From Spirochaetota bacterium (GTDB taxonomy: Bacteria; Spirochaetota; Spirochaetia; Treponematales; UBA12059): DNA of 64,000 nucleotides. The stretch covers positions 372,001-436,000 of the forward strand of contig JAKLDN010000003.1 of the NCBI GenBank assembly GCA_022703505.1. The letters run 5' to 3'. The notes beneath the pieces are model-generated. The model had not been told where the DNA came from and did no database searches. It was given only the letters and a program-made list of their open reading frames with translations. The translations under genes were made by a program, and so were the position numbers. Every line of letters begins with the position of its first letter. Position 1 is the stretch's first letter. Shown here one piece after another: positions 1 through 64,000 of the stretch.

Positions 1-1
1 G

Positions 2-391
2 GAAGTGGTGATCAGCGGCGAGGACATCGACTACCCCAAGGCGATGGATCCCGACTTCCTGCTGGCCCTGACCGCAGAGGCCTACAGGACCTACGGCAAG
101 CTCATGAAGAAAGGGCTCATCATCGTGGACGAGTCCGTACCCCCGTCCGAGGACATCATCGCACGGACGGCCCGGGTGCCGATCCTCAAGACCGCGGCCA
201 AGGACATCGGCAAGAGCGTGGTGGCCAACATCGTGGCCCTGGGGGTCCTGGCCGGAGTCTCCGGGATCGTGGAACCCGGGACCCTGGAAGCCGCGGTCAA
301 GAACCGGGTTCCCAAGGGCACCGAGGAGTTGAACGTCGCGGCCCTGAAGAAGGGATTCGAGCTGGCCACCGCGTTCAAGGCCAAGGCCTGA
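2..391 (+). CDS. 2-oxoacid:ferredoxin oxidoreductase gamma subunit (KorC-like), 3' part only
   Basis: The reading frame is open from the window edge, so the start lies outside; about 129 C-terminal residues are visible. They match the end of the gamma subunit of 2-oxoglutarate (or related 2-oxoacid) ferredoxin oxidoreductases: a segment like [12 protein letters not shown] and then [20 protein letters not shown], the helix that packs the subunit, with a short basic C-terminus. The family oxidatively decarboxylates a 2-oxoacid to an acyl-CoA and reduces ferredoxin. Which 2-oxoacid cannot be read from this fragment. The mutase operon follows after 34 bases, which suggests 2-oxoglutarate giving succinyl-CoA, but that is inference from context. 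A GTG at base 5 is probably internal. Confidence 0.8.
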
Positions 392-425
392 AGCCCGCGC
401 CGCCGCACATACCGGAGGATATGAG

Positions 426-2093
<1,668 letters not shown>

Positions 2094-2105
2094 CGGGGGT
2101 ACGGA

Positions 2106-2501
2106 ATGGACAGGAAAATACGTGTGTTAGTCGCCAAGCCCGGGCTGGACGGCCATGACCGGGGCGCCAAGGTGATCGCCCGGGCCCTCCGGGACGCGGG
2201 CATGGAAGTGGTGTACACGGGTCTACGACAGACCCCGGAACAGATCGTCCAGGCCGCCGTCCAGGAGGACGCGGACGTCATCGCCCTCTCGATCCTCTCG
2301 GGAGCCCACAACCACCTCTTCCCCAGGGTCATGGAGCTGCTGGCCCAGAAGGGCGTGAACGACGTACTGGTGATCGGCGGCGGGGTCATCCCCGAAGACG
2401 ACATTCCTTTCCTGAAGAAGGCCGGGATCGCGGAGATCTTCGGTCCCGGGACCCCGACCAAGGCGACCATCGACTTCATTCGCGCGAACCTGAAGCGCTA
2501 G
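2106..2501 (+). CDS. Methylmalonyl-CoA mutase small subunit (B12-binding domain)
   Basis: 131 residues forming one cobalamin-binding Rossmann domain. The base-off/His-on motif is visible as DGHDRG, with His17 the predicted lower axial ligand of cobalt. SILSGAHN and [11 protein letters not shown] follow, matching the SxL and GG motifs of the family. It lies 12 bases after the large subunit and must pair with it for adenosylcobalamin catalysis. The length is typical for a stand-alone domain. No B12 riboswitch is possible directly upstream in the window, because the intergenic spaces here are too short. Confidence 0.95.
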
Positions 2502-2512
2502 GCCGATTCCCG

Positions 2513-3586
2513 ATGTCCGACGTTCCGGAAACCGTCCGGAGGATCCGGTCCGGGGATCCCCGGACCCTGGCCCGCACGATCTCCCGGATCGACGACGGGG
2601 ATCCCTCCGTCGCCCAGGTCCTCCGGGCACTCCACACCCACACGGGACGCGCCCACGTCATCGGGGTCACCGGACCTCCGGGATCCGGCAAGAGCACCCT
2701 GGTGGACAAGTTCGTGGGGGAGTTCCGCCGGCGCGGCCTTTCCGTGGGGGTGCTGGCGGTGGATCCGTCGAGCCCCTTCACGGGCGGTGCGATCCTGGGG
2801 GACCGCATCCGGATGCAGTCCCACGCCCTGGACGAGGGGGTCTACATCCGCAGCCTGGCCACCCGGGGCCACCTGGGCGGGCTTTCCGGGGCCGTCATGG
2901 AGGCCGTCCGCGTCCTGGACGCCGCGGGCTTCGACCGGATCCTGATCGAGACCGTGGGAGTCGGCCAGAGCGAGGTGGACATCGTCCGCCTGGCGGACAC
3001 GGTCGTACTGGTCTCGGTCCCGGGTCTGGGGGACGACATCCAGGTGCTCAAGGCCGGGATCATGGAGATCGGGGACGTATTCGTGGTGAACAAGTCGGAC
3101 CGGGACGGGGCGGACCGGGTGGTGCGGGAGATACGTTCCATGTTGGAGACCGCCCTGGTCAACGGGGTCACCCCCCGGGCCCTATCCGGCGCCGGGGTCG
3201 CGGACCGGGGCGGGCACCACATAGCCAGCGCCGCCCGCGAATCCGCGAACGCACACGGGTACGGGGACGCCCACGGCCTGCCCCCGGTGCTAAAGACAAC
3301 GGCGGAGACGGGGGAGGGCGTGATGCCCGTGGTCGACGCGGTGGAAGCCCACCGGGCGGCCCTCGAGGAGTCCGGGCTCCTCCGGGAGCGGCGGCTCCGG
3401 AACGCGGCGTACGAGCTGCGGGACGCCCTGGGCAAGCGGCTCCTCGCTCGCCTGGACTCCCCGGACGCCCTGGCCCGGCTGGACGCGTTGGCCCGGGACG
3501 TGGTGGAGCGCCGCCGGGACGTGTACGACGCGGTGGACGCCCTCCACGAAGCCCTGAGCCTTGAAGAAAAACACCCTAGGAGGTAG
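2513..3586 (+). CDS. meaB: MeaB-type GTPase, methylmalonyl-CoA mutase chaperone
   Basis: 357 residues of the MeaB/ArgK G3E GTPase family. The P-loop GPPGSGKST is at residues 54-62, the Walker B region is in TVGVGQSEVDIV, and the base-specificity motif is NKSD. MeaB gates delivery of adenosylcobalamin to methylmalonyl-CoA mutase and protects it from inactivation; its place directly after both mutase subunits fits. It is somewhat longer than the common 320-330 residues. The extra length is a glycine/histidine-rich stretch around residues 222-255 (from about SGAGVADRGGHH), between the NKSD motif and the conserved PPVLKTTA segment. The start ATG follows the mutase stop by 11 bases. Confidence 0.93.
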   Translation: MSDVPETVRRIRSGDPRTLARTISRIDDGDPSVAQVLRALHTHTGRAHVIGVTGPPGSGKSTLVDKFVGEFRRRGLSVGVLAVDPSSPFTGGAILGDRIRMQSHALDEGVYIRSLATRGHLGGLSGAVMEAVRVLDAAGFDRILIETVGVGQSEVDIVRLADTVVLVSVPGLGDDIQVLKAGIMEIGDVFVVNKSDRDGADRVVREIRSMLETALVNGVTPRALSGAGVADRGGHHIASAARESANAHGYGDAHGLPPVLKTTAETGEGVMPVVDAVEAHRAALEESGLLRERRLRNAAYELRDALGKRLLARLDSPDALARLDALARDVVERRRDVYDAVDALHEALSLEEKHPRR

Positions 3587-3591
3587 GCGGA

Positions 3592-3993
3592 ATGACGGAA
3601 AAACTGGATCATATCGGCATCGCCGTAGAGAACCTGGAGCAGTCCCTGGCGTTCTACCGGGACGTCCTGGGTCTGGAGCTGCACGGGACCGAGACCGTGG
3701 AGGAGCAGAAAGTCAGGGTCGCCTTCTTCCCCGTGGGGGATACGGAGATCGAGCTCCTGGAGTCCACGGATCCCGAGGGGCCCATCGCCAAATTCATCGC
3801 CGCCAAGGGGCAGGGGGTCCAGCACCTGGCCTTCCGGGTGAAGGATATCGAAAAGACCCTGGCCGACCTCAAGGCCCGAGGGGTCCGGCTGATCGACGAA
3901 AAGCCCCGGTACGGGGCCGGGGGTGCGAAGATCGCCTTTCTCCACCCGAAGGCCACCAACGGGGTGCTGGTGGAGCTCTGTCAGAGGGACTGA
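3592..3993 (+). CDS. mce: Methylmalonyl-CoA epimerase
   Basis: 133 residues of the vicinal-oxygen-chelate fold. The expected metal ligands are visible: His7 in DHIGIAV, a histidine in QHLAFRV, and the glutamate in the terminal LVELCQ. It interconverts (R)- and (S)-methylmalonyl-CoA, linking the mutase, which uses R, with the decarboxylase, which uses S. It starts 5 bases after meaB and is preceded by TAGGAGG, so it is clearly cotranscribed. The 87 bases after it are the only sizeable gap in the operon and hold two hairpins, described separately. Confidence 0.93.
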   Translation: MTEKLDHIGIAVENLEQSLAFYRDVLGLELHGTETVEEQKVRVAFFPVGDTEIELLESTDPEGPIAKFIAAKGQGVQHLAFRVKDIEKTLADLKARGVRLIDEKPRYGAGGAKIAFLHPKATNGVLVELCQRD

Positions 3994-4014
3994 AGGCCGT
4001 ACGGCAGGAATCAC

Positions 4015-4065
4015 GGACGCCTTCGGGCGTCCCGAATAATAGAACCAGCGTCGGCGGAGCCGACG
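4015..4065 (+). other. Two intercistronic hairpins between mce and mmdA
   Basis: The first is GGACGCC-TTCG-GGCGTCC (4015-4032), a 7-bp stem with a UUCG loop. The second is CGTCGGC-GGA-GCCGACG (4049-4065), also 7 bp. Neither has a following U-run, so they are more likely mRNA-processing, stabilising or attenuating elements than a full stop. They split the mutase/epimerase half of the operon from the decarboxylase half. Confidence 0.55.
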
Positions 4066-4080
4066 GGAGAAGGTAGGGGT

Positions 4081-5622
4081 ATGGAAGAGAAGATCCGCGA
4101 ACTCGTGAAGCGCCGGGACAAGATCACGGCCGGGGGCGGACCCAAGCGGGTGGCCGCCCAGCACGAGAAGGGAAAGATGACGGCCCGGGAGCGCATCCGG
4201 ATGCTCCTGGACGAGGGGTCCTTCGTCGAGCTGGACGCCTTCGTGGAGCACCGCTGCGACGAACTCGGCATGGCCGACGTGGAGGCGCCCGGGGAGGGCG
4301 TGGTGATCGGCTACGGAACCGTGGCGGGACGGCTGGTCTACGTCTTCGCCCAGGACTTCACCGTCATCGGCGGGTCCCTGGGGGAGATGCACGCGGCCAA
4401 GATCTGCAAGGCCATGGACATGGCCATGAAGGTGGGCTGTCCGGTCATCGGCATCAACGATTCCGGCGGGGCCCGCATCCAGGAGGGCGTGGACGCCCTG
4501 TCCGGGTACGGGGACATCTTCTACCGGAACACCGTTGCCTCCGGGGTCGTTCCCCAGATCTCCGTCATCATGGGTCCCTGCGCCGGCGGTGCCGTGTATT
4601 CCCCGGCTCTCACGGACTTCGTGCTCATGACGGACAAGAGCTCCAACATGTTCATCACCGGTCCCCAGGTCATCAAGGCCGTGACCGGGGAGGACGTCTC
4701 CGCCGAGGATTTGGGCGGGTCCCACGTCCACTGCGAGAAGAGCGGGGTGGCCCATTTCCGGTTCGCGGACGAGTCCGGGACGATCGCGGGGATCAAGCGC
4801 CTCCTTTCCTTCCTGCCCCAGAACAACCTGGAGGATCCGCCCCTGGCGGACCCCGTCGCCCCCGCGGGGGATCCGTCCGCCCTGGCGGACATCATCCCCG
4901 ATTCCCCGAACAAGCCCTACGACGTTCGCCGGATCATCGAGGGGATCTTCGACGGAGGGGACTTCTTCGAGGTCCAGGAGGACTACGCCAAGAACATCGT
5001 GGTCGGCTTCGCCCGCCTGGCCGGCCGCCCCGTCGGGATCGTGGCCAACCAGCCCGCGGTCATGGCCGGGGTCCTGGATATCAACGCCTCCGACAAGGGT
5101 GCCCGGTTCATCCGTTTCTGCGACGCCTTCAACATCCCCCTGGTGACCTTCGCGGACACCGCCGGCTACCTGCCCGGGGTGAGCCAGGAGCACGGGGGCG
5201 TGATCCGCCACGGGGCCAAGCTCCTCTACGCCTACAGCGAGGCGACCGTGCCCCTCCTTACGGTGATCCTCCGCAAGGCCTACGGCGGCGCCTACATCGC
5301 CATGTGCTCCCGCCACCTCGGCGCGGACCAGGTCTTCGCCTGGCCGTCCGCGGAAATCGCGGTCATGGGTCCCGAGGGCGCGGCCAACATCATCTTCAAG
5401 AAGGAGATCGAGGAAGCCTCCGATCCCGCCGCCGCCCGGAAGGAAAAGATCGAGGAGTACAAGCGCTCCTTCGCCAATCCCTACAAGGCCGCGGTGCGGG
5501 GCTACGTGGACGATGTCCTCGATCCCGCGGAAACCCGGAGCCGCCTGGTCGCGGCCCTGGCCATGCTGGGGGGCAAGCGGGAAACCCGCCCGGCCCGCAA
5601 GCACGGGAACTTCCCGGCCTAG
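4081..5622 (+). CDS. mmdA: Methylmalonyl-CoA decarboxylase alpha subunit (carboxyltransferase)
   Basis: 513 residues, full length for the acyl-CoA carboxyltransferase family shared by MmdA and propionyl-CoA carboxylase beta. Visible are the two crotonase-like halves, with oxyanion-hole loops [12 protein letters not shown] and [12 protein letters not shown] in the first and [10 protein letters not shown] and [11 protein letters not shown] in the second. Sequence alone does not separate decarboxylase from carboxylase. The next three genes encode an OadG-type subunit, a biotin carrier and the OadB-type membrane pump, while no biotin carboxylase is present, so a Na+-translocating decarboxylase is the better call. 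It transfers the carboxyl of methylmalonyl-CoA to biotin. Confidence 0.92.
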
Positions 5623-5631
5623 GGGCGGAGC

Positions 5632-6003
5632 ATGAGCAACATCGGATTGTACGAATGGACCGTGGTCCTCATCGGCATGGGCACGGTTTTCATCACCCTG
5701 ATCGGACTCTGGTGGATCCTCGAGGGCTTCTCGGTCGTGGCCGGCCGGCTGGCGCGGAAAAAGGCCGAGGCGGTACGTTCCGCCGACCTTCCCCCGTCCG
5801 CACCCGCCCAGGCTCCGGTCCGGGCTTCCGCCGGAGTGACCCCCGAGGTCGTCGCGGCGATTACCGCGGCGGTGGCCGCGGCGACGGGCCGAGGGCCTTC
5901 CGAAATCCGGATCGCCCGCATCTCGCCGTCCTCTCCCGGCCTGGCCGGGCTCAACACCCCGGTCTGGGGTTACGCGAACCGGCTGGCCGCGGGCCGCCGC
6001 TGA
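5632..6003 (+). CDS. mmdD: Na+-translocating decarboxylase small membrane subunit (OadG/MmdD type)
   Basis: 123 residues with one N-terminal membrane helix (about residues 9-30, hydrophobic with a WWILEGF end) and a basic stop-transfer ARKKAE. An Ala/Pro linker and a short C-terminal domain follow. This matches the gamma subunit of oxaloacetate decarboxylase and the delta subunit of methylmalonyl-CoA decarboxylase, which holds the carboxyltransferase, biotin carrier and membrane pump together. The family is poorly conserved, so the call leans on position between mmdA (9-base gap) and the biotin carrier. A GGGGCGGAGC stretch lies upstream of ATG 5632. Confidence 0.85.
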   Translation: MSNIGLYEWTVVLIGMGTVFITLIGLWWILEGFSVVAGRLARKKAEAVRSADLPPSAPAQAPVRASAGVTPEVVAAITAAVAAATGRGPSEIRIARISPSSPGLAGLNTPVWGYANRLAAGRR

Positions 6004-6025
6004 TCGAATTCGTAAGGAGTTGGAT

Positions 6026-6400
6026 ATGAAGAGCTATAAGATCTACGTGAACGGACAGGCCTTTGACGTGAGTGTCGAGGAAGTGGGAGGGTCCGCCCCG
6101 GCCGCCCCGGCGCCCGCCGCCGCGAGCGCGCCGGCGCCCCGCCCCGCCCCGGCCGCCCCCGCGGCATCCCCGGCTCCCGCCGCGGGCGCGTCCTCCGTCA
6201 AGGCTCCCATGCCCGGCACCATCCTGGGCGTCAAGGTGGCCCCGGGCCAGGCCGTCAAGAAGGGCCAGGTCCTGCTGATCTTGGAGGCCATGAAGATGGA
6301 GAACGAGATCTGCGCCGGAGGCGACGGCACGGTGGCGGCCGTCCGCGTCCAGGCCGGACAATCCGTCAACACGGGGGATCCGCTGGTGGACATGGCCTAG
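6026..6400 (+). CDS. mmdC: Biotin carrier subunit of methylmalonyl-CoA decarboxylase
   Basis: 124 residues: a short N-terminal piece, an Ala/Pro-rich flexible linker (about residues 24-55), and a C-terminal biotinyl domain. The biotinylation motif EAMKME is complete, with Lys90 the predicted biotin site. The upstream conserved PMPGTILGV is also present. The start is ATG 6026 rather than the TTG two codons earlier, because AAGGAG at 6014-6019 is at ideal distance. The swinging biotin arm carries CO2 from MmdA to the membrane beta subunit. The gene order alpha, delta, gamma, beta resembles the Veillonella mmd operon as I recall it. Confidence 0.93.
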   Translation: MKSYKIYVNGQAFDVSVEEVGGSAPAAPAPAAASAPAPRPAPAAPAASPAPAAGASSVKAPMPGTILGVKVAPGQAVKKGQVLLILEAMKMENEICAGGDGTVAAVRVQAGQSVNTGDPLVDMA

Positions 6401-6425
6401 GCCTGCCGCATAAGGAAATACGCAG

Positions 6426-7556
6426 ATGTTGGACAGTATCCTGGAATTCATCCAGAGCACCGGATTCGTGGCCATGAAGTGGACCGACCTCATCATGATC
6501 ACCGTATCCTGCGTGCTCCTTTACCTGGGGATCGTCAAGAAGTTCGAGCCCCTCCTCCTCGTGCCCATCGCCTTCGGGATGCTTCTGGCGAACATCCCCC
6601 TGGGGGGCATCATGGATCCCGCCAAGGACGGCCAGCCCGGAGGGCTCCTGTATTACCTCTACTATGGGATCAAGTTCGGAATCTATCCTCCCCTCATCTT
6701 CATGGGAGTAGGTGCCATGACGGACTTCGGACCCCTCATAGCGAACCCCAAGAGCCTCCTCCTGGGGGCGGCGGCCCAGCTCGGGATCTTCGTGGCCTTC
6801 CTCTTGGCACGGGCGCTCGGCTTCGACCTTCAGGGAGCGGCCTCCATCGGCATCATCGGGGGGGCGGACGGCCCGACGGCCATCTTCTTAACTTCCAAGC
6901 TGAAGCCGGAACTCCTTCCGGCCATCGCCATCGCGGCGTACTCCTACATGGCCCTGGTGCCCATCATCCAGCCGCCGATCATGAACGCCCTGACCACCAA
7001 GAAGGAGCGCATGGTCGTGATGGACCAGCTCCGCGAGGTCAGCAAAGCCGAGAAGATCATCTTCCCGATCATGGTCACTATCCTGTGCGGACTGCTGCTG
7101 CCCGCGGCCGTGCCCCTGCTGGGCGCCCTGATGCTGGGCAACCTCTTCCGGGAGTGCGGAGTCACGGAGCGTCTCAACAATACGGCCCAGAACGCACTGA
7201 TCAACATCCTGACCATCTTCCTGGGCACGGCGGTGGGAGCCACGGCCAGCGCGGACAAGTTCCTCACCGTCCAGACCCTCTCCATCGTCGGCCTGGGCCT
7301 CCTGGCCTTCGCCTTCGGCACCGCGGGCGGGGTCCTGCTCGGAAAACTGATGTACATGCTGTCGGGCGGGAAGATCAATCCCCTCATCGGAAGCGCCGGG
7401 GTATCCGCGGTTCCCATGGCCGCCCGGGTCAGCCAGGTCGTAGGCCAGAAGGCGAATCCGTCGAATTTCCTGCTCATGCACGCCATGGGACCGAACGTGG
7501 CGGGGGTCATCGGCTCCGCGATCGCGGCAGGGGTGCTTCTGTCCATGCTCGGCTAG
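6426..7556 (+). CDS. mmdB: Na+-translocating decarboxylase beta subunit (OadB/MmdB)
   Basis: 376 residues, about nine or more hydrophobic segments. It carries the signature [11 protein letters not shown] region, in which the aspartate is the Na+/proton coupling residue in characterised OadB proteins, and a second block with [14 protein letters not shown] and [19 protein letters not shown]. This inner-membrane subunit decarboxylates carboxybiotin and exports Na+. It ends the operon and is followed by three hairpins. With the genes upstream it provides energy conservation from succinyl-CoA to propionyl-CoA conversion. Confidence 0.95.
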
Positions 7557-7560
7557 CTGC

Positions 7561-7590
7561 TCCTGGGGTCGGCGACAGCCGACCCCAGGA
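7561..7590 (+). terminator. Perfect 13-bp hairpin after mmdB
   Basis: TCCTGGGGTCGGC, loop GACA, and exact complement, starting 4 bases after the stop codon. There is no U-run of its own. It is the first of three consecutive hairpins and probably protects the 3' end of the long operon mRNA. Confidence 0.6.
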
Positions 7591-7591
7591 G

Positions 7592-7618
7592 GCGACGAAG
7601 CCCTTCGGGCTTCGTCGC
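7592..7618 (+). terminator. Second hairpin, 12-bp stem
   Basis: GCGACGAAGCCC, loop TTC, and exact complement, followed by TTTACC. The stem is strong but the U-run is short. It lies one base after the first hairpin. Confidence 0.6.
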
Positions 7619-7628
7619 TTTACCGGAA

Positions 7629-7655
7629 GCCGCGCCCTCCGGGGCGCGGCGTTTT
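7629..7655 (+). terminator. Rho-independent terminator of the mutase/decarboxylase operon
   Basis: GCCGCGCCC, loop TCCG, GGGCGCGGC, then GTTTTT. This is the only one of the three hairpins with a proper U-tract, so it is the likely real termination point. Confidence 0.8.
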
Positions 7656-7677
7656 TCATCCCGCCTCCCGGTCGTCC

Positions 7678-7706
7678 TTGCCCCGCACCGACCCCTATGC
7701 TAGTAT
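7678..7706 (+). promoter_or_regulatory. Promoter of rpe, leaderless type
   Basis: TTGCCC (7678-7683), 17-base spacer, TAGTAT (7701-7706). The start codon is 6 bases beyond the -10 box at 7713, so the transcript would start at about the A of ATG. No Shine-Dalgarno sequence can lie on such an mRNA. Confidence 0.55.
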
Positions 7707-7712
7707 GAGCGC

Positions 7713-8444
7713 ATGGATCTCCCAGCCTTGCCGATCGTAGCCCCGTCCATACTGTCGGCGGATTTCTCGGACATCCGCGGAGCCCTCAGGCTCTGCGAGG
7801 ATGCCGGTGCGCCCTGGCTGCACCTGGACGTCATGGACGGTCGATTCGTACCCAACCTGACCTTCGGGGCCAAGATGGTCTCGGACATCCGAAAACGCAC
7901 CCGGCTTTTCCTGGACGCCCACCTCATGACCGTGGAACCCGAGCGTCTGGCTCCGGCCTTCCTGGACGCCGGAGCCGACGCCGTCACGTTCCACCTGGAA
8001 GCCTGTGTACACGCCCACCGCCTCGCCTCGGAAATCCGGAGCAGGGGCGCCGCCGCGGGGGTGTCCATCGTGCCCTCCACGCCGGTCTCGGCCCTGGAGC
8101 CCCTTCTTCCGTTCCTGGACCTCGTCCTTATTATGACCGTGAATCCCGGCTTCGGGGGCCAAAAGCTGATTCCCGAATGCCTCGACAAGGTCTCGGAGCT
8201 CCGCGGAATCCGGGAACGCCGGGGCCTCACGTTCCGACTCTCCGTAGATGGAGGCATCAACGAATCCACGGTCCCGGCCGCCGCCCGCGCGGGGGCCGAG
8301 GTCCTCGTGATGGGAAGCGCCTTTTTCGAAGCTCCCGATCCCGGCCTGCTTCTTCGCTCGATCCGTTCGGCCTACACCTTGGAGGCCTCCGCCTCCGCCC
8401 GGCCCGCCGAGGCGGCTACAGCGGGACCCCCGGGACGCCGATAA
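7713..8444 (+). CDS. rpe: Ribulose-phosphate 3-epimerase
   Basis: 243 residues, a TIM-barrel epimerase interconverting ribulose-5-phosphate and xylulose-5-phosphate in the pentose phosphate pathway. Seen: the N-terminal APSILSADF, the metal ligands in LHLDVMDGRFVPNLTFG and DAHLMTVEP, the phosphate loop TVNPGFGGQK, and the second aspartate region LSVDGGINEST. All catalytic positions are kept. About 20 extra residues rich in Ala and Pro sit at the C-terminus. It begins the transcription unit that continues with three envelope genes. The start is set by alignment and by the promoter just upstream. Confidence 0.95.
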   Translation: MDLPALPIVAPSILSADFSDIRGALRLCEDAGAPWLHLDVMDGRFVPNLTFGAKMVSDIRKRTRLFLDAHLMTVEPERLAPAFLDAGADAVTFHLEACVHAHRLASEIRSRGAAAGVSIVPSTPVSALEPLLPFLDLVLIMTVNPGFGGQKLIPECLDKVSELRGIRERRGLTFRLSVDGGINESTVPAAARAGAEVLVMGSAFFEAPDPGLLLRSIRSAYTLEASASARPAEAATAGPPGRR

Positions 8445-8463
8445 TCCAATCGGAGGAATCCTG

Positions 8464-9390
8464 ATGCGACGATTCCGAACAGCACCCGCCCTCCTGGTGG
8501 CCTTGATCCTTCCCTTCGCGGCCTACCCTCAGACCGTTCCGGATGGACGGATCGAACGCGGTATACGGCTTTTCGGGGAGGAAAAATACTCCGAGGCCTT
8601 GGAGCTCTTCAACCGGGTACTCGCGGACCCGGCGGCCCAGACGGACCGGCCCGACGCGGTATACTGGTCGGGATTGAGCTACATGGCCCTGGGAGACGCC
8701 GTGAACGCGCGCCGGACCCTGGACACCTTCCTGAAGGAATATCCCCGCCATCCTTCCGTGCCGGATGCCCTGTACCAGCGCGCCCGGGTAGCTTACACCT
8801 CAGGGGAGTACGAGGAATCCATCCTGCTGTTTTCCACCTTCCTGGAAAAGTATCCCGACCATTCCTTCGCGTCCTCGGCTCTCTTCTGGACCGCGGACGG
8901 ACTCTTTTCCCTGGGCCGCCTCGCCGAGTCGGAGACCTTGTTCCGTACCTTGCTGGCGGACTACCCTAAAAGCGTGAAGTTCGAGGCGGCGTCCTACAAG
9001 CTCGCCTTGATCCGCTACAAGTACCGGGAGAACGAACTCCTCACCCTGCTCAAGTGGAGCCACGAGGAATCCCTCCGGGTAATCGAGGAATTCCAGCGCA
9101 GGGAGAAGGCCTATGAACAGGCCTTGGCGGTATACCAACGAAGACTGGCCGATACCGGGGCCTCCCTCGCGGTGCCGGCCCCCGCTGCCGCCCCTGCGGA
9201 TTCCGACCAGAGGATCGCGGCCCTGAACGCCCGCATCGAGGAACTGACCAAGGCCCTGGCGGCCCAGGCCCCGTCACCCTCGGCGGACAAGAGCGCCGAA
9301 CTTCTTGCCTTGAAGGCGGAAACCCTCGAGTTGCTTTCGCTGTACATCGACTGGCTGGCGGGCAACGTGGAGAAAGGAGCCCGGCCATGA
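8464..9390 (+). CDS. Secreted TPR protein (YbgF/CpoB-like arrangement)
   Basis: 308 residues. There is a Sec signal peptide (basic MRRFR, then a hydrophobic stretch ending near AAYPQ), then several TPR-like helical pairs with the pattern YSEALELFNRVLAD, AVYWSGLSYMALGD, DALYQRARVAYTSGEYEES and SSALFWTADGLFSLGR. The C-terminal third has a coiled-coil character (IAALNARIEELTKAL). It is exported, and the repeats suggest a scaffold in the periplasm. GGAGGA precedes the start and the gene overlaps the next by 4 bases (ATGA), so the two are co-translated. No enzyme motif is seen. The exact role is unknown. Confidence 0.75.
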   Translation: MRRFRTAPALLVALILPFAAYPQTVPDGRIERGIRLFGEEKYSEALELFNRVLADPAAQTDRPDAVYWSGLSYMALGDAVNARRTLDTFLKEYPRHPSVPDALYQRARVAYTSGEYEESILLFSTFLEKYPDHSFASSALFWTADGLFSLGRLAESETLFRTLLADYPKSVKFEAASYKLALIRYKYRENELLTLLKWSHEESLRVIEEFQRREKAYEQALAVYQRRLADTGASLAVPAPAAAPADSDQRIAALNARIEELTKALAAQAPSPSADKSAELLALKAETLELLSLYIDWLAGNVEKGARP

Positions 9391-10433
9391 AACACCGAAG
9401 AATGTTGCTTCTGGCCGCGGCGGTCCTCCTGTCCGCCGCGGCGGCCTGGACGCTCGACCTTCGGGACGGACGGATCCTGGTATCCCTGGACGAACGTACC
9501 GCGCGGCTCTCCGTCCACTATTTGGCCGACGCGGCCCGGAACCGTTACGTCTCCCTCCTGTCCGAACAGGATGCCCGAACCAGCTATCCGACTCTCGCAT
9601 GGAACGGGAAGTTCTATCGGCTCGGAGAAAGCGCCGATTTCCGGATCAGCGTACGGAGGGAAGGGGCGAACGCGGTCGTCGAATACCGTTCTTCCTTCGC
9701 CCTGGTACGGCAGACCGTACTCTTCCTCCGTTCCCGGGGAGCTCCCGACGCGGACGGCGTCATGATGGAGTTCGCGATCGAGAACCTGTCCGGGAACCCG
9801 GCGGCCGCGGGGCTCAGGATCCTGCTGGACACGTATCAGGGCGAGCGCGGCAAGCGGCATTTCGAGATCGACGGAACGGGCATCGTGGGAGCCGAGCTCT
9901 CCCTGTCGGGCTCCTCCATCCCGGCACGACTGCTCACCCCCGGTGATTCCGGAGCCACCCTTCAGATCCAGCTTTCCGGGGAGGGATTGACCCGGCCGGA
10001 TCGGCTGATCCTGTCCAACTGGAAGCGGATCAACGACGCCGAGTGGGGATTCGAGGCCTCCCCCGGAAGGAGCTTCACGCTCCTTCCGTTCTCCATCGAG
10101 GATTCCGCCGCGGCCCTCTACTTCGAACCTTCGGAATTGCGGAGCGGCGGAACCCGGATCATCCGGACCGCCTTGGGCAACAGGACGGAAACCGGATATT
10201 CCACGTCCCCCATCCCGGGCGGATCGCCCCCGGAAGCCGCCGCGAGCCCCCAGGCGGCCATGTCCGTGAAACCGGATCCCTTCGTGGGCGCCCGCACGGA
10301 TATCGCGGCCCTTAGGGAGATCCTGGCCCGGATCGACGCCCTCCTGGCCGCCGGAGGAACTCCGGATCCCGCCCAGGTCGAGGAGATCCGCAGGCTTCTG
10401 GGAAACATCCGGTCCAGATCCCGGGAGTACTAG
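9387..10433 (+). CDS. Secreted protein of unknown function, beta-rich
   Basis: 348 residues. A clear signal peptide (MKHRR, then a leucine/alanine-rich core ending AAAA-W) is followed by about 240 residues of alternating hydrophobic pattern typical of beta-sandwich domains. A Pro/Ser linker and a short predicted helix at the C-terminus (ALREILARIDALL) come last. I do not recognise a family. It starts inside the stop codon of the TPR gene and is followed after 5 bases by another TPR gene, so it is probably a partner of these in the envelope. No cysteine lipobox and no catalytic motif are visible. Confidence 0.65.
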   Translation: MKHRRMLLLAAAVLLSAAAAWTLDLRDGRILVSLDERTARLSVHYLADAARNRYVSLLSEQDARTSYPTLAWNGKFYRLGESADFRISVRREGANAVVEYRSSFALVRQTVLFLRSRGAPDADGVMMEFAIENLSGNPAAAGLRILLDTYQGERGKRHFEIDGTGIVGAELSLSGSSIPARLLTPGDSGATLQIQLSGEGLTRPDRLILSNWKRINDAEWGFEASPGRSFTLLPFSIEDSAAALYFEPSELRSGGTRIIRTALGNRTETGYSTSPIPGGSPPEAAASPQAAMSVKPDPFVGARTDIAALREILARIDALLAAGGTPDPAQVEEIRRLLGNIRSRSREY

Positions 10434-10438
10434 AGCCC

Positions 10439-11536
10439 ATGGTTTCCGATCCCCTGAGAAAGGCGCAGAAGGATTTCCTGAAGGGATACTATTCCCGGGT
10501 TCTTTCCTCCCTGGAACCTCTGACCCTTTCGTACAGGGATTCGCATCTTTTCTACTTCCTGATGGGCACCAGCTGTCTCGCCACCGGGGACGTCGGGGGA
10601 GCGGCCACCTATCTCCGGCGAGCGGAACAGCTCAATTTCCGACATTCACCTACCTTGGCGGCCCTCGCGGCCGTCCATGTCCGCCGGGGAGAGACCGACA
10701 AGGCGATCCAGCTCTACCTGGACATCCTGAGCCGGGAACCGGGAAACGTCTTCGCGAAGAGGGCCCTGCTCTTCATCAAGTCCAACTCGGAACCGGAGCG
10801 TCTGGCCGCCCTGGTCAAATCCGGAGGAATCGCCGCGCTGTATCCCCTCCCGCCGACGGCGCGGCGCCTGGCGGCGAGGTATCTCCCGGCGTTCCTCATC
10901 GCAGCACTCGCGGCCTTCCTGTCCCTGGCTCTGATCCCTCGGGCGGCCACGCTCCTGCCCAAGGCTCCCTCCGGCCGTGCCGGACTGGAGAGCTTCCTGC
11001 TTACCGAGGCAGAACGAGAGAATCCCGTGTCCGCGGCGGGCGGATTCGAATACGTGTTGACCGAGAAGGAAGCCGTCAACTCCTTCGAGCGAGCCAAGAA
11101 ATTTTTCGCATCCTGGAACGACGAGGCCGCCCTGGTCGAGATAAACCGGATCCTGCTCTCCAACGCGGCTCCGTCCATTAAGAGCAAGGCGGAAACCCTG
11201 AAGGGCTTCGTCCGGGAGCCGGATTTCACGAATATCCGGGAGAAGTATTCGTACTCGGACGTGGCGAGGTCTCCAAGACTGTTCGACGGAGTCGCGGTGC
11301 TTTGGAAAGGCCAGGCCGGAAACATACGGGATTCGGGTTCGGCACTCCAGCTAGATCTCCTGGTCGGATACCAGGACAAGAAAAACCTGGAGGGTATCGT
11401 CGCCGTATCCTTTCCCTTCACCCTTCGGGTCACCGCGGGGGTCCCCTTGGAGATTCTCGGGCGGGTCCGGCCTTCCAAGGACGGCTTTCGGCTGGAGGGC
11501 ATCGCGGTCCACGAACTCCGGGACGGCAGTCCGTGA
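10439..11536 (+). CDS. TPR protein with one membrane helix
   Basis: 365 residues. An N-terminal domain (residues 1-128) carries three TPR-like units, for example HLFYFLMGTSCLATGDVGGA and PTLAALAAVHVRRGETDKA. One membrane helix follows at about 149-166, then a C-terminal domain without a recognised family. There is no signal peptide, so the TPR part should face the cytoplasm and the C-terminal part the periplasm. With the two exported proteins upstream this could form a trans-envelope assembly; that is inference. Its stop overlaps the GTG start of dtd. Confidence 0.7.
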   Translation: MVSDPLRKAQKDFLKGYYSRVLSSLEPLTLSYRDSHLFYFLMGTSCLATGDVGGAATYLRRAEQLNFRHSPTLAALAAVHVRRGETDKAIQLYLDILSREPGNVFAKRALLFIKSNSEPERLAALVKSGGIAALYPLPPTARRLAARYLPAFLIAALAAFLSLALIPRAATLLPKAPSGRAGLESFLLTEAERENPVSAAGGFEYVLTEKEAVNSFERAKKFFASWNDEAALVEINRILLSNAAPSIKSKAETLKGFVREPDFTNIREKYSYSDVARSPRLFDGVAVLWKGQAGNIRDSGSALQLDLLVGYQDKKNLEGIVAVSFPFTLRVTAGVPLEILGRVRPSKDGFRLEGIAVHELRDGSP

Positions 11537-11985
11537 GGGCGGTCGTACAGAGGGTCGAGAAGGCTTCCGTGTCCGTGGAGGGACGGATCACGGGAAGCAT
11601 CGAGGCCGGGCTTCTCGTCTACGTGGGCATCGGAAAGGGCGATTCGATCAAGGATGCCGATTGGCTTGCCGGAAAGATCGCGGACATGAGGATTTTCCCG
11701 GACGAGGAATACAAGATGAACCGTTCGGTCCGGGATGTCGGCGGTTCGATCCTCGCGGTATCGCAATTCACCCTGTATGCGGACGTACGCAAGGGACGGA
11801 GGCCGAGCTACGACAAGGCCGCCTCTCCGGATTCCGCCCGAAGCCTGTATGAGCATTTCCTGGAACAACTTAGAGGTACGGGCATCGAAATTCGGACCGG
11901 CGAGTACCAGGCGGTGATGGACGTGTCCTACGTGAACAAGGGACCGGTCACCATCCTGTTGGATACGGAGCAAGGTTCAAGATAG
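11533..11985 (+). CDS. dtd: D-aminoacyl-tRNA deacylase
   Basis: 150 residues, full length for DTD. It hydrolyses D-amino acids from mischarged tRNAs. The key motifs are present: MRAVVQRV at the N-terminus, SQFTLYADVRKGRRPSY with the catalytic serine/glutamine region, and NKGPVT with the cross-subunit Gly-cisPro pair. The frame is open further upstream, but alignment puts the start at GTG 11533, which overlaps the TGA of the preceding gene (GTGA). Translation is therefore coupled to the TPR gene. Confidence 0.93.
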   Translation: MRAVVQRVEKASVSVEGRITGSIEAGLLVYVGIGKGDSIKDADWLAGKIADMRIFPDEEYKMNRSVRDVGGSILAVSQFTLYADVRKGRRPSYDKAASPDSARSLYEHFLEQLRGTGIEIRTGEYQAVMDVSYVNKGPVTILLDTEQGSR

Positions 11986-12075
11986 TAACCGGTTGTAAAC
12001 TTCCAACACCGTCGTTTCTTTAATACTTCAGTAGCATTATGTTTTTTCATACATTCTATACTTACACAAATCTCC
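11986..12075. other. AT-rich patch between convergent dtd and the glycosylase gene
   Basis: About 90 bases, from after the dtd stop into the last codons of the minus-strand glycosylase gene, are strikingly AT-rich (for example TTCTTTAATACTTCAG and TTATGTTTTTTCATACATTC). The rest of the window is strongly GC-rich. The final dozen codons of the glycosylase (AGA, TAT, AAA, ACA) do not look like the local codon use. No inverted repeats or IS ends are evident. Confidence 0.5.
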
Positions 12076-12750
12076 AAGAGGACATCCCGCACATCTCGGG
12101 CTTTTCCTGCACCGGACCTTGGCATGTTCCACGAGTATTGCATGGAATTCCGCGTACACGGTCCACTTCCTAGGTAGGTTCATCTCAATATGCGATTTGA
12201 AGTCCTCATACGAAGAAGCCGTATGCTCGAACCCCAGACGTCCGGCTATCCTGCGGGTGTAGGCGTCGACCACGAAGGTGGGTACGCCGAAGCCGTATAC
12301 GAGGATCGAATCCGCGGTCTCGGGGCCTATCCCCCGGACGGAGAGCAGGGAATCCCGGGTCGGCGCGGAGTACCGGAAGCCGTCCGGGGAGAGGGTCCGG
12401 AAGAATCCCGCTAGTTCGCGCAGCGTCCGGGCCTTAGCGTTGAAGTACCCGGCGGGACGGATGATCTCGGCGAGGATCTCCCGCGACATCGCCAGGATCC
12501 CTTCGTGGCTAAGGGCGCCTGCATTCGACAGGTTCTGGACCGCCCGCTCGGCGTTGAGCCACGCGGTGTTCTGGGTCAGCACGGCCCCTGCGGCGATTTC
12601 GAACGCCCCGGAAAGGTCTTCCGGGGGCCCGCCTCCCGGAAGGTAGCCCCGGTCATCCCGGCCGTCCGTACCGGCCCGGGAGATACGGGGCCACAATCCC
12701 CGGGGGCCGTAGGTTTCCAGCAATGTTTGATATAGGTCCATCCATCGCAT
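12037..12750 (-). CDS. Endonuclease III-like DNA glycosylase (HhH-GPD, 4Fe-4S)
   Basis: 237 residues. The helix-hairpin-helix is at 138-151 (VRGIGPETADSIL) and the catalytic aspartate is Asp162 in FVVDAYTRRI. Cysteines 214, 220, 223 and 229 form a C-x5-C-x2-C-x5-C cluster motif; canonical Nth has x6 in the first gap. The lysine that gives Nth its lyase activity is replaced by Glu144, so this is probably a monofunctional base-excision glycosylase of the divergent branch that includes MagIII-like enzymes, not true Nth. The last 12 codons are AT-rich and unlike the rest of the gene. ATG 12750 is taken as the start; ATG 12741 is an alternative. Confidence 0.82.
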   Translation of the reverse strand: MRWMDLYQTLLETYGPRGLWPRISRAGTDGRDDRGYLPGGGPPEDLSGAFEIAAGAVLTQNTAWLNAERAVQNLSNAGALSHEGILAMSREILAEIIRPAGYFNAKARTLRELAGFFRTLSPDGFRYSAPTRDSLLSVRGIGPETADSILVYGFGVPTFVVDAYTRRIAGRLGFEHTASSYEDFKSHIEMNLPRKWTVYAEFHAILVEHAKVRCRKSPRCAGCPLGDLCKYRMYEKT

Positions 12751-12785
12751 TCGGAACGCCCTTTAACCTTGAACCCGGGACCGGC

Positions 12786-12823
12786 AAAAAATGAAGGCCC
12801 GCCTCGCGAGCGAGGGGGCCTTC
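12786..12823 (-). terminator. Rho-independent terminator of ppdK
   Basis: On the minus strand the order is GAAGGCCC, an inner stem CCTCG/CGAGG, GGGCCTTC, then ATTTTTT. It lies about 50 bases after the ppdK stop codon, in the gap before the glycosylase gene start. Confidence 0.85.
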
Positions 12824-12870
12824 AACGGGAAACGTGGGGGGAGCCTGCGTCCCTCCGCCCACGTCCATAT

Positions 12871-15720
<2,850 letters not shown>

Positions 15721-15813
15721 CGAATGAATCCTCCGTTATATGCGCGTCTATGGAAGTCTGGACTGTGTAAAGCTATAGAAAGAGGAAGGGAGTGTCAAGG
15801 AAGCCGGGCGGGG

Positions 15814-16989
15814 CTAGAGGTTGAGACTCATGCTTACCAGGGTAAGATCCGACCCGGGAATCTGGTTCACGTGGGACTCGAACTTCACGTTGACCTTCTC
15901 GCAGGCCTCGGAGAGGTAGGATAGGTAGTACAGGCCCAGCTCCGTGTTCGCCTCCGTCTCGGGAATCTCCTTGTAGAAATCCTGGAGACTCTTCTTCTTG
16001 AGGTCCGCGTTCTTCTTCTGTTCGACCGCTTCCTTCATACGCTGGTACTCGGATTCCTTGTTGAACACCGTGATCTGGAGCCGCCCCTGGGTCCCGATGG
16101 AGGTGCTCTTGGAGCCGATTTTCCAGGAGAGGTAGACCAGCTCCCTCTTCCGTTCCAAGGACTCGATCACCTGGCGGCGTATGTTGGGATCGAAGAGGAC
16201 CGCGTTCATGTCCACGGCGCCCTTGAAGATCTCCTTGGCCTCCCGTTTGAGGTTCGAGTTCTCGGAGTTGGCGGCCAGCTCCATGATCATCAGGGAGACG
16301 TACTCGGCGATCTTCGACTTCTCCATGTACTCCGCCAGGGAGGTCCGGATGTCCGTGATCATCTGCTCGTAGCCGTCGGATCCCTTGAACTTGGCGATGA
16401 TGAACCACACGAAGGGGCGCAGGGTGGTCAGGAATTTCTCCGAGAGCAGGAGATGTATGTTCTTCTCGTCCGGCAGGAGGGCGGCGTTGTGGTTGATCAT
16501 GGCGTACAGGGGGTTCAGGATCTGCTGCTTGATCTCCCGAATATCCGGTTCCTTCTCCTTGAGTACGTTCTGCAGGAAGGTGTCGTTGATTCGGGTCTTC
16601 TCGTCGATGATGTTGGCCGGATTCAGGCGGTTCCACTTCTTGATCAAGTCGCTGGAAAGGATGCGGGAGAAGATGTAGGAGTCGTACTGGCGGTAGAGCA
16701 GGGAATAAACGATGAGCTTGGACAGGTCCATGATCTCCTGCCGGCTGGTCATGAACTCGCTCTTGGAGATCTCGACCTTGGACACGTAGTCCACCAGGAG
16801 CATGCGCTGGAGGCTCATGGGGGCGAAGCGGTCCAGGAAGACCCCGTATTCCTCCACGTTGTCCGCGAGGCGGAATTTTTTGAGAGTCTTGTTGTTGTTG
16901 ATGAAGAAGGTGGTCCCGGCTTCCGTGAGAATGACTTTTACGGGCAGGTCGAGGATGCTCTTGCGTTCCTGGGTGGACATCTGCGCCAT
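15814..16989 (-). CDS. Conserved hypothetical, spirochaete type
   Basis: 391 residues, soluble, largely helical by composition, with no signal peptide and no membrane segment. Charged helices such as FYKEIPETEANTELGLYYLSYLSE and a short hydrophobic start (LPVKVILTEAGTTFFINNN) are visible. No catalytic motif. It is transcribed toward ppdK with a 93-base gap. As I recall, in Treponema pallidum a conserved hypothetical also lies next to ppdK, near the cytoplasmic filament gene cfpA. If this is that gene, a cytoskeletal or cell-shape link is possible, but I cannot show it here. GGGGAGA lies ahead of ATG 16989. Confidence 0.65.
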   Translation of the reverse strand: MAQMSTQERKSILDLPVKVILTEAGTTFFINNNKTLKKFRLADNVEEYGVFLDRFAPMSLQRMLLVDYVSKVEISKSEFMTSRQEIMDLSKLIVYSLLYRQYDSYIFSRILSSDLIKKWNRLNPANIIDEKTRINDTFLQNVLKEKEPDIREIKQQILNPLYAMINHNAALLPDEKNIHLLLSEKFLTTLRPFVWFIIAKFKGSDGYEQMITDIRTSLAEYMEKSKIAEYVSLMIMELAANSENSNLKREAKEIFKGAVDMNAVLFDPNIRRQVIESLERKRELVYLSWKIGSKSTSIGTQGRLQITVFNKESEYQRMKEAVEQKKNADLKKKSLQDFYKEIPETEANTELGLYYLSYLSEACEKVNVKFESHVNQIPGSDLTLVSMSLNL

Positions 16990-17012
16990 TCTCCCCGTTT
17001 GGACTCCCGTCC

Positions 17013-17042
17013 AGTATAGCTTAGAATCCAGGGCCCGTACAA
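17013..17042 (-). promoter_or_regulatory. Promoter of the 391-residue hypothetical
   Basis: Read on the minus strand: TTGTAC (17042-17037), 18-base spacer, TATACT (17018-17013). It leaves a short leader that carries GGGGAGA before ATG 16989. It shares the 17000 region with the plus-strand promoter of the next gene. Confidence 0.6.
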
Positions 17043-17045
17043 CTA

Positions 17046-17074
17046 TTGACGAAGAAGGATGCCCCCCCTATGCT
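17046..17074 (+). promoter_or_regulatory. Promoter of the M28-like gene, nearly leaderless
   Basis: TTGACG (17046-17051), 17-base spacer, TATGCT (17069-17074). The preferred start codon (17085) is 10 bases past the -10 box. An in-frame ATG at 17070 lies inside the -10 box and cannot be used from this promoter. Confidence 0.6.
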
Positions 17075-17084
17075 CGACCGAGGT

Positions 17085-19307
17085 ATGCGCATTCCCGCCG
17101 GATCCGGTCGATCCTTGGTTCTATCCCTTCTCCTGGCCCTGGCCGTCGCGAGAGTTCCGGCGGAACCGTCGGGCGTCCGGGACGAGGTACTGGCCGCCGT
17201 CCGGGGGATGGGAACCCGCGGGGAGAACACCCCGGGAGAGCGCGCCCTGTTCGATTTTCTCGAGGCGGAGATTCGAAGGAAGGGCCTGAGGACGGCCTTG
17301 GTCCCGATCGCGGACCACGTGGAGGGACATTCTTTCTCCGGGATACTCGAAGTGCGGATTCCGGGTACGGGTCCGGGGACCCTGGCCCTCGGAATCCCGG
17401 TCTCGGACGCCCAGCCCTGGGGTGACGGGGCGGAGGGAATATCCGCGGCCCTGGAGTTGATGGACCTTTTCATCCGTTCCCCGCCGCCCCTGGAGCTTCG
17501 GTTCGCGTTCCTGGGCGCCGACGAGGACTTGACGGGATCCCGGGCCTACGCCGCCTACTGCGCAGACGAACCCTCGCTGGCCGCTGTCCGGGTCGAGGTT
17601 CCGGACGCCCGGTCCGGCTCCGCGGAGATCCTCATCGGAGGAACCGGCTCCCTCTCGCCGTACTGGCTACTGAACGCCGCGACCCGGGCGGCCCGGGGCT
17701 TGGGAATCCGAGAAGTCGTCCAGGCGAACCGTTCCATGATCCAGCGCCTGGGTCTCGTGGACGAGCCGACCTCCCTGGATCCGTGGTTCCAGCGAGGGAT
17801 CCCCGCCGTCACCCTGCGGGCGGGGGCCGCGGAGAATCCGGATTCCGGACCGGGATCGGCGGGGATCGTTCAAATCCTGGAGAACCTGGTCCGGTCCCTG
17901 GAATCGGGAATCCCGGATCGTTGGGATCGCCAGTACGTGCTCTTCGAGGCTTTCGGGCTGAGGATCGCCGTACGGGAGACCCTGTATGTCGCCAGCATCC
18001 TCGCCCTGTACGCCGGCCTCGGACTGGTCTTCGTATTCGACTCCCTGCGGAACCGGGATATCCTGGTCGAGGAACTGAGCCGGATCCCCCGGGGAGCCGC
18101 GGCCTTGGCGATGGTGTCCGCGGCCCTTCTGGCCTGCGTGCTGGCTTCCGGCGCCCTGCAGAGCCTCGTCCTATGGGCCTCGGGCTCCGGGGAATATTGG
18201 AAGGTCCGACCGGTCGCCTTCTCCGTCCTCCGGTTGGTCCAGATCCTGACCCTCTTCACCGCCCTGGCCTCCCTCGGTGCCCGTCTCGGTCTCCTGCCGC
18301 GCAAGGCGGAATTCTTTCGGGGAAGCGCTGTCGTGATCCTGGGGGCGGACGTTCTCCTGGTCTCCACTGTGCGGCTATCGCTTTCCCTCCTGTTCCTGTG
18401 GGCCTTCGTCATCGCCCTGGCGGGAAGGAGGGCGAGCCGAGCTTTGCGAAGTTCCTGGCCCGCGGCCCTTTCCCTTCCGCTCATGCTCCTTCCCCTTGGA
18501 CTTCTCCTGGCGGATCTTGTCCGGGATCCCGAGCTCGAGGTCTTCTCGAAATTCCTTCTGCCCGGAGCTCCGGGCACGGCGTGGATCGTATTCCTCGCCC
18601 TCCCGTTCCTCATGGTATTCGTCGGCCTCGGGGAAGGCCTGTTCGGGAAGGGGTTCTATAAAGCCAGGACTTCCTCGATTTCCGCGGTCCTCTTCCTTGC
18701 TGTTTCCCTGGCTGCAGGGGCATGGCTGGTCTCGGACGCCCGGGGATACTCGGGAACGACGGAGATATCCATTCGGGAATACTCGGACGAGACCGGCCTT
18801 GCAGGCAGGGTCCGCATCGAGAGCCCGCGGCTGATACCGGCCTTCCGTCTTTCGGGGGGGGACCTCCAAGCCGAGTTCCCCGGGGGGCGCTCGGGCGAAA
18901 TCTCGGTTCCCCTGTGGTCGGGCTCCCGGATCGGGATGTCCCTGGACAGGACGGCGTTCCTGGACAGAGTTCAGCTGAGCCTGTCCATAAAGACCGAGGG
19001 GGCTCCCCGGGGGATACGGATCTCGATCCCCTCCATGGATTCCGGCTCCGTGTACGACACGTCCTTTCCCTTCCGCCCCACCGAGGACGGCAGGGGCATC
19101 GTGATCTTCATCGGAGCCCGGCCGCCGAATCCCGTCGTCGTCTCCCTGACGGTTTCCCGGGAATTTTCGGCCCTCGCGGAAATTGCCGCCGTTTTCCCGA
19201 CACCCGCCTCGCCCTTGATCCTGGAAGGACCGGTGCGGCTCCGGGACTATGCGCAGGAGAGCCGGCTCTACGCCTATTTGCGAAGCGACGGCGGACCGGT
19301 TCGGTAG
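17085..19307 (+). CDS. Polytopic membrane protein with degenerate M28 peptidase domain
   Basis: 740 residues from ATG 17085, chosen because it gives a clean signal peptide (MRIPAGSGR, then a Leu/Ala core ending VPAEP) and fits the promoter. Residues about 20-265 resemble the M28 zinc aminopeptidase fold: DGAEGISAALELMDLF, LRFAFLGADEDLTGSRAYAAY, and RGIPAVTL near the end. The first zinc histidine of the family (usual HYDS) is replaced by VSD and the general-base Glu by Asp, so zinc catalysis is doubtful. Seven to nine membrane helices (about residues 285-560) and a C-terminal extracytoplasmic beta-rich domain follow. The plan resembles Fxna-type membrane M28 proteins. It is 9 bases upstream of dinB. 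Confidence 0.7.
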   Translation: MRIPAGSGRSLVLSLLLALAVARVPAEPSGVRDEVLAAVRGMGTRGENTPGERALFDFLEAEIRRKGLRTALVPIADHVEGHSFSGILEVRIPGTGPGTLALGIPVSDAQPWGDGAEGISAALELMDLFIRSPPPLELRFAFLGADEDLTGSRAYAAYCADEPSLAAVRVEVPDARSGSAEILIGGTGSLSPYWLLNAATRAARGLGIREVVQANRSMIQRLGLVDEPTSLDPWFQRGIPAVTLRAGAAENPDSGPGSAGIVQILENLVRSLESGIPDRWDRQYVLFEAFGLRIAVRETLYVASILALYAGLGLVFVFDSLRNRDILVEELSRIPRGAAALAMVSAALLACVLASGALQSLVLWASGSGEYWKVRPVAFSVLRLVQILTLFTALASLGARLGLLPRKAEFFRGSAVVILGADVLLVSTVRLSLSLLFLWAFVIALAGRRASRALRSSWPAALSLPLMLLPLGLLLADLVRDPELEVFSKFLLPGAPGTAWIVFLALPFLMVFVGLGEGLFGKGFYKARTSSISAVLFLAVSLAAGAWLVSDARGYSGTTEISIREYSDETGLAGRVRIESPRLIPAFRLSGGDLQAEFPGGRSGEISVPLWSGSRIGMSLDRTAFLDRVQLSLSIKTEGAPRGIRISIPSMDSGSVYDTSFPFRPTEDGRGIVIFIGARPPNPVVVSLTVSREFSALAEIAAVFPTPASPLILEGPVRLRDYAQESRLYAYLRSDGGPVR

Positions 19308-19316
19308 GAACGTCCC

Positions 19317-20495
19317 ATGCAGTTCCACGTGGACATGGACGCCTTCTACGCCTCGGTGGAACAGCTGGACCGCCCGGAGCTTGCCGGCATGCCCGTCATC
19401 GTGGGTGCGGCCCCGGGACACCGGGGCGTGGTATCCACCTGCTCCTACGAGGCACGGGCCTTCGGGGTACACTCCGCCATGCCGATCTCGGAGGCCGTCC
19501 GGCTCTGCCCGGGGGGTATCTTCCTCCCCGTGCGCATGGAACGCTACCTCGAGCTGTCCCGGACGGTCATGGATATCCTGGGGGAGTTCTCCCCGGACCT
19601 GCGGCAGATCTCCGTGGACGAGGCCTTCCTGGACATGACCGGGACCGAGGGGTTGTGGGGGGCGCCCCGCGAAGCCGCGACCCGGCTCAAGGAGGAGGTG
19701 AGGAACCGGACCGGCCTGACCGTCTCCGTGGGTGCGGCTTCCAACCGCTACATCGCCAAGATAGCGTCCGGGTTCCGCAAGCCCGACGGCCTCACCATCG
19801 TTCCGCCCGGAGGGGAGGAGGAGTTCATGTCCGGCCTCCCGATCGGGAAGCTCTGGGGCGCCGGAGAAAAGACCCAGGAGAGGTTCCGGGAACTGGGAAT
19901 CCGGAGCGTCCCCCAGCTCCGGGCCATCGGGAAGGCGGGTCTCTCGGCCCTCTTCGGAAACGCCGGAGGTGCCTTCCTGTACGCGGCCGCCTGCGGACAG
20001 GACCCGGGTATATTCCGTACCGATCCCGGTTCCCGCTCCATGAGCACCGAGCGGACCTTCGGCCGGGACATCGCCGACCCGGAAACCCTGGAGTCCCTGC
20101 TTCTGGGGATGGCCCAGGAGATCTCCCAGAGGGCCTGGCGTGAGGGTGTCCGGTCGAAAACGGTCTTCATCAAGCTGCGGTACGCGGACTTCCGAACCCT
20201 GAATCCCCGGAGGACGTCCTCCTCCTTCTTCGAGGAATCCGGGGTCCTCTGGTCCGAGGCGTGCAGGCTGTTCCGATCCGCCTGGAACGGCGGACCCGTG
20301 CGGCTCCTGGGCCTGGGGCTCGGGAACCTCCAGGACCGGAAGCCGGAATCCCAGGGGGAGCTCTTCCCGGCCGGGGACGACCGCCGGGCGCGGGTGGAAC
20401 AGGCGGTCTTCGAACTGGAGCGCAAGGGAGTCGGAAAAGTCACCCGGGCCCGCCTGATCGGGAGGGAGGGGGATCGGATCCCGGGCGATCCCTGA
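19317..20495 (+). CDS. dinB: DNA polymerase IV (Y family)
   Basis: 392 residues. Error-prone translesion polymerase. Seen: HVDMDAFYASVE with the first catalytic aspartates, the YEARAFGVHSAMP finger segment, and SVDEAFLDMT with the catalytic Asp-Glu pair. Also visible are the HhH thumb region (GKTQ-like LWGAGEKTQERFRELG) and a little-finger domain ending with GLGLGNLQD. All three carboxylates are intact. GGTAGGAAC precedes the ATG, and the gap to the upstream membrane gene is only 9 bases, so it is probably cotranscribed with it rather than run from its own SOS promoter. No LexA-like box was seen. Confidence 0.95.
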   Translation: MQFHVDMDAFYASVEQLDRPELAGMPVIVGAAPGHRGVVSTCSYEARAFGVHSAMPISEAVRLCPGGIFLPVRMERYLELSRTVMDILGEFSPDLRQISVDEAFLDMTGTEGLWGAPREAATRLKEEVRNRTGLTVSVGAASNRYIAKIASGFRKPDGLTIVPPGGEEEFMSGLPIGKLWGAGEKTQERFRELGIRSVPQLRAIGKAGLSALFGNAGGAFLYAAACGQDPGIFRTDPGSRSMSTERTFGRDIADPETLESLLLGMAQEISQRAWREGVRSKTVFIKLRYADFRTLNPRRTSSSFFEESGVLWSEACRLFRSAWNGGPVRLLGLGLGNLQDRKPESQGELFPAGDDRRARVEQAVFELERKGVGKVTRARLIGREGDRIPGDP

Positions 20496-20543
20496 TCCGG
20501 ACAAAGTGTCCCGACGGGATCCCGAAAACCGCTCAGCCCTCGG

Positions 20544-21692
20544 TCACTGTTCCACGGCTTTCTTGATCTCCGGGACGCGACGGTTCAATTCCGCGGTCAG
20601 GGCGTCCCGGGCCTTGAGGAAGGCGTCCGAGACCGAGGCCGAAGCCGTCCCTCCCTGGCCGCGGACGGGATCCAGGGGCAGGGCGAAGACTATGGTGCCG
20701 TCGTCCCGGATGATCCGGATCGTGGTCTTGCAGTCGCTGGTGAAGATGTTGTACTTCTTCCCGCCGTACTCCATCTGCCGGGCCGGCGAGGCTTCCGAGA
20801 CCACGAAGGCGAAGTAGGAGGCCCCGGCCGAGGCGGCGAGGGCCCGGACCGAGGCGGGGTCGCCCCCGAAGGCCCGGTCGAACCCGGATCCGAGCAGCTT
20901 GCCGTCCAGGGGAGAGGGAACCAGGCCGGCCCCCTTCAATATCGCGGCCACGGAGTCCAGGACCTGAGGGTTCTGAACCGCCCCCTCCGGTCCCCGTTCC
21001 AGGGCCACTACCTTGGCGACGTTCGAGGGGGGCAGGTAGGAGAAGTCCCGCTGCACGTTCCGGAACACGTAGGTGAAGCCCCGGACCGTGAAGGCCGGAT
21101 AGGCGCGCACCACCGCCTCCGAGGAAGGGCTGTCCAGGCGGGAGAGGATCGCGTTCGCGCGTCCGTAGATGTCCGTGGAGACGCTGGTCGTCAGTACGCC
21201 CCCTCCCCGGACGAACTCGAACCGGATGGGGGCGTCCGCGACCGGGGACTTGGCGGCGGCGAAGTTCTCGAACAGGAAGACCGCGGGCTGGAGGGATCCC
21301 TCCTTTCCGACGGAACGGGAGGCCGCGGCCGCCTGGGAACCGTCGGGGCCGATCCATCCTTCCCCGGGCTCCAGGGACAGCCGGTTTCCGATGCGCACCA
21401 GTTCCGCCTCCGCCTGCGAACCCAGGCGGGCGGCCTCCGCCGAGCCGTCCTCCCGGGAGAGGGCCAGGACGGTCACGTAGGATCGGATGGCCTCTGCGGG
21501 ATGGTTGGAGTCCTGGGCGGTCCGGGCGACCTCCAAAAGCCGCTTCATCTCGTCCACGGCCGAAGCCGGTCGGACCGTGCCGGATCCGGGCTTGGGACCC
21601 GGGCCGGGCTCGAGGGCGGCGGGGGTCGAGACACAGCCCGCGCAAACGAGGATCGAACATGCCGCTACGACGACGAGAGCTCCGATCTTCAT
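20544..21692 (-). CDS. Lipoprotein with Ig-like (Big_1-type) domain
   Basis: 382 residues. Lipoprotein signal peptide with lipobox VCAG-Cys20. After a helical segment with TPR-like composition (residues 45-95) comes a stretch PVADAPIRFEFVRGGGVL with SVSTDIYGRANAIL (about 135-175). That reads like a bacterial Ig-like invasin-type repeat, a sandwich with the typical TDxxGxA motif. The C-terminal 150 residues resemble lipoproteins of the LPP20/CsgG-like alpha-beta type (VLDSVAAILKGAGL, ASYFAFVVSEA) but are not assigned. GGAGGAG precedes ATG 21692. Last gene of a three-gene minus-strand unit. Function unknown. Confidence 0.72.
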   Translation of the reverse strand: MKIGALVVVAACSILVCAGCVSTPAALEPGPGPKPGSGTVRPASAVDEMKRLLEVARTAQDSNHPAEAIRSYVTVLALSREDGSAEAARLGSQAEAELVRIGNRLSLEPGEGWIGPDGSQAAAASRSVGKEGSLQPAVFLFENFAAAKSPVADAPIRFEFVRGGGVLTTSVSTDIYGRANAILSRLDSPSSEAVVRAYPAFTVRGFTYVFRNVQRDFSYLPPSNVAKVVALERGPEGAVQNPQVLDSVAAILKGAGLVPSPLDGKLLGSGFDRAFGGDPASVRALAASAGASYFAFVVSEASPARQMEYGGKKYNIFTSDCKTTIRIIRDDGTIVFALPLDPVRGQGGTASASVSDAFLKARDALTAELNRRVPEIKKAVEQ

Positions 21693-21760
21693 GGGGACTC
21701 CTCCCGGGAGATATAACCCGGACGCGCGGCCGGCCGCACGATCGTTTCCGTATGAGGGAC

Positions 21761-22045
21761 TCACTCGAACACCTCGCTGTGGATCTGGACGTCCCGCACC
21801 CTGCACTGACCCTCCGCGAAGGCCAGGACCTTCTGGAGCACGAGCTCCCCGTGCTCCCGGGAATTGGAGACCAGGGCGCCGCCGAGCTGGGCCCACTGGA
21901 GCGAGTCCTGGAGGTCGACTTCCGCGCAGGAGATCCGGAACTTGACCCTCAGCTTTTCCTTCAAGGAAACCACGATCTTCCGTTTCTCCTTGATGCTCGT
22001 GGTTTCCGGGAGTTCCAGGATGAACTGGATCATGGACACTACCAC
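21761..22045 (-). CDS. DUF503 family protein (YlxP-like)
   Basis: 94 residues. A small alpha/beta protein matching the YlxP/DUF503 family along its length: the strand QFILELPETTSIKEKRKIV, then VSCAEVDLQDSLQWAQLG-type text (here ISCAEVDLQDSLQWAQLGGA) and a C-terminal helix with VLQKVLAF. YlxP is usually encoded near ribosome-associated genes such as rbfA and has no firmly known activity. GTG 22045 is preferred over ATG 22033, because AAGAGG is well placed and family members begin about five residues before this strand. It overlaps the end of the membrane-protein gene by 7 bases. Confidence 0.88.
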   Translation of the reverse strand: MVVSMIQFILELPETTSIKEKRKIVVSLKEKLRVKFRISCAEVDLQDSLQWAQLGGALVSNSREHGELVLQKVLAFAEGQCRVRDVQIHSEVFE

Positions 22046-22710
22046 GAGGACCTCTTGCCCAGGAGCCCGGCCAGCTCGTCCTGACCGACCACGGGATCCG
22101 CGATTCCGTTTTCCGGGTCGCCCGGGGAGCGGAAAGCGCGGAGCCCCTTAGCCCCGAGGGCGGCGGCCCCGAGGAGGAGCAGGGCTTCCGGGAGCAGTAG
22201 GAGCCGGAGCGACGCGGAGAAGGAGATCGAATCGGGCAGGAGGGCTTGCGCGAAGGCCCGGAAGAGCTCGAAGAACGCCAGGATGAACAGGATGGCCGGT
22301 CGGGATTCCGGCAAGATCCTGCGCAGCCGGAGTATCCGGAGGCTACGGACGGCCAGGAGAACCAAGGGGATCGCATCCGGCCGCCCTTCCAGGTGGGCGT
22401 AGGCAAGGGGTGCCGAGGCGAAAACGATGACCGGGAGGGAGGATATCACCTCAATCCAGGAATCCCGCGGGGACCTTCCGGATTCCAGGGCCGCGAGGGC
22501 GGTCAGGGCGCTTCCGAAGCCCAGGATGCAGGCGTCCAGGGCGAGCCCCGCCAAGGAAGCCCACTTCGAATAGGGGCCGAGAGCCGGCGCGAGGACGGAG
22601 ATCTCCTCGAACGCCCAGGCCGCCAGGGACACGGCGGCCGAGACCGCGAGCAGGATGCCCAGCGGACCCGGGGATCTTTCTTTCATCGTCGGCCTTGTGA
22701 TGCGGTTCAT
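22039..22710 (-). CDS. Small membrane protein resembling a voltage-sensor domain
   Basis: 223 residues from ATG 22710 (ATG 22686 is the alternative). Four membrane segments come first (about 17-33, 51-75, 86-106, 112-133), then one or two more. The fourth segment reads AVRSLRILRLRRIL, with arginines at 122, 125, 128, 130 and 131, the every-third-residue spacing of S4 helices in voltage-gated channels. Acidic residues lie in the first and second segments (EE at 35-36, Asp59). A helix FILAFFELFRAF follows where a pore helix might begin, but no selectivity filter is obvious. Likely an ion-channel-like or voltage-sensing protein; function inferred. First gene of the unit with DUF503 and the lipoprotein. 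Confidence 0.65.
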   Translation of the reverse strand: MNRITRPTMKERSPGPLGILLAVSAAVSLAAWAFEEISVLAPALGPYSKWASLAGLALDACILGFGSALTALAALESGRSPRDSWIEVISSLPVIVFASAPLAYAHLEGRPDAIPLVLLAVRSLRILRLRRILPESRPAILFILAFFELFRAFAQALLPDSISFSASLRLLLLPEALLLLGAAALGAKGLRAFRSPGDPENGIADPVVGQDELAGLLGKRSSW

Positions 22711-22725
22711 CGCCGCGCTACTATC
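22695..22725. promoter_or_regulatory. Overlapping divergent promoters
   Basis: Plus strand: TTGTGA (22695-22700), 18-base spacer, TACTAT (22719-22724), serving the large outer-membrane gene at 22739. Minus strand: the same bases read TATGATAGTAG, giving a -10 box 9-12 bases before ATG 22710. The two units therefore share and compete for the same 30 bases. Confidence 0.45.
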
Positions 22726-22738
22726 ATACAAGCCTATC

Positions 22739-25700
22739 ATGGGAAAGAAAAGCGCCGTCGCCGCGATTTTTTTGTTGGCCGCCCTGCTCGCGGCGGCCCA
22801 GTCCACCGAGGGGACGGAAGCCGAACCTGCGCCGCAGGAGGTGCCCGCCTCCGGATCCGCCCCCACGCCTCCGCCCCTGGCGCCGGTACCGGTCCTCCCG
22901 GTCGAGGCGCCCCAGAGCCTACTTTCCCTCCGGATGGGGGACAAGGACGTGGAACTGCTGGCCGAGGGATACTGGGAGGTGTCGGTCTTGGCTTCCGGCG
23001 CCTTCGGTCTGGGGGCCAACGAGGGAGTTTCCGCCCCGACCCTCCTCTTTCGGCAGATCCCGGACCTATGGCTCTCCCTGACCCTCCTGGACCGATGGTT
23101 CGTGGAAGCCAGCCTGTCCTCCGAGGGCTTCGGGGACCAGTACGTGGCGGGATACCGGGGAGGGGAGGGGGACTTCCTGCGGGAGGTCCGGTTGGGCAAC
23201 AAGGGAGTCTCGTTTCCGGACCTTCCCTACCTTTCCCTGGGAGCCGGAAGCTACACCTCCTTCGGAATTTCTGCCCTCGGCCGCAGCGACCGGGGGTCCG
23301 CCCATTTCCTGGTGCGGTACGATCAGGCCCGAAGGATCACCCAGACCTGGGTCGGGAGCCGGGAAGTCACCCGCACGGAGTACCGGCCCTCGGAATACGT
23401 CCGGGGGCGGTGGTTCATGCTGCCGGACCAGGGCGTGTCGGATGTCGAGCTCTATATCGAAAGCAGTTCGGGAACGATCATAGGCTCGGATACTCGAAAA
23501 TATCGAACAATGACTGCGGATGAGTATTCGCTTTCCGCCGCGACGGGCCGCGTGGACCTGAAGACCGCGGTGGGGGAGGGGCGGCGGCTCCTCGTCTACT
23601 ACCCCGGTTTGAATGTTTTGGCGATTACCTATGACGACGGCCCTCCTTTCTACAATGAACCTCCGGCCGGAGTAACCGGAGTGGCATCCGGTACTGCCCT
23701 CGTCCTCTACGAGCGGGGCGAACACGAGGGCTTCCAGATCGCCAACCGCTACGCCCTGGCCTCCTCGGCCTCCGCGGCGTCAGCGATCGCGTACGTCAGG
23801 GACGCGGCCACGGGACTGCCGGATCCGGCGTACACGGCCACGGTTCTTTCCGACGGATTCGCACGGGTCACCCAGACCGTTGCGGTCACATCGGCTCCGG
23901 ATTTTTCCGACTACGATTTCCGCATGCCCTTCGCGGGCCCGCCCCTTACCACGATCGACGTAGGCATGGACTGGCTGTACGATCCCGATGCCGTGGAGGC
24001 CGCGGAGGGCACGCCTACGGAGCCCGCCCCGGCGTACTCCCGGGTCCTGGTGGTGGAGACCTACGGCGCCCCGGGAAGCCTGGTCCTGGAGGAGACGGGG
24101 GTCCTGCCCGGATCCGTGGAGGTGCGCCGCAACGGGGTCCTGGACTACGGGTTCCGGTACGACCCGGCGTCCAACGTCGTGACTCTGGACCGGGATCCGG
24201 CGATCTCGGACATCATCGAGGTTTCCTACCTCCTGGCCTCCTCGGACCGGAACGCCGGGAGCCTGGCCGCGGGCCTGGCCGGAATCTTCGACCTTTCACC
24301 GGACTGGAGGGCCTGGACGGCCCTGGGACTCCGCTGGGGCGTGCCCGGAACGGGGTATTCCGAGGGAGGGGACGCGGTCCCCGGGTCCCTGACCCTGACC
24401 GCGGGGATACGGGGCGGATCGCCGGAACCCGATGCCGGGCCGGACGCTGCCGGCGCGCCGCGGTTCAAGGCGGAGGCCGCCCTGGCAGCGAGCTACCGCC
24501 GCCCCGACGCCTCGGGGTACTATCGGCTCGCGGGCATGGAGGAGGCATCCTCCTGGACCAGCCCCTTCCGGCCTACGGGGACCTGGCCGGCGGGAGTTGG
24601 CGTCGCGACGGTGGCGGCCGTGGCGGATACCGCGGCCCCGAGCCTGGAGTCCCTGTTCCCGAAACTGTACGGCCGCTTCCATTCGGCGACTTCCATTCAG
24701 AAGGTCCTACAAGTCTCCTTCGCCGGGCATGACGGAACCACGGCCGAGGTAGTCCGGTACGAGGAACCCGTCGCAGTCGGGGACTATCGGGCCTTCGCGT
24801 TCTTCGCTCGGCGGGATTTTGATGCCGCGGGAGCCGTGTTGACGGTCGCCCTGGACGGCGCCGACCCTGCCATCTCCGTCCAGGTGCCCGCCGGTGAAAT
24901 GGTCGAAACCTGGCGCCGCTTTGTCGTACGGTACGACGGAGTCGCCAAACTCTACTACCAGGATACCGAGGACGGCCCGGAGCACGAGATTGGCGTGATT
25001 CCCGATCCGGACCCCTCCGTCAGCGCAGGTCGGATCACGATCTCCGTGACCGGTGTCACGGACGGCTCCGTCTTCGTCGACGAGTTCCACTTCCTGGATC
25101 CCGCGGGGGAGATCGCCCTGTCCGGTCGAGGCTCCTTCTCCTGGAGCCGGGGCGGAACCTTGGCGGAATCCGGGGCAGGCGCGATCCTTTCGGATCCGGG
25201 CTTTTCGGCCCGGCTCTCCGGCACGATCTCCGAGGACTCGAACTTCGCGGGATACCTGGACGGCAGGATCGCGGTGGGCCCGGCCAAGCTGGCGGCGAAC
25301 CTGCGACAGGGGTACGCGGACGGGGAGCTCTCGGACGGAGCCTTCGGACACTCCCTGGAACTGCCCTTAAAAGGGTTTTCCGTAGGAGACAGTTTCCAGT
25401 TCGATTCCGGCTCGGGCCGTTTCGGCCGCAGGGATTTTCTGTCCCTGCAGGCCCGGGGGCTCGGACTCGACCTGGAGCAGTCCGCGTCCTACGGGGGATC
25501 GGTCCTGGAGCAGGCCTGGAAGGTGCGGCTCGCCGCGGGATCCTGGATGACCCTGGGCGGCGAGCTCTCCAACCGGGCGGCCGGCGCGGTCGACCTCTCC
25601 TCCGCCTACGGGGAAGCCTGGATCGAGGCCTTCCGGTACGCCCTGCCGGCCCTGGAGGACGCCTCCCTCCGGCGCACCACGACCCTGACGGGCGCCTGGA

Positions 25701-26809
25701 AGCTGGGCGGCGGCGCCCTGACGGTGGCCGCGGACTCCGGGCTCACGGACGCGGTATCCCCGGCGTCCGCCGGTTCCGCCGGCTTGAACGCCCGGCTGGG
25801 GTGGTCCATCCCGGCGGGCCGGGGATCCGTAGAACCCTACTACCGCCGCGTCTGGACCGCCGGCGCCGTCTCGCAGTCCTCGGCCTTCCCGGAGGATTGG
25901 GAATTCTGGATCGACCGGTTCTCCTCCTCCGAGTATCTCTACAGGACCATCCCCTTCGCGGAGCTTTTCGATCCCTTCACAGCCGGTCTCTTCGAGGCCG
26001 CGGCCCAGGGGACGACCTCGAGCTCCTATAAACCCGAGACGGGGATCCTGTTCGGACGACGCTACGGCTCGAGCTGGACGGACCTGGTGATCCCGAGCAA
26101 GGCGGCCCTGTCCCTGCGCAGGGAGCTGGCTTCCTCCCTGGAGACTGTTACGGACGCCCTGGTGTGGGAGGCGTCCGCGTCCATGGCCGCGGTCAACCTC
26201 TTCGGTTCCCGGGGAACCTACCGGTTTTCCCGGCTCTACTCGGTGGACGAGTACTCCCAGCGTTTCGCATTCTCGCTTACGTCCTACCGCGGGGATCCCG
26301 ATCCCCTGGCCTCCTTTTCCCATACCGCCCTGGCCTCCTTCTACACGACCCGGGAGGACAACCTGGTGGCGGAGAACCGCCTGGACCTGACGGAATCCCG
26401 GGACGGTCTGGCCTGGAGCGAGCGGCTGTCCCTGAACCTGACACTCCGTCCTTCCCGGACCTGGCTGGGGGACCTGGTGACCCTGCTCCTGGAAAGGTCC
26501 GGCTCCAAGCCCGAACCGGAGGAAGGGACCGGGCCGACCCTGGTTTCCGGATTCTGGGATTCCCTCCGGACCGCCCGCGGCCGGCTTTCCGAGGTCTGGG
26601 GGGCCTCCTTCCTGGTCAAGCGACCCTACGCCTACCAGGACCGGTTCGACGTAGAGCTTGCCCAATCCTACGAGACCAAGTACGTGGTCTCCCAGAAAGC
26701 CAGCCTCTGGGCCCGCCTGGGCACCCGGCAGACCCTGAACATCCTGGAGGGAGCCGATTACTGGATGCTGGGGTTCGAGCTGACCCTGGGCGCCCGGGTC
26801 ATCTTCTGA
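22739..26809 (+). CDS. Very large outer-membrane protein, SprA/Sov-like features
   Basis: 1356 residues. Signal peptide (MGKKSAVAAIFLLAALLAAAQ), then a Pro/Ala linker. Residues about 135-270 carry GNKGVSFPDLPYLSLGAGS, FGISALGRSDRGSAHFLVR, then PSEYVRGRWFMLPDQGVSD. This order (low-sequence strand, LGxxSxFGI, a YxxxRxFFL-like phrase, then an interaction strand) recalls the N-terminal domain repeated in SprA/Sov, the very large barrel of type IX secretion in Bacteroidota. The rest is long amphipathic beta-strand text, and the protein ends LGFELTLGARVIF with a terminal Phe, as expected for a BAM-inserted barrel. SprA itself is far larger, so homology is a hypothesis. The start is ATG 22739; an earlier in-frame codon would put the signal peptide far from the N-terminus. 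Confidence 0.65.
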   Translation: MGKKSAVAAIFLLAALLAAAQSTEGTEAEPAPQEVPASGSAPTPPPLAPVPVLPVEAPQSLLSLRMGDKDVELLAEGYWEVSVLASGAFGLGANEGVSAPTLLFRQIPDLWLSLTLLDRWFVEASLSSEGFGDQYVAGYRGGEGDFLREVRLGNKGVSFPDLPYLSLGAGSYTSFGISALGRSDRGSAHFLVRYDQARRITQTWVGSREVTRTEYRPSEYVRGRWFMLPDQGVSDVELYIESSSGTIIGSDTRKYRTMTADEYSLSAATGRVDLKTAVGEGRRLLVYYPGLNVLAITYDDGPPFYNEPPAGVTGVASGTALVLYERGEHEGFQIANRYALASSASAASAIAYVRDAATGLPDPAYTATVLSDGFARVTQTVAVTSAPDFSDYDFRMPFAGPPLTTIDVGMDWLYDPDAVEAAEGTPTEPAPAYSRVLVVETYGAPGSLVLEETGVLPGSVEVRRNGVLDYGFRYDPASNVVTLDRDPAISDIIEVSYLLASSDRNAGSLAAGLAGIFDLSPDWRAWTALGLRWGVPGTGYSEGGDAVPGSLTLTAGIRGGSPEPDAGPDAAGAPRFKAEAALAASYRRPDASGYYRLAGMEEASSWTSPFRPTGTWPAGVGVATVAAVADTAAPSLESLFPKLYGRFHSATSIQKVLQVSFAGHDGTTAEVVRYEEPVAVGDYRAFAFFARRDFDAAGAVLTVALDGADPAISVQVPAGEMVETWRRFVVRYDGVAKLYYQDTEDGPEHEIGVIPDPDPSVSAGRITISVTGVTDGSVFVDEFHFLDPAGEIALSGRGSFSWSRGGTLAESGAGAILSDPGFSARLSGTISEDSNFAGYLDGRIAVGPAKLAANLRQGYADGELSDGAFGHSLELPLKGFSVGDSFQFDSGSGRFGRRDFLSLQARGLGLDLEQSASYGGSVLEQAWKVRLAAGSWMTLGGELSNRAAGAVDLSSAYGEAWIEAFRYALPALEDASLRRTTTLTGAWKLGGGALTVAADSGLTDAVSPASAGSAGLNARLGWSIPAGRGSVEPYYRRVWTAGAVSQSSAFPEDWEFWIDRFSSSEYLYRTIPFAELFDPFTAGLFEAAAQGTTSSSYKPETGILFGRRYGSSWTDLVIPSKAALSLRRELASSLETVTDALVWEASASMAAVNLFGSRGTYRFSRLYSVDEYSQRFAFSLTSYRGDPDPLASFSHTALASFYTTREDNLVAENRLDLTESRDGLAWSERLSLNLTLRPSRTWLGDLVTLLLERSGSKPEPEEGTGPTLVSGFWDSLRTARGRLSEVWGASFLVKRPYAYQDRFDVELAQSYETKYVVSQKASLWARLGTRQTLNILEGADYWMLGFELTLGARVIF

Positions 26810-26864
26810 CAGCCCTCGCTCGGGGGACCCGGACAGGTTCGGCAATCCGCGGACTCCCGGAACC

Positions 26865-26894
26865 TTGACATGCCCCGCGCCCCGGGACCATATT
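26865..26894 (+). promoter_or_regulatory. Promoter of metG, leaderless type
   Basis: Consensus TTGACA (26865-26870), 18-base spacer, CATATT (26889-26894), then 8 bases to ATG 26903. No Shine-Dalgarno sequence precedes the ATG (ATTGAACCGCC). Confidence 0.65.
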
Positions 26895-26902
26895 GAACCG
26901 CC

Positions 26903-29233
26903 ATGAAAAGAAGACTCATCACCAGTGCACTTCCGTACGTGAACAACATCCCCCACCTGGGGAACCTAATCCAGGTCCTTTCCGCGGACGTGTTCGCCCG
27001 CTTTTGCCGCCTCCGGGGCTACGAGACCCTCTACGTCTGCGGCACCGACGAGTACGGTACCGCCACGGAGACCAAGGCCCTGGAGGAGGGGATCACCCCC
27101 CGGGAACTCTGCGACCGCTTCTTCGTGGTCCACCGGGACATCTACGCCTGGTTCGGCATCTCCTTCGACAAGTTCGGCCGCACGAGCACCCCCCAGCAGA
27201 CCGAGATCGTCCAGGGCCTGTTCAAGGACATCGACGCGGCGGGATTCGTGAAGAAGCAGGCGATCGAGCAGCTCTACTGCGAGTCCTGCGGACGCTTCCT
27301 GGCGGACCGCTACGTCCGGGGCACCTGCCCGCACTGCGCCTACCCGGACGCCCGGGGCGACCAGTGCGAGTCCTGCGGCAAGCTCCTGGATCCCACGGAG
27401 CTCAAGGAGCCCAAGTGCTCCACCTGCGGTGCCGCCCCGAAACCCCGGTCCACCTCCCACCTGTACATCGACCTGCCGGCCATCCGACCCAGGCTGGAGG
27501 ACTGGATGAAGGAAGCCAGCGTCAAGGGCTTCTGGGCCAACAACGCCGTCCAGATGACCCAGGCCTGGATACGGGACGGGCTCCGGGAACGCGCCATCAC
27601 CCGGGATCTGAAGTGGGGTATCCCGGTCCCCAAGCCGGGCTTCGAGAAGAAGGTCTTCTACGTCTGGTTCGACGCGCCCATCGGGTACATCTCCATCACC
27701 GCCTGCCACACCGACGAAAACGGCGGGGATTGGAAGTCCTGGTGGCAGTCCCCGGGGAATGTCGAGCTCTACCAGTTCATCGGCAAGGACAACATCCCCT
27801 TCCACACGGTCATCTTCCCCTCCACCCTGCTGGGGTCCGGCCGGCCCTGGACCATGCTCCACCACATGTCCAGCACCGAGTACCTGAACTACGAGAGCGG
27901 GAAGTTCTCCAAGTCCAAGGGGATCGGTGTCTTCGGCAATGACGCCGTGGACTCCGGGATTCCCGCGGACGTGTGGCGCTTCTACATCTACTATAACCGC
28001 CCCGAGAAGAGCGACGTGACCTTCACCTGGAGCGACTTCCAGGAAAAGGTGAACGGGGAGCTGATCGGCAACCTGGGCAACCTGGCCAACCGCACCCTGA
28101 CCTTCGTGCAGAGGTTCTACGACGGCCGGGTCCCCGAGGGAGAGCCGGACCCGGCATTCTGGGCCGAGGTGCGCAAGGTCTATCAAAAGATTACCGAGCA
28201 CCTGGAACGGGCCGAACTGCGGGACGCCTTCCGGGCGGCCTTCTCGATTTCCGGAATCGCCAACAAGCGCTTCCAGGACGGCGAGCCCTGGAAGGCCCGG
28301 ACCCAAGATCCGGCCAAGGCCGCCGGCCTCATCCGGGATCTCTGCTACGTGCTCAAGGACCTGGCCATCCTCATGCATCCCTACATCCCCCGGGCGGCGG
28401 ACAGGCTGGCCGGATTCTTCGGCCTCAAGGTCGGCGGCGCGGACGGACTATCCTGGAAGGACCTCGGCGTCCTGGAAGGGATCGGACGGGTGAACTCGCC
28501 GGAGGTCCTTTTTTCCAAGCTCGAGGACGACCGCATCGCGGAGCTCCGGGAACGGTACGCAGGGAGCCAGAAGGACCGGGCCGACCGGGAAGCCGCGAAG
28601 ACCTCCGCCGAGGGCCCGGCTGCCCGAACCCCGACGGCATCGCCGGCGGCTGCGGGTCCCGAATCCGTTTCCCCGGCCGCCGCGGCGGCGCCCGCGCCGG
28701 CGCCCGCGCCGGCCCCCGCACCCTACGCGGATCTCCCCGTGGAGGAGCGGTTTTCGAAGCTCGTGGATCTGCGGGCCGCGCGGATAGTGAAGATCGAGCG
28801 CCATCCCAAGGCGGACAAGCTCTACATAGAGACCCTGGACGACGGGTCCGGGACGGAGCGCGTCATCGTCTCGGGGCTGGTTCCCTTCTACAAGGAGGAG
28901 GAACTCCTCGGGAAGACCATCGTGCTCGTGAACAACCTGAAGCCCGCCAAGCTCCGGGGTGTGGAGAGCCGGGGCATGCTCCTGGCGGCGTCCAAGGACG
29001 GTCCCGAGGGACGTGAGGTCGTGGAAGTCCTGGACGTTCCCTGGGCCGCGCCGGGCGCCCGGGTGTTCCTGGAAACCGGAGCCGGAGAGCCCCCCGCCGA
29101 GATCGACATCGACACCTTCTTCTCCATCCCGATCCGTTCCGAGGGAGGGACGGTCAAGGTCGGAACGAAGACTCTCCAGGCCGAGGGCCGAGCCCTGTCG
29201 ACGGTACGGGTCGCGGACGGGAATGTCGGCTGA
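26903..29233 (+). CDS. metG: Methionyl-tRNA synthetase, long form with C-terminal tRNA-binding domain
   Basis: 776 residues. Class I synthetase charging tRNA-Met. Visible: ALPYVNNIPHLGN (HIGH equivalent HLGN), zinc knuckles CESC, CPHC, CESC and CSTC between about 130 and 180 (a double-zinc form), the WFDAPIGY substrate segment, and KFSKSKG (KMSKS). After the anticodon-binding helices comes an Ala/Pro linker (about 575-612), then an EMAP/Trbp111-type OB domain (LRAARIVKIERHPKADKLY, GRVSRGM-like VESRGMLLAAS) that dimerises and grips tRNA. The gene has its own leaderless promoter and overlaps the FemAB-type gene by 11 bases. Confidence 0.97.
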   Translation: MKRRLITSALPYVNNIPHLGNLIQVLSADVFARFCRLRGYETLYVCGTDEYGTATETKALEEGITPRELCDRFFVVHRDIYAWFGISFDKFGRTSTPQQTEIVQGLFKDIDAAGFVKKQAIEQLYCESCGRFLADRYVRGTCPHCAYPDARGDQCESCGKLLDPTELKEPKCSTCGAAPKPRSTSHLYIDLPAIRPRLEDWMKEASVKGFWANNAVQMTQAWIRDGLRERAITRDLKWGIPVPKPGFEKKVFYVWFDAPIGYISITACHTDENGGDWKSWWQSPGNVELYQFIGKDNIPFHTVIFPSTLLGSGRPWTMLHHMSSTEYLNYESGKFSKSKGIGVFGNDAVDSGIPADVWRFYIYYNRPEKSDVTFTWSDFQEKVNGELIGNLGNLANRTLTFVQRFYDGRVPEGEPDPAFWAEVRKVYQKITEHLERAELRDAFRAAFSISGIANKRFQDGEPWKARTQDPAKAAGLIRDLCYVLKDLAILMHPYIPRAADRLAGFFGLKVGGADGLSWKDLGVLEGIGRVNSPEVLFSKLEDDRIAELRERYAGSQKDRADREAAKTSAEGPAARTPTASPAAAGPESVSPAAAAAPAPAPAPAPAPYADLPVEERFSKLVDLRAARIVKIERHPKADKLYIETLDDGSGTERVIVSGLVPFYKEEELLGKTIVLVNNLKPAKLRGVESRGMLLAASKDGPEGREVVEVLDVPWAAPGARVFLETGAGEPPAEIDIDTFFSIPIRSEGGTVKVGTKTLQAEGRALSTVRVADGNVG

Positions 29234-30311
29234 AAAGCCGGAGGACGGTCCGGACTCTTCCGTCCTCCTTCCCGCGGGCCCGGCGGACTGCGACGCGGGA
29301 GCCGGGACCTTCCTACAGACGGGGTTCTGGGGGGCTTTTAAATCCGAGTTCGGATGGAAACCCCGGCATTTCCGGACGGGCCGGGACGGTGCGCCCCTCC
29401 TCGTCCTGGAGCGGACTCTGACACGGGGCTTCTCCTTCGCGTACATCCCCCGCGGCCCGTCCGCGGGGGCGGACAACACCTCGGCACCGGAGGGGCTCGG
29501 AGGGATGGCGGAAGCCCTCCGGTCCCATCTCTCCGCGGACTGCGTTTTCCTTCGGGTGGACCCGTCCTGGTACGCCGAGGGCGGCGAGGCGTCGATCCCT
29601 CCCCCGGCGCCGCCCTTCCCGTTCCGCAGGGCCGGTTCCGACGTGCAGGTTCCGGATACCGTAATCCTGGACCTGCGCGGCAGGTCCGACGAGGAACTGC
29701 TCTCCCGTATGAAGCCCAAGTGGCGGTACAACATCAAGTACGCCGAGAAGAAGGGGGTCGAGGTCGCGTCGGAGCCGGGTCCCGGGGCGGTGGAGGTGTT
29801 TTACTCCCTGTACCGGGCCACGGCCCTGCGGGACCGGATCGCCCTCCATCCCGAACGATATTACGCGCGCCTGGTATCCCTGGCCGGGGACTACGGACCC
29901 GGGGCGCCGGACATCCGGGTTTGGATCGCCCGGTACCGCGGAACCCCCCTGGCCGCCATCATTACCTCCTACCTGCGGGGGGAGGCCGTCTACCTCTATG
30001 GCGCGTCCGGGGACGAACACCGGAACCTCATGCCCGCCTACGCCCTTCAATGGGCGGCCATCCGGGCGGCCCGGGACGCGGGGTGCGGGTACTACGATTT
30101 CTTCGGAATCCCGCCCTCGGACGATCCGGGGCATCCCATGGCCGGCCTGTACAGGTTCAAGACGGGCTTCGGAGGCGGCATACGCCGGTACCCCGGTTCC
30201 TGGGATTATCCCCTGCGGCGGTTTCCCTACGGAGCCTACCGGGGTGCGGAAGGATTGCGGGGATTCTGGTTCAAGACCGTACGGAAACGTCTGGGAGGCG
30301 CGGGGCGCTGA
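29223..30311 (+). CDS. FemAB/FemX-type peptidoglycan bridge aminoacyltransferase
   Basis: 362 residues. It belongs to the GNAT-like FemABX family that adds amino acids from aminoacyl-tRNA to lipid II or a similar acceptor. Evidence: the LRGRSDEELLSRMKPKWRYNIKYAEKKGV stretch, typical of the family's first half, and LHPERYYARL. Also AVYLYGASGDEHRNLMPAYALQWAAIRAARDAG and YDFFGIP with AGLYRFKTGFGG near the end, both hallmarks of the second GNAT-like half. The start ATG 29223 lies 11 bases inside metG, so it is translationally coupled. The amino acid and acceptor cannot be told from sequence. Confidence 0.88.
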   Translation: MSAEKPEDGPDSSVLLPAGPADCDAGAGTFLQTGFWGAFKSEFGWKPRHFRTGRDGAPLLVLERTLTRGFSFAYIPRGPSAGADNTSAPEGLGGMAEALRSHLSADCVFLRVDPSWYAEGGEASIPPPAPPFPFRRAGSDVQVPDTVILDLRGRSDEELLSRMKPKWRYNIKYAEKKGVEVASEPGPGAVEVFYSLYRATALRDRIALHPERYYARLVSLAGDYGPGAPDIRVWIARYRGTPLAAIITSYLRGEAVYLYGASGDEHRNLMPAYALQWAAIRAARDAGCGYYDFFGIPPSDDPGHPMAGLYRFKTGFGGGIRRYPGSWDYPLRRFPYGAYRGAEGLRGFWFKTVRKRLGGAGR

Positions 30312-30322
30312 GCTTGGCCGGA

Positions 30323-30342
30323 GGCCTTCGGTCCGGAAGGCC
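30323..30342. terminator. Hairpin between convergent femAB-type and pirin genes
   Basis: GGCCTTC, six-base loop, GAAGGCC in the 32-base gap between the two stop codons. No U-run follows on either strand, so termination is only likely, not shown. Confidence 0.45.
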
Positions 30343-30343
30343 G

Positions 30344-31198
30344 TCAGCGGACTTTCACGAAGGTGCCCGTGCCGAATTCACGGTACGCCCGGTCGACCTC
30401 CTCCATCTCGTTCATGACCACAGGTCCCTTCCAGGCGATCGGCTCCCCCAGGGGTGCCCCGGTCAACAAGAGGAATCGCGCGCCCTGCGTCCCCGCCCGG
30501 AATCGTACGGAGTCGCCGTCCCGCAGCAATAGAACGCCCGGGTCCGGAGGGTTTAAGGCCCGTTGAGTTCCCACTTCCGCCAGGGCGCCCTCGAAGACGT
30601 GGACCAGGGCTTTCCGTCCTTCCGGAACCTCCGCGACGAAGACCGCTCCGGGATCCAGCTCCACGTCCAGGAATCCCGGGTGGCCCTGGATTCCGACGAC
30701 CGGCCCGGATGCTCCCCCGAACCGACCGGCCAGTACCCGTACCTTTCCGGCGAGGATGGGAACGATCGGTATTTCCCCGGGGGCGGCCTCCCGGTACTCC
30801 GGATCGACCATCTTGCCGGCCCGGGGCAGGTTCACCCAAAGCTGGAATCCCCGGAGCACGGCGGATTCCAGGGGCATCTCCTCGTGGATGACCCCGGAAC
30901 CCGCGGTCATCCACTGGAGGCACCCGGGACCGATCATGCACGCGCCGCCCAGGGAGTCGATCTGCCGGAGGAAGCCCGAGAGCATGTAGGTGACCGTGTC
31001 GATTCCCCGGTGGGGGTGGAGAGGGAAGCCCGCCGCATAATCGGCGGGTGACCGGGAGTAGACCTCGTCGAGGAGCAGGAAAGGATCGGTCAGGGTCTCG
31101 GTACCCAGGCCGAAGAGCCGGTGCACCGAGACGCCGGCGCCGTCGAGGGTGGTACGGGCTTTCAGGATCCGGTCAAGTTCGCGTACGGCCATCCGCAT
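30344..31198 (-). CDS. Pirin family protein (bicupin)
   Basis: 284 residues. The N-terminal cupin carries the metal ligands as HPHRGIDTVTYML and, further on, GVIHEEMP, giving the His-His-His-Glu set of pirins. The C-terminal pirin_C cupin starts near residue 180. Bacterial pirins include quercetin dioxygenase-like enzymes and redox-sensing regulators; the substrate is unknown. Two in-frame ATGs exist (31198 and 31192). A TATACT box (31215-31210, minus) sits 11 bases before the first. Divergent from the MobA-like gene with a 57-base spacer. Confidence 0.9.
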   Translation of the reverse strand: MRMAVRELDRILKARTTLDGAGVSVHRLFGLGTETLTDPFLLLDEVYSRSPADYAAGFPLHPHRGIDTVTYMLSGFLRQIDSLGGACMIGPGCLQWMTAGSGVIHEEMPLESAVLRGFQLWVNLPRAGKMVDPEYREAAPGEIPIVPILAGKVRVLAGRFGGASGPVVGIQGHPGFLDVELDPGAVFVAEVPEGRKALVHVFEGALAEVGTQRALNPPDPGVLLLRDGDSVRFRAGTQGARFLLLTGAPLGEPIAWKGPVVMNEMEEVDRAYREFGTGTFVKVR

Positions 31199-31209
31199 CC
31201 CCCGGAATC

Positions 31210-31249
31210 AGTATACTCCTTCCCGCCCCGGGGGGAAACAGGGTAGACT
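31210..31249. promoter_or_regulatory. Divergent short-leader promoters for pirin and mobA-like genes
   Basis: Minus: TATACT at 31215-31210, 11 bases before ATG 31198. Plus: TAGACT at 31244-31249, 6 bases before ATG 31256. The -35 regions are poor and fall inside the shared C/G runs. No Shine-Dalgarno sequence is possible for the plus gene. Confidence 0.5.
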
Positions 31250-31255
31250 CCGGGC

Positions 31256-31945
31256 ATGGAAGGAATCGAGCCGGAAGCCGTCCGCTCAGGGGTCCCCGAT
31301 AGCCACGCGCTAGGGCCTCGATTCCGCACGGCCGCGGTCCTGGCCGGAGGCGCCAGCGAGAGGATGGGCGGCAGGGACAAGCAATTCCTGGACGCCGGCG
31401 GCGAGCCCCTGGCCTTCCGCATACTGTCCCGCCTGTCTGCCGTATTCCCGGAGCTACTGGTCGTGACGAACCGGCCCGAAGGGTATCGGAATTTTCCGGG
31501 AACCGTCCGCGCGTTCCCGGACCGTGTGCGGGGTTTCGGCCCCCTCTCGGGTCTGCACGCGGCCTTGTCGGAATCCTCCTCGGCCTGGACTTACGTGGTT
31601 GCCTGTGATACCCCGGAATTCGATCCCCGGTGGGCCGCGGAGCTTTCGGAGGCCGTGCTCCGGGAGGAAGCGTCGGGCCGGGTGCCCCTGGCCGCGGCGG
31701 CCGCTTTCGGGGACCATCTGGAACCCTTTCACGCATTCTATTCCCGGGATCTCCTTCCTCCTATCGAGGCGTGTTTCGCGCGCGGCCCGGCTGCGGATAG
31801 GTCGTGTTCCATAGCCTCCGTGCTTCGGGGACATCCGCACATCCGGTTCCCGGAATCCCGGGTCAGGGCGATGTTCCCGGACTGGCGGCTTTTCCTCAAC
31901 ATCAACACCCCGGAAGACTGGGAATCGTACCGGGATCCCGAATAG
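31256..31945 (+). CDS. Nucleotidyltransferase of the MobA family
   Basis: 229 residues. The N-terminal nucleotide-binding signature is complete: AVLAGGASERMGGRDK. FGPLSGLHAAL and VVACDTPEFD, the metal-binding aspartate, follow. This is the pattern of molybdenum cofactor guanylyltransferase and close relatives. About 20 extra residues precede the signature. No other molybdenum cofactor gene is in the window, so the physiological nucleotide and acceptor are not certain. It starts 6 bases after a -10 box (leaderless type). Confidence 0.85.
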   Translation: MEGIEPEAVRSGVPDSHALGPRFRTAAVLAGGASERMGGRDKQFLDAGGEPLAFRILSRLSAVFPELLVVTNRPEGYRNFPGTVRAFPDRVRGFGPLSGLHAALSESSSAWTYVVACDTPEFDPRWAAELSEAVLREEASGRVPLAAAAAFGDHLEPFHAFYSRDLLPPIEACFARGPAADRSCSIASVLRGHPHIRFPESRVRAMFPDWRLFLNINTPEDWESYRDPE

Positions 31946-32033
31946 CCCAAGCGTACCGAATCGAAAGGAAGCCGCCGGGTACCTTTCGGATTCAGTCGGG
32001 GCGGATGCGAATTAGCATGGAAAAACGAGGCAC

Positions 32034-32039
32034 AATACT
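32034..32039 (+). promoter_or_regulatory. Probable -10 box of the histidine kinase gene
   Basis: AATACT at 32034-32039, with TTAGCA at 32012-32017 as a possible -35 (16-base spacer). It leaves a leader of about 55 bases to the preferred GTG start at 32102. Confidence 0.4.
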
Positions 32040-32101
32040 CGATACTGATTTCAGCCTCGGGGGTGTCGAGCCATACCGCCCCGGACCATGGGAGACTTCC
32101 G

Positions 32102-33745
32102 GTGACCTGGATTTCCGCCTCCGTGGATCTCGTCCTGAACCTTACGCTTCTGGTATCCCTCAGCATCCTTTCGGGGTTCATGGACAAGCGGCTGAAGAAG
32201 GAAACCCTACGCAGGGACCTCCTTCAAGGCGCCTTGTTCGCGGTGACCACGCTCGTCGGCATGTCCCGGCCTCTCGTGCTCGGACCCGGTTTGATCTTCG
32301 ACGGCCGTTCCGTGATGATAAGCCTGTGCGCCCTCTACTTCGGCCCCTCCGCGGCGGCCGTGGCGGCCGGAGCCTCCATAGCATATCGGGTTATACTGGG
32401 CGGCAGCGGGACCCTGATGGGGGTGGCCGTGGCCCTCTCGTCGGCCGTCATCGGCATCATCGCCCGGGCGCGTATCGATCCCGAGCATCGGCCGCCTTCC
32501 CCGACTCGGTTGTACGTCTTCGGCCTTGCCGTGCACGTCGCTATGCTGTGCATGACGGTCTTCGTGCCCGACAGGGGAGGCCTCCTGGTGCTCCGCAGGA
32601 TCGGCATTCCGATCATCGTTCTCTACCCCCTGGCGACCATCCTGGCCGGGAAGATCCTTTCGGATCATGTGGAGGCTCGGCGCGCCCTGGAAGCCCTAAG
32701 GGCCAGCGAGGAACGGTTCAAGCTCAGCATGGAGGCCTCGAACGACGGACTCTGGGACCTGGACGTCCGGACCGGCAGCGCTTATTACAATCCCGCATAC
32801 TTCCGCATCCTGGGATACGAGCCCGGGGACTTTCCCGCCCTGGGAAGCTCCTGGAGTTCCCTGGTCCACCCGGAAGATCGCGAGCGGGCCCTGGCGGGGA
32901 ACCGGAGCTGCATAGAGGAAGGCCGTGATTTCCTGGAGACGGAATTCCGCATGATCTCCAAGGACGGAGGGGTGCGCTGGATCTACTCCCGAGGAAAGGT
33001 CATCGCCCGGGATGCGTCCGGGCGGGCCCTGCGGATGGTCGGAACCCACGTGGACATCACGGACCGGAAACGGATCGAGGAGGAGCTGAAAAGGAACGTC
33101 GAGGAAAAGGAGATACTGCTGAGGGAGGTTCACCACAGGGTCAAGAACAACCTGAGCATCATCTCGAGCCTGCTGAACCTGCAATCGTCCATGATCAAGA
33201 CCCCCGAGCAGGCCCTGGCCGCCTTCCAGAACAGCAGGGAGCGCATCCAGGCCATGTCCCTGGTCCACGAGGAACTGTACAAGTCCATGGATTACTCCCG
33301 GGTCGACATGGAGGAATATGTCGGCAAGCTCCTGGCCCAGCTCGCCTTCGCGTACGGGGAGGATCGCGGAATCACCCTGACCCGGCGGATCCAGAACGTG
33401 GAACTGGACGTCTCCACCTCGATCCCCTGCGGCTTGATCCTGAACGAGCTCATCACGAACGCATACAAGTACGCGTTCCCCGAGGGTCGGGCGGGCACCA
33501 TCCTCATAGACCTCCGGATCACGCCGGAGGAGGTCGCCGAGATGCGGGTCGCGGATGACGGGATCGGTATGCCCGCCGGGATCGACCTTGAAACGTCCGA
33601 TTCCCTGGGGCTGACCCTGGTGCGGCTACTGGTCGACCAGCTTCGGGGCACTCTGCGCATGAGCACGGGAGACGGCACCGCCTTCACCATCCGATTCCCC
33701 GCCCATGAGGGATCCGCATCCGGCCCCGGAGGCGATCATGCTTGA
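32102..33745 (+). CDS. Sensor histidine kinase: LytS-type membrane domain, PAS, HisKA_2, HATPase
   Basis: About 547 residues from GTG 32102, preferred because GGAG lies 7 bases upstream and the first membrane helix begins at once; GTG 32063 is possible. Order: a 5-6 helix membrane domain of the LytS 5TMR type (GPGLIFDGRSVMISLCALYFG, then a glycine/alanine-rich segment), a PAS-PAC module from about residue 205 (FKLSMEASNDGLWDL, GTHVDITDRK), the HisKA_2 phosphoacceptor LLREVHHRVKNNL, and a HATPase domain with NELITNAYKYAFP and DDGIGMP. No response regulator is adjacent; the nearest is the sigma-54 type at 35258. Ligand unknown. Confidence 0.88.
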   Translation: MTWISASVDLVLNLTLLVSLSILSGFMDKRLKKETLRRDLLQGALFAVTTLVGMSRPLVLGPGLIFDGRSVMISLCALYFGPSAAAVAAGASIAYRVILGGSGTLMGVAVALSSAVIGIIARARIDPEHRPPSPTRLYVFGLAVHVAMLCMTVFVPDRGGLLVLRRIGIPIIVLYPLATILAGKILSDHVEARRALEALRASEERFKLSMEASNDGLWDLDVRTGSAYYNPAYFRILGYEPGDFPALGSSWSSLVHPEDRERALAGNRSCIEEGRDFLETEFRMISKDGGVRWIYSRGKVIARDASGRALRMVGTHVDITDRKRIEEELKRNVEEKEILLREVHHRVKNNLSIISSLLNLQSSMIKTPEQALAAFQNSRERIQAMSLVHEELYKSMDYSRVDMEEYVGKLLAQLAFAYGEDRGITLTRRIQNVELDVSTSIPCGLILNELITNAYKYAFPEGRAGTILIDLRITPEEVAEMRVADDGIGMPAGIDLETSDSLGLTLVRLLVDQLRGTLRMSTGDGTAFTIRFPAHEGSASGPGGDHA

Positions 33746-33811
33746 AGGGGAAATCCGGCGGCCGATAGTTAAGCCTGCCTTGTTCGCGGATCGTTACGCG
33801 GAAAACCGGGA

Positions 33812-34363
33812 CTAGTCTTCCTCGCCGAATACAGCCGCCTCGAAGCGGTGAAGTTCCGCGGTGGGATCCTTCCAGGCTCCCGCGGGAAGCCCCGCCTTCC
33901 TGCAAACCTGGGCCAGGAACTCGTCCCGGTCCCAGCCCCACTCCGTGGCCACCTGGGGCAGCAGGACCCCGGCGCGGAATCCCTGAACGATATAAAGGCC
34001 GTGAACGCCTATGACCACGTCCTCCACGGAGGCTAGGCGCTCCATGGGACCCAGGACGGAGATCTCGATCCGGACTCGGGGCCACTCCTCCCTGTCGAGG
34101 GACGGGAACCGCGGATCCTCAAAGGCCGCCGCCCGCGCCATGGAGCGTACGGTTTCGATCAGGGGACCCGAGGGGGTGAGCCTCCCGATGCAGCCGCGCA
34201 GATGTCCGCCGGCCGTCAGGGTCACGAAGGCCCCTCGGGGTACGGCCAAGGAGTCGGGAACGGCGGGCCATCGGGGCTCCCGTCCCTGGAGGCGGGATTC
34301 CACGGATTCCCGGGCGGTTTTCAGCAAGGTTTGCCGCTCCTCCTGGGATAGCTTGAAATTCAT
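33812..34363 (-). CDS. AMMECR1-domain protein (AmmeMemoRadiSam system protein A)
   Basis: 183 residues from ATG 34363. The frame continues upstream, but that is inside the Memo gene. It carries the AMMECR1 signature GAFVTLTAGGHLRGCIGRL and EDPRFPSL, then a long insert-free core to the end. The ATG overlaps the TGA of the upstream Memo gene (ATGA), so the two are made together. In other genomes proteins A and B come with a radical-SAM partner, probably forming an unknown modification system. No such partner is next to this pair. Confidence 0.88.
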   Translation of the reverse strand: MNFKLSQEERQTLLKTARESVESRLQGREPRWPAVPDSLAVPRGAFVTLTAGGHLRGCIGRLTPSGPLIETVRSMARAAAFEDPRFPSLDREEWPRVRIEISVLGPMERLASVEDVVIGVHGLYIVQGFRAGVLLPQVATEWGWDRDEFLAQVCRKAGLPAGAWKDPTAELHRFEAAVFGEED

Positions 34364-35196
34364 ACCCAGACTCCCCCGGCGTAGTACACGATCCGTTCCG
34401 CGGGTGTGGATCGCTTGGAACCGGAATCCGCGCGTTCCAGGAGCTTCCAGGTCCTGCCTCCCAGAAGGCGGGAACGCATCAAGGACGCCAGACATCCTAC
34501 GCCGCACATGTCCGGCGTCTCGCTTCTATATTCCTCGTACAGGGCTTCGTAGTCCCCGGAGGCGAGATACGAAAGAACCCTCTCGAAGCGCCGGGAGGCT
34601 TCCTCCGCGGAGGAGTGCCCGGCGAAGTTCGTAGATACCACGAAGAGAACCGATTCCCGGGAATCCGAGAAAACCAGGCTCAGGGCCTTGGCCAGGGATT
34701 CGACCGCGGAGGGCGAGGGCTTTCCCAGCAAGACGGGAACCACGGACGCCTTCGGGAAGAGGACCTGCAGGAAGGGCAGCTGGACCTCGATCCCGTGTTC
34801 CTCGAAATGGGGGATGTCGTTCTGTCGGAAGAGGGTGCCGCAGGACTCCAGCTCCTCAACGTAGGCCCGGTCGACCATCACGTCCCCCAGGGGGGTCTGG
34901 AAGACCTCGGCCTCGGGGAGCCAGACCGCGGATTCCTCCGCCCGGTGGTAGGGTGCCAGAAGCACGACCGCGGAGGGGACCCGGCGGGACGCCGCGGCCC
35001 AGGCCGCGGCCGCGACGGCTCCGGCGTATTCGAACGCCGCGTGGGGGGATAGGATCGCAGCGGCATCGCCCCGACCCGCGGCGGCCTTCCCGAGTTCGCC
35101 TTCCACGGCGGCCCGGAGGGCGTCCGGATCCTCGGGGTAGAAGATGCCGGAGACCACGGCTTCCCGAAGCTTGGCCGATCCGCTATTCTCGATCAT
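34360..35196 (-). CDS. Memo-family protein (AmmeMemoRadiSam system protein B)
   Basis: 278 residues. Memo fold related to class III extradiol dioxygenases. Seen: VSGIFYPEDPDALRAAV at the N-terminus, the metal-site histidines in LSPHAAFEYAGAVAA and FEEHGIEVQLPFLQVLFP, and STNFAGHSS near the end. The start ATG 35196 is 7 bases after a TATACT box, with TTGCGC 16 bases further up (leaderless type). First gene of the A/B pair; see the note on the missing radical-SAM partner. Confidence 0.88.
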   Translation of the reverse strand: MIENSGSAKLREAVVSGIFYPEDPDALRAAVEGELGKAAAGRGDAAAILSPHAAFEYAGAVAAAAWAAASRRVPSAVVLLAPYHRAEESAVWLPEAEVFQTPLGDVMVDRAYVEELESCGTLFRQNDIPHFEEHGIEVQLPFLQVLFPKASVVPVLLGKPSPSAVESLAKALSLVFSDSRESVLFVVSTNFAGHSSAEEASRRFERVLSYLASGDYEALYEEYRSETPDMCGVGCLASLMRSRLLGGRTWKLLERADSGSKRSTPAERIVYYAGGVWV

Positions 35197-35203
35197 GAGA
35201 ATA

Positions 35204-35231
35204 AGTATATGGCCGGAATTCCCGAGCGCAA
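35204..35231 (-). promoter_or_regulatory. Leaderless promoter of the Memo/AMMECR1 pair
   Basis: Minus strand: TTGCGC (35231-35226), 16-base spacer, TATACT (35209-35204), 7 bases, ATG 35196. Confidence 0.6.
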
Positions 35232-35257
35232 GTTCGGATCGGCATTAAGAGGGTGCC

Positions 35258-36595
35258 ATGCAGGTTCTTCTTGTGGACGACGAGCCGAATCTTCTCCGAT
35301 CCCTGGAAGGGTTCCTGAAGACCGAGGGAATCGGGTGCCACACGGCGCCGGAGGGACGGGCGGCTCAGACCATTCTCCAGGAAAGGACCGTCGACGCGGT
35401 GGTCCTGGATCTCAGGATGCCCGGCATGGACGGGATGACCCTGCTCCGCTGGATCAAGGAATCCGGTCCCGACGTCCCCGTCATCATGGCCTCCGCCCAC
35501 GGGGACGTGGGGGACGCCGTGCAGGCCATGAAGCTGGGAGCCTACGACTACCTGGTCAAGCCCTTCGATCCGGACGAGCTCGTTCTGCGTCTCCGGAAGG
35601 CCGTGCGAGAGCGTGCCCTGTCGAACGGCGCCGAGGCGGAGCGTCGGTCCACGGAGGAGCGGGTGGAACTCGTCGGTACCAGCCCCCCGATCCTGGAAGC
35701 CGTTCGATTGATCGAGAAAGCCGCCGTGACCCAGGCTACCATCCTCCTGACCGGGGAGAGCGGGACGGGCAAGGAGGTGGCGGCCCGCCTGGCCCATCAG
35801 GCTTCCCGGAGGTCCGGCCCCTTCATCGCCGTGAACCTGGGGGCAATACCGGACACCCTTCTGGAAAGCGAACTCTTCGGACACGAAAAAGGAGCCTTCA
35901 CGGGGGCGGACTCCCGGAAGCAGGGGCTCTTCGAGCTCGCCCAGGGGGGGACGTTGTTCCTGGACGAGATCGGGGAGCTCCCCCTGCAGCTCCAGGTCAA
36001 GCTCCTGCGGGCCTTGCAGGAGCGGAAGATCCAGCGCCTCGGGGGCGTACAGGGGATCCCCGTGGACGCCAGGATCGTGGCGGCCACGAACCGCGACCTG
36101 GAAGCCATGGTCCGGGAGGGACGGTTCCGGGAGGACCTGTACTACAGGATCAACGTCATCCGGATCGTCCTGCCCCCCCTCCGCGCCCGAACCGGGGACG
36201 TCGCCCTGCTGGCGGACTACTTTATCCGCAAGCTCTCCGGAGCCATGGGCCGTCGGGTGGACGGCCTGGCCCCGGAGGCGCGGGCCCTTCTGGAGGGCTA
36301 CAGATTTCCCGGCAACGTGCGGGAACTGCAGAACGCGGTGGAACGGGCCCTGATCCTCTCGGACAAGACGGTCCTGGAGGCGGGGGACTTCCAGTTCTTC
36401 GCCCCCTCGGCGCCGGGCGAGGATGCGGAGGACCTTCGGGATCCGGGAACGGGAACCCTCGCGGAGCTGGAGCGCAGGGCCATCCTGGCCGCCCTGGACC
36501 GGAACTCCGGGCGCAGGGAGCAGACGGCCCGGGAGCTGGGGATCACCCGCAGGACCCTGCTCACGAAGTTGAAGGAGTACGGAGTCTCGCCGTAG
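35258..36595 (+). CDS. Sigma-54-dependent response regulator (NtrC/AtoC family)
   Basis: 445 residues with the full three-domain plan. Receiver 1-120: acidic pocket DDE at 7-9, phosphoacceptor Asp51 in VLDLRMPGMDGM, Lys of YLVKPFDPDE. AAA+ domain: Walker A GESGTGKE, the sigma-54 contact loop GAFTGA, Walker B GGTLFLDEIGEL, and an arginine-finger region. C-terminal Fis-type helix-turn-helix (RREQTARELGITRRTLLTKL). All motifs are intact, so it should activate sigma-54 promoters on phosphorylation. AGAGGG precedes the start. Its stop codon abuts, with no spacer, the stop codon of the convergent glycyl-radical gene. The cognate kinase is not adjacent. Confidence 0.95.
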   Translation: MQVLLVDDEPNLLRSLEGFLKTEGIGCHTAPEGRAAQTILQERTVDAVVLDLRMPGMDGMTLLRWIKESGPDVPVIMASAHGDVGDAVQAMKLGAYDYLVKPFDPDELVLRLRKAVRERALSNGAEAERRSTEERVELVGTSPPILEAVRLIEKAAVTQATILLTGESGTGKEVAARLAHQASRRSGPFIAVNLGAIPDTLLESELFGHEKGAFTGADSRKQGLFELAQGGTLFLDEIGELPLQLQVKLLRALQERKIQRLGGVQGIPVDARIVAATNRDLEAMVREGRFREDLYYRINVIRIVLPPLRARTGDVALLADYFIRKLSGAMGRRVDGLAPEARALLEGYRFPGNVRELQNAVERALILSDKTVLEAGDFQFFAPSAPGEDAEDLRDPGTGTLAELERRAILAALDRNSGRREQTARELGITRRTLLTKLKEYGVSP

Positions 36596-38953
36596 CTAGA
36601 ATCCTTCCTGAGCAGTCCGGGCGATGATCTCCTCCTGGTGGTTGCGGTCCAGGTCCACGAAGTAATCCGAATATCCCGCCACCCGCACCAGGAGACCCCG
36701 GTGGGCCTCGGGGCGCTTCTGCGCGTCCCGTAGGGTGGCCTCGTCCACGACGTTGAACTGGACGTGATGACCCCCCATCCGGAAGTATCCCCGGACCAGG
36801 GAGGCCAGCTTGTCGATTCCCTCTTCCCCCGCCAGGGTGGCGGGAAGGAAGCGCTGGTTGAGCAGGGTTCCTCCCGTACGGGCCTGGTCGAGCTTTCCCA
36901 GGCTCTTCATGACCGCGGTGGGGCCGAAGCGGTCCGATCCGTGGGCCGGACTGGTGCCGTCGGACTCCGGTGCCCTCGCCGGCCTTCCGTCCGGAGTGGC
37001 GCCGGTCTTGAGGCCGAAGTAGATATGGCAGGTCGTGGAGAGCATGTCCACGTAATACCTTCCGCCCCGCCAGGATTTCCGGCCCTCGATCGTCTCGATG
37101 AGGGTGTCCAGGACCCGGACGGCCAGGGCGTCCGCGCGGTCGTCGTCGTTGCCGAACAGGGGGGTCTTGTTGCGGATCAGCAGCCGCAGGGCCTCGTGCC
37201 CCTTCCAGTCGTCCCGGAGTGCCGCGAGGAGCTCCGGGAACCCGAGGCTCCGGCCCTCGAAGACGTGGGTCCGGATGGCGGAGAGGCTGTCCGTGACGGT
37301 GCCCAGGCCCACGCACTGGATGTAATCGGTGTTGTACCGGGCACCCCCGCAGTAGTAGTCCTTCCCTGTCTGGATGCAGTCGTCGATATATACGGACAGG
37401 AAGGGGGCCGGGACGTTCTGTCCGTACATCCGGTCCAGGTCCTCGCTCACCTTGACCTTCCAGTCCACCACGTATTCGAGCTGGGCGCGGAAGGCGGTAT
37501 AGAGGTCCTCGAAATTCCGGAAGGACTCCGGCCTGCCCGTCGAGGGGCCTATCTTCCTGCCCGTGACGGGATCCGTGCCGTCGTTCAAGGCCAATTCCAG
37601 GATCTTCGGCACGTTCAGATAGCCGTGGAGAACGTAGGCCTCCTTCCCGAAGCAGCCCGTCTCGACACAGCCGCTGGTCCCGCCCTCCCGGGCGTCCGTC
37701 AGGCGTTTGCCCATGGCGGCCTGGGCCAGGACGACCTCGTCGGCGTTGAACAGGGACGGATACCCCGATCCGTTGCGGATCACCCGGCAGGCCTCCTTGA
37801 GCACCCGGTCCGGAGTCCGGGCCGACACCTGCACGTTCGCCTGGGGCTGGAGCAGCCGGAGTTCGTCCAGGACCTCCAGGAGTATCAGGCTTACTTCCGA
37901 GGAGCCGTCCCGGCCGTCCGGAGTGAGCCCGGCCAGGTTGATATTCGTGAAGTCGTTGTACGTTCCGCTCTCCGCGGCGGTGACTCCCACCTTCGGGGGC
38001 GCGGGGGTGTTGTTCACCTTGATCCAGAAACAGGACACCAGCTCCTTGGCGGATTCCCGGGTGAGCCGCCCCTCCGCCAGATCCTTCTCGTAGAACGGGG
38101 CCAGGTGCTGGTCCAGGTGGCCCGGGCTCATGGCGTCCCAGCCGTTGAGCTCCGTGATGGTGCCGAGGTGCACGAACCAGTAGGCCTGGAGGGCTTCCCG
38201 GAAGGTCCGGGGGGGCAGGGCGGGTACCCGGCGGCAGGTTTCGGCCACTGCCAGGAGATCCGCACGGCGGGAGGGATCCCGTTCGGATTCGGCCAGTTCC
38301 TCCGCCTTCTCGGCATGGCGTTCCGCGAACCGGATCGCGCCTTCGCAGACGATCGCCATGGCCGTGAGTTCCTCGGCTTTCGGACCGCTTTCCGGATCGG
38401 AGGGATCCAGGGCCGTCTTACGGGCCAGGATCCTCTCCCGGAATTCGGCCAGACCCGTCCGGTAGAGCTTGCCGTCCAGGGCCGTGTGGCCCGCGGCCCG
38501 CTGTTCCATGAACTCCGTGAAGAGCCCGGCTTCGTACAGGGCCTTCCATTCGGAGGGGATATCCGCGAAAGCCCGGTCCCGGATGGACCGGCCCCGCCAA
38601 TAGGGGATGATCTCGGTCCGATAGGTCTCGATCACGGAATCGTCCACGTCGTAGGAAGTCATGGGCCGGGTCCTCAGGACCTGCAGGTCCTCCACGGAAT
38701 GACAGGTCAGTTCAGGGTAGGTCGGGCAGGCCTTGGGTCGGGGCCCACGCTCCCCCACGATGAGCTCCCGGGGATCCAGGTAGACGGTCTTCCTCTCGCA
38801 GAGTCCCTTGAAAGCCAATGCCCGAAGTACGGGTACGCTGACCTTCCCTTCGTTGTTCCGGTAGACGTCCGTCAGTATACGGGCACGCTCCGCGGAGACG
38901 GAGGGGCGTGCGGTAAAGCTTTCCTCGCGCAGTTCCCGAATGCGTTCGCTCAT
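36596..38953 (-). CDS. hypD: Glycyl-radical enzyme, trans-4-hydroxy-L-proline dehydratase type
   Basis: 785 residues. ATG 38953 is preferred to the TTG at 38965, since GGAGG lies just upstream. Glycyl-radical loop RVAGYSD near the C-terminus; thiyl cysteine and base in GCVETG (Cys429, Glu431). Residues reported for HypD are found with identical spacing: SGTYNDF supplies the Ser, Asp and Phe (family 334, 339, 340), exactly 100 residues before the cysteine (434), and the tyrosine of GYLN is 16 after it (450). LSTTCHIYFG matches the Thr region. So dehydration of hydroxyproline to pyrroline-5-carboxylate is the best call over pyruvate formate-lyase. The proC gene often found nearby is absent here. 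Confidence 0.87.
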   Translation of the reverse strand: MSERIRELREESFTARPSVSAERARILTDVYRNNEGKVSVPVLRALAFKGLCERKTVYLDPRELIVGERGPRPKACPTYPELTCHSVEDLQVLRTRPMTSYDVDDSVIETYRTEIIPYWRGRSIRDRAFADIPSEWKALYEAGLFTEFMEQRAAGHTALDGKLYRTGLAEFRERILARKTALDPSDPESGPKAEELTAMAIVCEGAIRFAERHAEKAEELAESERDPSRRADLLAVAETCRRVPALPPRTFREALQAYWFVHLGTITELNGWDAMSPGHLDQHLAPFYEKDLAEGRLTRESAKELVSCFWIKVNNTPAPPKVGVTAAESGTYNDFTNINLAGLTPDGRDGSSEVSLILLEVLDELRLLQPQANVQVSARTPDRVLKEACRVIRNGSGYPSLFNADEVVLAQAAMGKRLTDAREGGTSGCVETGCFGKEAYVLHGYLNVPKILELALNDGTDPVTGRKIGPSTGRPESFRNFEDLYTAFRAQLEYVVDWKVKVSEDLDRMYGQNVPAPFLSVYIDDCIQTGKDYYCGGARYNTDYIQCVGLGTVTDSLSAIRTHVFEGRSLGFPELLAALRDDWKGHEALRLLIRNKTPLFGNDDDRADALAVRVLDTLIETIEGRKSWRGGRYYVDMLSTTCHIYFGLKTGATPDGRPARAPESDGTSPAHGSDRFGPTAVMKSLGKLDQARTGGTLLNQRFLPATLAGEEGIDKLASLVRGYFRMGGHHVQFNVVDEATLRDAQKRPEAHRGLLVRVAGYSDYFVDLDRNHQEEIIARTAQEGF

Positions 38954-38954
38954 G

Positions 38955-39848
38955 TCATCCTCCAATGCGGGCGCAAAGGCCCCGGTCGCGGAATAGTTCG
39001 ACGGCCCCCTGGGGGCTCGTGCCCCCGGGGGAGGCGGTAAAGGGATAGTCCAGGTTGCGGAGGGCGTACTTGCGGCGGGCGGAGTCGTGGTAGGGGAGGA
39101 TCTGGATCGAGGAACCGGAGCTCCCTTCGCGGCCGAATCCGATGGAGGCGAGATACTCCGCCGTGGCTTCCAGGTTATCGTTCCCGTCGTTCACTCCCGG
39201 GATGAGCGGAATCCGGACCCAGATCCTCGCTCCACCCTCGACCAGGGACCGCAGGTTCTCCAGGATCCTGTCGTTCGGCACCCCGGTCCATCGCTCATGT
39301 TCCCGGCTGTCCAGGTGCTTGAGATCGTACAGAAAGAGGTCCGCCATGGCCGCAGCGCTCTCCAGGATACCGGACGGGGCGTACCCGCTGGTATCCACGG
39401 CGGTTCGGATACCTGCGGACTTCAACGCGGCCAGGCACTCCAGCAGGAATCCCGGCTGGGCGAGGGGTTCTCCCCCGGTGAAGGTGACGCCGCCTCCCGA
39501 TTCATCGTAGAAGGTCTCGTCCTGCCGGGCCCTAAGGAGGACCTCGTCCACGGAGAGGGGGAAACCTACGATCTGCCGGGCTTCCGCGGGGCAGGCTTCC
39601 GCGCAGAGTCCGCAGGCGACGCAGGCCGAGGGATCCGCCCCGCGGGGGCAGACCGTCCGGCAGGCACCGCAGGCGGAGGTTCCCAGGCATCGGTCCGGGC
39701 GGAAGATCAATTCGGACTTCCCTGCTAGGCCCTCGGGGTTATGGCACCAGGGACAGGCCAGCGGGCAGCCTTTCAGGAAAAAGGCCGTGCGTATCCCGGG
39801 GCCGTCGTGGATGGAATACTTTCGGACGTCGAAGAGCAGTCCCGTCAT
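38955..39848 (-). CDS. hypE: Glycyl-radical enzyme activating enzyme (radical SAM)
   Basis: 297 residues from ATG 39848. Radical SAM cluster C28-x3-C32-x2-C35 in KGCPLACPWCHNPEG. A ferredoxin-like insert follows with two cysteine sets (CLGTSACGACRTVCP and CVACGLCAEACP) for extra 4Fe-4S clusters, as in the larger activases. FTGGEPLAQP is the GGE SAM-binding motif. It generates the glycyl radical on the enzyme encoded next, whose ATG follows the stop by one base. Its own ATG overlaps the TGA of the GntR gene, so regulator, activase and enzyme form one translationally coupled operon. The earlier in-frame start at 39941 would lie inside the regulator gene. Confidence 0.92.
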   Translation of the reverse strand: MTGLLFDVRKYSIHDGPGIRTAFFLKGCPLACPWCHNPEGLAGKSELIFRPDRCLGTSACGACRTVCPRGADPSACVACGLCAEACPAEARQIVGFPLSVDEVLLRARQDETFYDESGGGVTFTGGEPLAQPGFLLECLAALKSAGIRTAVDTSGYAPSGILESAAAMADLFLYDLKHLDSREHERWTGVPNDRILENLRSLVEGGARIWVRIPLIPGVNDGNDNLEATAEYLASIGFGREGSSGSSIQILPYHDSARRKYALRNLDYPFTASPGGTSPQGAVELFRDRGLCARIGG

Positions 39849-40567
39849 GGGGTTTCCGTGTCCGGCCGCATAGCGTCCGGACGTATAACGTCCTTGAAGT
39901 AGTAGGCACGGACATAATGCTCCTGGAGGGCATAGGACCAATGGGTGTTCCTAAGATACGCGGCGGCTCCCGAGTAATCCCCGGACCGGAACAGCCGGAT
40001 GATCTCGTCGTGCTCCCGGACCGAGGCGATCTCCCATTCCCGGAGATAACTCTTCTGCCGGGGAAAGTCGTACAGCCGTTCCTTCAACGTATGGATGGTG
40101 GTTTTCAATTCCTTGTTGGCGGAAAGGGAGATGAAGGCATCGTGAAAGGACAGGTTCCGGGAGTAGTACTCGTTAAAGTCGTCCTTCGACAGGGCGTCCT
40201 TCATCTCCCGATTGAGCCGCTCCATGGTCGCCCAGGTCTGATCTCCCGCGGATTCCCGGGATTCCTCCGCCGCGGCGCTCTCCAGGGCCCCGACGATCTG
40301 ATAGATGTCGCGGATGGCCGTGGGATCCAGGGCGTTCACGATCACGCCGCGCCGGGAGTGGATGGTGACGAAACCTTCCGCTTCCAGTCGGAGGAGGGCA
40401 TCCCGGAGGGGAGTACGGGAGAGTCCGAGATCGGCTTCCAGGGCGGAGAGGTTCAGGTAGCTTCCCGGGGAGAGCCTGCCTTCGGCCAGGGACTTCTTAA
40501 GGTAATCGTACACCCTCTCCCGAAGCAGGAGCTCTGCGGGGGTGCTCTGGATCCCGGAAAAAGCCAT
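39845..40567 (-). CDS. GntR-family regulator (FadR/FCD subfamily) of the hyp operon
   Basis: 240 residues. N-terminal winged helix (LNLSALEADLGLSRTPLRDALLRLEAEGFV) and C-terminal all-helical FCD ligand domain. The FCD histidines that often bind a metal are in SFHDAFISLS, SVREHDEIIRLF and LRNTHWSY. It is the first gene of the operon with the activase and dehydratase and very probably controls it in response to a substrate such as hydroxyproline; the ligand is inferred. A perfect palindrome lies between the -35 and -10 of its own promoter, as expected for an autorepressor. The ATG is 5 bases from the -10 box. Confidence 0.9.
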   Translation of the reverse strand: MAFSGIQSTPAELLLRERVYDYLKKSLAEGRLSPGSYLNLSALEADLGLSRTPLRDALLRLEAEGFVTIHSRRGVIVNALDPTAIRDIYQIVGALESAAAEESRESAGDQTWATMERLNREMKDALSKDDFNEYYSRNLSFHDAFISLSANKELKTTIHTLKERLYDFPRQKSYLREWEIASVREHDEIIRLFRSGDYSGAAAYLRNTHWSYALQEHYVRAYYFKDVIRPDAMRPDTETP

Positions 40568-40572
40568 ATATG

Positions 40573-40601
40573 ATACTTACTTGATATATCAGATGTGTCA
40601 A
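40573..40601 (-). promoter_or_regulatory. Promoter and operator of the hyp operon
   Basis: Minus strand: TTGACA (40601-40596), 17-base spacer, AAGTAT (40578-40573), 5 bases, ATG 40567. The spacer contains the 10-bp palindrome TGATATATCA (40582-40591), a plausible GntR-type operator. Confidence 0.6.
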
Positions 40602-40693
40602 GGGCCTTTTCCTATTTTGGATATACCGGCGGATACTTCGGCTTCTTCCAGAGGCCTTGCAACCGAGGGAAATCCGGCCGACTCTATCTCCGT

Positions 40694-41419
40694 ATGCGTA
40701 CCTTCGTATTCTTCCTCTACTTCTGGCTCACCGTCGCGTGCTCGTCCCCGATCGCCCTGATCCTGTGGGTCCTGGACTCCGCGGGGCTCCACGCTGTTCG
40801 TCCGCTTACCGGAGTCCTCGTACGGCTCTGGGCCCGCAGCCTCATAGCCCTGCTGGGAGTCCGCGTCCGCACCGAGGGGCTGGAACGGATCCCGAAGGGG
40901 GAACCCGTCTGTTTCGTGTCGAATCACCAGGGGAACTTCGATATCGCCGTGATCCTGGCCTGCCTGCCCGGCTGCGTCGGGTTCATCACGAAGAGCCAGG
41001 CCCTGTGGTTCCCGTTCCTGAACCTATGGATCCTCGCCCTCGGAGGGGTCTTCCTGGACCGTGACAGGATCTCCAAGGCCCGCCAGGCTCTGGACAAGGG
41101 AGTCGGTCGGCTCAGGTCCGGGGCCTCGATGGTGGTGTTCCCGGAAGGCACCCGCAGCCGCGGTCCGGACATGGGAGAGTTCCACGGAGGCAGTTTCAAG
41201 CTGGCCACCCGGTCCGGCGCCTCCATCGTCCCGATCTCGATCCAGGGCACCTACCATATTTGGGAGGAGAAGGGGAGCATCGTCCCGGCCTCGGTGACCC
41301 TCAAGGCGGGGGAACCTGTCCCGACCCGCGGACTGGATCCGGAGGGCAGGAAGGCCCTGCCGGCACTGGTCCGGGACCGTATCGCGAGAGCCCAGGATTC
41401 TACGGAACGGGCAGGATGA
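40694..41419 (+). CDS. plsC: 1-acyl-sn-glycerol-3-phosphate acyltransferase
   Basis: 241 residues from ATG 40694; an open frame reaches further back, but without a credible start signal. It makes phosphatidic acid in phospholipid synthesis. N-terminal membrane helix (MRTFVFFLYFWLTVACSS), the NHX4D motif as NHQGNFD, the FPEGTRSR acyl-acceptor motif, and VPISIQGTYHIW for motif IV. All four acyltransferase blocks are present. A weak promoter (TTGCAA at 40657) precedes it. Convergent with the DEAD-box gene across a strong bidirectional hairpin. Confidence 0.92.
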   Translation: MRTFVFFLYFWLTVACSSPIALILWVLDSAGLHAVRPLTGVLVRLWARSLIALLGVRVRTEGLERIPKGEPVCFVSNHQGNFDIAVILACLPGCVGFITKSQALWFPFLNLWILALGGVFLDRDRISKARQALDKGVGRLRSGASMVVFPEGTRSRGPDMGEFHGGSFKLATRSGASIVPISIQGTYHIWEEKGSIVPASVTLKAGEPVPTRGLDPEGRKALPALVRDRIARAQDSTERAG

Positions 41420-41425
41420 GGAGGG

Positions 41426-41462
41426 GGGTGTCCAAAAAGCTCGGTTTGCTTTTTGGACACCC
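41426..41462. terminator. Bidirectional terminator between plsC and the DEAD-box helicase gene
   Basis: GGGTGTCCAAAAAGC, loop TCGGTTT, and exact complement: 15 bp. The A5 and T5 tracts are inside the stem, so it works symmetrically for both converging genes. Confidence 0.75.
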
Positions 41463-41467
41463 GGCCG

Positions 41468-43198
41468 TCATTTCTTGAACAGACCGGTTATGAATCCCAG
41501 CAGGCCCTTCTTGCGGCCCTGCCCGGCGTCCGCGGATGCCGGGGACGCCGCGGCCTTACCGGAAGGTATCCCCCGCGGACGTTCGGCCGGAACCGGGCGC
41601 TGATCCCGGGGCTTCTGATCGGGCCTGTGATCCCTGCGGCCGCCGGACGGGGCTGTCGGAGGGGACCCCGCCGCCGCGGCGGGGCGGCGATTCCTGTGCC
41701 GCCGGGAGCCGCCGTCGTCCTTCTTGGGTTCGGCCCCCTCGGACCGAGCCTCCGGTCCGCCGTACTTCTGCTTATATAGTCGCATGCGCTCTTCCAGGGG
41801 AAGGTTGTACAGTTCCGAGTCGGCGGCCGCCGGTCTCCGAGCCGGGGCACGAGATTCCGAGGCCGGGGTTTCGACGGCTTTCGCGGGTGCGGCGGGCCGT
41901 GGTCGGGGGGAGGGCCTGTCATGGCCCTGTCGGGGCCCGGGCCTTCCGTCCCTGCGGGATTCCCTGCGGCCGTCTCCCCGTCGGGAGTCCCGATCGCCCC
42001 TGCGTCCGCCGACGTCCCGGCCGCGGTCCCGTCCGTGCCCGAAATGCATGCCCGAGCTCCGGTCGTCCGCCAGGAGGGAATCGTCGAAGGGGGCGACGGG
42101 GATCCTCATATGGATGAACTCCTCGATCGCCGGGAGGCTGTACACGAATTTCTCGCAGGCCAGGGTGACGGCCTTGCCCGACTTGCCCGCCCGGGCGGTA
42201 CGGCCGATCCGGTGGACATAGGACTCCGTGTCCAGGGGCACGTCGTAGTTGACCACCATGTCCAGGGCGTCGATGTCCAGCCCCCGGGCGGCGACGTCCG
42301 TGGCGACAAGGATCTTCAGGGTACCGGCCTTGAGCTGGCGGATGATCTCGAGACGCCGTACCTGGGGAAGGTCGCCCATGATGAAATCGCAGGTGATTCC
42401 GTTGATGTTCAACCTCCGGGCCACCTCCTCGACCATGTACTTCTGGTTGCAGAAGATGATGGCGCTTTGGGGGTTTTCCCGCCGAAGGATGCCCAGCAGG
42501 AGCCGGAACTTGTCGCTGGCGGCCACATGGTGGACTTCCTGGGTGACCAGATCCACCGTGACGTTCTCGGGCTCGATCACGATCTCCTTGGGTTCCCGCA
42601 TATAGTCCCAGGCAAGGTGCCGGACGCGTTCCCCGAGGGTGGCGGAAAACAGGTAGGTCTGCCGTTTGTCCGGCGGGGGGAGGTATCGCAGCAACCGCTT
42701 GAGGTCGTCGATGAACCCCATGTCGAACATGCGGTCCGCCTCGTCGATGACCAGGAACCCCACGTCCTTGAGGAGCATCTTGCCCTGCTGGATCAGGTCG
42801 ATGATCCGGCCCGGGGTCCCGATGATCATCTGGACGTTGGCCTTGAGCATGTCTACCTGGGGGCCGTATCCGACACCCCCGAAGAAGGCTCCGGAGCTTA
42901 CGGGGAGATACTTGCCGAGTTTCCTCGTCTCCTCCAGGATCTGGACCGCCAGCTCCCGAGTGGGAGCCAGGATCAGCACCTTCCGGTCCCGCATCGCGGG
43001 GTCGGTCATGATTCGCTGGAAAATGGAGACGAGGAAGGCGGCGGTCTTGCCGGTGCCCGTCTGGGACTGGGCGTAGATGTCTTCCCCGGCGAAGGCGTGG
43101 GGGAAGACCTGGGCTTGTACGGGCATGCAGGAGACGTATCCCGCCTCCTCGACGCCCTTTCTGAGATCCGGATGCAGGTCCAATTCCGTGAAATTCAT
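41468..43198 (-). CDS. DEAD-box RNA helicase (RhlE/CshA type) with basic tail
   Basis: 576 residues. Core motifs in order: Q-motif region, QTGTGKTAAFL (Walker A), PTRELAVQI, TPGRIIDL, VIDEADRMFD (DEAD), FSATL (SAT), TDVAARGLDID, HRIGRTARAGKSG. After about residue 385 a 190-residue low-complexity tail rich in Arg, Gly, Pro and Ser (RRGDRDSRRGDGRRESR) should bind RNA non-specifically, with a short hydrophobic-basic C-terminus (KKGLLGFITGLFKK). Typical jobs are cold-shock RNA unwinding, mRNA decay or ribosome assembly. Own promoter TTAACA-17-TATTCT upstream. Confidence 0.93.
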   Translation of the reverse strand: MNFTELDLHPDLRKGVEEAGYVSCMPVQAQVFPHAFAGEDIYAQSQTGTGKTAAFLVSIFQRIMTDPAMRDRKVLILAPTRELAVQILEETRKLGKYLPVSSGAFFGGVGYGPQVDMLKANVQMIIGTPGRIIDLIQQGKMLLKDVGFLVIDEADRMFDMGFIDDLKRLLRYLPPPDKRQTYLFSATLGERVRHLAWDYMREPKEIVIEPENVTVDLVTQEVHHVAASDKFRLLLGILRRENPQSAIIFCNQKYMVEEVARRLNINGITCDFIMGDLPQVRRLEIIRQLKAGTLKILVATDVAARGLDIDALDMVVNYDVPLDTESYVHRIGRTARAGKSGKAVTLACEKFVYSLPAIEEFIHMRIPVAPFDDSLLADDRSSGMHFGHGRDRGRDVGGRRGDRDSRRGDGRRESRRDGRPGPRQGHDRPSPRPRPAAPAKAVETPASESRAPARRPAAADSELYNLPLEERMRLYKQKYGGPEARSEGAEPKKDDGGSRRHRNRRPAAAAGSPPTAPSGGRRDHRPDQKPRDQRPVPAERPRGIPSGKAAASPASADAGQGRKKGLLGFITGLFKK

Positions 43199-43233
43199 CG
43201 TGTGTCCATTCTTGTGGAAAGAGTCTTTCTCAA

Positions 43234-43262
43234 AGAATACAGGAAACTTCCCTCTTTGTTAA
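43234..43262 (-). promoter_or_regulatory. Promoter of the DEAD-box helicase gene
   Basis: Minus strand: TTAACA (43262-43257), 17-base spacer, TATTCT (43239-43234), with a leader of about 28 bases before ATG 43198. The leader includes the near-palindrome GAAAGACTCTTTC and no strong Shine-Dalgarno sequence. Confidence 0.6.
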
Positions 43263-43349
43263 GGGATGCTTCCGTATAGCATCGTTTTCTGTCGTCAGGG
43301 AGCCGCAGGTGGAAGACCAAGATTCCGGTTTCGAAGCCGGCGCATGGGG

Positions 43350-43355
43350 TATACT
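43350..43355 (+). promoter_or_regulatory. Possible -10 box upstream of the CapA-like gene
   Basis: TATACT within GGGGTATACTCCCC, a short near-palindrome. No convincing -35. It is the only promoter-like element in the 210 bases between the helicase gene and the CapA-like gene; the rest of that stretch shows nothing else. Confidence 0.35.
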
Positions 43356-43409
43356 CCCCTGCAGAATGCGGGTCGGCCTCGGGGCCGGCGGTGCGAAAAG
43401 GCGGAGCGC

Positions 43410-44897
43410 GTGCAACCTCGTACCATCCCCAGGAGAATCCTCAACGGGCCCGCGATCGTCGCCCTCTGCCTCGTCCTCCCGGCGGGCGCCTGCTCGGTCC
43501 GGGTCTTCGTGGACGCGCCCCAAGCCGTTTCTGAGGAAGCGGAAGCCCTGCGAGCCGGATTGGGATCGCCGCTTTCCCGGGGCACTCCTTCTGTCCGGCC
43601 TGTAGGGGACCGGCATCGGGCGGATATCGTCCTGCACCTGGAGTATTCCTGGTCCGGAGAGGGATCCCCGGGATCCCCGGAGTCTTTTCCGATCGTATGG
43701 CGTCGTCCCTATGCCCCCGCCGTCCGGATCGGAGGGCCGGGATCTTCGTCGGCAGAGCTGCTTCGGGACCTGGGCCGGGCCGTATCCTTCGAGGATTTCC
43801 GCTCCGGTGCGATGGAAATCCGCCCCCTGGAATCCATCCGGCCTCCCTGGGTCGCCCTTCCGGTCGACGGGAGGACCGCCGACCAACCCGGGTATCCCCT
43901 GTTCCGGGAGGCGAGGGTCCGGGTGGAACCCGTCGGTCGCCGGGGCCGGAGGCACGAGGACTCGGTGCGTGCGGCCCTGGTGAATCTCGTCGCAAACGGG
44001 ACGATTCCCTCAGATCATACACCGGAGATACTCTGGATAGCGGCGGCGGGGGACCTGATGACCGGCCGGGGGATCGACCATCGGCTCCTGGAGAGGGGAG
44101 CCGATGCCGTATTCGACGTCCAGATCCTCCGGGTCCTGCGGGATTCGGACCTCGCGACGGCCAACCTGGAGGGGACCTTGACCTCCGGGGGAGTGCGCGC
44201 CGAAAAGCGGTTCACCTTCCGGTCCCCGCCCGCCGTGGCGGAAGTCCTGGCGGACGCTGGCCTGGATATCCTGCTCCTGGCGAACAACCACAGCCTTGAT
44301 CGGGGGCCGGAGGGTCTATCGGACACCCGGGCCGCCTTGGAGGAAGCGGGCCTGGCCGGCCTCGGCGCGGGAGCCGATATCGAGGAGGCTGCCCGGCCGT
44401 ACCGGGAGCTCAGGAAGGGACAAGCCCTCGCCGTGTACGGAGCGGCTTCCTTTCCGAGGGAACGGAGCGGCTGGGACGGAGCTGCCGCCGCGGCCGGTCC
44501 CGGCCGGGCCGGGATCCTCTGGCTGGACGCGGAAGGGTTTAACCGCATCCGCACGGCCTTCCGGGAAGACACCCTGGACCTCGTGCTTATTCACGGCGGG
44601 GAGGAATGGTCCCGGACACCGTCCCGGGAGTTCCGCCGCACCGTGACGGACCTCGTCCGGGCCGGGGCGGACGTGGTCTTGGGATCCCACCCCCACGTGG
44701 TCCAGGGGATGGACTGGATCGACGGGCGTCCGGTCTTCTGGTCCCTGGGGAATTTCGTCTTTCCGGGGATGGACGGCACCCCCGGAGGGGAGGAAGGACT
44801 CCTGGTCCGGGCGGGATTCCTGGAGGGCCGTATGCTCTACGTACAGACCCTGCCACTAACCCTGTCCGTGGAAGGTGTCCGCGCCGCACGGCGATAG
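43410..44897 (+). CDS. CapA-family lipoprotein (poly-gamma-glutamate-type metallophosphatase fold)
   Basis: About 495 residues from GTG 43410, chosen because it opens a good lipoprotein signal peptide with lipobox LPAGAC. Residues about 25-205 are an unassigned N-terminal domain with a pseudo-substrate-binding look (VRVFVDAPQAVSEEAEAL, IVLHLEYSWSG). From about 210 the CapA domain is complete: AAGDLMTGRGID, ATANLEGTL, LLANNHSLDRG, IHGGEEWS and LGSHPHVVQG supply the metal ligands of this calcineurin-like fold. Function is likely at the cell surface, but no other polyglutamate genes are near. It converges on the ABC-F gene. Confidence 0.82.
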   Translation: MQPRTIPRRILNGPAIVALCLVLPAGACSVRVFVDAPQAVSEEAEALRAGLGSPLSRGTPSVRPVGDRHRADIVLHLEYSWSGEGSPGSPESFPIVWRRPYAPAVRIGGPGSSSAELLRDLGRAVSFEDFRSGAMEIRPLESIRPPWVALPVDGRTADQPGYPLFREARVRVEPVGRRGRRHEDSVRAALVNLVANGTIPSDHTPEILWIAAAGDLMTGRGIDHRLLERGADAVFDVQILRVLRDSDLATANLEGTLTSGGVRAEKRFTFRSPPAVAEVLADAGLDILLLANNHSLDRGPEGLSDTRAALEEAGLAGLGAGADIEEAARPYRELRKGQALAVYGAASFPRERSGWDGAAAAAGPGRAGILWLDAEGFNRIRTAFREDTLDLVLIHGGEEWSRTPSREFRRTVTDLVRAGADVVLGSHPHVVQGMDWIDGRPVFWSLGNFVFPGMDGTPGGEEGLLVRAGFLEGRMLYVQTLPLTLSVEGVRAARR

Positions 44898-45012
44898 TCC
44901 CCGGTCCCGAAAGTCCAAGACAGAAGGTTGACCGCGGCCAGGGAGGCATACACTCTGACCCAGCGAAGTTGCAGATGGCCGCGAATCCACGGATTTTCGG
45001 GCTTTTGTGAAA

Positions 45013-45049
45013 CCGTTTATAGAAATGCTCGAAGCATTTCTATAAACGG
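45013..45049. terminator. Perfect 17-bp AT-rich hairpin between convergent genes
   Basis: CCGTTTATAGAAATGCT, loop CGA, exact complement, ending at the base before the stop codon of the ABC-F gene. It is symmetrical, so it could stop both genes; there is no external U-run. Its base composition is unlike the surroundings. Confidence 0.55.
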
Positions 45050-46684
45050 CTAGATTTCCGCGATCACGTGACCGTGGTAGTACTCGTCCCGGAGGGCGCG
45101 GATCTTGGGGTCCGCGAGGTAGTCGTCGAAGGGCATGGCCCGGTCGATGACTCCTCCTGGGCAGATCTCCACGATCCGGCTGGCTATGGAGTTAACGAAC
45201 TCGTGGTCGTGGCTGGTGAACAGGAGAACCCCCGGGAATTCGATCAATCCGTTGTTCAGGGCCGTGATGGCCTCGAGATCCAGGTGGTTGGTCGGCTCGT
45301 CCAGGATCAGGCAGTTGGCTTCCGAGAGCATGAGACGGGAAAGCATGCAGCGGACCTTCTCCCCTCCGGACAGGACCCGCACGGGCTTGAGGGCCTCGTC
45401 CCCGGAAAAGAGCATCCGACCCAGGAAGGAGCGGATGTAGGTCTCGTCCTCGCTTTCCGTGTACTGCCTGAGCCAGTCCACGATGGACAGGTCGGACTGG
45501 AAGAGGGGGGCGTTGTCCTTGGGGAAATAGGAGACCGAAAGGGTCTGCCCCCAAGAGAAAGAGCCCTCGAAAGCCGCATCCTCGCCCGCCAGGATCCCGA
45601 ACAGGGCCGTCTTGGCCAGGTGTTCCCGGCCCACGAAGGCGATCTTGTCCGTGCGCTGGACCTCCAGGGAGAAAGCGGAAAGGATCCTCTGTCCCTCCTG
45701 GGTCTTCGAGATACCCTGGATGGACAGGACGTTGTTGCCCGGTTCCCGGGCGGGCTTGAACCCGACGTAGGGAAAGCGCCGGCTCGAGGGCTGGAGGTCC
45801 TCGACGTCCAGCTTGTCCAGGATCTTCTTCCGGGACGTGGCCTGGCGGCTCTTGGAGGCGTTGGACGCGAAGCGCTGGATGAACTCCTTGAGGTCCTTGA
45901 TCTTCTCTTCCCTGCGCCGCTTGTCGTCCTTCATCTGTTGGGTCAGGATCCGGCTCATACGGTACCAGAAATCGTAGTTGCCCGGGTACATCCGGATGGC
46001 GCCGAAATCGATGTCGCAGGTGTGGGTGCAGACCGCGTTCAGGAAGTGACGGTCGTGGGACACGACGATGACGATGTTGGGGAACTCGATCAGGAACTCC
46101 TCCAGCCAGGAGATGGAGTCCAGGTCCAGGCCGTTCGTGGGCTCGTCCAGGAGGAGGATGTCCGGATTCCCGAAGAGGGCCTGGGCCAGGAGGACCCGGA
46201 CCTTCCGGCCCTCGTCGATCTCCCGCATGAGCCTGCCGTGCTCCGATTCCGCCATTCCCAGTCCCGACAGCAGGATGGCCGCCTGGGCCTCGGCCTCCCA
46301 ACCGCCGAGCTCCGCGAACTCGGTCTCCAACTCGCCGGCCCGCAATCCGTCGGCCTCCGAGAAGTCGGGCTTGGCGTAGAGGTCCTCGCGTTCCTTCCGT
46401 ATCCTGTGGAGCTTGGGATACCCCATGATCACCACCTCCAGGATCGGCAGATCCTCGTATTGGTAATGCTCCTGCCGGAGCACCGCCATCCGGGCCTTGG
46501 AGGGGTAGGATATCTGACCGGAATCGGCTTCCAGTTCCCGGGACAGCAGCTTCAGGAAGGTGGACTTCCCGGCCCCATTGGCCCCGATGATGCCGTAGCA
46601 ATTTCCGGGGGTGAATTTCAGGTTCACGTCCTTGAAGAGGACGCGGTCGCCGAAGGAGAGCTTCAGATCGCTGACGGTAACCAC
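45050..46684 (-). CDS. ABC-F ATPase, YbiT type, with degenerate second Walker A
   Basis: 544 residues from GTG 46684 (AAGGAT upstream); the open frame continues back but lacks homology. Two ABC domains joined by a helical P-site linker (KRRREEKIKDLKEFIQRFASNASKSRQA, typical of YbiT). Domain 1: Walker A GANGAGKST (34-42), Walker B ILLLDEPTNGLD. Domain 2: signature LSGGEKVRCML and Walker B CLILDEPTNHLD are intact. Its Walker A reads GREHLAKT (352-359), losing the central glycines of GxxGxGK(S/T). ABC-F proteins act on the ribosome E site; YbiT-like members tune elongation. No membrane domain, so it is not a transporter. Confidence 0.92.
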   Translation of the reverse strand: MVTVSDLKLSFGDRVLFKDVNLKFTPGNCYGIIGANGAGKSTFLKLLSRELEADSGQISYPSKARMAVLRQEHYQYEDLPILEVVIMGYPKLHRIRKEREDLYAKPDFSEADGLRAGELETEFAELGGWEAEAQAAILLSGLGMAESEHGRLMREIDEGRKVRVLLAQALFGNPDILLLDEPTNGLDLDSISWLEEFLIEFPNIVIVVSHDRHFLNAVCTHTCDIDFGAIRMYPGNYDFWYRMSRILTQQMKDDKRRREEKIKDLKEFIQRFASNASKSRQATSRKKILDKLDVEDLQPSSRRFPYVGFKPAREPGNNVLSIQGISKTQEGQRILSAFSLEVQRTDKIAFVGREHLAKTALFGILAGEDAAFEGSFSWGQTLSVSYFPKDNAPLFQSDLSIVDWLRQYTESEDETYIRSFLGRMLFSGDEALKPVRVLSGGEKVRCMLSRLMLSEANCLILDEPTNHLDLEAITALNNGLIEFPGVLLFTSHDHEFVNSIASRIVEICPGGVIDRAMPFDDYLADPKIRALRDEYYHGHVIAEI

Positions 46685-46758
46685 GGAATATCCTTTTGCG
46701 CGCGTTCGTGCGCGGGTGGAATTCGAATGTCCTGTGTTGTTTGATAATCCCGGAAAAA

Positions 46759-46788
46759 TTGGAAAATTGCAAGCCGGGCCGTTACACT
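46759..46788 (+). promoter_or_regulatory. Leaderless promoter of the DUF438/hemerythrin gene
   Basis: TTGGAA (46759-46764), 18-base spacer, TACACT (46783-46788), 7 bases, ATG 46796. Confidence 0.5.
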
Positions 46789-46795
46789 TCTGCTC

Positions 46796-48034
46796 ATGCC
46801 GAACCGGAATCCATCGAAAAAGACCCGCGCCCTGGAGGATTTGTTCCTGGCGGTGCTCGAGAAGAGGGCCGACAAGGCCGCCGTGGAGGCCGCCAAGCCC
46901 TTTTCCGACGAGGCCCTTCCGGAGGACATCGCCCGGCTGGTCGACTCCGCCATTTCCCGGGGGGTCGGCTTCGATGTCCTCAAGCCCGGTGTGTCCAAGC
47001 TCCTGAACCTGCTGTACGATCCGCTCCGGAACCACCGGTACCCCGGCGGGGAGGTCTTCCTGGATTCCCTCATGCAGGAGAACCGGGGAGCCGTCGAGCT
47101 TCTGGCGGAGGCCCGATCCGCCGTGGCGGCCATGAACGCCTCCGGCGGTTCCCATCCCGAGGGGCTCGCCCGGATCCGATCCTTCGCGGAACGTCTCGGG
47201 GCCCTGGAGATCCACTACCTCAAGAAGGAGAACATCCTGTTCCCGGCCTTCGAGGCCCGGTATCCGGAGTACCGCTGCGTCCAGTTGATGTGGTCCATCC
47301 ACGACGATGTCCGGAGGTCCCTGCGCCGTTTGCGGGAGCTCTGCGAGGAGGCCGACTCCCTGCTGTCCGAGATCAACGGGGAGATAGGACGGCTCTATTT
47401 CAACATCCACGCGGTCATCTTCCGGGAGGAGTGCATCGTGTTTCCGCTTCTTGCGGAGCTGTTCGACCGGGTGTCCCTGGACGCGATGTTCGAGGAATCC
47501 CGGTCCTTCGGATTCTGCTTCCTGGGGGAGGACTCCGTCCGGGACCTGGTCTCACGCTCCCGGCCGAAATCCGGATTCCCTGAGGAGCCGCCCTCCGACG
47601 CCTGTCCGGAAGGGACCGGATCCCCGCAGGCCGGGGGACCGGAGCTTCAAACGGATACGGGCGTCCTTTCCTTTGAAGTCATGGAATCCCTCTTCAGGGC
47701 ACTGCCCGTGGACATGACCTTCGTGAACGCGGCGGGAAAGGTGACCTGGTTTTCCAACAGTCCCCACCGGATATTTCCCAGGAGCCCCTCGATCATCGGC
47801 CGGGACGTCCGGAACTGCCATCCCCGGGAAAGCGTCGACCGTGTCGTCGCCATCCTGGAGGATTTCCGATCGGGTCGGAGGGAACGGGAGGCGTTCTGGA
47901 TCCGGCACCGGGGACGGTTCATCCATATCGAGTACTTCGCCCTGCGCGATCCGGAGGGACGGTTCCTGGGGACCCTGGAAGTCAGCCAGGACCTGACGGA
48001 AAAACGGGAACTCGAGGGGGAGAAGAGGCTATAA
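46796..48034 (+). CDS. DUF438, hemerythrin and PAS domain protein
   Basis: 412 residues. Residues 1-75 match DUF438, 80-230 a hemerythrin-like HHE helical bundle (ALEIHYLKKENILFPAFE, MWSIHDDVRRSL, FREECIVFPLLAELF), and 290-405 a PAS domain (VTWFSNSPHRIFPRSPSIIGRDVRNCHP, GTLEVSQDLTEKR). This three-part plan is known in anaerobes and is thought to sense oxygen, NO or redox through the diiron or haem-type site; the role is inferred. The NCHP motif of the PAS domain is kept. Its TAA overlaps head-on with the TAG of the convergent peptidase gene. Confidence 0.88.
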   Translation: MPNRNPSKKTRALEDLFLAVLEKRADKAAVEAAKPFSDEALPEDIARLVDSAISRGVGFDVLKPGVSKLLNLLYDPLRNHRYPGGEVFLDSLMQENRGAVELLAEARSAVAAMNASGGSHPEGLARIRSFAERLGALEIHYLKKENILFPAFEARYPEYRCVQLMWSIHDDVRRSLRRLRELCEEADSLLSEINGEIGRLYFNIHAVIFREECIVFPLLAELFDRVSLDAMFEESRSFGFCFLGEDSVRDLVSRSRPKSGFPEEPPSDACPEGTGSPQAGGPELQTDTGVLSFEVMESLFRALPVDMTFVNAAGKVTWFSNSPHRIFPRSPSIIGRDVRNCHPRESVDRVVAILEDFRSGRREREAFWIRHRGRFIHIEYFALRDPEGRFLGTLEVSQDLTEKRELEGEKRL

Positions 48035-49123
48035 GCGGAGGCCGAGGGCCGAACGGATCCGGTCCTTGGGATCCCCGCCGGACTTCGACAGGTCCGCGAC
48101 CTCCCGGATGAACCGCGCCAGATCCCCGCCGGATCGTTGCTCCAGGTATTCCGCGTACAGCTCCGGCTCCCCCTCGTACAGTCGGTAAAGATCCAGGTAT
48201 GCGTTGTTGATCCTGTCCATGGCGAAGGTCCTGTACGCCTCCTGCCGGAACCGAAGGAGGGCGGATTCCCGGAACTCCGCGGCCCGGGCTTCGAGGATCC
48301 CGGACTTGGCGGCCAACTTTTCCTCCCGGCTTCGGTCGGACGAGTAGACGGCCTCCAGGAGCTCCGCGGTACCCCGGAGAAAATCCGCGAAGGCCTCCGC
48401 GTCCGCACGGGCGTCGTCCAGGGCCGAGAGCTCCGGACTCTGCGCTCCGTACATCCGGGAGATGTACAGCCGGGCTCCCCGGCGTCCGACGAAGGTCGCG
48501 AACTCCTCGTTGAACTGCTCCGCCCGCTTCACGAAGACCGTGGCGTGGGCGAGCTCGTGGATGATCAACTCCGCCAGCTCGCCGTCGTCGTACCGGGAGA
48601 AATTGGAAAACAGGGGATCCGCGAACCAGCCCAGGGTGCTGAAGGCGTCCACGGGCCGGATCAGTGTATCCAGGCCTTTCGCCTTCAGCCGCTCGGCCTC
48701 GCGTTCCGCCTCCCCGGGCTCGAAGAACCCCTTGTAGGGGAGGGCGCCCACCACGGGGTAGGTCCAGAGGTGGCGCGCGAAGGACACGGAATCGCAGGCG
48801 GATACTACGGTGGCCAGACGGTCGGAATCCAGGCGGACCAGGGATCGGTAGTTCCGGGTGCCCCGCAGGCCCAGTTCCGAGATCGCGAAGGTGCGGATCC
48901 TCTCCGCCCTCCGCACGAGGTCCTTGAGTTCCTCCGGGGCTTCCGGATCGGAAAGCACCTTCTCCAGGCCGACCGCCCGGGCGCGGAGGGAAAGGTACCT
49001 GAACCCCTGATTCGTCACGTAGCAGGAGCCCAGGGTGAGAGCTCCCAGGGCGGCCGCGATCCAGCGCAGGATCAGAGGTACGGGGCCCTCGTTCCTGCGG
49101 CTAGGGCGGTCGTGTTCCGTCAT
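48029..49123 (-). CDS. Putative lipoprotein metallopeptidase, DUF2265/PF10023 family
   Basis: 364 residues. A membrane anchor or lipoprotein signal with LGSC at about residue 34 (a long 15-residue polar start suggests the true start may be later). Zinc motif HELAHATVF with HExxH, and a downstream Glu in NEEFATFVGRRG as third ligand. RTRNYRS-like GTRNYRSL and PYKGFFEP with GEAEREAERLKAKGLD are hallmarks of the PF10023 putative aminopeptidases. Probably outside the inner membrane. Substrate unknown. It is 13 bases downstream of the permease gene and may be cotranscribed. Confidence 0.85.
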   Translation of the reverse strand: MTEHDRPSRRNEGPVPLILRWIAAALGALTLGSCYVTNQGFRYLSLRARAVGLEKVLSDPEAPEELKDLVRRAERIRTFAISELGLRGTRNYRSLVRLDSDRLATVVSACDSVSFARHLWTYPVVGALPYKGFFEPGEAEREAERLKAKGLDTLIRPVDAFSTLGWFADPLFSNFSRYDDGELAELIIHELAHATVFVKRAEQFNEEFATFVGRRGARLYISRMYGAQSPELSALDDARADAEAFADFLRGTAELLEAVYSSDRSREEKLAAKSGILEARAAEFRESALLRFRQEAYRTFAMDRINNAYLDLYRLYEGEPELYAEYLEQRSGGDLARFIREVADLSKSGGDPKDRIRSALGLRL

Positions 49124-49136
49124 CAGAAGTCTCCTC

Positions 49137-50366
49137 TCACGCCGCGGCGGCGAGCCACGCGGTGCCCAGGACGGCGGTGATGACCGTGATGGGCAGTCCC
49201 GCCCGGAGATAGGCGCCGAAGGAGAGCTCGATGCCCCTTCGTTTGGCCCCCTCCGCCACGATCAGGTTGGCCACGGAGCCCAGGAGGGTCAGGTTGCCCG
49301 CGAAGGTGCTGGACAGGGCCAGAAGGAGCCAAGCGTTTTCCGGATCCGGAAAGGAAGGGATCATGGGCCGCAGGAGCATCACCGCGGGGACGTTGGAGAC
49401 CAGGTTTGAGAGGGCCAGGGAGGCCCCGGAGAAGGCCCAGGGGGAGCGGGACGCCGCGGGAAGGGCGGCGGAAACGGCGGCCCGGAATAAGGCGGTCCCC
49501 TCGATGGCCCGGGTGATGATGAAGAGCCCCGAGAAGAATACGAGCAGGGAGAAGTCCACCTCCGAGAAGATCCTCTCGCTCTCGGTACGGCGGGAAACCA
49601 ACAGGAAGGCCGCGGCCCCCAGAGCCGCCGTGGTCGTGGGCATCCCGGCGGCAAGGGCGGCCACCATGAGGGCGGCGGCGGCCAGGCTCTTGCGGAGTAG
49701 GGCAGGGTTCTCCGGAGCCGGTGGAACCGCCGCGCTCGCGGAGGAAAGACGGCCTTCGCGGAATTCCTTCGGGAACGCGAGGACGATGACGATCCAGCAG
49801 ACCGCGAGTCCCGCGGCGGACGGCAGGGCCAGCTTCAGGAAGAAGGACCCGAAGGGGATCCCGCTGGACGCCCCGATCAGCATGTTCTGGGGATTCCCTA
49901 TGATGGTGGCACAGGAACCGACGTTCGCCGCGGTCGCCACGCCGATCAGGTAGGGGATCGGATCCCGCCGGCCGGAGAGCGCGAGCTCGGCGACCAGGGG
50001 GGTGAGCACGAGGCACATGGTGTCGTTCAGGAAGAGGGCACTGAAGATCCCGGATACCGCGATCACCGCGGCCAGAAGGCCCCGGGGCGACCGGGCCAGC
50101 AGGAGGGCTCGCTCGGAAGCCCAGGAGAAAAACCCCGAGATCCGGAGGTTCGCCGCTACCACCATCATGGCCAGGATCAGGGCCAGGGCTTCCAGATCCA
50201 CCGCCTCGAAGGCCGCCCGGGGCGTGAGGGCCCCCGCGAGGATGAGGACGGCCGCCCCCGCGAAGGCCAGGGCCGCACGGTTCATCCGAAGGAAAGGGAG
50301 CCGTCCCACGGCGATCCCGAAGAGACAGACGAAGATGAGGGAATCCACGAAGACCTCGCGAAGCAT
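49137..50366 (-). CDS. ArsB/NhaD-superfamily ion permease
   Basis: 409 residues from ATG 50366, with GGAGGA upstream. About ten to eleven membrane helices. IFSALFLNDTMCLVLTPL and ATAANVGSCATIIGNPQNMLIG match the duplicated hairpin motifs of the ion transporter superfamily that includes ArsB, NhaD and DASS permeases. The second copy reads SNLVSNVPAVMLL with FAGNLTLLGSVANLIV. Substrate (Na+/H+, arsenite or dicarboxylate) cannot be decided. Good promoter upstream. A Na+/H+ role would suit an organism with a Na+ pump, but that is inference. Confidence 0.85.
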   Translation of the reverse strand: MLREVFVDSLIFVCLFGIAVGRLPFLRMNRAALAFAGAAVLILAGALTPRAAFEAVDLEALALILAMMVVAANLRISGFFSWASERALLLARSPRGLLAAVIAVSGIFSALFLNDTMCLVLTPLVAELALSGRRDPIPYLIGVATAANVGSCATIIGNPQNMLIGASSGIPFGSFFLKLALPSAAGLAVCWIVIVLAFPKEFREGRLSSASAAVPPAPENPALLRKSLAAAALMVAALAAGMPTTTAALGAAAFLLVSRRTESERIFSEVDFSLLVFFSGLFIITRAIEGTALFRAAVSAALPAASRSPWAFSGASLALSNLVSNVPAVMLLRPMIPSFPDPENAWLLLALSSTFAGNLTLLGSVANLIVAEGAKRRGIELSFGAYLRAGLPITVITAVLGTAWLAAAA

Positions 50367-50394
50367 GCTTCCTCCGGCCGCGGCGGCCGCACGG

Positions 50395-50423
50395 ATTATA
50401 CCGAGGGTCCGGGCCCACCGCAA
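50395..50423 (-). promoter_or_regulatory. Promoter of the permease gene
   Basis: Minus strand: TTGCGG (50423-50418), 17-base spacer, TATAAT (50400-50395). About 22 bases of leader with GGAGGA before ATG 50366: one of the few first genes here with a real leader and Shine-Dalgarno sequence. Confidence 0.7.
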
Positions 50424-50466
50424 CGTCCCGGGTCCGTACTCCCTAGGATAACGGAGGGGAAAGCTC

Positions 50467-50472
50467 TACAAT
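50467..50472 (+). promoter_or_regulatory. -10 box of the HrpA-like helicase gene
   Basis: TACAAT at 50467-50472, 7 bases before ATG 50480; -35 poor (TAGGAT). The box overlaps the earlier in-frame ATG 50471, which could instead be used from GGAGGGG at 50453 if transcription starts further up. Confidence 0.4.
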
Positions 50473-50479
50473 GGTAAGC

Positions 50480-52990
50480 ATGAATTACAAGGAACTCCCC
50501 GTCTATCAGCAGAAGGACCGCATCCTCGACTCCCTCCGGGAACACCAGGTGATCGTGGTGGAGAGCCCCACGGGCTCCGGCAAGACCACCCAGATTCCCG
50601 TCATCCTTCACGAGGCCGGCTACGCCCGGAACGGGATCATCGGCGTGACCCAGCCCCGCCGGATCGCTGCCATCTCGGTTACCGATTTCATCTCCCGTCA
50701 GCTGGGAACCCCGGTTCCCGGCCTGGTGGGCTACAAGATGCGCTTCGAGGACAAGACCGACACCTCCACCCTCATCAAGATCATGACCGACGGGATCCTC
50801 CTCCAGGAGATGAAGCTGGATCCCCTGCTCAGCCGGTACGGGGTGCTCATGGTCGACGAGGCCCACGAGCGGAGCCTCAACATCGATTTCATCCTGGGCC
50901 TCCTGAAGCGGGTCATGGAGGCTCGGCCGGAGTTCAAGGTGGTGGTCTCCTCGGCCACGATCAACGCCGAGGTGTTCAGCGCGTATTTCGGGGACTGCCC
51001 CGTGGTCAAGATCGAGACGCCCATGTACCCCGTCACGGTGGTGTACGATCCGCCCGCCGCGGAGTCCGACATGGACGCCCTGATCGACAAGGTGGAATCC
51101 ACGATCGTCAGGATCGTCCAGGAGGGCAGGGAAGGGGACATCCTGGTGTTCCTCCCCGGCGAGCGCACCATCAAGGACTGCATGCAGAGGCTGGCCGCCT
51201 GCGAGGTCCGGCGAAGCCTGCACCTGATACCCCTGTACGGCCGCCTGGGAAAGGACGAGCAGGAGCGGGTCTTCGAGCCCACCCCGGCCGGGAAGACCAA
51301 GGTGGTGGTCTCCACGAACATCGCGGAGACCTCGGTCACCATCGACGGCATCACCAGCGTAATCGACTCCGGCCTTGCCAAGCTGAACTTCTACAATCCC
51401 CGCACCTATACCGCCAGTCTGGTGGAGGTCCCCACGTCCAAGGCCTCCAGCAACCAGCGGAAGGGGAGGGCGGGCCGCACCCGGCCCGGGTCCTGCTACC
51501 GCCTGTTCGGCCGGGACGATTTCGAGAACCGGTCCCTCTTCACCATGGAGGAAATCTACCGGACCGACCTCTCGGAGGTGGTCCTGCGCATGGCCGAACT
51601 GGGGATCACGGACTTCGAGCGTTTCGACTTCATCTCCAAGCCCGCCAAGACCGGCATCCTGGGCGCCGTGGAAGCCCTCAACCTCCTGGACGCTCTGAAC
51701 CCCGACCGTACCCTTTCCCCGGTGGGCGAGAAGATGTGCCTCTTCCCCCTCCTGCCCCGGCACTCCCGCATCCTGGTGGAAGCCGTCCTGCGGTATCCGG
51801 ATGTCCTGGAGGAGGCCTTGATCGCCACGGCCTTCCTGTCCACCCAGGGGCCCTTCATCCTGCCCCCCGGGGAGGAGCTGGAGGCCCGGGCCGCACACCA
51901 CGCCTTCCGGGATCCCGCCGGGGACTTCGTCTCGTACCTCAAGATCTTCCGGCAGTACAAGGAGGCCCGGAACCCGGTCCGGTACTGCGAGAAGAGCTAC
52001 CTGGACGAGCGGACCATGGCGGAGATCGTACGGGTCAAGGAACAGCTGGAGCTCATCGTCGCGGACATGGGGGTGCCCATCTCCGGGGGGGGCAGCGTCG
52101 AGGACTACCTCTGCGCCGTGAGCCGGGGGCTCATCCAGTTCGTCTGCGCCCGGCAGGACCGGGGAACCTTCCGAAGCCTCACCGCCGAGCGGATCCAGAT
52201 CCACCCCGGTTCCGTGATGTTCAAGGAGAATCCCCAGTTCATCGTGGCCGGGGAGATCGTCCGGACGACCCGCATGTACGCCATGAGCGTCTCCCCCCTG
52301 CAGAAGCACTGGCTGCCCAAGATATCGCCCCTGGTGGCCGAGGGTCTTTTGTCCCACGCCGCGGTCAAGGCGGTGCGGGGACAGGCGGCGAAGGCCGTGC
52401 AGGAGGAACGCGCAGCCCGCTCCGCGGCCCGGGACTTCACCAACCAGATCAAGATCGCCGGAGAGGTCTTCAGGCTGGAGGTCGGCAAGAAAAAGAAGAA
52501 GCTTGCGGTGTTGGACTGGGAGGCTCTGAAACGCGTCCGGGGAGAGACGGCCCGGGATTCCGCGGAACTCTACAAGAACCTGAAGGGAGTCGTCACCCGG
52601 GACAACCTGCGGCTCCTGGACGGGGAGAAGCTCGACCTGATCCTCCGCGTAGCCCCCCTGCTGGACCTGGACCGCGACCTGGAGCGGGACTGGCCGAAAA
52701 AACGTAACTTCGCGGTGCACGAGGACTCCGCGGCCCTGGTTTTCGCCCTGGACCACGTCCTGCAGGTGTCCCGCTGGAAGCCCAAGAGCGCGGAGCTCGG
52801 ATTCGTGGCGCTCTTCACGGACTCCGCGGGAAGCTACTGGTTCCGCGTATCCCGGGGCTTCCATACGGCCCTGAACGAGAGCCTGGCTTCCCTGGAAGCC
52901 CTGGTGGACGACATCGCGGCGACCGCTACCCACGAGGAGAAGGAAAAGGCCGCGGCCCTGTACCGCAAGCTCTCGGGATTCTTCGGGTAG
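50480..52990 (+). CDS. DEAH-box ATP-dependent RNA helicase, HrpA-like short form
   Basis: 836 residues from ATG 50480, which matches the usual MNYKELP start; ATG 50471 adds three residues. Motifs: SPTGSGKTTQ (Walker A), TQPRRIAAI (Ia), DEAHERS (II), SSATINAEVF (III), STNIAETSVTIDGI (V), QRKGRAGRTRPGSCYRL (VI). Winged-helix, ratchet and OB-fold domains follow. It lacks the long HrpA C-terminal extension of E. coli (1300 residues) and ends with a distinct 200-residue segment of unknown function (KKKKKLAVLDWEALKR onward). Likely in mRNA processing or ribosome rescue. Convergent with the HD gene, 9 bases apart. Confidence 0.92.
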   Translation: MNYKELPVYQQKDRILDSLREHQVIVVESPTGSGKTTQIPVILHEAGYARNGIIGVTQPRRIAAISVTDFISRQLGTPVPGLVGYKMRFEDKTDTSTLIKIMTDGILLQEMKLDPLLSRYGVLMVDEAHERSLNIDFILGLLKRVMEARPEFKVVVSSATINAEVFSAYFGDCPVVKIETPMYPVTVVYDPPAAESDMDALIDKVESTIVRIVQEGREGDILVFLPGERTIKDCMQRLAACEVRRSLHLIPLYGRLGKDEQERVFEPTPAGKTKVVVSTNIAETSVTIDGITSVIDSGLAKLNFYNPRTYTASLVEVPTSKASSNQRKGRAGRTRPGSCYRLFGRDDFENRSLFTMEEIYRTDLSEVVLRMAELGITDFERFDFISKPAKTGILGAVEALNLLDALNPDRTLSPVGEKMCLFPLLPRHSRILVEAVLRYPDVLEEALIATAFLSTQGPFILPPGEELEARAAHHAFRDPAGDFVSYLKIFRQYKEARNPVRYCEKSYLDERTMAEIVRVKEQLELIVADMGVPISGGGSVEDYLCAVSRGLIQFVCARQDRGTFRSLTAERIQIHPGSVMFKENPQFIVAGEIVRTTRMYAMSVSPLQKHWLPKISPLVAEGLLSHAAVKAVRGQAAKAVQEERAARSAARDFTNQIKIAGEVFRLEVGKKKKKLAVLDWEALKRVRGETARDSAELYKNLKGVVTRDNLRLLDGEKLDLILRVAPLLDLDRDLERDWPKKRNFAVHEDSAALVFALDHVLQVSRWKPKSAELGFVALFTDSAGSYWFRVSRGFHTALNESLASLEALVDDIAATATHEEKEKAAALYRKLSGFFG

Positions 52991-52999
52991 TAACCGGGC

Positions 53000-53815
53000 C
53001 TAGAGCCGGAAGATCTTCACGAGCTTCTTTTCGGTCTCTCCCTCGATGGAGGCTTCCACCTCCACGAACTTCTCCAGGCCCGAGCCGTGGAGCTTTTCCT
53101 TCAGGAGTTCGTCCAGCTGGAAGACCCCCGCGGAGTTGCTCATGCGGATCTTGATCCAGATCGGCTTGTCCTCCCCGGACAGGATCTCGATCTGCTCGAT
53201 GGAGGCCGCGGACAGGGAGTGGATGTTCACGACCCCCGCCTCGAAGGGTATCCGGGACCGGCCCTTGGTCATGTCCAAGGCGTCCGCCACCCGGACGATC
53301 CCCGCCTCCACAGTCATGGGTCGTCCCTCGCTGCGGTGGGCGATGATGGCGTGCTGGGTCTCCGCGCGGATGACCGTCCGGACGTAGGGAGAGTACAGTC
53401 CGTCCAGCAGTCGGTCGATGATGGGCTGGGCCACGAAGAGGGAGTACTGCTCGTGGTCCGCCCTCTGGATGGACATCCCCAGGTCGTGGAGCAGGGAAGC
53501 CAGGACGACGATGACCTCCGCGTCCGCCTCCGTAAGGCCGTGGTCCCGGACCACGCTGGGTACGACGCCCTTCTCCAGGAGCTGACGGAGCATCTTCAGA
53601 GCTATGTTGGAGACGATCTGGAAGTGGATCGGGCCGTGGTCCGTCATCCCGAGGCGGGTCACGGCGTTCACGTTCATGCAGGTCCACAGGGCGTAGAGCT
53701 CCTCGTCGGCGTTGACTCTCTCGACGATCGTCTTGAGCACGGGATTGTGGCGCACGGGAATGCGGATCTCCACGCGCTGGCCGGGGGCAGTAGACGATTG
53801 TTCCATTTCACTCAT
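53000..53815 (-). CDS. HD-domain phosphohydrolase
   Basis: 271 residues. HD metal site: His in DHGPIHFQ, the HD pair in ASLLHDLGMSI, a histidine in HEQYS, and the last aspartate in VRVADALDMTKGR. Residues about 190-271 form a separate C-terminal domain of alternating strands (VEIEASIEGETEKK-like). HD proteins of this size hydrolyse nucleotides or cyclic dinucleotides; the substrate is not evident. The start is 8 bases after a GATACT box. Divergent from the DUF2239 gene across a 96-base region with a clear operator. Confidence 0.85.
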   Translation of the reverse strand: MSEMEQSSTAPGQRVEIRIPVRHNPVLKTIVERVNADEELYALWTCMNVNAVTRLGMTDHGPIHFQIVSNIALKMLRQLLEKGVVPSVVRDHGLTEADAEVIVVLASLLHDLGMSIQRADHEQYSLFVAQPIIDRLLDGLYSPYVRTVIRAETQHAIIAHRSEGRPMTVEAGIVRVADALDMTKGRSRIPFEAGVVNIHSLSAASIEQIEILSGEDKPIWIKIRMSNSAGVFQLDELLKEKLHGSGLEKFVEVEASIEGETEKKLVKIFRL

Positions 53816-53823
53816 ACCTATAG

Positions 53824-53829
53824 AGTATC
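53824..53829 (-). promoter_or_regulatory. -10 box of the HD gene
   Basis: GATACT on the minus strand (53829-53824), 8 bases before ATG 53815. No clear -35. Confidence 0.4.
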
Positions 53830-53860
53830 GGAAAGCGGAAGTACGGGAAAGCCCTATATT

Positions 53861-53904
53861 TATACCCGGATCTTATTGACAATAAATATACCCGGGTATA
53901 ATAT
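53861..53904 (+). promoter_or_regulatory. Promoter with palindromic operator of the DUF2239 gene
   Basis: -35 TTGACA (53876-53881) with -10 TATAAT (53897-53902, 15-base spacer) or TAATAT (53899-53904, 17-base spacer). ATG 53912 is 7-9 bases on. TATACCCGGGTATA (53887-53900) is a perfect 14-bp palindrome overlapping the -10. Its half TATACCCGG recurs at 53861-53869, exactly 26 bases upstream, on the far side of the -35. Confidence 0.75.
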
Positions 53905-53911
53905 TGCGCCC

Positions 53912-54463
53912 ATGGATACAACCACCTACACGGCCTTCGACGGCCACACCCTCGTGGCTTCCGCCGAGCCCCGGGAAGCCTTACGCTCGATCAAGCGGTA
54001 CCTGGACGGGAAACCGGATCGGGCTGTCCTCATCTTCGACGACGGGTCGGGAGCCCAGATCGACTTCGATTTCCGGGGCACCGAGGAGGACGTGCTGGCC
54101 CGGGCCTACCCGCCCGCCCAGAAGCCGGGCCGAGGCAGGCCCGCACTTGGAGTCGTTTGCGGGGAAGTGTCCCTCCTGCCCCGACACTGGGACTGGCTGA
54201 AGCGGCAGGGAAACAACGCGTCCGCGACACTGCGCCGCCTTGTGGACGACGCAATCCGGAACGAGCCGGCCTCGGCCCGGGCAAAACGTGCGATGGAGGC
54301 CGTGGATCGGGAGATGTGGGCGCTGGCCGGCAATCACCCGGGGTGCGAGGAGGCGTCCCGGGCCCTGTACGCCCGGGATTTCGCGAAGTTCCGCGATCTG
54401 ATCCGCGGCTGGCCTCGGGATGTTTCCTCCCATTTGTCGATGCTCGCGGGGCGGGCAGAATGA
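53912..54463 (+). CDS. DUF2239 family protein
   Basis: 183 residues. Matches the DUF2239 family as I know it: N-terminal TAFDGHTLVAS, LIFDDGSGAQIDFDFRGT, GRGRPALGVV, then the strongly conserved VSLLPRHWDWL and ATLRRLVDDA. The GRGRP AT-hook-like motif and the helical C-terminus, reminiscent of ribbon-helix-helix proteins, suggest DNA binding, but no function is established. A perfect palindrome covers its promoter, so autoregulation is plausible. Leaderless or nearly so. Confidence 0.85.
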   Translation: MDTTTYTAFDGHTLVASAEPREALRSIKRYLDGKPDRAVLIFDDGSGAQIDFDFRGTEEDVLARAYPPAQKPGRGRPALGVVCGEVSLLPRHWDWLKRQGNNASATLRRLVDDAIRNEPASARAKRAMEAVDREMWALAGNHPGCEEASRALYARDFAKFRDLIRGWPRDVSSHLSMLAGRAE

Positions 54464-54477
54464 AGGGGACCCCTCCC

Positions 54478-54506
54478 TTGTGGTTCCGGCGGGCCGGGCG
54501 TATGCT
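54478..54506 (+). promoter_or_regulatory. Leaderless promoter of the esterase gene
   Basis: TTGTGG (54478-54483), 17-base spacer, TATGCT (54501-54506), 5 bases, GTG 54512. Confidence 0.6.
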
Positions 54507-54511
54507 GAGAC

Positions 54512-55450
54512 GTGAGGCGTACCATGAAGTTCCCGGTTCTTATTGCCGCCGCCCTCCTGGTCGTTCCGGTTTCCGCTGAGGGACCGGAACCACGCTCACC
54601 GGCCGGAACCGCCGGGGAATTCATCACGGTATGTATGGATGATCCGGCAGTGGACGGGTATTCCCTCCGCCTGCCCGACGGATACGATCCGTCCCGCCAA
54701 TATCCTTTGCTCCTGTCCCTCCACTCGAGCGGACAGGTAGGAGGCTCCGTCGAGGAAGCGCTCTTCCACGGCCCTCCGAGCGTTATCCGCCGGTTCCCGG
54801 AAACCAGTCCCGAATCCCTGCGGCGGGGCTTCATCCTGGTCAGCCCTCACCTTACGGACGGCCCGTACGAAGAACGTCAATGGTTCGACCGCCTCGAACT
54901 TCTGGACCACATCCTCGTCGAGATCGCCCGCGGATATCGGGTGGACCTATCGAGGATCTATCTGGTCGGATACTCCACGGGCGGTACGGGGACCTGGGGA
55001 TACGCGAGCCGGCGTCCCGGACAATTTGCGGCGGTCATCCCGATCGCCGGATATAGCAGACCGGAACAGGAAATCCGCAAGCCGATCGTGGACGACTGGT
55101 CGGTGTTCCGGGAACTTCCGGTTTGGACCTTCTACAATGCCAGCGATCGGGCGGTGGGATTCAGCCACGGTCGGAACGCGGTCGCCGGGATCGAGGCCCT
55201 GGACGGGAAACCGTTCCAGGTCCTGAACCACGGGATATCGGGACCGGATCCGTACCGAGGCAGCGTGGTCATCGAAACCCCGGCGGGCGAGGTCTCCGGC
55301 AAGCGACGGATCTTTTCCGTGTACCGGATCGGCATCCACTCGGAGGGAAGGATCTGGGACAACCCCGTCCTCTACGAATGGCTTCTGAGCCATTCGAACC
55401 CGAATTACCGCAGCGGCCGGCTCGCGGGGCTCCTCGGACGGGATCCGTGA
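54512..55450 (+). CDS. Secreted alpha/beta-hydrolase (esterase/PHB-depolymerase-like)
   Basis: 312 residues. Signal peptide (MKFPVLIAAALLVVPVSAEG after a four-residue GTG start; ATG 54524 is the alternative). Hydrolase motifs: RQYPLLLSLHSSG (oxyanion region), nucleophile elbow VGYSTGG with the serine, an aspartate in FYNASDRAVG, and a histidine in IGIHSEGRIWDN. The fold is that of secreted esterases and LpqC/PHB depolymerase-like enzymes. It should act outside the cytoplasm. Substrate unknown. Convergent with trmB, 15 bases apart. Confidence 0.8.
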   Translation: MRRTMKFPVLIAAALLVVPVSAEGPEPRSPAGTAGEFITVCMDDPAVDGYSLRLPDGYDPSRQYPLLLSLHSSGQVGGSVEEALFHGPPSVIRRFPETSPESLRRGFILVSPHLTDGPYEERQWFDRLELLDHILVEIARGYRVDLSRIYLVGYSTGGTGTWGYASRRPGQFAAVIPIAGYSRPEQEIRKPIVDDWSVFRELPVWTFYNASDRAVGFSHGRNAVAGIEALDGKPFQVLNHGISGPDPYRGSVVIETPAGEVSGKRRIFSVYRIGIHSEGRIWDNPVLYEWLLSHSNPNYRSGRLAGLLGRDP

Positions 55451-55465
55451 CCCGGTGCCTCGAAC

Positions 55466-56230
55466 CTAGGGTTTGACGTACCACAGCTCCCGGATCTCCC
55501 GGCCCTCCGTCAGGGCCCGGCGCTCGAACTTGGTGACCGGGCGCCAGGGAGCCCGGTCCGCCCAGCCCCCGGGGAACCGGTTGGTCAGGCCCGGGGTGGA
55601 GTCCAGGGCGTCCCGGGCCCAGAGGGCGTATTCCTCCCAGTCCGTCACGAAGTAGAGGTAGCCCCAGGGTACAAGTCGGGAGGCCAAAAGATCCGTCAGG
55701 GGCCTCTGGATCAGGCGGCGCTTGTGGTGGCGCTTCTTGGGCCAGGGATCCGGGAAGAACACGTGGAATCCCGAGACGGAACCGGGGCGGACGCAGTCCT
55801 CGAGAAACTCGACCGCGTCGTGGTGCAGGATGCGGAGGTTCCGCAGGCTCCGGTTCTCGATTTCCGAGAGGAGCTTGCCGACCCCGGGGGTATGCACCTC
55901 GATGCCCAGGAAATTCGTGGCCGGAAGGGCTGCCGCGATCTCGGCGGTGGCCACCCCCATGCCGAAGCCGATTTCCACTACGAACGGGGCCGTCCGGCCG
56001 AACGCGGTTTCCGGGACGAAGGGCTCCCCGGAGCGGAAGGGAACGCACCAGCGGGCGGCCAGGGTCTCGAAGGAAGTACGCTGGAATTCCGTCATCCGCC
56101 CCGCGCGGAGAGCGTAGGAACGGATGCCCCGGCGAAGGGCCGTGACGGATTCCCGCGGAGCCGGCGCGGGTGAATCGGGTCCCACGGTTTCGGCGGAATT
56201 CCGGTTCAGGGTGTCAGGTTCATCGTCCAT
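55466..56230 (-). CDS. trmB: tRNA (guanine-N7-)-methyltransferase
   Basis: 254 residues from ATG 56230, inside the end of the upstream lipoprotein gene (overlap about 25 bases). It makes m7G46 in tRNA. SAM-binding VEIGFGMGVATAEIA, the acidic ribose site FLGIEVHTPGVG, and the family signature FFPDPWPKKRHHKRR are all present. An N-terminal extension of about 60 residues rich in Arg and Pro precedes the domain. Last gene of the hisS-lipoprotein-trmB unit. Confidence 0.93.
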   Translation of the reverse strand: MDDEPDTLNRNSAETVGPDSPAPAPRESVTALRRGIRSYALRAGRMTEFQRTSFETLAARWCVPFRSGEPFVPETAFGRTAPFVVEIGFGMGVATAEIAAALPATNFLGIEVHTPGVGKLLSEIENRSLRNLRILHHDAVEFLEDCVRPGSVSGFHVFFPDPWPKKRHHKRRLIQRPLTDLLASRLVPWGYLYFVTDWEEYALWARDALDSTPGLTNRFPGGWADRAPWRPVTKFERRALTEGREIRELWYVKP

Positions 56231-56910
56231 GAGAATACTCCCAGGTTTCTCTCCGCGTCGTACCCGTACGCGACCAGGGTCTCGGCTTCCTGCCTCCACC
56301 CGGGCGAGGCGTACAGACGGTCCAGGGTTTCCGGCTGCCGGGGCGCGTCGACGGTTCTGAGCAGGGCTCCGGAGGCGTCCAGGAAGAGGAGCTCCGTACG
56401 GGGATATTTGGAGGTCACCGAGATCGAATCCCCGGTCCGGCGGAGGACGGGAAACGCCGCCCCCTTTTCGATCCCGTCGCCGATGGAGAACGTCGTCTCG
56501 TCCGAATCCCCGGCCAGATCCTCCAGAACGACCCGATAAAGTCCCCGGGGAAGCGCCCGGGCGTCAACCGGGGAGAGTCCGGTCCCCCCGACCCAGGTCT
56601 CCTTGCCCCGATCGTTCCGGGTCCAGGTCTCAGGGGTCAGGGTCCAGTAGGTCTCCCGGCCGTCGTGCAGGACGTGCAGGGCGGCCAGGTCCTTGACCCC
56701 GTCTTCGTCCCGGACCGCCGCGAAGATCGAGAGCTGCTCCGACGCCGAGGCGCCCCGGGGATCCGCGGGCCGAAGGTTCAGGCGGTATTCCAGGGAGACC
56801 AGTTCGGGGGCATGGCCGCTGCAGGACGAACCCAGGAGGGCGGTTCCCGCGATCAGGATTCCGGCGAGGACTTGCCCGCCCGGTACCCCCGGTTTTCGGG
56901 CGCACCGCAC
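56206..56910 (-). CDS. Lipoprotein of unknown function
   Basis: 234 residues from GTG 56910, two bases after the hisS stop. Signal peptide ending in lipobox LGSSC. The rest has regular alternating hydrophobic strands (LVSLEYRLNLRPADP, LYRVVLEDLAGDSDETTF), suggesting a beta-sandwich. No cysteine or catalytic motifs after the lipid anchor. Its position between hisS and trmB looks like operon convenience rather than function. I do not recognise the family. Confidence 0.68.
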   Translation of the reverse strand: MRCARKPGVPGGQVLAGILIAGTALLGSSCSGHAPELVSLEYRLNLRPADPRGASASEQLSIFAAVRDEDGVKDLAALHVLHDGRETYWTLTPETWTRNDRGKETWVGGTGLSPVDARALPRGLYRVVLEDLAGDSDETTFSIGDGIEKGAAFPVLRRTGDSISVTSKYPRTELLFLDASGALLRTVDAPRQPETLDRLYASPGWRQEAETLVAYGYDAERNLGVFSWTMNLTP

Positions 56911-56912
56911 GG

Positions 56913-58220
56913 CTAGGCCGATCCTCCCGCCAGATCCGCCGCGGCTTCCCGAACGGACGGGTACTCCCGGGATTCCCGGGTAGCCAGATTCTTGACCGCG
57001 AGGACGCCCCGGGCGCTTTCCGCGGCCCCGAGGAATATGCCGAAGGGAACGGATTTTCTCTCCGCGTAGGCGAACTGCTGGGAAAGCTTGCGGTTCTCCG
57101 GATAGACCTCGCAGGGGATTCCGGCGGCCCGGAGTTCCCGGGCCAGTTCCCAGTATCGGGGTAAAAATCCGTCCTCAACGTGGAAGATCAGCACCCGGGT
57201 ATTCCCGGACCGCCGGTTCGAGCGGCCCAGGGCCTCCAGGGCCGCAAGGAGTCGATCCAGGCCGATGGCCGCCCCGACTCCCGGAAGGTTCTGCCGGGTG
57301 TACAGGGACGCCAGCTCGTTGTACCGCCCTCCGGAGCAAACCGAGCCTATCTCGGGCAGGGCCTCCAGGGAGGTCTCGAACACCACGCCGGTGTAGTAAT
57401 CCAGGCCCCGGGTTATCGAGGGATCCAGGACCAGTCTGTCCGAGATCCCCGCGGCCCGGGCGCACTCGAAAACCTCCCCGAGACGGGCGGAGTCGGGATT
57501 GTCCCCCCCCGCGGCGGCGGTGATCTTGGCCAGGGTCTCCGGAAAATCTTTTTCTTTCCGGGTGAAGTCGAGGACCCGGTCCGCGGTCCCTTCCCCCGCC
57601 GCGGCTGCCAGCTGGGCCCGCACCTCTTCGGTTCCCGCCTTCTCGAGCTTGTCCACGATCCGGAGGATGTCCGAGGAGGCCGACTCGGCTCCCGCCGACG
57701 CGAGGAACCGGTTGAAAACTCCCCGGTGGTTGATCCGGATGCGGAAATCCTCCACCCCAAGGGCCCGCATGGAGTCGGCGATCACCTGGATGGTCTCGAA
57801 ATCCGAGGAGGCGCAGTCCGCCCCCACCACGTCGAAATCGCACTGGGTGAATTCCCGATATCGGCCGCGCTGGGTGTTCTCGCCGCGCCACACCTTGGCG
57901 ATGTGGTACCGCTTGAAGGGCAGGTAGAGCTCCCCGGCATGCTCCGCCATGAAGCGCGCGAAGGGGACCGTGAGGTCGAAGCGCAGGGCGACATCCCGAT
58001 CGCCGTGATCCCGGAATCGGTACACCTGTTTGTCCGTCTCGCCTCCGCCCTTTCCTAAAAGGATTTCGGCGTACTCCAGGGCCGGCGTGTCGATGGGGAC
58101 GAAGCCGAAGGTCCGGAAAACCTTCTCCAGCCGCTCCGTAAGGTCCCGGCGCTCCATCTCCGCGTCGGGCAGGAAATCCCGGAATCCCTTGAGCACCCGG
58201 GGCTGTATGATGTCGCTCAT
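56913..58220 (-). CDS. hisS: Histidyl-tRNA synthetase
   Basis: 435 residues. Class II synthetase. Motif 1 region near FGFVPIDTPALEY, motif 2 as RFDLTVPFARFMAEH with KVWRGENTQRGRYREFTQCDFD, histidine A box RGLDYYTGVVFE, and GGRYNELASLY with motif 3 GAAIGLDRLLAAL. A C-terminal anticodon-binding domain follows. ATG 58220 is 6 bases after CATACT on the minus strand, so it also looks leaderless. Heads a unit with a lipoprotein and trmB. Confidence 0.96.
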   Translation of the reverse strand: MSDIIQPRVLKGFRDFLPDAEMERRDLTERLEKVFRTFGFVPIDTPALEYAEILLGKGGGETDKQVYRFRDHGDRDVALRFDLTVPFARFMAEHAGELYLPFKRYHIAKVWRGENTQRGRYREFTQCDFDVVGADCASSDFETIQVIADSMRALGVEDFRIRINHRGVFNRFLASAGAESASSDILRIVDKLEKAGTEEVRAQLAAAAGEGTADRVLDFTRKEKDFPETLAKITAAAGGDNPDSARLGEVFECARAAGISDRLVLDPSITRGLDYYTGVVFETSLEALPEIGSVCSGGRYNELASLYTRQNLPGVGAAIGLDRLLAALEALGRSNRRSGNTRVLIFHVEDGFLPRYWELARELRAAGIPCEVYPENRKLSQQFAYAERKSVPFGIFLGAAESARGVLAVKNLATRESREYPSVREAAADLAGGSA

Positions 58221-58226
58221 GGGGGG

Positions 58227-58232
58227 AGTATG
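58227..58232 (-). promoter_or_regulatory. -10 box of hisS
   Basis: CATACT on the minus strand (58232-58227), six C residues, ATG 58220. A TGTACA lies about 19 bases further up as a weak -35. Confidence 0.4.
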
Positions 58233-58288
58233 GCGGAAAATGGGGGAGGGTGTACAGGAGTGTGCGGTAAACGGTGAACCGCGGATGG

Positions 58289-58294
58289 TATAAT
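58289..58294 (+). promoter_or_regulatory. Consensus TATAAT, upstream promoter of coaX
   Basis: TATAAT at 58289-58294 without a good -35. If used, it gives a leader of about 125 bases to coaX. That leader holds the palindrome GGGTACCC (58339-58346) and two direct copies of CCGTTCAC (58357-58364, 58371-58378). Confidence 0.4.
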
Positions 58295-58389
58295 CTCAGG
58301 GACCGGAAAAATGCGCCAGATCCGTAGCAGGCGTCCGCGGGTACCCGGACACATTCCCGTTCACGGACCACCGTTCACCAACCCCCGCC

Positions 58390-58418
58390 TTGACATCCCC
58401 TCGTCCCTGGCCGATGAT
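58390..58418 (+). promoter_or_regulatory. Leaderless promoter of coaX
   Basis: Consensus TTGACA (58390-58395), 17-base spacer, GATGAT (58413-58418), 6 bases, ATG 58425. Confidence 0.6.
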
Positions 58419-58424
58419 CCCCTC

Positions 58425-59186
58425 ATGCTGATGGCCATCGACGTTGGAAACACGAATATCGTGGGCGGCGTGTACGAGGGGAACGTGCTCCGGGAGACCC
58501 TCCGGATCCAGACGGTGACCAAGAAGACCGAGGACGAATACGTCACGGTCTTCCGGGCCATTTTGACCGAGCGGGACATCGACCCGGCCTCGATCGACCG
58601 GGTGATCGTGAGCTCCGTGGTACCCGCCCTCACGGGCTCCATATCCGCCATGGTCGTGCGGCTCTTCCGGACCGAACCGATCGTCCTGGGACCGGCCCTC
58701 TATTCCCGGCTCCCCGTGAAAGTGATCGCCCAGGACGAGATCGGGACGGACCTGGTGGCCGACGCGGTCGCGGCCTACGGCAAGGTCGGAGGAGCCTGCA
58801 TCGTCGTCGACTTCGGCACGGCCCTGACTTTTACCTGCGTGTCCGGCGCCGGGGAGATACGGGGGGTTTCCATCGCCCCCGGGCTGGGAACCGCCGTGGG
58901 CGCCCTGTCCAGGGATACGGCCCAGCTCCCCAACGTGCCCCTGGCGCCCCCGCCCTCGGTGCTGGGCCAGAATACCGTCCAGGCCATCCAGGCCGGCGTG
59001 GTGTACGGCTACACGGGGCTCGTGGAGTACTTGATCGGCCGGATGGTGCGGGAACTGGGGGCCGAGGCCAAGATCGTCGCCACGGGCGGACTTTGCCGGG
59101 TGGTCGCGCCCCTGACCGATGTATTCGACCTCGTGGAGCCGGACCTCACCCTGGACGGACTCGCGCGGATCGCCCGGTACGTCTAG
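58425..59186 (+). CDS. coaX: Type III pantothenate kinase
   Basis: 253 residues from ATG 58425; the open frame upstream codes for nothing recognisable. First step of coenzyme A synthesis, acetyl-CoA-insensitive form. Seen: phosphate-1 motif AIDVGNTNIVGGVYEG, GTDLVADAVAAYG, adenosine-site VVDFGTALTFTCV, GVSIAPGLGTAVGALS, and ATGGLCRVVAPL near the end. All ASKHA blocks are present. A good leaderless promoter sits right upstream, with a second candidate further back. Convergent with the small hypothetical, 3 bases between stops. Confidence 0.95.
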   Translation: MLMAIDVGNTNIVGGVYEGNVLRETLRIQTVTKKTEDEYVTVFRAILTERDIDPASIDRVIVSSVVPALTGSISAMVVRLFRTEPIVLGPALYSRLPVKVIAQDEIGTDLVADAVAAYGKVGGACIVVDFGTALTFTCVSGAGEIRGVSIAPGLGTAVGALSRDTAQLPNVPLAPPPSVLGQNTVQAIQAGVVYGYTGLVEYLIGRMVRELGAEAKIVATGGLCRVVAPLTDVFDLVEPDLTLDGLARIARYV

Positions 59187-59189
59187 GGA

Positions 59190-59645
59190 TCAGGGAGCCT
59201 CGCCCCGCAGCAGTTCCGAAAGTTCGTCGCCGGATACCACATCCTCGTCCGAGGTCCCGTCGTTCAGGGCGGCGCTGGCCAGGTCGCGGATCTCCGCGGC
59301 CAGGGATCGCAGGTCCCGGGTGAGGATTTCCAGGTCCGTGCCGCGGGTCGCCGCCCCCCGGGAAAGCTCGCCCTCCCCGGAGGCCAGGTCGGAGACGGCC
59401 TCTGCAAGAGACCGGGCGCTCCGGGACAGCAGGACCAGGTATTCGGCGCGGTCCATGAGCCGGGGATTGGACTCCAGGAGCTCCTTGAACTCCTTCAAGG
59501 CGCGCTGGGCGAAGACCGCGTCCTCCAGGACCTTCGTGGCGAACAAGTCCGCGTCGGGCTGGACCTTGACGGCGTCGGAGACCAAGGAGACGAGCCGGCG
59601 GACGTACCACAGGTCGTCCTGGATTCTGATTTTCTGCTGGGCCAT
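59190..59645 (-). CDS. Small helical protein of unknown function
   Basis: 151 residues, soluble, nearly all predicted helix, acidic at the C-terminus (DEDVVSGDELSELLRGE). Regular leucine spacing (DLEILTRDLRSLAAEIRDLASAAL) suggests coiled-coil or bundle formation. No domain recognised. Coding is supported by the sensible composition and by tight packing against coaX. GGGGGGATC precedes the ATG. It is divergent from the rpsF operon. Confidence 0.6.
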   Translation of the reverse strand: MAQQKIRIQDDLWYVRRLVSLVSDAVKVQPDADLFATKVLEDAVFAQRALKEFKELLESNPRLMDRAEYLVLLSRSARSLAEAVSDLASGEGELSRGAATRGTDLEILTRDLRSLAAEIRDLASAALNDGTSDEDVVSGDELSELLRGEAP

Positions 59646-59708
59646 GATCCCCCCGTTCCAGCATCGGCGCCTTTCAGGCCCTAGTCAAGCCCGGGGGAGC
59701 TGTCCACC

Positions 59709-59737
59709 TTGATGTTTCCCCCCGTTCCTGATATTGT
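59709..59737 (+). promoter_or_regulatory. Promoter of the rpsF-ssb-rpsR operon
   Basis: TTGATG (59709-59714), 17-base spacer, TATTGT (59732-59737). About 50 bases of leader precede rpsF. Confidence 0.6.
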
Positions 59738-59750
59738 ACCTTGCCTCTTT

Positions 59751-59772
59751 ATCCGTCCCTTGGAGGACGGAT
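59751..59772 (+). promoter_or_regulatory. Leader hairpin of rpsF, possible S6:S18 autoregulatory site
   Basis: ATCCGTCC, loop CTTGGA, GGACGGAT: a perfect 8-bp stem in the rpsF leader, containing the CCG triplet that known S6:S18 leader motifs use. The Shine-Dalgarno GGGAGG follows at 59785-59790. Assignment to the S6:S18 family is tentative, since the usual bulge is not clear. Confidence 0.4.
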
Positions 59773-59794
59773 CGAAAGTCCATAGGGAGGAACT

Positions 59795-60076
59795 ATGCGA
59801 TCCTACGAACTCGTCTCGATCTTCCCGACCGAGGAAGAACTCTTCCGTGTCGGGAAGGAATCCGTGGCGGCCGAGCTTGTCAAGCAGGGCGCCCAGAACA
59901 TCAAGGAAGAGGACATGGGCGACCGGCCCCTGGCGTACCCCATCCGGAAGAAGGTCCGGGGGCACTACATCCTCTTTTCCATGCAATTCCCCGGTGAAAA
60001 CGTCGACGCCACGGAGAAGGTCTTCAAGCTCAATCCCAACATTCTCCGGTACCTCTTCGTCCGGGCGGACGCCTAA
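59795..60076 (+). CDS. rpsF: 30S ribosomal protein S6
   Basis: 93 residues. Matches S6 throughout: MRSYELVSIFPTEEEL start, RPLAYPIRKKVRGHYILF centre with the conserved ribonucleoprotein-fold strand, and LNPNILRYLFVR end. It lacks the long acidic tail of some S6 proteins. It partners with S18 (rpsR) on the 30S platform. A good Shine-Dalgarno (GGGAGG) and leader hairpin precede it. First gene of the operon. Confidence 0.97.
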   Translation: MRSYELVSIFPTEEELFRVGKESVAAELVKQGAQNIKEEDMGDRPLAYPIRKKVRGHYILFSMQFPGENVDATEKVFKLNPNILRYLFVRADA

Positions 60077-60097
60077 CAGGCGGAAGGGCGGCGAAAC

Positions 60098-60577
60098 ATG
60101 TCCAGTTTCAGCGTTGTCGTATTGGTGGGAAACCTGACTCGCGACGCCCAGCTCAAGTATACCCCCTCGGGATTCCCGATCTGCACCTTCGGAATCGCGA
60201 TCAATACCCGGAAGAAGAACGGGGACCAATGGGTGGACGAAGCCAACTTCTTCGACATCGAGCTCTTCGGGAAGAGCGCCGAATCCCTCAACCAGTACCT
60301 TACGAAAGGCAAGATGGTGGGGGTGGAAGGCGAGCTGCGCCAGGACCGATGGGAGCAGGACGGCCAGTCCCGGAGCAAGGTCAAGATCGTGGCCAACAAG
60401 GTGAACCTCCTGGGAGGAGGGAACCGTGAGGGTTCCTACTCGGGAGGCGGAGCCCCCGCGCAGGGCGGTTCCGGCTGGCGCGACCAGGCCGAGCGGCCCG
60501 CCCCGAAAGGCCGGCCCGCTCCGGGCGAATCGACTCCTCCGGAAACCGATGACTTTTCCGACGACATCCCGTTCTGA
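60098..60577 (+). CDS. ssb: Single-stranded DNA-binding protein
   Basis: 159 residues. N-terminal OB fold ([67 protein letters not shown]). A Gly/Pro-rich linker follows, then the acidic tip DDFSDDIPF that recruits DNA repair and replication proteins. Its place between rpsF and rpsR is the classic bacterial arrangement. Confidence 0.97.
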
Positions 60578-60606
60578 AAACCGAACGAACATTCAAGGAG
60601 ACCAGT

Positions 60607-61002
60607 ATGTCCGATATTCGAGAGAACCAGGAATCCCCCGCGGCCCGGGAGCCCCGGGAGGAAATGCGCCCTCCCCGGGATGATCAGGATTCCCGCCGGG
60701 ACGGCCCCCGAGACGGCGGCCGCGAAGGCCCCCGGGACGGCGGCCGGGACGGCGAGGACGGCGGCCGCGGCGGCCCCCGGGGAGGCCGCAAGGGCTTCTT
60801 CCGGAAGAAGGTCTGCAAGTTCTGCACCAACAAGCTCCGCATCGACTACAAGGATCCGGACACCCTCCGCCGTTTCGTGACCGAGCGGGGCAAGATCCTT
60901 CCCCGGCGCATCACCGGGTCCTGTGCCAAGCACCAGCGCGCCCTGGCCGTCGCCATCAAGCGCGCCCGCGCCCTGGCCTTCCTGCCCTTCGTCTCCAAGT
61001 AA
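60607..61002 (+). CDS. rpsR: 30S ribosomal protein S18 with long N-terminal Asp/Arg/Gly extension
   Basis: 131 residues, against about 70-90 usually. The S18 body begins near residue 61 ([16 protein letters not shown], with the CxxC of the zinc form) and continues through [27 protein letters not shown] to the end. Residues 20-60 are a repetitive [15 protein letters not shown] tract. AAGGAGACC precedes the ATG. The extension is clearly in frame and preceded by the usual spacing, so it is translated. Confidence 0.95.
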
Positions 61003-61016
61003 GGCAAGCTTCCGGC

Positions 61017-62018
61017 ATGGAAACCAAGAGCGCCCGAATCCCGGAATTCCGCTATCTCGCCCTCGGTGCGGTGGCGGCATTCCTGTACGGTTCCACGGTA
61101 TTCTCGCTGTTCTTCGCGATGCCCCTCCAGACCTCCTGGTCCCGGGGCGGATACCGGGCGTTCTTCGTTTCCCTGTCCGTCGCCTTGGCCGGCACGGCGG
61201 GATGGCTCTTCTGGCAGTACCGGGGCCTGCCCTTCGGGGACCTCGGGGGCTTCCTCCTCATGCTGTCCCTGCCCGCGGGATTGGCCGGTGCCATGGCCCT
61301 TGCGAACGCGGGGTTCCTGGCCCGCCTGCCCCTCGTATACCGGGTCATGGCGGGATCCCTGGTCATCGTCGCGATCTCCCTGCCCTCGATCTACTCGCTG
61401 TTCGCGAGCCCGGACGTCCAGGCCTATCTCCTTCAAGGCATCGAGGAGATGACCCGGACCATGGATTCGGTCGGAGGGGAGGGGTACGCGGGCGCGGTCC
61501 TGCGATCCAGCCTGGAACCCGAGGCGATGCTTCAAGCCGCTCGCCGGGTCATAGCCGACGGGTTCGCCGCCGTGCTCTTCGGGGCCACCTTCCTGGCCCA
61601 CTGGCTCGGTACCCGCGCCGCGGGCGCCGACGCCCCGGGCTCCCGGAAGGTTCCCGCCCTGTCTTCGTTTTCCGTTCCGGGACAGCTGATCTGGGCCTTT
61701 TTGGGCTCCTGGTCCGCCGTCCTGTCCCTGAGGCTTCCGTACCTGGCCGGCCTTCGGTCGGCTCCGTTCCTGGAAGCCCTGGCGTGGAACGCCGCCCTGA
61801 CCGTCTCGCTCTGCTTCGCGGTCCAGGGACTCGGCATCCTGCGACATTTACTGGAGCGAATCGCTCCCACCGGTCCCCTCCGATGGACGGGGATCCTCCT
61901 CGTCGTCCTGCTCCTGTTCAACCTGAAAACGGGAGCCTGGACGGCGGGGACTCTCACGGTTCTCGGCGCGACCGAGACCTGGATACCGTACCGAACCAGC
62001 AAAGGAGTCCAAACATGA
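61017..62018 (+). CDS. Polytopic membrane protein, DUF2232/YybS-like
   Basis: 333 residues, about eight membrane helices with a soluble loop in the middle (about 145-175). The last third (PGQLIWAFLGSWSAVLSL, then LCFAVQGLGILRHLLER) follows the pattern of the DUF2232 family. In Bacillus, yybS of that family is also close to rplI. Function unknown. Its TGA overlaps the ATG of rplI (ATGA), so the two are coupled. Confidence 0.8.
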   Translation: METKSARIPEFRYLALGAVAAFLYGSTVFSLFFAMPLQTSWSRGGYRAFFVSLSVALAGTAGWLFWQYRGLPFGDLGGFLLMLSLPAGLAGAMALANAGFLARLPLVYRVMAGSLVIVAISLPSIYSLFASPDVQAYLLQGIEEMTRTMDSVGGEGYAGAVLRSSLEPEAMLQAARRVIADGFAAVLFGATFLAHWLGTRAAGADAPGSRKVPALSSFSVPGQLIWAFLGSWSAVLSLRLPYLAGLRSAPFLEALAWNAALTVSLCFAVQGLGILRHLLERIAPTGPLRWTGILLVVLLLFNLKTGAWTAGTLTVLGATETWIPYRTSKGVQT

Positions 62019-62587
62019 AGGTCATCCTGAACAACGATGTGCCCAACCTGGGCGAATTGGGAGACGTCAAGGAAGTCGCCCTGGGATATGCCCGCAACTT
62101 CCTGCTTCCCCGGGGTCTGGCCCTTCCGTACAACCAGAAGGTCGTGGCCCTGTTCGAGAAGCGCAAGACCGAGATCGAGTCCTTGAAGGCCAAGAAACGC
62201 CTGGAGAGCTCGGACCTCAAGACTCGCCTGGAAGCCGAGGAGATATCCCTGGTCCTTCCCGCGGGCGCCAACGGCAAGCTCTACGGCGCCGTCACCAACG
62301 CCACCGTGGCCGACGAGCTCCTCAAGAAGGGCTTCTCCGTGGACCGCAAGCGCATCGAGATTCCCGGCCGGGTCATCAAGAGCGTGGGGAACTACAAGGT
62401 CGCCATCCGCCTCTACGAGAAGGACGAGGCGACGATCAAGCTGGTCATCCGCGGCCAGTCCGACAAGGAAGCCCGTGCGGAAGCCGCGGCGGCCGCCACC
62501 ACCGCCCCTAAGGTGGAGCGGTTCAAGTCCGCCCACGTGGACGAGGACGAGGAGATCGACGAAAGGCTCCCCGAAGACCGGGACTAA
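62015..62587 (+). CDS. rplI: 50S ribosomal protein L9
   Basis: 190 residues from ATG 62015 (AAAGGAG upstream); an upstream extension of the frame is spurious. N-terminal domain MKVILNNDVPNLGELGDVKEVALGYARNFLLPRG is classic L9, then the long connecting helix and the C-terminal domain (LYGAVTNATVADELLKKG). An acidic, Ala-rich tail of about 40 residues (DEDEEIDERLPEDRD) is longer than usual. It binds the L1 stalk base. Confidence 0.96.
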   Translation: MKVILNNDVPNLGELGDVKEVALGYARNFLLPRGLALPYNQKVVALFEKRKTEIESLKAKKRLESSDLKTRLEAEEISLVLPAGANGKLYGAVTNATVADELLKKGFSVDRKRIEIPGRVIKSVGNYKVAIRLYEKDEATIKLVIRGQSDKEARAEAAAAATTAPKVERFKSAHVDEDEEIDERLPEDRD

Positions 62588-62593
62588 GAGCCC

Positions 62594-63931
62594 ATGGCGC
62601 CGACGCAGCTCAGGGACAAGGTTCCCCCGCACAACGCGGAAGCGGAACAGGCCGTGCTCGGCGCCATCCTCCTCGACCCCGACTCCGTGACCTTGGTCCT
62701 CCGGTTCCTGAGACCGGAGGACTTCTACGTCAATGCCAATCGGAACGTCTTTTCCGCCATCATTTCCCTCTATGAGAAAGGCCAGAAGCCCGACCTCATA
62801 ACCCTCACGGACGAACTCAGGCTTCTTGCCCTGCTGGACGCCTCGGGAGGGCCGGGCTACGTTGCCGACCTGACCAGCTTCGTCCCCTCCAGCGCCAACG
62901 TGGAATACTACGCCCGAATCGTGCAGGAGAACTCCGTCCGCAGGGCCCTCCTAAAGCTCTCCCAGCAGATGACCGCCAAGGTCTTCGACGATTCCGTGGA
63001 GAGTGCCCTGATGTTGGACGAGGCGCAGGCGTCGATCTTCGACATCAGCAACAAGCGCCAGGCGGTTTCCTACAAGAGCGTCAAGGAGCTTCTTCCCGAC
63101 ACCATCAAGATGATCGAGAAGCTCTACCGGACCAAGACCCCCTATACGGGCATCCCGAGCGGCTTCGCGGAGCTGGATTCCATGACCAGCGGCTTCCAGG
63201 ACTCGGAACTGGTCATCATCGGCGCCCGGCCCTCCCAGGGCAAGACCGCACTGGCCCTCACGATCGCCGCGCACACGGCCATCCACGAGAAGATCCCCAC
63301 GGCCTTCTTCTCCCTGGAGATGGCGGATACGGCCCTCATGCAGCGCATGGTGGCAAGCGAGGCCCGGATAGGGTCCGAGAAGATTCGCACGGGCCTCATG
63401 AAGCACAGCGACTTCCAGAGCCTGATCGACGCCGCGGGGCGCATCTACGACGCCCCCCTGTACATCATCGACATGCCCAACATGAAGCTCCTGGACCTCC
63501 GGACCCTCGCCCGGCGCCTCCGGGCGGAGCGCGACGTCCGTATCATCTTCGTGGACTACCTGACCCTGGTGACCCACGAGAACACCGAACTACCCCGGTG
63601 GGAGCAGATAGCCAGCATCTCACGGTCCCTCAAGGCCCTTGCCCGTGAACTCCGGATACCCGTCGTCGCACTCTCCCAGCTGAAGAGGGAGGCGGAGGGC
63701 AAGCAGCCCACCCTGGCGGATCTCCGGGAGTCCGGATCCATCGAGCAGGACGCGGACCTGATCCTCTTCCTTCACCGGGACCGTGAGCTGGGGAGGACCC
63801 AGGAGGAGCGTTCCAACCCGATCGAGACGGAGCTCATCGTGGCCAAGCAGCGGAACGGCCCGACGGGCACCTCCAGGATCCTCTTCCTTCCCGCCTTCAC
63901 CCGCTTCGAATCGATTGCAAAGCACTCATAG
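62594..63931 (+). CDS. dnaB: Replicative DNA helicase
   Basis: 445 residues. N-terminal helical domain (PPHNAEAEQAVLGAILLDP) and RecA-like helicase domain with Walker A GARPSQGKTALAL, H1a FFSLEM, Walker B IIFVDYLTLV, VVALSQLKREAEGKQPTLADLRESGSIEQDADLI, and the DnaB end GPTGT with arginine finger region. No intein. It loads at the origin and at restart sites. Last gene of the operon, 6 bases after rplI. Confidence 0.97.
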   Translation: MAPTQLRDKVPPHNAEAEQAVLGAILLDPDSVTLVLRFLRPEDFYVNANRNVFSAIISLYEKGQKPDLITLTDELRLLALLDASGGPGYVADLTSFVPSSANVEYYARIVQENSVRRALLKLSQQMTAKVFDDSVESALMLDEAQASIFDISNKRQAVSYKSVKELLPDTIKMIEKLYRTKTPYTGIPSGFAELDSMTSGFQDSELVIIGARPSQGKTALALTIAAHTAIHEKIPTAFFSLEMADTALMQRMVASEARIGSEKIRTGLMKHSDFQSLIDAAGRIYDAPLYIIDMPNMKLLDLRTLARRLRAERDVRIIFVDYLTLVTHENTELPRWEQIASISRSLKALARELRIPVVALSQLKREAEGKQPTLADLRESGSIEQDADLILFLHRDRELGRTQEERSNPIETELIVAKQRNGPTGTSRILFLPAFTRFESIAKHS

Positions 63932-63943
63932 GGGCTATACACT
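63915..63943 (+). promoter_or_regulatory. Promoter of the next gene, inside the end of dnaB
   Basis: TTGCAA (63915-63920), 17-base spacer, TACACT (63938-63943). The -35 lies within the last codons of dnaB. The leader of about 45 bases includes GGGGAGGG before the ATG at 63993. Confidence 0.55.
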
Positions 63944-63992
63944 ACTACTGATTCCGACAGAGGCGGGCCGTCGAGCGGCCGGGGAGGGCGTC

Positions 63993-64000
63993 ATGGAACT
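63993..64000 (+). CDS. Start of the next gene (cut by the window end)
   Basis: ATGGAACT, with a strong Shine-Dalgarno (GGGGAGGG at 63981-63988) and a promoter upstream. Only two codons and part of a third are visible, so the product cannot be named. Confidence 0.5.

Follow-up and report, generated by a model that had tools for sequence, protein, structure and literature searches.

A promoter-embedded double operator conserved with DUF2239 genes across bacterial phyla points to autoregulation

Introduction

Upstream of a DUF2239 gene in a spirochaete genome, within the 64,000-nucleotide stretch of DNA analysed here (the window), a perfect 14-bp palindrome overlaps the -10 element and part of it recurs on the far side of the -35. 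Does the DUF2239 protein control its own gene through this site, as the sequence-only reading of the locus proposed, and would it also control the divergent HD-domain gene, as that reading further suggested? In the open-licence literature we found no mention of DUF2239, COG3644 or PF09998, and searches there for the operator strings returned nothing relevant; PF09998 is a family without a described function, and its linkage to an operator is a new element. An answer would give a widespread domain of this kind a testable function, that of a sequence-specific autoregulator, together with its exact target sequence.

Results

The features of the locus are as follows.
53000 to 53815, minus strand: gene for an HD-domain protein (PF01966), divergent
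53860 to 53875: O1, the upstream operator, TTATACCCGGATCTTA (consensus TNNTAYCCGGRTANNA), abutting the -35; columns 4-19 of alignment A1
53876 to 53881, plus strand: -35 element, TTGACA, between O1 and O2
53886 to 53901: O2, the downstream operator, containing the perfect palindrome TATACCCGGGTATA (53887-53900) and overlapping the -10
53897 to 53902, plus strand: -10 element, TATAAT; the spacer is 15 bp in the window and longer, near 17, in most relatives
53912 to 54463, plus strand: DUF2239 gene, 183 aa (PF09998, E=7.5e-60)
54128 to 54142, plus strand: GRGRP, an AT-hook-like motif, residues 73-77, with GRP invariant
54161 to 54262, plus strand: most conserved segment, a candidate DNA-binding strand-helix-helix, residues 84-117, from conservation and AF2 helices

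The positions first reported for the palindrome, the repeat and the interlaced inverted repeat are correct base for base, and the two promoter elements lie as described. The 9-bp repeat TATACCCGG (53861-53869) is offset by 26 from its counterpart within TATACCCGGGTATA; it had been described as a half-site, and the repeat is indeed there, but across species O1 emerges as a full, if less perfect, operator. Likewise, the interlaced pair TATATTTAT (53855-53863) and ATAAATATA (53882-53890) is present to the letter, but it is AT-rich filler that is not conserved even within the genus. Palindromy alone is ordinary here, because 12 perfect palindromes of this length or longer occur in the window. When the 96-bp gap was subjected to 20,000 dinucleotide shuffles, a palindrome of at least 14 bp arose in 3.3% of them, a repeat of at least 9 bp in 6.1% and both together in 0.44%, so that the palindrome and repeat of the window, taken alone, are only mildly improbable and constitute weak evidence. 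The exact 14-mer, which the sequence-only reading proposed to look for elsewhere, is found at a single place in the 3.66-Mb genome; sequences differing from it at no more than two positions are present, and the three of these that were inspected (L002-L004) look intra-coding. On these sequences, we take the significance of the double site to derive from its conservation.

The ATG at 53912 lies about 9 nt past the -10, and there is no Shine-Dalgarno sequence between 53897 and 53914; for these reasons the DUF2239 mRNA probably has no leader, or hardly any. This close arrangement of -10 and ATG is seen in other spirochaetes, in Deinococcus and in Comamonas.

DUF2239 is encoded in 10 of the 99 genomes of the window's order, and all ten carry the double site 5' of the gene, one copy (G012) being degenerate. 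The family search was also positive in a control genome, that of Caulobacter vibrioides, and a scan of genome contigs with one protein gave only two relatives. Reading towards the gene, TTAYCCGGRTAA is followed by ATTGAC and this by another TTAYCCGGRTAA that merges with the -10. Approximately 50 bp are thus conserved 5' of DUF2239, namely the palindrome TWWTAYCCGGRTAWWA (O1), the TTGAC of the -35 and the same palindrome (O2) over the -10, and this block was found at DUF2239 in at least five phyla: Spirochaetota, a Hydrogenedentes-type phylum, Deinococcota, Proteobacteria and that of Paenibacillus. The same arrangement could be read 5' of the gene in the Hydrogenedentes genome L016, in Deinococcus, in alpha- and beta-Proteobacteria and in Paenibacillus, where the Deinococcus, Proteobacteria and Paenibacillus loci, like those of Acinetobacter, were drawn from a plasmid collection. 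Conservation upstream of orthologues, on which the sequence-only reading had staked its proposal, is therefore what we found on examination, and it extends across phyla.

Alignment of 23 loci (A1) yields the 16-bp operator TNNTAYCCGGRTANNA, present twice, in which the outer T and A, at symmetric positions, are invariant or nearly so; in the O1 columns T4, A8, C10, C11, G13 and A19 do not vary in the 23 loci; TTGAC is kept in most of the 23, and near-consensus -35 and -10 elements stand at ordinary spacing in most of the promoters. Pairwise identity is 0.51-0.83 inside the block vs 0.24-0.29 outside, the flanks being at random level. O1 and O2 lie 26-29 bp apart across loci, which is no whole number of helical turns, so cooperative binding on the same face is not implied.

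The arrangement does vary. In Novosphingobium the second site is degenerate, and homologues on viral contigs mostly keep one recognisable site, at the -10 or beside the -35. Only an O2-like site is kept at L093-L096, only an O1-like one at L098, L099, L101 and in Tistrella, and none was seen in the short stretch available for the viral-contig homologue L100; a search of viral contigs with the exact gapped operator pattern gave no match. Acinetobacter (L027:2426-2476, L028:2426-2476) carries variant operators, in which ACCCTGATAA-like repeats stand at a distance of about 19 bp. The Acinetobacter protein is also altered in the strand segment, with LQKKHW for LLPRHW; such a paired change of operator and protein, in one lineage, is suggestive only. 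In a genus relative (G002; L014:1501-1764) DUF2239 looks like a disrupted gene, with two in-frame stops, yet the operator is intact.

A sequence-only covariance model built from the 23 sites was run on whole genomes. Among the 99 genomes of the order, every near-full-length match above 22.5 bits lay at DUF2239 in one of the ten genomes that encode it; the 89 genomes without the gene gave at best a 22.1-bit partial match. In the phylum of L016 (68 genomes), the model matched 11 at E<=1e-4, all of them among the 13 that encode DUF2239, and none of the 55 that lack it. The sites in this phylum were located without using the gene, and every one lies at DUF2239; since L016 supplied one training site, this test is nearly independent. 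One of the two unmatched DUF2239 genomes has the double site by eye, and in the other the gene is cut by a contig end. The G103 site, also by eye, precedes what looks like the 5' portion of a DUF2239 gene broken across contigs. Over both phyla, the model matched 21 of 23 genomes with DUF2239 vs 0 of 144 without (Fisher 1e-24, ignoring shared ancestry), and no DUF2239 genome was reported to have a second full site. Each replicon scanned has one location, at DUF2239, except two plasmids (L033 and L034) on which the site is present with no DUF2239 on the same plasmid. Neighbouring genes vary between lineages, no other gene being constant beside DUF2239.

Both exceptions lie before other genes. 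On a plasmid of Deinococcus sp. KNUC1210 (L033:2001-2428), a full double site precedes a GIY-YIG gene, relatives of which stand divergently beside DUF2239 in Phyllobacterium, Azospirillum and Novosphingobium. In Tistrella mobilis (L034:2001-3010), an O1-type site with a -35 precedes an alpha/beta hydrolase gene, whose product is 58% identical to the hydrolase of a DUF2239-DUF1330-hydrolase plasmid locus of Paenibacillus; an operator before a Paenibacillus-like hydrolase in Tistrella fits the expectation for a regulator that acts in trans. DUF2239 is also followed by this hydrolase in Novosphingobium, and in Rhizobium a fragment of it comes after DUF1330. This hydrolase family thus follows DUF2239 or carries its operator in both Bacillota and Alphaproteobacteria (L034:2001-3010; L023:3625-4533; L020:3290-3955; L026:3602-3826). 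On three further plasmids with hydrolase or GIY-YIG homologues (Klebsiella, Qipengyuania, Janthinobacterium) no site was found. In two spirochaetes (G080, G025; L010:1501-2398, L012:1501-2398) one reading frame runs from DUF2239 through an Amidase domain (PF01425), making a natural fusion. Together, these associations are suggestive of a regulator that acts in trans on a small regulon.

The proposed co-control of the HD gene, in contrast, is unsupported: this divergent neighbour was seen only in the window's genus, no promoter was called for it on the minus strand, and a comparison with the ORFs of loci L016-L032 and of 13 spirochaete and Hydrogenedentes-type loci yielded no HD homologue.

The protein itself is a full member of PF09998 (202.3 bits over profile positions 1-182, cut-off 25). 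The proteins compared are only about 40-60% identical, and conservation is highest in (R)GRP and in EVxLLPRHWxWL..QPGGAS..LRRLVD, a pattern that can also be written GRPxLG..xEVxLLPRHWxWLxxQ....S..LRRLV. In an AF2 monomer model (12 sequences, mean pLDDT 80) the N-terminus forms an alpha/beta domain, the linker that contains GRGRP is of low confidence and the C-terminus is helical; the model places helices at 90-98 and 105-116, with a low-confidence segment ahead of them and no strand, although a monomer cannot show a dimer ribbon. Neither Pfam nor NCBIfam gave an RHH match, even at E=10, alignment by hhalign with 12 spirochaete RHH_1 segments was not significant (P=0.03-0.08), and a Foldseek search of solved (PDB) and viral structures returned no match. 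As neither the sequence searches nor the fold searches tied DUF2239 significantly to any known DNA-binding family, its RHH assignment stays a candidate only; DNA binding by DUF2239 is plausible from the conserved features of the protein.

Discussion

The double site is real, conserved and linked almost exclusively to DUF2239. An autoregulator would be expected to have its operator in its own promoter, conserved together with its gene, which is the situation found here, and the cross-species comparison argues strongly for autoregulation by DUF2239. We consider it probable that DUF2239 is a DNA-binding autorepressor that binds two copies of one promoter-embedded operator. In our model, the sigma-70 promoter of DUF2239 would contain O1 and O2 as two copies of the operator TWWTAYCCGGRTAWWA, and the protein, probably a dimer or higher oligomer, would bind both. 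With O1 abutting the -35 and O2 lying over the -10 and the last part of the spacer, occupancy should exclude RNA polymerase, and DUF2239 would thereby repress its own gene; sites that overlap or abut core promoter elements are typical of repression. In some lineages, the same operator may serve extra targets (the GIY-YIG gene and the alpha/beta hydrolase), and in some DUF2239 adjoins or is fused with DUF1330, hydrolase or amidase genes, which would give a small, probably inducible regulon whose signal is perhaps a small molecule. We infer DUF2239 as the binder, repression as the effect and the existence of a signal.

Chance would be the simplest alternative, the palindrome and repeat being a feature of an AT-rich promoter or the gene and promoter being merely co-inherited. 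In its favour, 14-bp palindromes are no rarity in the window, and shuffling gives a joint probability of only 0.44%. However, the site is conserved across phyla despite random flanks and the divergence of the proteins, and co-inheritance with no selection acting would not preserve a block of 50 bp while losing its surroundings. We give this reading next to no credence, and the comparative data already exclude it.

That the ACCCGGGT sites are bound by another transcription factor, itself widely conserved, with DUF2239 merely its target, we regard as rather improbable. It would accommodate a DUF2239 protein with no recognised DNA-binding domain, and the sites before the GIY-YIG and hydrolase genes on two plasmids that lack DUF2239. 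But a conserved factor should act at further genes, its own among them, and none of the DUF2239 genomes was reported to hold another full site; sites would be expected in genomes without DUF2239, of which 0 of 144 has a full one; and no other gene is a constant neighbour of DUF2239. It is also unlikely that DUF2239 binds but mainly activates, or has a ligand-dependent dual role with O1 as activator site and O2 for feedback. The place of O1 directly 5' of the -35, and its retention as the sole site in Tistrella, L098, L099 and L101, would suit such a role, whereas near-consensus promoter elements at ordinary spacing in most loci make activation unneeded, O2 on the -10 points to repression, and L093-L096 retain only the O2-like site. 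We therefore prefer the autorepressor model.

It is unusual for a bacterial transcription factor to have a 50-bp promoter-operator block that recurs across phyla and is present essentially once per genome. More tentatively, and with somewhat less than even confidence, we propose that DUF2239 may represent a new regulator family with an unmatched fold or recognition mode, carried across phyla as a portable promoter-operator cassette and governing a regulon that is small and responsive to a ligand (DUF1330, alpha/beta hydrolase, GIY-YIG, amidase fusions). The candidate regulon genes (GIY-YIG, the specific alpha/beta hydrolase, DUF1330 and amidase) might reveal the signal.

Two kinds of known protein invite comparison. 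AT-hook proteins have an (R)GRP core motif. DUF2239 resembles them in its invariant GRP, which the model puts in a linker of low confidence that is probably disordered, and its operators have W-rich arms. Unlike AT-hook proteins, DUF2239 has a single short motif and no Pfam AT-hook call, and the core recognised at its operators would be the G+C-rich candidate YCCGGR. The second comparison is with RHH autorepressors such as RelB (PMC2812701), MobC of plasmid RA3 (PMC4175270) and MazE6 (PMC9477884). Like these, DUF2239 is small and probably oligomeric, with short operators inside its own promoter, and the expected strand-helix-helix order would fall in its most conserved segment, where the helices are predicted and the strand is not. 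In contrast to RHH proteins, it has no significant RHH profile or fold match, and its architecture differs, with an alpha/beta domain at the N-terminus, a GRP linker and a helical domain at the C-terminus. Two further differences are that no toxin partner is seen and that the DUF2239 operator is conserved across phyla.
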